The translations under genes were made by a program, and so were the position numbers. The notes under the pieces are model-generated. The model was given only the letters and a program-made list of their open reading frames with translations, searched no databases and was not told the DNA's origin. Positions 1-21,334 of a DNA stretch of 21,334 bases are shown piece after piece; the first letter of the stretch is position 1; every line of letters begins with the position of its first letter. Origin of the DNA: a virus; IMG/VR virus record IMGVR_UViG_3300038441_000732, positions 1 to 21,334 of that record; one strand, given 5' to 3'.

Positions 1-2021
1 AAGTTATCGTAATATGCACGTTCCAATTGACGTTTAGGCCCTTCAACAATCACATAACGCCGGTCGCCGGGTTCAAGCTGCAACCGGTCTTCGGGGTTGC
101 GGAAGGCCACCTTAAGCGAGAAATTCGGCACTTCCTGGTAGTCTTTCTGCATTGCCCGGCGCTGCACGTTGGGGTTAGCCGTGTATTTCTTCAGAAAGTT
201 GTACACCGCATCCTGGCCATCGCGCTTGGACGGGAATTTGAATTCCTCGAATACGTCAACGTGTGCATTGGAGATCCACCCCTTCTTGTCGTCAACCAAC
301 ATTTCAGCCGTGACTTCTTGGACGTTGCTATCTCCGAATATGGCAGCAAACACTCGCTCCCGCAAGATCGACTTACCAATGCCCTTGCCGCCCTCAATGA
401 CGTACATGTACTTAATTAGCTTGCCTGGCTGTTGCAGGGTGTACGCTACCATGCTAATGAACCAATCGCGCTCGGCCTTGACGGGTATCAGGTATTCAAG
501 GTGTTTGAGTAGGGGCTTGACGTCGCCCTTCTTAATTTCACCGCGCGGCACACGGTAGCGGTTCAGGTACTTGACGTCTTTGTATTCGTAGACAGCGTTC
601 TCTTCCTTGCCGGGGTGGTAGCCTTTGGCCGAGGCCGTGAGTAACAGCTTTTTGTCGAACGGGTATTCGCGACCGAGCTTAAGTTCTGCAAAGTCCGCAA
701 AACCCACACGTTCGGCGCATTCATCGTAGTAGGTAATGAGCAGGTTCTTAAACGCCGACTTGGGGCGGGGTGTGCCATCTTCCAGGTCAATGAGGCTGTC
801 GTCTGACAGAATCCACACATACTTTTCCAGCTTGCGCTTGAGCAGTTTGTCAACGCGCTCCCGCACCGCTGCAAGTTCTGCCGTGTCGCGCTCCTCAACC
901 TCAACGACCAACTCTTTGTAGTCACCTTCAATGGCCTTGAGCGTTGCCCCTTCGCGCTTGCTCTTAATCAGGTTGAACAGCTCTTTGCGGTCGCTGGCGT
1001 CAAGCTTATCGGCGCTGTTGGCAATTTGCTGCATCACCGCCTTGTATACTTCGCGGCTCTCCAGCGGGCTGTTGTTAATCGCGCTTCGGTGGTGCTCAAA
1101 ACCAAATGAGTTGTTGTTGCGCTCGAACGACACCCAAACGCGGCGCAGGCCTTCAAGCTGCTCCTCATCAAGCGGCTCATCAAGCTTGTCGTTCATGGCC
1201 CCAATCTGGACCATAATGTTCTCAAGCGACTCGCCGTTGTCCTTCTGCCAGCGCATGAACCCTACAAACTGGTTGTGGCGCTCGCCGGCTTCAAACTGCA
1301 CGCCGGGCTTCATCTCAGACGGCGACACTGAATAAGTGCGTCCAGGGTTATCCCCCGCCATCATTTTGCCAATGGCCAGCATGCCTTCCGGGTCAAGCGG
1401 CTCGCCGTCAACCGACGACCAGAACATAGCCTCGCCAGCACGCTCACGGGGTGCGCTGTGCCAGTACATAGGCTGTGACGCAACCTGCGAACAGTGGTCA
1501 AACGTTGCCGCAACGCCGAGCGTCTCTGCAAAGCCCAGTACAACAAACGGCTGGTCACGGGGTGCGACGGGCTCAGCGTAGGGCACGACCACGCGGAACT
1601 TATTTTCTTTACCCTCGGTCAGCGGGTCATAACTGAACGTTGTGTACACCGCATACGCCAAACCGAGTGAATCCAGCTGGCTCTTAATTTCTTCGGGCGG
1701 CGGTGCATCAGGGGTGTCAATGTCGAGCACAACGCCGAAGAACTCTTCCACGCCGTTGTTGCGACGGTGCATTTCGCCGTTCTCGGCTTTGTCGGTGAAT
1801 GACGCGAATACGAAGTACGGGCACTTCTCTTTCTTGACGGCAACTTTAAGCCTGGACAGGGCGCCTACAATCTGCGGCCAGCTGGCTTCACGGACTTTTA
1901 CGGTTGCGTGGACTTTCTGTTTCTCGACTCCCTTAATCGTCTCGGTGTGTCTTATCCCATGCCACAACTGTGGCGCTGTTGCAATTTTAAGTGCCGGGAC
2001 ACTTTTACGGCTATCGGTCAT
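1..2021 (-). CDS. Phage primase-helicase (AEP-like primase plus SF3 helicase), C-terminus cut by window edge
   Basis: I translated this frame by hand: it is open from an ATG at 2021 down to position 3, 673 codons with no stop, so the gene runs off the left edge. Residues 97-103 (VVLDIDT) look like the metal-binding D-x-D motif I of archaeo-eukaryotic-type primases (D100, D102). Around residues 543-551 is a Walker A motif (GGKGIGKS, Lys at 550), followed by an acidic Walker B-like VDVFEEF. This is the arrangement of phage and plasmid primase-helicases of the SF3/DUF5906 kind, which prime and unwind DNA at the fork. A GGAG Shine-Dalgarno (complement of 2028-2031) lies 6 nt before the start. It is transcribed away from the plus-strand replication genes, from a promoter at about 2140-2168. 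The helicase assignment is firm; the primase activity is inferred from one motif and the architecture. Confidence 0.85.
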   Translation of the reverse strand, partial: MTDSRKSVPALKIATAPQLWHGIRHTETIKGVEKQKVHATVKVREASWPQIVGALSRLKVAVKKEKCPYFVFASFTDKAENGEMHRRNNGVEEFFGVVLDIDTPDAPPPEEIKSQLDSLGLAYAVYTTFSYDPLTEGKENKFRVVVPYAEPVAPRDQPFVVLGFAETLGVAATFDHCSQVASQPMYWHSAPRERAGEAMFWSSVDGEPLDPEGMLAIGKMMAGDNPGRTYSVSPSEMKPGVQFEAGERHNQFVGFMRWQKDNGESLENIMVQIGAMNDKLDEPLDEEQLEGLRRVWVSFERNNNSFGFEHHRSAINNSPLESREVYKAVMQQIANSADKLDASDRKELFNLIKSKREGATLKAIEGDYKELVVEVEERDTAELAAVRERVDKLLKRKLEKYVWILSDDSLIDLEDGTPRPKSAFKNLLITYYDECAERVGFADFAELKLGREYPFDKKLLLTASAKGYHPGKEENAVYEYKDVKYLNRYRVPRGEIKKGDVKPLLKHLEYLIPVKAERDWFISMVAYTLQQPGKLIKYMYVIEGGKGIGKSILRERVFAAIFGDSNVQEVTAEMLVDDKKGWISNAHVDVFEEFKFPSKRDGQDAVYNFLKKYTANPNVQRRAMQKDYQEVPNFSLKVAFRNPEDRLQLEPGDRRYVIVEGPKRQLERAYYDN

Positions 2022-2073
2022 ACTCGGCTCCGTTGTGACTCTTTCGGACGGGTTGCAGTGGTTGGGGTTGTTG

Positions 2074-2108
2074 GCCCGCTTAGGTTGCTCCACCTAAGCG
2101 GGCTTTTT
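2074..2108 (+). terminator. Strong hairpin with T-run (terminator-like on plus strand; leader hairpin on minus strand)
   Basis: A perfect 12-bp stem (2074-2085 with 2092-2103, GCCCGCTTAGGT and its complement) has a 6-nt loop and is followed on the plus strand by TTTTT (2104-2108). Read on the plus strand it is a textbook intrinsic terminator, yet no plus-strand gene lies upstream in the window; it would stop transcripts running antisense to the primase-helicase gene. Read on the minus strand it falls in the leader of the primase-helicase mRNA and shows GGAGCA in its loop. Confidence 0.5.
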
Positions 2109-2139
2109 AATGCGCGTCTTTCGGTGGCTAAGGCCCGCA

Positions 2140-2168
2140 AGTATATGACGCACCAACCCCTTTGTCCC
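2140..2168 (-). promoter_or_regulatory. Sigma70-type promoter for the primase-helicase gene
   Basis: On the minus strand GGGACA (complement of 2163-2168) is followed after exactly 17 nt by TATACT (complement of 2140-2145). That is 4/6 and 5/6 to consensus with ideal spacing. Transcription would start near 2133, giving a leader of about 110 nt that contains the 2074-2103 hairpin before the ATG at 2021. Confidence 0.55.
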
Positions 2169-2196
2169 GTGCAACCGCCTTGCCCCGCCTTACACA

Positions 2197-2230
2197 CTGC
2201 CATTGGCATAAAGCTATTTATACAGCGGCG
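2197..2230 (+). promoter_or_regulatory. Probable promoter for the gene at 2389, with a motif shared with 3047-3060
   Basis: CTGCCA (2197-2202), a 16-nt spacer and TATACA (2219-2224) make a modest sigma70-type promoter. The -10 sits in TTTATACAGCGGCG (2217-2230), found again with one mismatch at 3047-3060, where TATACA again has a -35-like hexamer (TTGTCG) 16 nt upstream. The same sequence in two intergenic regions in the same orientation supports a regulatory role. It could equally be an operator. Confidence 0.4.
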
Positions 2231-2388
2231 CATAACAAATCCCGTTTAACAGCCGGCGTGTAACTTACACAAACAACAAAAAACCGGGCAAGTTGTGCTG
2301 GACAAGAGCGCAAGAAGAAGCCAACATTCCCTCCACGCCTTCGGGCGACCCGGCACTTTCGCCACCCAACTGAAACGGAGCAACAAAT

Positions 2389-2976
2389 ATGTCCCTGCAA
2401 CTCGGCCTCATCGTACTGCCAACCGACACCGCTGAACTGAACAAGGTCCTGGAAGCTCTGTCGAAACTCGGCGTAGCAACTTCGGCTGTTACCACTACCA
2501 CCGGCAAGGGTAAGACCACTGCCAAAGAAGAACCGGAAGTTCAAACCGAAAAACTGAAACCAGTCACCGCTGACCAAGTGAAAGCCGTCATGACCAAGGT
2601 CCGTGACGAACTGGGCGACGACATCATCAGCGAGCTGCTGACCGCGTTCGGCGCTGAAAAGCTGAAAGACGTTGACAAGTCCGACTGGGCCGCGCTGGTT
2701 GCCGCTGCTGAAGCTGCGTTGGGCAACGGCGGCAGCGGTGAAGACGATGACGGTTTCGGCCTGGATGACGACGATGACGGTTTCGGCCTGGATGACGACG
2801 ATGACGGCGAAGAGCTGGACGCCGAAGAGGTCAAGGTGTCCGTCCAAGCCTACGCCAAGAAGCACGGCAAGGAAAAGGCTCAAGCCATCCTGGTCAAGAA
2901 CGGCCTGAACACCGTGCGCGGTCTGGCCTCGGCTGACCAGAAGACCCTGGCTGCCATCGCCAAAGCTGTCAAGTAA
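2389..2976 (+). CDS. Acidic two-domain phage protein of unknown function
   Basis: The product has 195 residues and starts 8 nt after GGAG (2377-2380). I do not recognise a named family. A helical segment at about residues 58-111 resembles a second one at about 143-195 (each: charged helix, a GDD/KHG turn, then a short helix ending in an Ala/Lys-rich stretch), suggesting a duplicated small domain. Between them lies a very acidic linker with two GFGLDDDDD units encoded by a 27-bp tandem repeat. Small C-terminal domains of the second type occur in phage DNA-metabolism proteins, so a role as a partner of replication or recombination proteins is possible but unproven. Its place as first plus-strand gene after the divergent region, with its own promoter and terminator, suggests high expression. 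Confidence 0.8.
   Translation: MSLQLGLIVLPTDTAELNKVLEALSKLGVATSAVTTTTGKGKTTAKEEPEVQTEKLKPVTADQVKAVMTKVRDELGDDIISELLTAFGAEKLKDVDKSDWAALVAAAEAALGNGGSGEDDDGFGLDDDDDGFGLDDDDDGEELDAEEVKVSVQAYAKKHGKEKAQAILVKNGLNTVRGLASADQKTLAAIAKAVK
2746..2807 (+). repeat. 27-bp tandem repeat, about 2.3 copies, coding
   Basis: The unit starts at 2746 and again at 2773 with identical sequence (GATGACGGTTTC at each start), and a third copy begins at 2800. It is a whole number of codons and encodes DDGFGLDDD repeats in the acidic linker of the surrounding gene, so copy number can change without breaking the frame. Confidence 0.9.
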
Positions 2977-2998
2977 CCACCGGTAGTTACACCGTTTA

Positions 2999-3030
2999 AC
3001 AAATCCCCGGCCATAGCGCTGGGGATTTGT
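2999..3030 (+). terminator. Probable terminator after the gene at 2389
   Basis: A perfect 10-bp stem, ACAAATCCCC (2999-3008) with GGGGATTTGT (3021-3030), encloses a 12-nt loop 23 nt after the stop codon. The T-rich tract is short (GGGGATTTGTCGTTT), so termination may be partial. The stem sequence nearly matches that of the terminator at 6213-6238. Confidence 0.6.
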
Positions 3031-3069
3031 CGTTTAAGAGTGGACGTTTATACAGCGACGTGCTACATT
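3027..3069 (+). promoter_or_regulatory. Promoter region for the small-gene/nuclease operon
   Basis: Two overlapping sigma70-type readings are possible: TTGTCG (3027-3032), 16 nt, TATACA (3049-3054); or TGGACG (3041-3046), 17 nt, TACATT (3064-3069). The first uses the TTTATACAGCGACG block (3047-3060) shared with 2217-2230, the second follows the TGGACx-17-TAxAxT pattern of the promoter at 5173-5201. Either gives a short leader before the ATG at 3097. I cannot choose between them. Confidence 0.5.
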
Positions 3070-3096
3070 GAACGTTCAACAACCGAGGACTACACC

Positions 3097-3318
3097 ATGA
3101 CACTGACTTGGGTTTTCGCCATCTGCCTGCTTAACACTCAAGGGCAGTGCACGGCGTACATTCCACAAACCAACTTTTCCTACATGTCGTTGGAAGACTC
3201 CCGCCACAAATGCGCTGGCATGCTCAAAGAGTTCGGCCGAGGCGACCCGTCCAGCGGGCGTATCAACGTGTGCGTGAAGGGTCTGCAATTCGACGAAACA
3301 CAAGGAGCATACAAATAA
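3097..3318 (+). CDS. Small hypothetical protein with hydrophobic N-terminus
   Basis: The product has 73 residues. I chose the ATG at 3097 because GAGGA (3085-3089) lies 7 nt upstream; an in-frame ATG at 3040 would put the start inside the promoter. The N-terminus (MTLTWVFAICLL) is hydrophobic and could be a weak export signal or short membrane anchor, and four cysteines are present. No family recognised. The stop codon overlaps the next start (TAATG), so the two are translated together. Confidence 0.7.
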   Translation: MTLTWVFAICLLNTQGQCTAYIPQTNFSYMSLEDSRHKCAGMLKEFGRGDPSSGRINVCVKGLQFDETQGAYK

Positions 3319-3566
3319 TGCCATTCTCTAACGATGACATGGGTAAAGGTACTGCGCTGCTCGCCACTTCGGTGCAGCCCGGTGAAGGCTGGGGTGCCAA
3401 GTCCAAAGAAGACATTCTCGCCGACATCAGCCGCGCTGCTGAAGCCATGAAGGTCAATGGTGAGCCGGTGCCGGCTGAAATCAAGGTGCTGCGCGACCCG
3501 AACTTGCCACCCGGCACGATGGTTGTGTCGGACGACGTGTACAAGATGTTAAAGGGAGGCGCATAA
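3318..3566 (+). CDS. Small hypothetical protein (82 aa)
   Basis: The start overlaps the stop of the previous gene (TAATG at 3316-3320), and AAGGAG at 3302-3307 is a good Shine-Dalgarno. The protein begins MPFSNDDMGKGTALL and has a helical, charged middle (KSKEDILADISRAAEAMK) and a C-terminal part with Pro-Pro-Gly and a short helix (DVYKMLKGG). I do not recognise it. It sits in a tight run of small genes leading into the DUF2800-type nuclease, so it belongs to the replication/recombination operon by position only. Confidence 0.75.
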   Translation: MPFSNDDMGKGTALLATSVQPGEGWGAKSKEDILADISRAAEAMKVNGEPVPAEIKVLRDPNLPPGTMVVSDDVYKMLKGGA

Positions 3567-3794
3567 ATGGCCCGTGTAACTTTCGACCCAATAGCGCTTA
3601 AGGTGCAAGTTCGTTGCGTCGCCGCTCCTATGTTAAGTCTCAATTTGGGCGGGCAGTTGGTCACTGTACTTGACGCTAGCGTGTACACGGGCGTTACTTT
3701 GGGTGCTGATTCCCGTACCATGTTGGTGTCGCACGACCTGTTTGTGGTTATGGAAGAAGAGGTGCGCAATGGCCAAGCCAAAGAAGGGCGTTAA
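3567..3794 (+). CDS. Small hypothetical protein (75 aa)
   Basis: The ATG follows the previous stop codon directly, with a GGGAGG Shine-Dalgarno inside the end of the upstream gene. The protein alternates hydrophobic and polar residues (for example LSLNLGGQLVTVLD), which suggests a small beta-strand domain, and has an acidic C-terminal helix. No family recognised. Its last 26 bases overlap the start of the nuclease gene at 3769 in another frame, which points to coupled translation. Confidence 0.7.
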   Translation: MARVTFDPIALKVQVRCVAAPMLSLNLGGQLVTVLDASVYTGVTLGADSRTMLVSHDLFVVMEEEVRNGQAKEGR

Positions 3795-5169
3795 GAAGCA
3801 AGGGCCGAGCGGCCACAAGCGCTTCGGAGCGTCCAACTCTAAGCAGTGGCTGACCTGCGCCGGTAGCATTGCGCTGACCGAATCCCTTCCGCCGCATGAA
3901 CGCAAGCGCTCTGACACCATCTGGAGCAAGCGCGGCACCTGCGCCCATGCTGTGGGCGAAATGTGCCTTGTCAGCTACCAGCACAACCCTGAACACGCCA
4001 CTTGGCCCGAAGACTACTTGGGCCAGACGGTTGAAGGCGTGGTAGTTGACGAAGAAATCGTCGCCGGGGCACTGGTGTACGTGAAGTGGGGCCGTGACAA
4101 GATCGACAAGTGTGACTACGTTGAGCTTGAGCGCCCAGGTAGCCTTGCGGATTACATTGCCCAAATGCAAGGGCAAGAAGGGGTGTGCTTAAGTCTCAAC
4201 GGGTCCGAGTACGGCGGCACTGGTGACTTTGTCGGTATCGAATACTTCGGCTACCTGGACTTGGGTGACTACAAGAACGGGCGCGGCTGGGTTGACGCTG
4301 TTGACAACACCCAGCTGCTAATATACGCCTTGTGCGCGCTCATTGACTTGATGGACGAATACGACCCAACGCACGTTCGCATGACGATCATTCAGCCAAA
4401 CGGCCCCGGCGAGCCGATTCGCGAATGGGTGTTAACGGTTGATGAAGTGTTCCAATGGGCTATGAACGTGTTCTTGCCGGGTGCTGAAAAGGCTGTTGAG
4501 GCTATTAAGCGTTGGGCTGCCGTTGAAGACCAGATTGAGGCAATGGAATGGGTAGCCGAATTTCTCGTTGCCGACCTTGAAGGCCACTGCACTTTCTGCC
4601 CGGCCAAGGCCCGCTGCGAAGCCGCCCATGCTGCTGCCTGCGATGGTGCGTTGCTTGAGTTCGACGAAATACTGAACGACGACCTGGAAACCGAGGTCAT
4701 CGCCCGGCTGCCTGACTTGGCGCTGATTACCCCGGAACAAGAGGCGTTCATTCTCAAAAACGCCGAAGGCATTATTGCGTTTGTTAAATCGGTGCAAGAG
4801 CGTGCGCATATCAGGGCTGAACGTGGCGAGCGTGTGTTGAACCACAAGTTGGTTGAGAAGGGCGGTGCGCGGCGCAAGTACGTAGCAACCGACGAAACCA
4901 TCAAAGCCGAGTGCAAGCGGCTGGGGCTGGCACCGCATGACTACATGGAAGCGCCCGGCCTGAAAAGCCCTGCACAGCTGGAGAAGGCGTTCAAGGCCAA
5001 GGCTATTGACCCGAAGAAGGTCGAAGCGTTCATGAAGAAGTGCGTAGTCAAGCCCGACAGTGGTGTGGCGCTGGTGCTGGACACTGACCCGCGCCCGGCT
5101 GTTGCACCCGCCATCGAAAGCGAGTTCGCACACCTTGTCGACAAACCAGACGATTGGCTGGACTTGTGA
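3769..5169 (+). CDS. DUF2800-type PD-(D/E)XK nuclease (RecB/Cas4-like), probable Fe-S cluster
   Basis: The product has 466 residues. The N-terminal pattern (HKRFGASNSKQWLTCAGS, then GTCAHAVGE near residue 57) is typical of DUF2800 phage proteins, which belong to the RecB/Cas4-like exonucleases. Catalytic residues are visible in order: D153 in GTGDFV, D167 and K169 in DYK, and Q182 in the following helix. Four cysteines, C30 plus C274, C277 and C283 (C-X2-C-X5-C), match the Fe-S cluster arrangement of AddB and Cas4 nucleases. I chose the ATG at 3769 because GAGGT lies 5 nt upstream; in-frame starts further up would overlap the previous gene much more. With the DUF2815-type protein that follows, this makes a common phage replication/recombination pair. 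Likely role: processing of DNA ends or intermediates. Confidence 0.85.
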   Translation: MAKPKKGVKKQGPSGHKRFGASNSKQWLTCAGSIALTESLPPHERKRSDTIWSKRGTCAHAVGEMCLVSYQHNPEHATWPEDYLGQTVEGVVVDEEIVAGALVYVKWGRDKIDKCDYVELERPGSLADYIAQMQGQEGVCLSLNGSEYGGTGDFVGIEYFGYLDLGDYKNGRGWVDAVDNTQLLIYALCALIDLMDEYDPTHVRMTIIQPNGPGEPIREWVLTVDEVFQWAMNVFLPGAEKAVEAIKRWAAVEDQIEAMEWVAEFLVADLEGHCTFCPAKARCEAAHAAACDGALLEFDEILNDDLETEVIARLPDLALITPEQEAFILKNAEGIIAFVKSVQERAHIRAERGERVLNHKLVEKGGARRKYVATDETIKAECKRLGLAPHDYMEAPGLKSPAQLEKAFKAKAIDPKKVEAFMKKCVVKPDSGVALVLDTDPRPAVAPAIESEFAHLVDKPDDWLDL

Positions 5170-5172
5170 CGC

Positions 5173-5201
5173 TGGACAACCGGCGCGGCTTTCTGTAGAG
5201 T
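5173..5201 (+). promoter_or_regulatory. Sigma70-type promoter driving the structured leader and the SSB gene
   Basis: TGGACA (5173-5178), a 17-nt spacer and TAGAGT (5196-5201). The same -10 hexamer with the same spacing recurs at 10216-10244. It starts only a few bases after the nuclease stop codon; transcription should begin near 5208. Confidence 0.65.
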
Positions 5202-5207
5202 GCGGGG

Positions 5208-5475
5208 CTCAAGGGTGCGAAGGCCGAAAGGCTTGCCATCCCAGTTAGGCGGACTGCAAAAACCGCTGGCCTGGACGGAGGCCGAAGACGAAGTGGTTTA
5301 ATCCACACCGCCCAAACCCGAACGTCGGTTGTTATCGCGAAAACGGGTGCAACAAAAGGCGCGCCGTGGCGCCTCCCAGCCGGGAAAGTTGGAAACGACA
5401 CACGCGCAGCCCTTAAATGGGAGAAACCAGTGAATCCGCAATCCTGCGAACACGACAATACAGTGAGACTGCAAA
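5208..5475 (+). ncRNA. Candidate structured leader RNA upstream of the SSB gene
   Basis: About 268 bases between the promoter and the ATG at 5476 hold no credible gene but many complementary segments. A long hairpin at 5213-5242 is capped by a GAAA tetraloop (GGCC-GAAA-GGC). GGCGG (5248-5252) can pair with CCGCC (5308-5312), enclosing two hairpins: GGCC 5268-5271 with 5280-5283, and GTGG 5293-5296 with CCAC 5303-5306. Then CCCG (5317-5320) can pair with CGGG (5344-5347), and GGCGC (5358-5362) with GCGCC (5369-5373). There is no intrinsic terminator before the gene. It could be a regulatory leader, a separate small RNA or an origin-like structure. I do not recognise a known RNA family, and the pairings are by eye. 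Confidence 0.35.
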
Positions 5476-6195
5476 ATGGCTGAAGCAACCAAACCCAACG
5501 CCCGCCGCGCCATCATTGGCCCTGTTATCGGTTCCTACGTGGTGCTCGCCACCCCAAAACCGAACGACCACGGTGAAAACCGTTTTTCCCTTCAAATGAT
5601 CTTCCCCAAAACCGACAAGGCTGTTAAAGCCAAGTTGGACAAGATCGTCTACGCCGCTATCCTGGCCTGCCCGCTGGCCGGCAACGACCCAGTCAAAGCC
5701 AAGAAGTTGCTGAACAATCCCAAGTTCGGCAAGCCGGTGCGTGACGCTGACGAAGAAGACCGCGAAGGCGCTGAATACGCGGGCATGTACTTCTGCAACG
5801 CGGGCACCAACGACAAGAAGGGCCGTCCAGGCTGCGTACTGCGCAACGGTACAAAGCTGACTGACCCGGACGAAATCCGCGACGAAATGTACAGCGGCGC
5901 CAAGTATCAGGTTTCCGTGACTGCTTTCTACTACGACAACAGCGGCAACAAGGGCGTGGCTCTGGCGCTGAACAACGTAATGAAGTGGTCCGACGGCAAG
6001 CGCCTGGACGGCAACGTTGACGTTGAAGACGAATTCGCTGATTTGATCGACGAAGACGCCAACGACGACAGCATTGATTTCGACGACGATGAACCGGCGC
6101 CAACGCCGCGCAATAGCGGACGTCGCAACGGTGGCACTAAACCCGGCCAGAAACACGCCGAGTCCGACGATGATGACGATTGGGATTTGGGTTAA
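5476..6195 (+). CDS. DUF2815-type phage single-stranded DNA-binding protein
   Basis: The product has 239 residues. The N-terminal region (GPVIGSYVVLATPKPND, then ENRFSLQMIFPKTD) and overall length match the DUF2815 family, OB-fold-like phage ssDNA-binding proteins often encoded with DUF2800 nucleases and family A polymerases. The last 60 residues are strongly acidic and end DDDDDWDLG, like the acidic tails through which SSBs recruit replication partners. A stop codon at 5464-5466 in frame fixes the start at 5476. The Shine-Dalgarno is weak (GTGAG), so translation may depend on the long structured leader. Likely role: coating ssDNA at the fork for the family A polymerase encoded next. Confidence 0.85.
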   Translation: MAEATKPNARRAIIGPVIGSYVVLATPKPNDHGENRFSLQMIFPKTDKAVKAKLDKIVYAAILACPLAGNDPVKAKKLLNNPKFGKPVRDADEEDREGAEYAGMYFCNAGTNDKKGRPGCVLRNGTKLTDPDEIRDEMYSGAKYQVSVTAFYYDNSGNKGVALALNNVMKWSDGKRLDGNVDVEDEFADLIDEDANDDSIDFDDDEPAPTPRNSGRRNGGTKPGQKHAESDDDDDWDLG

Positions 6196-6212
6196 GTCTT
6201 AATCGGTTACAC

Positions 6213-6238
6213 AAATCCCTGCTTCGGCGGGGATTTTT
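6213..6238 (+). terminator. Intrinsic terminator after the SSB gene
   Basis: AAATCCC (6213-6219) pairs with GGGATTT (6230-6236); the inner TGC-TTCG-GCG completes a 10-bp stem with a stable TTCG tetraloop, followed by a T-rich end (TTTTTAT). The outer stem is the same sequence as in the hairpin at 2999-3030. Confidence 0.85.
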
Positions 6239-6239
6239 A

Positions 6240-6268
6240 TTGCGCGTGCGTCACGCACCGGTTATACT
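6240..6268 (+). promoter_or_regulatory. Sigma70-type promoter for the DNA polymerase operon
   Basis: TTGCGC (6240-6245), a 17-nt spacer and TATACT (6263-6268) start directly behind the terminator at 6213-6238. It would drive the polymerase, VRR-NUC and helicase genes, which overlap one another and have no further promoter between them. Confidence 0.7.
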
Positions 6269-6309
6269 CCCGGCAACCCCTGCGCTAATATTGCAATATG
6301 GAGTCCACA

Positions 6310-8466
6310 ATGGGCAGCATGAAAGCACCCCCGTTCGAAATGAAGTACAACGCCCGGCAGCGGGAGGCGTTGGATATCCTCAACACCCGCATCGAAGACG
6401 CCAAGCGCCGGCTGGCTGCACCCCGCAAGATCATCGACTTTGAAACCCGTTGCGCTATCGACCTGAAACAGGTTGGGGCCTACAAGTACAGCCAGCACAA
6501 GAGCTGCGAAGTGTTGATGATGTCCTACAACTTGACCGGCAAGCCCGGTGACACAAAGTTGTGGGTCAAGGGCGACCGGCCACCGCAAGGCTTGTTCGCC
6601 ATGCTCAAGTCGGGCGCTATCCTCGGCGCGTTCAACTCCTACTTTGAGTTCTGCATCTGGAAACACGTTTGCGTCGCCCGAATGGGTTGGCCCGACATCG
6701 AGCTTGAGGACATCATTGACGTCGCCGACAAGTGTAAGGCCCTGGCGCTGCCTGCCAACTTGGCCGAGGCCGGCGAAGTGCTCAAGCTGGATATGCCTAA
6801 GGACACCGAAGGCAAGGCACTGATTAACCTGTTCTGCAAGCCCAAGAAAGACGGCACCTACAACGACGAACATAGCCACCCGGCAGAGTGGCAGCGGTTT
6901 TGCAACTACGCCATCCGCGACACCGACGCCGAACTGGAAATTGACTTGCTGCTGCCCGACCTGCTGCCAATCGAACAGCTGGTAGCGTGGCTCACTAACC
7001 GTATCAACTGGCGCGGTGTGTACGTGGACCAAGCCGCCATCCGGGGGGCTGACAAGCTGGCAGGCGCCGTCAAGGTGCAGTACAACGCCGAAGCGTCGAA
7101 GCTTAGCGGCGGCATGTTCCTTAAGTGTACGCAGCGCGCCAAGGTCAAGGAGTGGCTTAAGCTGCAAGGCATCGTCATGCCGAACATGCAGGGTAAGACC
7201 ATTACCAAATGGCTACGCAAGGATCTTAAGCCACACGTTCGCCGCATGTTGGAGCTGTACACCGTAGCCGGTTCGTCCTCGGTTGCCAAGTTCAGTTCCA
7301 TGCTGAACTACGTGTGTGATGATGGCCGGGTGCATGAACTGCTAAACTACCACAAGGCGCGTACCGGGCGCTGGGGCGGCAAGGGTATCCAGATTCAGAA
7401 CTTCCCCCGGCCCGTGCTGCCCAAGGGCACCGACTACGAAGAAGTGCTGCGCATGCTCAAGCGTGGCAGCGTGGCAGAGCTTGAGGCATACGCCCGCAAG
7501 CTTGAGGCCATGGACAAGAAACAACGTACCGCCAAGGGTAAGACAACATGGTGGACGTTCAACGTTATGCAAGTGCTCACGTCCAGTATCCGGTCAGTCA
7601 TTTGCGCCATGTTCGGCAACCACTTCAAAAGCGCCGACTACTCGGCCATTGAAGCGCGCTTCCTGGTGTGGGAGGCTGGTGACGAACGGGCCCTGCAACT
7701 GTTCCGTGACGGCGTTGACGTGTACCTTGACATGGCGGCAGCGATCTACGGCGTACCACTGCATACGCTTGACAAAGAGTCGGATGAACGACCGCTCGGT
7801 AAGGAAACCATTCTCGGCGCTGGGTATGGCATGGGCCACGAGAAATTCCAAACCCGCTGTGATGAAGTGGCGAACATCCAGATTGACATTGCCATGGCGA
7901 AGAAGTCGATCAACGCTTACCGTACCAAGTACGAAAGCGTTGCCGGCAAAAATGGCTTATGGAAACAGCTTGAGCGCGCCAGCGTTGAGGCCGTTCAACA
8001 CCCAGGCCGTGTTACAGAGTACCGAGGGTTCAAGTATCGCGTCACGAAATATGGCAAAATGCCGATTTTGGAATGCCGCTTCCCATCAGGGCGCAAGACC
8101 GGCTACCCCTACCCACGCGTGGTTGAGATTGATAAGTGGGGCAACGGCAACTTGCAGTATGAGCTGCGCTATCAAGGGTACGACAGCAAGACCCACAAAT
8201 GGGTTGAGCTGAGTACCTACGGCGGGAAGTTGGTGGAAAACAACACCCAGGGCGGCAGCCGTGACCTTATGGCGTTCGGTATGTTGCTGCTCGACTGCGT
8301 TGGGTACTTCCTCATCATGACCGTGCACGACGAAGCGGCCAGTGAGGACGAAGACGGGTTCGGGTCGTTGGAGGATTTTGAACTGCTGCTATGCACCCTC
8401 CCGCGTTGGGCGTGGGGGCTTCCGGTAACAAGCGAAGGCTGGCAAGGGCCGAGGTACAGAAAGTAA
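6310..8466 (+). CDS. Family A DNA polymerase with 3'-5' exonuclease domain
   Basis: The product has 718 residues. I chose the ATG at 6310 because GGAG (6300-6303) lies 6 nt upstream; an ATG at 6298 would overlap that site. The exonuclease domain shows motif I DFET (D43, E45), a motif II-like FNSYFE (N109, E113) and motif III Y200/D204 (YAIRD). The polymerase domain shows motif A DYSAIEAR (D443), motif B with K498 and GYG (505-507), and motif C VHDE (H673, D674, E675). The C-terminus (GWQGPRYRK) is typical of the phage subfamily that travels with DUF2800/DUF2815 genes. It lacks the N-terminal 5'-3' exonuclease of bacterial Pol I. This is the replicative polymerase. Its stop codon overlaps the start of the next gene (TAATG). 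Confidence 0.97.
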   Translation: MGSMKAPPFEMKYNARQREALDILNTRIEDAKRRLAAPRKIIDFETRCAIDLKQVGAYKYSQHKSCEVLMMSYNLTGKPGDTKLWVKGDRPPQGLFAMLKSGAILGAFNSYFEFCIWKHVCVARMGWPDIELEDIIDVADKCKALALPANLAEAGEVLKLDMPKDTEGKALINLFCKPKKDGTYNDEHSHPAEWQRFCNYAIRDTDAELEIDLLLPDLLPIEQLVAWLTNRINWRGVYVDQAAIRGADKLAGAVKVQYNAEASKLSGGMFLKCTQRAKVKEWLKLQGIVMPNMQGKTITKWLRKDLKPHVRRMLELYTVAGSSSVAKFSSMLNYVCDDGRVHELLNYHKARTGRWGGKGIQIQNFPRPVLPKGTDYEEVLRMLKRGSVAELEAYARKLEAMDKKQRTAKGKTTWWTFNVMQVLTSSIRSVICAMFGNHFKSADYSAIEARFLVWEAGDERALQLFRDGVDVYLDMAAAIYGVPLHTLDKESDERPLGKETILGAGYGMGHEKFQTRCDEVANIQIDIAMAKKSINAYRTKYESVAGKNGLWKQLERASVEAVQHPGRVTEYRGFKYRVTKYGKMPILECRFPSGRKTGYPYPRVVEIDKWGNGNLQYELRYQGYDSKTHKWVELSTYGGKLVENNTQGGSRDLMAFGMLLLDCVGYFLIMTVHDEAASEDEDGFGSLEDFELLLCTLPRWAWGLPVTSEGWQGPRYRK

Positions 8467-8774
8467 TGGCCAAGGGTAAAGTTGAAAAGGTAGCCGAAAA
8501 CCAGTTCGTCAAAGAAGCGTTCCGGCGCGGCTATTTGGCGCTAAAAATGGAAATTCCTGGCTGGCGCAATTGGCCCGACCGACAAGTACTGCTGGGCCAT
8601 GGCTATGTGTTCTTCATTGAGTTCAAGCGCGAAGGTGAAGAACCTAGGCCGGGGCAGGTTCACCGGCACAAGGAGTTGCGCGCTAAAGGCTACACCGTGT
8701 ATGTGTGTGATACTCTTGCCGACGCGCTTAAGGCGCTTGAAACTGAACTTGGAAAAATGGCGCTCATCATATGA
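8466..8774 (+). CDS. VRR-NUC domain nuclease
   Basis: The product has 102 residues, the usual size of stand-alone phage VRR-NUC proteins. The core is present: NWPDRQVLLGHG (metal-binding Asp), then FFIEFKREGEEP (the E-x-K of the PD-(D/E)XK fold), then a Gln in the following helix (RPGQVHRH) and the final strand GYTVYVCDT. Related domains cut branched or flap DNA, but the substrate of the phage versions is mostly unknown. It is wedged between polymerase and helicase: the start overlaps the polymerase stop and its end overlaps the helicase start (ATGA), so all three should be made together. I chose the ATG at 8466 for this coupling; an in-frame ATG at 8391 would lie inside the polymerase gene. 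Confidence 0.9.
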   Translation: MAKGKVEKVAENQFVKEAFRRGYLALKMEIPGWRNWPDRQVLLGHGYVFFIEFKREGEEPRPGQVHRHKELRAKGYTVYVCDTLADALKALETELGKMALII

Positions 8775-10219
8775 AATTGTTCGTACCTCACATGTACCAG
8801 GTCAAAGCCATTGCGTTGGGGGTACGACGCGCCAACATGGCGTTCTTCCTTGACCCCGGCATGGGCAAGACCAGTATCTTCCTACGCATCCTCAAGAACC
8901 TCATACGCATGAAGAAGGCCCGCGCTGCCCTTGTGGTGGCGCCGCTGCGCCCGTGCTACACCGTATGGCCTAAGGAGGTCAAGAAGTGGACGTTCGCACG
9001 CGGCATGAAGGTGCGGGTGCTGCACGGGCCGAATAAGCTGTGGGAGCTGAGCCAGCCGGCAGACATTTATGTAATCAACCCCGAGGGGCTCAAGTGGCTC
9101 TTCACCGTGGCACTCAAGGGCAAGCGCAACTGGCCGTTTGACGTGCTGGCGGTTGATGAGTCCGGCAAGTTCAAGAACCCGACCAGCGCCCGGCTCAAGA
9201 TGCTCAAGCCTCGGCTACGCAAGTTCAACCGCCGCTATATCTTCAATGGCACGCCGGCACCAAACGGCCTGGAAGATTTGTGGGGGCAATTCCTACTCGT
9301 TGATATGGGGGCAAAGTTTGGACAGACCATTAGTGATTATCGGCTCCAATACTTCAAGAAGGCAGGGTATAAGGGCTACAAATACGAGATTGCTTCTGAC
9401 AAGCATAAGGATTATATCTACCGACGCGCTGCGCATATGTGCATCGTTATGGAAGCCAAAGACTACCTTGACATGCCGGAAATTGTTTTCGTTGAGCGAG
9501 CTGTACAACTACCACCGCAAGCCCGCCAGCACTACAACGAAGTGGAACAGGAATTGTTCACGGCCATTGCCGAAGACGGCGTTGAGATTAAGAACTCGGC
9601 AGTGGCAACAGGGGCGTGCCGCCAAATAACAGGCGGGGCGTTGTACCATCCCCGTGTAGAGGGTGAACCGCTTATTCCGCAAGCGCGACGCCCGTTTTAC
9701 CGCCTGCACGACGCTAAGACCGAGGGCCTGATTGAGCTAATCGATGAACTGCAAGGCAAGCCGCTGTTGGTCGCGTATGACTTCCACCACGAACTTATTC
9801 GCATAAGAGAAGCCGTAAAGAAGGCGTTTAAGTACGACATCGCACATATCGGCAGCGGTGTTACCCCGAAAGAGGGCGAGCGGATTGAGGCGGCGTGGAA
9901 CAAGGGCCAAATAAGAGTGCTGGCCGGACATCCAGGCAGTATCAGCCATGGTCTTAACTTACAAGAGGGCCCCGGTGCGGACATTTGTTGGTTTACACAA
10001 ACGTGGGACTTGGAGCAGTACCTGCAATACATTCAGCGCATCTGGCGCCAAGGCCACAAGGGCCGGTGCGTGCGAATCCACCACCTGATAGCCGAGGGGA
10101 CCATCGATGAAGTCATGATGGAACGGCTTGGCCTAAAGACCCAGGCGCAAACCGACTTCAAGACGGCGGTTAAGCATTACCGCGACAAAATCCGACGAAC
10201 GGTAGACGAAAAGAGTTGA
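8771..10219 (+). CDS. SF2 DNA helicase/translocase (DEAD/SNF2-like)
   Basis: The product has 482 residues. Motif I is LDPGMGKTS (K33 in the P-loop), motif II is VDESGKFKN (D129, E130; DESG in place of DEAH), motif III-like is NGTPAPNG, and motif VI is QRIWRQGHKGR (R423, R426) near residue 425. Two RecA-like lobes fit the length. The QxxxRxxRxGQ-like end and the GTIDE that follows are typical of SNF2-like phage helicases found beside VRR-NUC genes. Likely role: ATP-driven remodelling or unwinding of DNA during replication or recombination. The start overlaps the VRR-NUC stop codon (ATGA). A promoter for the next operon begins within its last codons. Confidence 0.93.
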   Translation: MKLFVPHMYQVKAIALGVRRANMAFFLDPGMGKTSIFLRILKNLIRMKKARAALVVAPLRPCYTVWPKEVKKWTFARGMKVRVLHGPNKLWELSQPADIYVINPEGLKWLFTVALKGKRNWPFDVLAVDESGKFKNPTSARLKMLKPRLRKFNRRYIFNGTPAPNGLEDLWGQFLLVDMGAKFGQTISDYRLQYFKKAGYKGYKYEIASDKHKDYIYRRAAHMCIVMEAKDYLDMPEIVFVERAVQLPPQARQHYNEVEQELFTAIAEDGVEIKNSAVATGACRQITGGALYHPRVEGEPLIPQARRPFYRLHDAKTEGLIELIDELQGKPLLVAYDFHHELIRIREAVKKAFKYDIAHIGSGVTPKEGERIEAAWNKGQIRVLAGHPGSISHGLNLQEGPGADICWFTQTWDLEQYLQYIQRIWRQGHKGRCVRIHHLIAEGTIDEVMMERLGLKTQAQTDFKTAVKHYRDKIRRTVDEKS

Positions 10220-10244
10220 CAACCCTGTGGATATCGACTAGAGT
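10216..10244 (+). promoter_or_regulatory. Sigma70-type promoter of the nucleotide-metabolism operon
   Basis: A consensus TTGACA (10216-10221), a 17-nt spacer and TAGAGT (10239-10244). The -35 overlaps the stop codon of the helicase gene. It is the best promoter match in the window and shares its -10 and spacing with 5173-5201. Confidence 0.75.
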
Positions 10245-10286
10245 TCGCCCAAGCCCTAACGGCTTACACTCAACTGGAGATTCACC

Positions 10287-11375
10287 ATGTCCGAATTAAC
10301 TCTAACCGCCGCCTCTCATTTCCACCCGTTGACCAATTCGCTGTTTGAGTTGGTCAAATGCGCGTTCTGCAATGGCACCGCCGCTGCAAGCGTGAAGATC
10401 TTGGCTACTATGCCGAGCGGCGTGAAGATTTGGGGCGAACCGCAACTGCCCGCTCGCACGGAGCTTGCCGACGACCTGGAAACCGACTGCTGCACCACCT
10501 GCCGGGGGTTGGCGTACTACATCGAAAACGTCAAGTCCGAATGGGCCGTCATCCACCGCCAAACCGGCGCAGTTGCTACGCTCAAGAAGTCTGAGAAGGC
10601 CGCACGCATCGAGTGCGACAAACTCAACAACCCGCCGCCCGTAGACAGTGCTCCAGTGGCTGTAAATGACGCGGTGGAAAGCAACTTGACAACTGATCTT
10701 TCCACCACTAAACTCCCCGGCATGGTAGTTATTCGCCTCGCCGGCGACCTGCCAAACGGCCTGAAACGTGGGCACCACGTACAGCTGCCAATCGACAAAT
10801 TGACCGCACTCATCACTGAAACAGGAGCTACACCCATGGCCAAGCCAACCGACCGCAAGACCGCTAAAGACCTGATCCGTGCCCTCATCATCAAGAAGAA
10901 AACCGACGATGCGATCATCGCCGAAGTCCAGGCCGCGTTCCCTGAGTCCAGTGTCGACAAAAAGCACTGCACCAAGTACCGTCGCGAACTGCTGGTCGAG
11001 GGCCTGATCGGGGCCGAACTGGCAGCCGTGGGCAGCCCGGACCACCGCGAATGGGCAGCCGCCAACCCGGCGCTGGCCAAGAAAGGCCCGCACGCCGAGT
11101 ACCACAAAGCCGCCGAAGCGAAGGCCAAAGAAACCGCCAAGGCCAAACCGGCAGCAGCCGCAAAGCCAACGCCGGTAGCCAAAGCACCTGCAAAGGCCGC
11201 TGCCGCCAAAGCACCTGCAAAATCTTCCACTGGCTCGGCCAAAGCCGTTGCCGCAAAGAAGGCCGGCAAGGGCCCGAAGACCACCGCGCCCAAGGCTACT
11301 ACCAAAGCCAAACCAGCGCCGAAGGCTAAAGCTTCGGTCGGCAAGACCGCTCCAGCCGACGCTCTTGAAATCTAA
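10287..11375 (+). CDS. Zinc-ribbon protein with Lys/Ala-rich histone H1-like tail
   Basis: The product has 362 residues and starts behind a good GGAG site. Residues 25-28 (CAFC) and 69-72 (CTTC) form a C-x2-C pair of pairs, probably a zinc ribbon. Residues 184-260 form a separate charged helical region (DRKTAKDLIRALIIKKKTDD). From about residue 265 the chain is low-complexity Ala/Lys/Pro (repeats of the AKAPAKAAA kind), like histone H1 tails and Pseudomonas AlgP, which bind DNA without sequence specificity. A strong internal start lies at 10836 (Met184), so a 179-residue C-terminal form may also be made. The role is unknown; DNA compaction or nucleoid interaction is a guess. As first gene after the strongest promoter it may be abundant. 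Confidence 0.8.
   Translation: MSELTLTAASHFHPLTNSLFELVKCAFCNGTAAASVKILATMPSGVKIWGEPQLPARTELADDLETDCCTTCRGLAYYIENVKSEWAVIHRQTGAVATLKKSEKAARIECDKLNNPPPVDSAPVAVNDAVESNLTTDLSTTKLPGMVVIRLAGDLPNGLKRGHHVQLPIDKLTALITETGATPMAKPTDRKTAKDLIRALIIKKKTDDAIIAEVQAAFPESSVDKKHCTKYRRELLVEGLIGAELAAVGSPDHREWAAANPALAKKGPHAEYHKAAEAKAKETAKAKPAAAAKPTPVAKAPAKAAAAKAPAKSSTGSAKAVAAKKAGKGPKTTAPKATTKAKPAPKAKASVGKTAPADALEI
10823..10838 (+). promoter_or_regulatory. Internal ribosome binding site and in-frame ATG
   Basis: AGGAG (10823-10827) lies 8 nt before an in-frame ATG (10836-10838) followed by GCC AAG CC, inside the gene at 10287. Initiation here would give a separate 179-residue basic protein without the zinc ribbon. 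The site is as good as those used at true gene starts in this window. Confidence 0.45.
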
Positions 11376-11385
11376 GCGGCTGCGT

Positions 11386-11420
11386 ATCAGGGTTCGCGGC
11401 AACGATGCCGTAGCCCTGAT
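11386..11420 (+). other. Hairpin after the H1-like gene
   Basis: ATCAGGG (11386-11392) pairs with CCCTGAT (11414-11420), and within it CGGC (11397-11400) pairs with GCCG (11407-11410). There is no T-run after it, so it is either a weak or factor-assisted terminator or an mRNA-stabilising structure. It lies 11 bases after the stop codon. Confidence 0.45.
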
Positions 11421-11424
11421 TCGG

Positions 11425-11453
11425 TTCAACCACATTGGCCTCACTTGTACAGT
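11425..11453 (+). promoter_or_regulatory. Weak candidate promoter before the gene at 11626
   Basis: TTCAAC (11425-11430), a 17-nt spacer and TACAGT (11448-11453). The -35 is poor (3/6), but the -10 pattern TAxAGT and the spacing match the stronger promoters at 5173 and 10216, and the site directly follows the hairpin. The rest of the gap to 11625 shows nothing else I can name. Confidence 0.35.
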
Positions 11454-11625
11454 CGAGGTCACTTGTGGAAACCGGTCAGCCCGCTCCACCTGCCCTCCAA
11501 ATAAGTGGCGCATCTTAGCAGCGTCACTGGTTACACGGCTCCACAACCAACACCCCGGCAAGCGCCCGCTGCCGAAAAACTGGATGCAACTGTAGTTCCC
11601 TCCCCTACTCGACTGGAATAGCAAC

Positions 11626-11898
11626 ATGAAAGTTATCTGCACCAATTCCGAAGAAACTCCAGCCGTGGCCTTGCACACTGTTAAGCCCGGTCGCGTAGTC
11701 CGTTACGACGACCTGCAAGGCAATCCTGAATACTACGAAGTCGGCAAGGTCAGCGCCAAAGAGCAGCCGTTTATCCAGGTTCCGCTGGACAAATGCCTGC
11801 TTATGAACCTGACCACCGGCCGCATAGTGCTCAAACACCATTTGCTAAAGGTCGTGCCGCAAAGCTGCACCGCCGAAGCCTATTCAACCCCAAACTGA
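11626..11898 (+). CDS. Hypothetical protein (90 aa)
   Basis: The product has 90 residues behind a TGGAA site. It reads as a small beta-rich domain (VKPGRVVRYDDLQGNPEYYEV, then FIQVPLDKCLLMNL), resembling the KOW/SH3-like barrels of small phage proteins, but I do not recognise a family. Only 15 bases separate it from the pyrophosphohydrolase-kinase gene, so it is probably part of the same transcript and could be an accessory to the nucleotide cassette by position alone. Confidence 0.75.
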   Translation: MKVICTNSEETPAVALHTVKPGRVVRYDDLQGNPEYYEVGKVSAKEQPFIQVPLDKCLLMNLTTGRIVLKHHLLKVVPQSCTAEAYSTPN

Positions 11899-11913
11899 TA
11901 GCGAGAACGCACC

Positions 11914-13254
11914 ATGACTCAGTACAAGCTGTACGACACCACCCCGTACAAAAGCATGACGCTGTTGCAGATGCTGAAACAATTCCATGACAAGTTCGGC
12001 ACCCCATACGACGGCCTGCCGCGTGAGTTGGGCACTGCAGAATCGGCGTTTCGCATCGTCTGCCATCAGGAAGAAGCCCAAGAATACCTGGACGCGGTTC
12101 AGGACTATGATATCGTCGGCTCCCTGGACGCCTTGGCCGATGAGTTGTATTTCCTGACCGGCACTATCCATCGCCAAGGGCTGGGTGAATACATCACTTC
12201 CGAGCCCGTAGCGCTGGGCTACCGTGATGTCAAGCCGCATATGCTGGCGGCTGACGCCAACAACATGCGCAAAGCCCGCCATGCCGCTGTGCTGCACAGC
12301 TACGAAGAACGCGTGCGCCGGGGCGACCTGATCGGGCAGGGTATGGCACTCAACGAGGCCATTCGCGCTTTCCGTGCCACCGCTCAAATGCACTGCTTCG
12401 ACATTGACGAAGCGCTGCGCCGCGTTCACGCTGCCAACATGTGCAAGGACGTTGACCCGGCTAAGCAGCGCCGTACTGCTGAGCTGAAAGCGAAAGGCCA
12501 CGACGCCGGGCACCTGCTGGAAATCACGAAGCCGGAAGGCTGGTTGCCGCCGTACCTTGGCGACCTGTGCGGAAAGGGGCCGTACGAAGAAGAGCCGGTG
12601 TACGACACCACCCAACAACCTATCAACGCCAACCATGCCTCACTGCAACCCGGCAAGCCGCTCGTTAACGGCGGTCAGTCGCACCTTTGCGGCCTGATTA
12701 CCATTGACGGCCCCGACGCCAGCGGCAAGAGCACCCTGGCTGCGCGCATTGCCGAGTTGTTCAACGGGCAGGTCATTCACTTGACCTGGAGCAAACAACT
12801 GGAAGCGGTGATGCACGACTACCGCTTCCACGCTATTAACTACGCGGCGGCGCTGGCGCACAACTGCGTAGTGGTGTTGGAACGCCCGTGGTTGTCGCAC
12901 CCGGTCTACGCCGAAGTGTACCGCAACGGTAAGTACGACGTCGAACGCGTAGGCATCTGGAAAGACCACACCGAAAGCGAGGCACTGCTCAACATCATCG
13001 CCTTGCCCGGCAACGAAGATCAGTGGTTCGCCGGCTATCAAAACATGTGCGCAACCCGCGTCGAGTTGCACGGCCCGAACGAAGCCAAAGCCCGTGCGGT
13101 GTATGAGGGCTTCCGTGACGCTTTCACTGGTGAGGCCGGCCAGGAACGCCAACCGCAAAACGTCGAAGTTTTCGACATGCAACAATGGCCGCAAGCCCAA
13201 CTGGACGACTACATCCAGCGCTACGTCCTACCAGTTCTCAAGATCAAGGAGTAA
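11914..13254 (+). CDS. Fused MazG-like NTP pyrophosphohydrolase and P-loop dNMP kinase
   Basis: The product has 446 residues in two parts. Residues 20-90 look like an all-alpha NTP pyrophosphohydrolase: FHDKFGT, then HQEEAQEY (E53, E54, E57), then LDALADELYFLTGT (D72, D76), the metal-binding E-E-x2-E...D pattern. The following HAANMCK...KPEGWLPPYL is the typical tail of phage MazG-like proteins. From about residue 258 a P-loop kinase begins: TIDGPDASGKSTLA (K272), like thymidylate and phage deoxynucleoside monophosphate kinases, with an ERPWLSHPVY segment resembling their DR[x]-type nucleotide-binding region. Such fusions could remove an unwanted dNTP and phosphorylate a replacement dNMP. With the TS-fold enzyme and deaminase downstream, a role in changing the nucleotide pool is likely. 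The actual substrates cannot be read from the sequence. Confidence 0.85.
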   Translation: MTQYKLYDTTPYKSMTLLQMLKQFHDKFGTPYDGLPRELGTAESAFRIVCHQEEAQEYLDAVQDYDIVGSLDALADELYFLTGTIHRQGLGEYITSEPVALGYRDVKPHMLAADANNMRKARHAAVLHSYEERVRRGDLIGQGMALNEAIRAFRATAQMHCFDIDEALRRVHAANMCKDVDPAKQRRTAELKAKGHDAGHLLEITKPEGWLPPYLGDLCGKGPYEEEPVYDTTQQPINANHASLQPGKPLVNGGQSHLCGLITIDGPDASGKSTLAARIAELFNGQVIHLTWSKQLEAVMHDYRFHAINYAAALAHNCVVVLERPWLSHPVYAEVYRNGKYDVERVGIWKDHTESEALLNIIALPGNEDQWFAGYQNMCATRVELHGPNEAKARAVYEGFRDAFTGEAGQERQPQNVEVFDMQQWPQAQLDDYIQRYVLPVLKIKE

Positions 13255-13257
13255 GTC

Positions 13258-14217
13258 ATGACTCAAGCAACCGAGCAACAAACCACTGGGCTGTTTCAGA
13301 ACGGCATGGAATTTCTGTTTCCGCGCACCGAAGACGGCCCGTCACTCTACTCCATCATGGAAGGGGCGTGGCTCTTCGCCGCGCTGGTCAAGGGCATCCG
13401 AGAAAAGGTGTGGGAGTGTGACCCGGCTACGCCAAACCCGGTCGCCGCTGCATGGGCGCGTGCAGGGCTGTTGGAAATCTCCCCTGCCGTGTTTGACGGC
13501 GTACCTGACCATGAAGACATGCGTGTCCACTTGACTGGGGCTGGCAAGCGCGTGGTTGACTGCCAAGCGCTGCTGGAGTACGAGTTCAGCATGATGCAGC
13601 AACAGCTGGACGGCAATTTCGATACGGACCCGGCCAAGTACAAGGCCCTGCGCGGCGGGTTGGACAACTACGCGGTTGCGTTCCTGCCTGATATGCACAA
13701 GTGGATTGCGGACCAAGCGCCGACCACGACCAAAACCCCGCGCTTCTTCGACTACTGTGGTGGCAGCGGCGGGTATCTGGCAAGCTTCCTGGCTACGCAC
13801 AAGGGCGCGCAAGGGCTGCTGTTCGACCGCGAACCGGGCGTTACCAAAACCTCGGCGGCAGTGCTGAGTCGCATGGGCATCAAAGCGGGTGACGCGTTCG
13901 GCGACGACCTCTTCTTTGCCAACCACGCCGGGGCGTATGACGTGGTGTTGTTGAGCGAAATCCTGCACTGCAAAGGCCCGGCTGAACGCCAGTTCCTGTT
14001 GCAGCGCGCAAAGTCCCTGCTGCGCCCGAGCGGCGTAGTGCTGGTCGTCGAGCAGTACCCGAACCTACGTTTGGAGTGGCGCATGCACGACATGACCGAC
14101 GCCGGGCAGTGCATCAGCGAACAAATGGTTGCAGCCGAAGCGCAGGACGCTGGTTTCATGGCTGTTTCTGGTATACATAGCCTTAGCCACTACGGCATTC
14201 GTTTGGAGCAAATCTGA
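13258..14217 (+). CDS. SAM-dependent O-methyltransferase-like protein
   Basis: The product has 319 residues and starts 3 bases after the kinase stop codon, with AGGAG (13247-13251) upstream. The C-terminal half is a class I SAM methyltransferase close in pattern to the small-molecule O-methyltransferase family (Methyltransf_2): motif I FFDYCGGSGGY (GGSG 168-171), an acidic residue after the second strand (LLFDRE, D190), a conserved region YDVVLLSEILH with H237 where these enzymes carry the catalytic His, and LLRPSGVVLVVEQ. The family's DxD after that His is absent. The N-terminal half has a winged-helix-like segment (WARAGLLE, then HLTGAGKRVVD), as in the dimerisation domain of such enzymes. 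It is not an ordinary DNA methylase: no NPPY or PC motif. Lying between a dNMP kinase and a TS-fold enzyme, it may methylate a nucleotide or its side group. Confidence 0.8.
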   Translation: MTQATEQQTTGLFQNGMEFLFPRTEDGPSLYSIMEGAWLFAALVKGIREKVWECDPATPNPVAAAWARAGLLEISPAVFDGVPDHEDMRVHLTGAGKRVVDCQALLEYEFSMMQQQLDGNFDTDPAKYKALRGGLDNYAVAFLPDMHKWIADQAPTTTKTPRFFDYCGGSGGYLASFLATHKGAQGLLFDREPGVTKTSAAVLSRMGIKAGDAFGDDLFFANHAGAYDVVLLSEILHCKGPAERQFLLQRAKSLLRPSGVVLVVEQYPNLRLEWRMHDMTDAGQCISEQMVAAEAQDAGFMAVSGIHSLSHYGIRLEQI

Positions 14218-14218
14218 T

Positions 14219-15022
14219 ATGAACCTGACACCTATTTCCCCGTACTGGGAAGACGTGTATCACGCCAACCTGCTGCAAGCGTTCTTGGCCCCGGATATGG
14301 AACTGATTAACCACACGTTCCGCCTCCCAGGCCACCGCGCAATGAGCGACCGCTGCATCCAAAACCCGGTGCGCGGCTTCCGTACTGAATTCAGCCACGT
14401 CATGGCGGACTGGATTCTGGACGGCCAAGTGCAAGTGTCCGAGGCCATGTTGGCGCTCAACCCCAATGCCGCCAAGTTCGCCACCACGCTGGACGATGAA
14501 AAGTACGGCTATCATGTCACGGCCTACGGCCCGCGCATCAAGTCGCAGCTGGAGTTCGTAGTGGCCGAGCTGCAACGCAACCCGGATAGCCGCCGCGCCT
14601 GCATCATGATGCTCGCCGCGTCTGACCAGTTCGTTGCCGAAGCTATGGCGGCGGGTGACACGAAGTGCGAGTACCTCTGCACCTACGCCTTTAACTTCCG
14701 GCTGCGCAAAGGCTCGCTGGACCTCAACGTTTCCATGCGCTCCAACAACTACACGACGACCGTTTGTCAGGACGTGTACGTGTTTGCCCGACTGCAGGAA
14801 CAAGTCGCGCAGCAGTTGGGCGTTCCGGTGGGCGAGTACTACCACCACACCGCATCAGGGCACGTCTTCATTGGCGAAGAGTTTCGCGCCGCCGAGATCC
14901 TCAGCGCCTATTGCAAGGCGTATGTCGAAACCTACGGCGCAGCAGCCTGGAATGCTGAATGGGGTGCGGCCTGGAAAGCCTTCGTAGCCCGCTGCCTCGA
15001 ACTGGGAATCGAGGTAGCGTGA
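14219..15022 (+). CDS. Thymidylate-synthase-fold enzyme, probable dCMP hydroxymethylase or methylase
   Basis: The product has 267 residues. I chose the ATG at 14219, one base after the methyltransferase stop, with GGAG at 14205-14208. The TS fold is clear: YGPRIKSQLEFVVAEL, NPDSRRACIM (R125, R126 for phosphate), LCTYAFNF with the probable catalytic C154, MRSNN (R174), and SGHVF (H215). Compared with E. coli TS, the spacings C146-R166, R166-N177 and N177-H207 (20, 11 and 30) are reproduced exactly as C154-R174-D185-H215. D185 thus stands where TS has the base-recognising Asn177; Asp there marks T4 dCMP hydroxymethylase and points to cytosine. N177 replaces TS Asp169, and F217 replaces Tyr209. 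So dCMP is the likely substrate. Whether it adds hydroxymethyl or methyl cannot be told. Confidence 0.85.
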   Translation: MNLTPISPYWEDVYHANLLQAFLAPDMELINHTFRLPGHRAMSDRCIQNPVRGFRTEFSHVMADWILDGQVQVSEAMLALNPNAAKFATTLDDEKYGYHVTAYGPRIKSQLEFVVAELQRNPDSRRACIMMLAASDQFVAEAMAAGDTKCEYLCTYAFNFRLRKGSLDLNVSMRSNNYTTTVCQDVYVFARLQEQVAQQLGVPVGEYYHHTASGHVFIGEEFRAAEILSAYCKAYVETYGAAAWNAEWGAAWKAFVARCLELGIEVA

Positions 15023-15462
15023 TGAAACTTGACCTGTCAGAAGCGCTTGAGCACGCTAACAGGTTCGCAGAGGCCACGGGGGGTTGCCCCCGTGCCGCTG
15101 TTGCGACCTACCTTTATGACGAAGAGGGCAACCGCATTGCACGGGCTTCCAACGCCCGGTTCGACGGCAAGTGTGACTGCAACGACGAGGCAGACACGCT
15201 TACAACTGCAAGTTCCACCTGCTGCGCAGTGCATAGCGAAGTGGCGGCGCTTCTTGAGGCCGCACGACTGGGGCAGTTCAACCGTCTGGATACGGCAGTA
15301 GTAACGCGCCCCCCGTGCTGCAAATGCCTGCCGGCGTTGCTGTCAAGCCCGGTGAACACCATCGTCACGAGTGATGAATGGCCCGACCGGGACGGCACCG
15401 AAGCGGTTTGGCGGCGGTTCGGCCGATTGTGGTATACGTTGAGCAACAAAAAAGCCCCTTAA
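15022..15462 (+). CDS. Cytidine/deoxycytidylate deaminase-like protein
   Basis: The product has 146 residues and starts on the stop of the TS-fold gene (TGATG). The zinc-deaminase motifs are present: CAVHSEVAAL (H71 zinc ligand, E73 catalytic; HSE instead of the usual HAE) and PPCCKC (C99 and C102 as the P-C-x2-C zinc ligands). The segment before the first motif is cysteine-rich (CDCNDEAD, then STCC), which is unusual. The length is near that of cytidine or dCMP deaminases. In a cassette with a TS-fold enzyme it could make dUMP from dCMP, or act on a modified or unwanted cytosine nucleotide. It is last in the operon, directly before the terminator. Confidence 0.8.
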   Translation: MKLDLSEALEHANRFAEATGGCPRAAVATYLYDEEGNRIARASNARFDGKCDCNDEADTLTTASSTCCAVHSEVAALLEAARLGQFNRLDTAVVTRPPCCKCLPALLSSPVNTIVTSDEWPDRDGTEAVWRRFGRLWYTLSNKKAP

Positions 15463-15474
15463 AAGGGGCTTTTT
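15448..15474. terminator. Bidirectional intrinsic terminator between converging operons
   Basis: AGCCCCTT...AAGGGGCT forms a GC-rich stem (15453-15459 with 15464-15470), flanked by an A-run before (15448-15453) and a T-run after (15470-15474). It works on both strands: it stops the nucleotide cassette from the left (the stem begins inside the last codons of the deaminase gene) and the tail operon from the right. Confidence 0.92.
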
Positions 15475-15485
15475 CATGCACAACT

Positions 15486-15671
15486 TTACACCGGTGCGGG
15501 GAAAGTCACTTTTACTTCGTCTGGGAGTTTATCGTAGTACACTTTCCAGCGGGGGTCATTGGTATAAATGGCCGCTTGGTTGGGGAACATGACAGGGTTT
15601 TGCGGTGCCGCAAAATATGAGATAATGACCTCTTCTGTTTCGTCAGCGAATTGAACGTAAATGAGTTCCAT
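15486..15671 (-). CDS. Small protein downstream of the tail fibre gene
   Basis: The product has 61 residues. I chose the ATG at 15671 because GGAG lies 7 nt upstream on this strand; an in-frame ATG at 15716 would overlap the tail fibre gene. The sequence (MELIYVQFADETEEVIISYF, then NDPRWKVYYDKLP) looks like the short proteins found after tail fibre genes in Pseudomonas-type phages, whose role is not established to my knowledge. It is the last gene of the tail operon, just before the terminator. A fibre-assembly or fibre-partner role is inferred from position only. Confidence 0.75.
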   Translation of the reverse strand: MELIYVQFADETEEVIISYFAAPQNPVMFPNQAAIYTNDPRWKVYYDKLPDEVKVTFPAPV

Positions 15672-15687
15672 ATACCAGCTCCAAATG

Positions 15688-17040
15688 TTAGAATGAGTAA
15701 CCAAGCAAGTTGACAATTAAGGCTACTGTGCCGGAAGCATTAAAGCGAAAGTACGTCGTTTGGGGGGTTACTACTTTAACGCGAGGAAAAGTCCCAATAC
15801 TCTGTACGGTGTTAGACGCTAATAGCTGCTGAGTTTCTACAGATGCGTCCGGGCCTGCGTAAACCGCCAATGTAGTACTTACACTGGAAGACGCATTCAT
15901 GGTCAGCGAAACTGTTTTTGCCCCAATAGGACCTATCCCTGAAAACGCCGTGAGGGCCGGAATAGTGGAAGTCAAGCTAAGGACCGTAACAGGCACAATC
16001 CCGATTTCGCGGTCTTGCTGGATTCCTTGCACTAGCAGCCGTCCAGCCGTGGTGCGCCAAAGGCTTACCAGACAAGACGCAATATAACCGGCAGGCATTA
16101 CACCCGCGCAAATTTCAGGAGGGGCGGCAGCTCCCACAGTAACACCCAATAACGCAGCAGTGTCAGTAGTTGGGTTGTAGATCAGGTACACTGCAATAAC
16201 ACCTGAAACCGGCGCCAAGCCTACATCCATACCCCCGGCGCCGGTTGCGGCGGTGTTGAGGGTGAGATTGAGGCCTGAAAGCGCCCAGGCTGCGCTGCCG
16301 AGTGCTGTTTTTACTACCGCTTCATCGCCGGTCCAAGAGCCGCTTGCGTTAGCAGCTGTGATATTACAGCCCCAATTACGCAATTGCCCTACAACACCAC
16401 CAGCTTGGCGTGCAGTGACTGCATGCCGGCTTTGTGTAGCCGGGGCTACTTGTACCGCCCCACCGCTACTCGATAAAATGTACCAGTTGGCCCCAAGGCG
16501 CCCAAGCGTCACAAGTCCATTTATCGCAATTTCGCCCCCTTGCAAGGCCAAGCCGGCGCCACCCAAAACTGGGCTGCCGTTAAATGTTGTGGCCCCAGTG
16601 TTAGTTGCAACAGCTTTAAACCGCACAACAAGCCCGTCGACCACAGGCAACGCAGGCACAAAAGTAGCGGTTTGGGCGTTGGCAGTGCCGCCCCCGGCAG
16701 CATAGTTCCGGGCGCCTCGCAATATATCGGCCCAATAGGCGTTAACCGCCCCTGCGGCCGGCAGCGCCTGATTGGTATTATCCTGAAGCGCTACATAGAT
16801 AGTTCCATTACCTTTGGCGTAACCGTTTGTAAAGTAGGCGGTCAGCCCGTCCCACACCGGAATGCCTTCTTGGTTAACGTGTTTAAGAAACGCAGAAATT
16901 TGTTGCAGGTTGCCGTTGAAATCGTCGTAGTCCGGGATTTCGGCTACATAGCCCAAAGCCTGTTTAGCCGGGTCAACGGGGGTTGCCAAACCCGCGCTGG
17001 CCCAAACTGTATTCACATTGGGTTTGCTCTGACTAGGCAT
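15688..17040 (-). CDS. Tail fibre protein
   Basis: The product has 450 residues. The N-terminal 85 residues (NVNTVWASAGLATPVDPAKQ, then YDDFNGNLQQISAFLKHVNQ and WDGLTAYFTNGYAKGNGTIY) match the conserved baseplate-attachment region of phage tail fibres. The remainder is repetitive, Gly/Ala/Thr/Ser-rich and beta-prone, as in fibre shafts. The C-terminal 100 residues (from about 350) form a separate beta-rich part that could be the receptor-binding tip. GGAG lies 10 nt upstream of the ATG. It is downstream of the DUF2612-type baseplate gene, the usual place for fibres. It is short for a fibre; other host-recognition genes may lie outside the window. Confidence 0.85.
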   Translation of the reverse strand: MPSQSKPNVNTVWASAGLATPVDPAKQALGYVAEIPDYDDFNGNLQQISAFLKHVNQEGIPVWDGLTAYFTNGYAKGNGTIYVALQDNTNQALPAAGAVNAYWADILRGARNYAAGGGTANAQTATFVPALPVVDGLVVRFKAVATNTGATTFNGSPVLGGAGLALQGGEIAINGLVTLGRLGANWYILSSSGGAVQVAPATQSRHAVTARQAGGVVGQLRNWGCNITAANASGSWTGDEAVVKTALGSAAWALSGLNLTLNTAATGAGGMDVGLAPVSGVIAVYLIYNPTTDTAALLGVTVGAAAPPEICAGVMPAGYIASCLVSLWRTTAGRLLVQGIQQDREIGIVPVTVLSLTSTIPALTAFSGIGPIGAKTVSLTMNASSSVSTTLAVYAGPDASVETQQLLASNTVQSIGTFPRVKVVTPQTTYFRFNASGTVALIVNLLGYSF

Positions 17041-17060
17041 ATTTTGTATGCTCCGTGGTG

Positions 17061-17789
17061 TTAGTTAGGGGTTACAAAGCGGCGGAAGGGGGCGCCGGTT
17101 CCGGGCACGCCGGGGGTGCCAAAACCACCGACTGGGAACGGGGCGCCGTTAAAGCCAAAAGCGACTTCAGCGTAGTCCCTGATATGGTACGTCACTCCCG
17201 TTGTTTGCGGTAAAATGTCTGTGCCAGTAAGTAAATATTGTTCGTTCAAGTTGAGCTGTCTGCCAAAACTTATAAGGGCGTGGCCGGGGCGTGGCCGGGC
17301 GTTTTCAAGGTACACCGGGGTGTCGGCGCCGAAAATCAATTTAAGGAACGTTATAAGTTCGTCCGGGGTTGAACGTGCATGGTTCTTAAATATCTTAGCG
17401 CGAATAAATACCCGGTACTCTATATCGTTAAGCCGTTTGTTGCCTGTAAGAGGTTCGCCGGGGGCGCGAAACCGCCCGCCTATTGCCGGGTCATTCGGAT
17501 CTCCAAAACTCTTGGCCTGTGGGTGCGGGGCAAAGCCGAAGAAGGCAATGCCTGTAGCGTCAATGGTGGTTCGCGGCTGCCCTACAATTTCGCCAATGCG
17601 GTCCAGGTTCACGCCCTCTTGCGTATCGATGTTCAGCCGGTCAGCAATAAGAATGAGCAAAGAATCCAAGGTGTTATGGTCGCATAGCAATGCTTGGACG
17701 TAGGCAATTAAGTTGTCGGACTCCCGATACTGGGTGGCAATGTTCTCTGCAATAAGGTCGGCAACGTTAAGAGGCGTTATGTCTTTCAT
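17061..17789 (-). CDS. DUF2612-type baseplate protein
   Basis: The product has 242 residues. I chose the ATG at 17789 because AGGGG lies 7 nt upstream and the baseplate J stop is one base away; an in-frame ATG at 17825 would overlap that gene. Visible signature: a helical N-terminus (NVADLIAENIATQYRESDNL), then LNIDTQEGVNLDRIGEIVGQPR, then YRVFIRAKIFKNHARSTPDELI, all typical of DUF2612 proteins encoded next to baseplate J. This corresponds in position to P2 gpI/Mu gp48-type proteins that link the wedge to the tail fibres. The C-terminus is Gly/Pro-rich (GGFGTPGVPGTGAPF). Confidence 0.85.
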   Translation of the reverse strand: MKDITPLNVADLIAENIATQYRESDNLIAYVQALLCDHNTLDSLLILIADRLNIDTQEGVNLDRIGEIVGQPRTTIDATGIAFFGFAPHPQAKSFGDPNDPAIGGRFRAPGEPLTGNKRLNDIEYRVFIRAKIFKNHARSTPDELITFLKLIFGADTPVYLENARPRPGHALISFGRQLNLNEQYLLTGTDILPQTTGVTYHIRDYAEVAFGFNGAPFPVGGFGTPGVPGTGAPFRRFVTPN

Positions 17790-17790
17790 G

Positions 17791-18966
17791 TCACACCCCT
17801 GTAACCGTAATGCGCGAAACGTCAAAAACCGAACGCTCCCGCAAGGTAATATCGGTGTTGGCCGTGCCTGCCGGGGGCGGGTCCACCCGACCTACGCGCA
17901 TGTCAACGATGTCCAAGTTGGGCACCGTGTTGACAGGGGTGTAAAGTTCAGTGTAAATTACGTCGTCACCCGTTCCGAAGCCCCGGCCCTCAATCAGCGT
18001 GCCGTCTGCGTACGCTACTACGTTAGCCTTAATGGTCGAGTCACCATCAGCCGGGTAACCGGGGCGTTTGTGGATGTCCAGCGTCATGTACATAGGGACT
18101 TCAGTGGTGCGGGTGAAGGGCACCGTTTGCAAAATGCCTTGCTTGTCAATGGCGATACCTGATGTAGTGCCCTGAATTCCAATGCCGAATGGAAAGTTGT
18201 TCCAGATGGTTTGGGCAATCTGGTTGCTGTCACCCCCGGTCACAATGGCTTCGAAACTATGCCCGGCCAACCCATTGCTGTCAACGGTGTCACCACGGTT
18301 TTGAATGACGTTAGCATCCAGCATGCCCGGCAAATTTGCCAAGTTACCAATCAAGCTGTCAATCATGTTCTGCGAATTGGTGCCGGTAGAGCGTGCGCGA
18401 CGCAAACGCAGTTCAGCGTCAGTCTCCCGAAGTCGCCCTACAATCCCAATTGAAGGGTTAGTGGTGCTAAACCAATCAGCTTGCGGTGTGACAATGTCTT
18501 CAAACACCCCTGGAGCCACTTCGATAGGACCATCAACCGTCAATTTCGCCGCAACTGGGGCGTTGCCGAACGCGTCAAATGTAAACGCAGCAGTCGTAAC
18601 CGCAGTGTAGCTGCCGTCAACTTCGCGTATAATCTGCCCCGCTGGGATGGTGACACCGGGCACTCCTACGTTGTTGAGCACCAACAGCGTGGGGCTGGCT
18701 TCCAGCCGCTCAATGAAGTTAATCTGCACAAGGTTAGAAAGCGTAGCGCCCGTGGCGTTGCTTGGGCTCGTGGCGTTGACCGCGAATTCGGCAATTTGCC
18801 AGAGTTGGTCGTCAGACAGTGCCAGTAGGCCGCTTATTTGCCCATCAGGGGTTTTCGGGTCCAGGTTCAAATCAGGGCCAAGCGCCGTCTTCTGGGCTTC
18901 GTTTTTATCGCTGAGGATTTCGTCAAAGCGCTTGCGCTCAAACCCTTCTGCCGTGTAACCTGCCAT
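17791..18966 (-). CDS. Baseplate J-like wedge protein
   Basis: The product has 391 residues, the usual size. The N-terminus (YTAEGFERKRFDEILSDKN, then DPKTPDGQISGLLA) and the central ADWFSTTNPSIGIVGRLRET plus DAELRLRRARS are hallmarks of the gpJ/Mu gp47/T4 gp6-like family, which forms the baseplate wedge of contractile tails. The start overlaps the previous stop (TAATG) and the next gene follows after one base, so the wedge proteins are co-translated. This gene is the best single evidence that the phage has a contractile tail. Confidence 0.95.
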   Translation of the reverse strand: MAGYTAEGFERKRFDEILSDKNEAQKTALGPDLNLDPKTPDGQISGLLALSDDQLWQIAEFAVNATSPSNATGATLSNLVQINFIERLEASPTLLVLNNVGVPGVTIPAGQIIREVDGSYTAVTTAAFTFDAFGNAPVAAKLTVDGPIEVAPGVFEDIVTPQADWFSTTNPSIGIVGRLRETDAELRLRRARSTGTNSQNMIDSLIGNLANLPGMLDANVIQNRGDTVDSNGLAGHSFEAIVTGGDSNQIAQTIWNNFPFGIGIQGTTSGIAIDKQGILQTVPFTRTTEVPMYMTLDIHKRPGYPADGDSTIKANVVAYADGTLIEGRGFGTGDDVIYTELYTPVNTVPNLDIVDMRVGRVDPPPAGTANTDITLRERSVFDVSRITVTGV

Positions 18967-19340
18967 TACAGTACCTCCCCGCGTACAGTGTTAAGAGTGG
19001 CGCCGCTTATAACGCCGTAAGTGGTATCGGCCTCAAACGCCACGGCCAGCTTTCGCGTGGAGCTGCTATAGGCCATTGAGAAGTCCAAGAGTTTACTTAC
19101 ACTCGGCGCCTTAATCACGACCGACTTTAGAATGGCTTCAGTTTCGGGCAGATTCATGGGCTTGACAAAGATGCGCTGGAAGTACGGCACCCCCTTATCA
19201 GTGGCCCAGCTGCATTCACCGAGGTAAAAAAGCAGACTGCTACGCACGAACTGCACAGCCTCGGCGCCGTCCTGCACTACAGCGATACGGCGCCGCCCTA
19301 CGTAAATGTCGTTGTTGCTGTCGAGCGCTCTTCCTATCAT
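18966..19340 (-). CDS. Baseplate wedge protein, gpW/gp25-like
   Basis: The product has 124 residues, the usual size for gpW/gp25-like proteins. The pattern DGAEAVQFVRSSLLFYLGEC followed by SWATDKGVPYFQRIFVKP is the family core: a long beta-hairpin and helix ending in D-x-GVPY. The C-terminal half holds strands that would pair with the sheath or wedge partner. It sits between the Gp138-like spike and baseplate J, the classical order for contractile tails. The Shine-Dalgarno is weak (GGTG), and the gap to the upstream stop is 2 bases, so coupling is likely. Confidence 0.88.
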   Translation of the reverse strand: MIGRALDSNNDIYVGRRRIAVVQDGAEAVQFVRSSLLFYLGECSWATDKGVPYFQRIFVKPMNLPETEAILKSVVIKAPSVSKLLDFSMAYSSSTRKLAVAFEADTTYGVISGATLNTVRGEVL

Positions 19341-19342
19341 GA

Positions 19343-20020
19343 CTACACCGGTATAAAGGCTGGGGCGAAATGATTTCCGGCAGACGTAACCGTACCCTCG
19401 GTGGTGACGTTACCGACAAGGTGTGTAAGCAGCTGCACAAGCAATTCAGCTTGTAGCGTAGTGTTGCCCATGACATTGAGCAAGCCGGTTATTTCCGTTA
19501 GCGGGGAGTCAAGGGTCAGCTTTGTGCCTGCAAACAGCCGAGCATCCCCGGTTTTACCGATGCGCAAATATGCGCTTTGGTCTTCGGTGCCTACATACAT
19601 GTTTGCGCCGTCGAACCCCTGAATGGCCCCAGGCTTGGAAGTGGGGAAGGGTACGAAGACCGCCCCGTTCAGGCCGTGGAATTCGGTTTCGCGGGGTGGG
19701 GCTTTCTTGCCCGTTTCTTTCCAGAGGCTTAAGCCCCGGTCGCTAAAAAGGATAATTCCCTCATCACCGGGGGCAACCGGCAGCGTCAGGATGAAGCCGC
19801 CAGCTTTAAACAGCCCAACCGGGATGCGCGATAGCACACCAATACTTACTGGGGTTTCAACCCCTTGGTTGTCGCGCTCCACCATTTGGATTTGGGGGTC
19901 AACTTCAACCCAGCCGTTGGAAAACACTTTACTAACCTTGCCCACCGTCATTGTGCGGGCGTACATAAGTTCGCGCCGCACCAACTGCTGTGTTGTGGTA
20001 GCCCTAGTTTCTGGTTTCAC
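19343..20020 (-). CDS. Gp138-like baseplate spike (Mu gp45/gpV type)
   Basis: The product has 225 residues. I chose a GTG start at 20020, overlapping the hub gene by 17 bases, because a GGGGT site is 7 nt upstream and the family needs a helix before the first strand. An ATG at 19966 without a Shine-Dalgarno is the alternative. Family signs: TVGKVSKVFSNGWVEVDPQI, then FILTLPVAPGDEGIILFSDR and a W nearby, then LNGAVFVPF, the OB-fold of Gp138 and Mu gp45 spike proteins. The C-terminal part (about residues 160-225) is a repetitive beta-rich trimer-forming region. Role: membrane-piercing central spike under the hub. Confidence 0.88.
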   Translation of the reverse strand: MKPETRATTTQQLVRRELMYARTMTVGKVSKVFSNGWVEVDPQIQMVERDNQGVETPVSIGVLSRIPVGLFKAGGFILTLPVAPGDEGIILFSDRGLSLWKETGKKAPPRETEFHGLNGAVFVPFPTSKPGAIQGFDGANMYVGTEDQSAYLRIGKTGDARLFAGTKLTLDSPLTEITGLLNVMGNTTLQAELLVQLLTHLVGNVTTEGTVTSAGNHFAPAFIPV

Positions 20021-20876
20021 TGTTAGTACCCCACGCCACAATATCGTAATACCAGTCAACGTCGCGCTTGCTGCCGGATTGGCGTATGTCCATAACTTTG
20101 TACACACCATCAGCAGTGTTGCGAACTTTGCGAAAGTCCGTGCCCTGCTGCCCCAGCTGCACCGACTGAACGCCGCGCAACTCGACTTGCCTGCCAAGCA
20201 TTATAGCCGGATTCAACAATATGCGGAAGTCTACACCCAGGTCTGTTATCACTGGGATGCCTATAAGGCCGTGGTTGGAGTCAATAACGTAAAGAGGTTG
20301 GTCCTGCAAGGTCTGGCCGCGCGGCACCGCAATAACTTCATCTTCTACAATGTTCCAATCGAAGTTGTAGTCGCGGGCAAGTTGGTCCATGATACGCCGA
20401 CTACTACCCATTACGGTTACATCAGCAAGGCTCGGCTCCCAATCGGGGTTCGTCATAATCTGGCCGGTTATCACGCCTTTAAAACTGGCGGCAACTTCGT
20501 TGATGATCGTTGAAGGGGGTGTGCCTGCTTTGTACGTGCGGGTAAACGTGCTTTCTTCCCAGGCCGAAGTGCTGGATTTTACAATGAGCACAAACATGCC
20601 GGTAGGGCCGCTCTGGTCCTTGTAGTAGTTGGTTATGTTGCCACGGAACAGCAGCGACTCGTTTCCCACATAACCACCGTACAACTCCACAGACGTATAG
20701 CGCTTGGTTATGCGCTGAATGTTCTCTTCTGACAAGTTGTATACAACGATGCGGCCTCGCGCCGGGTAGCCGAGCAAGGTTTTCTGGATGTCAAAATACA
20801 CCGTAAGCTCTTCAACTTCCAGCGACTCTTCCGCGTTGGAAAGCACCAGCCGGGTTGTGCGGTTAAATTGGTACAT
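20004..20876 (-). CDS. Baseplate hub protein, gpD/gp27-like
   Basis: The product has 290 residues. An AGAGGA site lies about 8 nt upstream of the ATG. The N-terminal part (FDIQKTLLGYPARGRIVVYN, then VELYGGYVG and LLFRGNITNYY) is a typical hub start, followed by GTPPSTIINEVAASF and a MGSSRRIMDQLARDYNFDWN segment found in gpD/Mu gp44-like hubs. The length is shorter than P2 gpD and nearer the simple hubs of small contractile tails. It forms the platform between the tail tube and the spike encoded next. Confidence 0.82.
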   Translation of the reverse strand: MYQFNRTTRLVLSNAEESLEVEELTVYFDIQKTLLGYPARGRIVVYNLSEENIQRITKRYTSVELYGGYVGNESLLFRGNITNYYKDQSGPTGMFVLIVKSSTSAWEESTFTRTYKAGTPPSTIINEVAASFKGVITGQIMTNPDWEPSLADVTVMGSSRRIMDQLARDYNFDWNIVEDEVIAVPRGQTLQDQPLYVIDSNHGLIGIPVITDLGVDFRILLNPAIMLGRQVELRGVQSVQLGQQGTDFRKVRNTADGVYKVMDIRQSGSKRDVDWYYDIVAWGTNSETRN

Positions 20877-21189
20877 TAATACCGTCCTCTGCGGTGATTT
20901 CCATCAGCACCACCCGCGCACCCAGTTCATTGTAAGTAGCGTCCTCTGTGCTGTCATCAAGTGGGGCCAAGTACAACCCCGTAGGGATGCGCGGGTCCGC
21001 GTAGCCCCGAAACAACATTACGCCCATGACGGCGGCTTGGCTGGGCACCAGCACAACGCCGGCAAGCGCCAACTTGATAAACCAAACACCCATACGAGCG
21101 TTGTACACAAAGGTAAAGGTGTAGCGCGCCCCTTGAAGGTCAATATCAAAGCTGGCCGTTGCGCCCGGCGTGATCTTAATTTGGTTCAT
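20863..21189 (-). CDS. Baseplate plug-like protein (Pam3 gp18-like)
   Basis: The product has 108 residues, overlaps the hub gene by 14 bases and starts on the upstream stop (ATGA). The pattern (ITPGATASFDIDLQGARYTF, then YNARMGVWFIKLAL, then a glycine-rich turn leading into MGVMLFRGYADP) resembles the small beta-barrel of the cyanophage Pam3 baseplate plug (gp18) and related proteins that lie before the hub in compact contractile tails. Order and size fit; I rate the family match as probable, from memory of the motif only. Likely role: a plug or adaptor ring at the end of the tail tube. Confidence 0.65.
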   Translation of the reverse strand: MNQIKITPGATASFDIDLQGARYTFTFVYNARMGVWFIKLALAGVVLVPSQAAVMGVMLFRGYADPRIPTGLYLAPLDDSTEDATYNELGARVVLMEITAEDGINVPI

Positions 21190-21334
21190 GAGAAGAAATC
21201 CCGTACTGAATTTTCAACAGAATCAACAAGCTTTGTTACCTTCTGCTTCAACCCTTCTTTCTTGACCGGCTCCGCCCCTTCCTGCATATCACCTTCCGCC
21301 AGCTGGTCATTGGCCTCTTCTTGGCCACTAACCA
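21186..21334 (-). CDS. C-terminus of an unknown tail protein, cut by the window edge
   Basis: Reading from the right edge, the frame ends in TGA at 21186-21188, overlapping the ATG of the plug-like gene. The visible 49 codons give an acidic stretch (SGQEEANDQLAEGDMQEGAE) and then a basic-amphipathic tail ending VENSVRDFFS. Low complexity at the end of a tail protein is common. The gene's body, probably another tail component such as a tape-measure-associated or hub-upstream protein, is outside the window. Confidence 0.6.
   Translation of the reverse strand, partial: VSGQEEANDQLAEGDMQEGAEPVKKEGLKQKVTKLVDSVENSVRDFFS

What the first reader, a model, noticed from the sequence alone, without database searches (positions are those of the whole stretch)
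11914..15462. Four-gene cassette that looks built to make a hypermodified cytosine nucleotide
In one tight operon lie a pyrophosphohydrolase-dNMP kinase fusion, a small-molecule-type O-methyltransferase, a TS-fold enzyme with the Asp of dCMP hydroxymethylases, and a cytidine/dCMP-deaminase-like protein, with gaps of 3, 1 and -1 bases. Known phages make modified cytosine from dCMP by this route (T4 hydroxymethylation; XP12 methylation at the nucleotide level), each with a matching kinase and a dCTP-removing enzyme. An O-methyltransferase in the set is not something I know from those systems and would allow a product such as an O-methylated hydroxymethylcytosine. The chemistry is hypothesis.
Basis: partly seen in the sequence, partly recalled or inferred. 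Interest (0 to 1): 0.85.

Follow-up and report, generated by a model that had tools for sequence, protein, structure and literature searches.

The report
Phage cassette for methoxy-capped DNA cytosine
This uncultured phage carries a tight four-gene kit that probably swaps its DNA cytosine for a 5-methoxy version, putting a methyl cap on the cytosine oxygen where related phages put a sugar, which would be a DNA base not yet reported in nature.

Summary
The cassette is real. MazG–kinase, O-methyltransferase (OMT), thymidylate-synthase-fold enzyme and dCMP-deaminase-like genes lie at the stated places with gaps of 3, 1 and −1. Order and tight spacing recur in three relatives (39–80% aa identity), under purifying selection. 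A fourth, unrelated phage (L027) has OMT, TS fused to MazG, and deaminase in a row. The dCMP-type reading holds: Thr147 and Asp177.

The hydroxymethyl part probably does not. The TS-fold enzyme lacks the Glu58, Asp169 and Gly173 of hydroxymethylases such as T4 gp42. It carries the Met/Phe58–Glu143–Asn169–Val/Thr173 pattern of 5-hydroxy-dCMP synthases (RB69/Mosigvirus; Thanatos), and its best PDB match is an RB69-like enzyme. In 24 IMG/VR loci with this TS type, 19 have a sugar-pathway gene beside it, 4 have the OMT instead, none both. The OMT resembles phenol-type O-methyltransferases with the catalytic His.

Best reading: dCTP → dCMP → 5-hydroxy-dCMP → 5-methoxy-dCMP → triphosphate → 5-methoxycytosine DNA. 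Chemistry is inferred; no product has been measured. A cultured phage with a parallel hydroxymethyl-type cassette (AXL3) has DNA resistant to all 35 G/C-site enzymes tried. Not known in the papers searched; a new variant of a known kind.

The parts
11914..13254 (+). MazG-type nucleotide pyrophosphohydrolase (about aa 21-90) fused to a P-loop nucleotide kinase (GPDASGKS at about aa 265); proposed dCTP to dCMP and modified dCMP to diphosphate
   Evidence: Pfam PRA-PH 2.5e-6, phrog_671 2e-19, phrog_761 thymidylate kinase 6e-9; motifs kept in 4 phages; homologous to AXL3 gp30 and gp29
13258..14217 (+). COMT/Methyltransf_2-type small-molecule O-methyltransferase with SEILHCKG motif, catalytic His237 and Glu265; proposed capping of the cytosine 5-hydroxyl
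   Evidence: Pfam; PDB sequence hits AlpH, CalO6, 3mcz; AF2 pLDDT 64 and Foldseek to MfnG, 3mcz, CalO1, COMT at E about 1e-13; motif invariant in 5 phages
14219..15022 (+). Thymidylate-synthase-fold dCMP-modifying enzyme, 5-hydroxy-dCMP-synthase type: C146, T147, D177, H207 kept; M58, E143, N169, T173 (E. coli numbering)
   Evidence: Residue table and tree; best PDB 9iqu/9iqc 7e-21, about 99% identical to RB69p048 over the aligned part
15022..15462 (+). dCMP/cytidine deaminase-like protein (HSE, PCCKC); proposed dCMP to dUMP, draining unmodified dC nucleotides
   Evidence: Pfam dCMP_cyt_deam 1.8e-8; homologous to AXL3 gp27 dCMP deaminase; Zn motifs
15456..15468 (+). Short intrinsic-terminator-like hairpin at the deaminase stop codon, between the convergent operons
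   Evidence: Pattern scan only; number of hits not above shuffles
11626..11898 (+). Small conserved gene just upstream; its homologue in Pseudomonas phage KPP23 is followed by late genes instead of the cassette, marking the insertion point
   Evidence: tblastn to KPP23 8262-8486 at 1e-6 with no cassette after it

Best explanation
The cassette makes a 5-methoxy-deoxycytidine nucleotide for incorporation into phage DNA in place of dC. Steps: the MazG domain hydrolyses dCTP to dCMP; the TS-fold enzyme hydroxylates C5 of dCMP to 5-hydroxy-dCMP; the O-methyltransferase uses SAM to cap the acidic, phenol-like 5-OH as 5-OMe; the fused kinase and host NDK raise it to the triphosphate; the deaminase turns remaining dCMP into dUMP. 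Shown: gene content, order, conservation, family membership, residue pattern, and exchange of the sugar gene for the OMT. Inferred: every catalytic step, that methylation happens on the mononucleotide, and the final base.
For: Thr147 and Asp177, near the two TS positions that best separate modified-cytosine phages (147 and 177; PMC8670742), are present. Residues 58/143/169/173 match RB69 and Thanatos and differ from T4 gp42, AXL3 gp28, PW916, ctUtU524 and ATCCB. RB69-type enzymes are 5-hydroxy-dCMP synthases (PMC13390438); the Thanatos sugar is bound directly to cytosine through oxygen (PMC12838424). Closest PDB match is an RB69-like enzyme, 7e-21, against 7e-4 for T4 gp42. In 24 loci with this TS type, 19 have the sugar-pathway gene next to it, 4 the OMT, none both (Fisher p 5e-4 uncorrected for kinship). 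The OMT-TS-MazG-deaminase set recurs in the unrelated L027 phage. OMT fold and catalytic His/Glu match phenol O-methyltransferases. No sugar genes found in window or relatives.
Against: No biochemical data. The tree branch joining the window TS to the RB69 group (98/95) falls to 29/46 when the signature columns are removed, so the assignment leans on those residues and on pairwise scores. Window TS is only about 26% identical to RB69's and has Met rather than Phe at 58. The OMT substrate is inferred from fold and neighbours; its AF2 model is of middling quality (pLDDT 64). The primary paper on 5-hydroxy-dCMP synthase was not held; I rely on its citation in PMC13390438.
Confidence: 0.58

Rival explanations
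1. One reading: the TS-fold enzyme is a dCMP hydroxymethylase and the OMT makes 5-methoxymethyl-dC, parallel to the carbamoylated hydroxymethyl-dC of MetaGPA phages.
For: Thr147/Asp177 are also in T4-type hydroxymethylases; PRA-PH, TS, dCMP deaminase plus a carbamoyltransferase co-occur in phage contigs with modified cytosine (PMC8670742).
Against: Glu58, Asp169 and Gly173, present in every hydroxymethylase-type and TS sequence compared, are replaced; grouping with AXL3-type or T4+ATCCB enzymes is rejected (AU p 0.002 and 0.009). COMT-like enzymes mostly methylate aromatic hydroxyls, not primary alcohols (own knowledge).
Confidence: 0.17
2. The TS-fold enzyme modifies dCMP, but the OMT acts on something else or later: on 5-hydroxy-dC in finished DNA, on a further unknown group, or on a host metabolite.
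For: OMT sequence is divergent (41% to the third relative); N-terminal part modelled with low confidence.
Against: OMT is always adjacent to, and closely spaced with, this TS type in two unrelated lineages and takes the place of the sugar gene; its fold is of small-molecule OMTs.
Confidence: 0.13
3. Thymine-side product: the deaminase converts the modified dCMP to a dUMP analogue, giving for example 5-methoxy-dU in place of T.
For: A deaminase lies in the same operon.
Against: dCMP deaminases accompany ordinary modified-cytosine cassettes (MetaGPA; Thanatos TH1_119; AXL3); nothing marks this one as specific for modified substrate.
Confidence: 0.06
4. Ordinary nucleotide supply: deaminase, TS and kinase make dTMP/dTDP, and the methyltransferase is unrelated.
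For: This is how the analogous AXL3 genes were annotated by their authors (PMC7504290).
Against: Asp177/Thr147 mark dCMP rather than dUMP enzymes, and AXL3 DNA itself is refractory to 35 enzymes with G/C in their sites.
Confidence: 0.04

Closest known systems
Mosigvirus (RB69, NP) and Thanatos 5-hydroxy-dCMP synthase plus glycosylation pathway
   Same: TS-fold enzyme with Phe/Met58, Glu143, Asn169, Val/Thr173, Asp177; modification starts at the mononucleotide; a nucleotide kinase nearby
   Different: They cap the 5-oxygen with arabinose or another pentose through sugar genes; here those are absent and an O-methyltransferase sits in that place
MetaGPA 5-hydroxymethylcytosine carbamoyltransferase phages (PMC8670742)
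   Same: PRA-PH + TS(Asp177) + dCMP deaminase + tailoring transferase active on the nucleotide (5hmdCTP)
   Different: Tailoring enzyme is a carbamoyltransferase on a hydroxymethyl group; here an O-methyltransferase and a 5-hydroxy-type TS
Stenotrophomonas phage AXL3 cassette (gp27-gp31)
   Same: Homologous deaminase, kinase and MazG proteins, a TS with Thr147/Asp177, and a SAM methyltransferase nearby; DNA resists 35 of 37 restriction enzymes
   Different: TS is of hydroxymethylase type (E58, D169, G173); gp31 is not detectably homologous to the OMT
T4 gp42 dCMP hydroxymethylase pathway
   Same: dCTP removal, TS-fold dCMP enzyme, kinase, dCMP deaminase
   Different: Residues 58, 169 and 173 differ; T4 caps with glucose after replication
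Small-molecule O-methyltransferases (MfnG tyrosine OMT, CalO1, COMT, ASMT)
   Same: Fold, SAM motif, catalytic His (and Glu)
   Different: About 12-21% identity; not known to act on nucleotides

Membership tests
TS-fold dCMP-modifying enzymes | Catalytic Cys146, Arg166/Ser167, His207, and Asp at 177 with non-His at 147 | tested here: met
   Alignment of 21 sequences
5-hydroxy-dCMP synthase (RB69/Thanatos type) | No Glu at 58; Asn169; Glu143; bulky residue at 173 (pattern derived here from RB69 and Thanatos) | tested here: met
   M58, N169, E143, T173 in all four window-clade phages; F/N/E/V in L027
5-hydroxy-dCMP synthase (RB69/Thanatos type) | Common descent with RB69/Thanatos enzymes apart from hydroxymethylases | tested here: inconclusive
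   98/95 with all columns, AU rejects the alternatives, but 29/46 without the signature columns
5-hydroxy-dCMP synthase (RB69/Thanatos type) | Makes 5-hydroxy-dCMP | not testable with these tools
   Needs an enzyme assay
dCMP hydroxymethylase (T4 gp42 type) | Glu58/60, Asp169 and Gly173 conserved as in TS and T4 gp42 | tested here: not met
   Met, Asn, Thr at these positions
Thymidylate synthase (dTMP) | Asn177 and His147 | tested here: not met
   Asp177, Thr147
Methyltransf_2-type O-methyltransferase | N-terminal helical/winged region plus SAM-binding Rossmann domain, GG.GG motif, catalytic His | tested here: met
   Pfam 1.2e-5, above the curated cut-off; Foldseek; His237 invariant in 5 phages; N-terminal part modelled with low confidence
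5-hydroxycytosine glycosylation system (ara-hC type) | Sugar-nucleotide/glycosyltransferase genes beside the TS | tested here: not met
   No match to TH1_063-, TH1_060- or RB69p050-type profiles in window or relatives

The most novel reading that the evidence does not exclude
At least two unrelated phage lineages replace DNA cytosine with 5-methoxycytosine, made on the mononucleotide by a 5-hydroxy-dCMP synthase and a COMT-like O-methyltransferase that takes the role played by sugars elsewhere: a new natural DNA base, capped by O-methylation of its ring oxygen.
Probability: 0.5. Interest if true: 0.85.

Novelty: new variant of a known kind. Interest (0 to 1): 0.74.

Why it matters
5-Hydroxycytosine is mutagenic and easily oxidised (own knowledge), so phages that make it must cap it; the described caps are sugars. 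A one-carbon cap from SAM would be the smallest known, would give a DNA base not reported so far (no paper found on 5-methoxycytosine as a natural DNA base, or on 5-methoxymethylcytosine), and would test which defence enzymes read bulk and which read base chemistry. It also gives a four-residue rule for telling 5-hydroxy- from 5-hydroxymethyl-type TS enzymes in phage genomes, where both are now annotated 'thymidylate synthase' or 'dCMP hydroxymethylase'.

Tried and rejected
No homologues of the OMT (or of L027's OMT) or of the deaminase in 50,697 phage records by tblastn; no near DNA match. No OMT relative in 84,980 prokaryote genomes by pattern scan. AF2 of the TS-fold protein from four sequences was too poor to use (pLDDT 47). 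XP12 was not in the collection under the accession I tried, so the 5-methyl-dCMP type could not be compared. The paper on 5-hydroxy-dCMP synthase biosynthesis (bioRxiv 10.1101/2025.06.16.659550) is not held. Papers for PDB 9iqu/9iqc/9ir2 were not found. Considered and rejected: chance ORFs (conservation), ordinary dTMP supply (Asp177), AXL3 gp31 as a homologue of the OMT (no phmmer match).
Full report
Observation. Family searches give MazG/PRA-PH plus a P-loop kinase, an O-methyltransferase domain, a TS domain and a dCMP/cytidine deaminase domain. The window is the whole of a virus record that is itself a fragment. The rest of it is a PolA-type replication module (primase, Gp2.5-like SSB, exonuclease, DNA polymerase, VRR-type nuclease, helicase) facing contractile-tail genes.

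Conservation. IMG/VR holds three relatives of about 48 kb. All keep the four genes in order; in the third the contig ends inside the deaminase. Identities run from 77–80% through 59–71% to 39–65%, spacing stays between −4 and +4 bases, and dN lies well below dS for all four genes. In the nearest cultured phages (Pseudomonas KPP23/RSP; terminase 58%, polymerase 37%) the same replication genes and the small gene before the cassette are present, but the cassette is not (KPP23). So it is an added unit, and the host is probably a Pseudomonas-like bacterium (inference).

What the TS-fold enzyme is. It has the catalytic Cys and, at E. coli positions 147 and 177, Thr and Asp. MetaGPA (PMC8670742) found these two positions to be the ones that best separate TS proteins of phages with modified cytosine from ordinary ones, with Asp at 177 in the modified group. 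Its best solved relatives are 9iqu/9iqc (7e-21), whose aligned part is about 99% identical to RB69p048; T4 gp42 is far weaker (7e-4). RB69 and its kin do not make hydroxymethylcytosine: their TS homologue is a 5-hydroxy-dCMP synthase and the sugar hangs directly on the C5 oxygen (PMC13390438); the Thanatos pentose is likewise bound directly to cytosine (PMC12838424). In a table of 21 sequences, residues 58, 143, 169 and 173 split cleanly: Met/Phe, Glu, Asn, Val/Thr in RB69, Thanatos, other N169-type sequences, L027 and the window clade; Glu, Asp or Leu, Asp, Gly in E. coli TS, T4, AXL3, PW916, ctUtU524 and ATCCB. ATCCB's TS lies beside a T4-type beta-glucosyltransferase, fitting a hydroxymethyl product. 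The tree puts the window with the RB69 side (98/95), and the alternatives are rejected (AU 0.002, 0.009), but support is weak (29/46) when the signature columns are left out. The residue pattern is therefore the main evidence.

What the OMT is. Sequence and fold place it with small-molecule O-methyltransferases: AlpH, CalO6, 3mcz by sequence; MfnG (tyrosine OMT), 3mcz, CalO1, COMT, ASMT by fold (model pLDDT 64). The catalytic His237, in an invariant SEILHCK stretch, and Glu265 are kept in all five phages. Such enzymes mostly methylate acidic aromatic hydroxyls (own knowledge), which suits the 5-hydroxyl of 5-hydroxycytosine better than the alcohol of hydroxymethylcytosine. This is an inference.

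Independent recurrence. A scan for the OMT motif found one further locus, L027, in an unrelated 35 kb contig. There a shorter OMT overlaps a TS fused to a MazG domain, followed by a dCMP deaminase. That TS also has the 5-hydroxy pattern. A scan for this TS type gave 24 loci: 19 carry a TH1_063-type sugar-pathway gene beside it, 4 the OMT (three relatives and L027), one at a contig edge neither, none both (Fisher p 5e-4, not corrected for kinship). TH1_063 itself was shown to be a UDP-xylose pyrophosphorylase. Profiles of the RB69/Thanatos sugar genes find nothing in the window or the relatives' 48 kb contigs, and Pfam shows no glycosyltransferase among ten otherwise unexplained G001 proteins.

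Mechanism. dCTP → dCMP (MazG domain); dCMP → 5-hydroxy-dCMP (TS-fold); → 5-methoxy-dCMP (OMT, SAM); → di- and triphosphate (fused kinase, host NDK); DNA polymerase then inserts 5-methoxy-dC. The deaminase drains dCMP to dUMP, as in T4-like phages. Gene content and residue patterns are shown; each reaction is inferred. Capping before polymerisation is inferred from the OMT's small-molecule fold and its place between kinase and TS genes.

Support from cultured phages. Stenotrophomonas phage AXL3 has homologous MazG, kinase and deaminase genes, a TS with Thr147/Asp177 and a different SAM methyltransferase. Its DNA was cut by only 2 of 37 enzymes, both with A/T-only sites (PMC7504290). This supports the general reading of such cassettes as cytosine (or guanine) modifiers, though its TS is of the hydroxymethyl type.

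Novelty. No paper was found on 5-methoxycytosine as a natural DNA base or on 5-methoxymethylcytosine, and no held paper joined an O-methyltransferase to the phage hydroxymethylase literature. The library lacks most subscription papers and preprints, so this is not proof. I rate it a new variant of a known kind: TS-fold dCMP modification plus tailoring, with a new cap.

Noticed in passing
L012 (Stenotrophomonas phage AXL3, MT536174.2): AXL3 gp28, published as an ordinary thymidylate synthase, has Thr147/Asp177/Glu58/Asp169, so probably makes 5-hydroxymethyl-dCMP; with gp31 methyltransferase nearby this could explain its restriction-resistant DNA (PMC7504290).
   Followed up: partly
L035 (Lactobacillus phage ATCCB, MK504445.1): TS of dCMP hydroxymethylase type directly followed by a T4-type beta-glucosyltransferase and a UDP-galactopyranose mutase: a likely glycosylated hydroxymethylcytosine phage outside the T4 group.
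   Followed up: partly
   Followed up: no
L031 (Rhizobium phage RHph_N34) and L007 (Agrobacterium phage Atu_ph04): 5-hydroxy-type TS; in RHph_N34 it lies next to a dNMP kinase, an NTP pyrophosphohydrolase and a Pfam-less 340-aa protein (EVC06_136) that may be a new capping enzyme.
   Followed up: no
window 10287-11375: 362-aa protein with a long Lys/Ala/Pro-rich, histone-like C-terminal tail, no PHROG match, conserved in all three relatives.
   Followed up: no
L018:14687-15241 (relative G001): T4 DenV-like pyrimidine-dimer DNA glycosylase (Pyr_excise, 8e-11).
   Followed up: no
L027:6512-7537: TS-fold domain fused to a C-terminal MazG domain in one protein, a fusion that supports dCTP removal being tied to this TS type.
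   Followed up: yes
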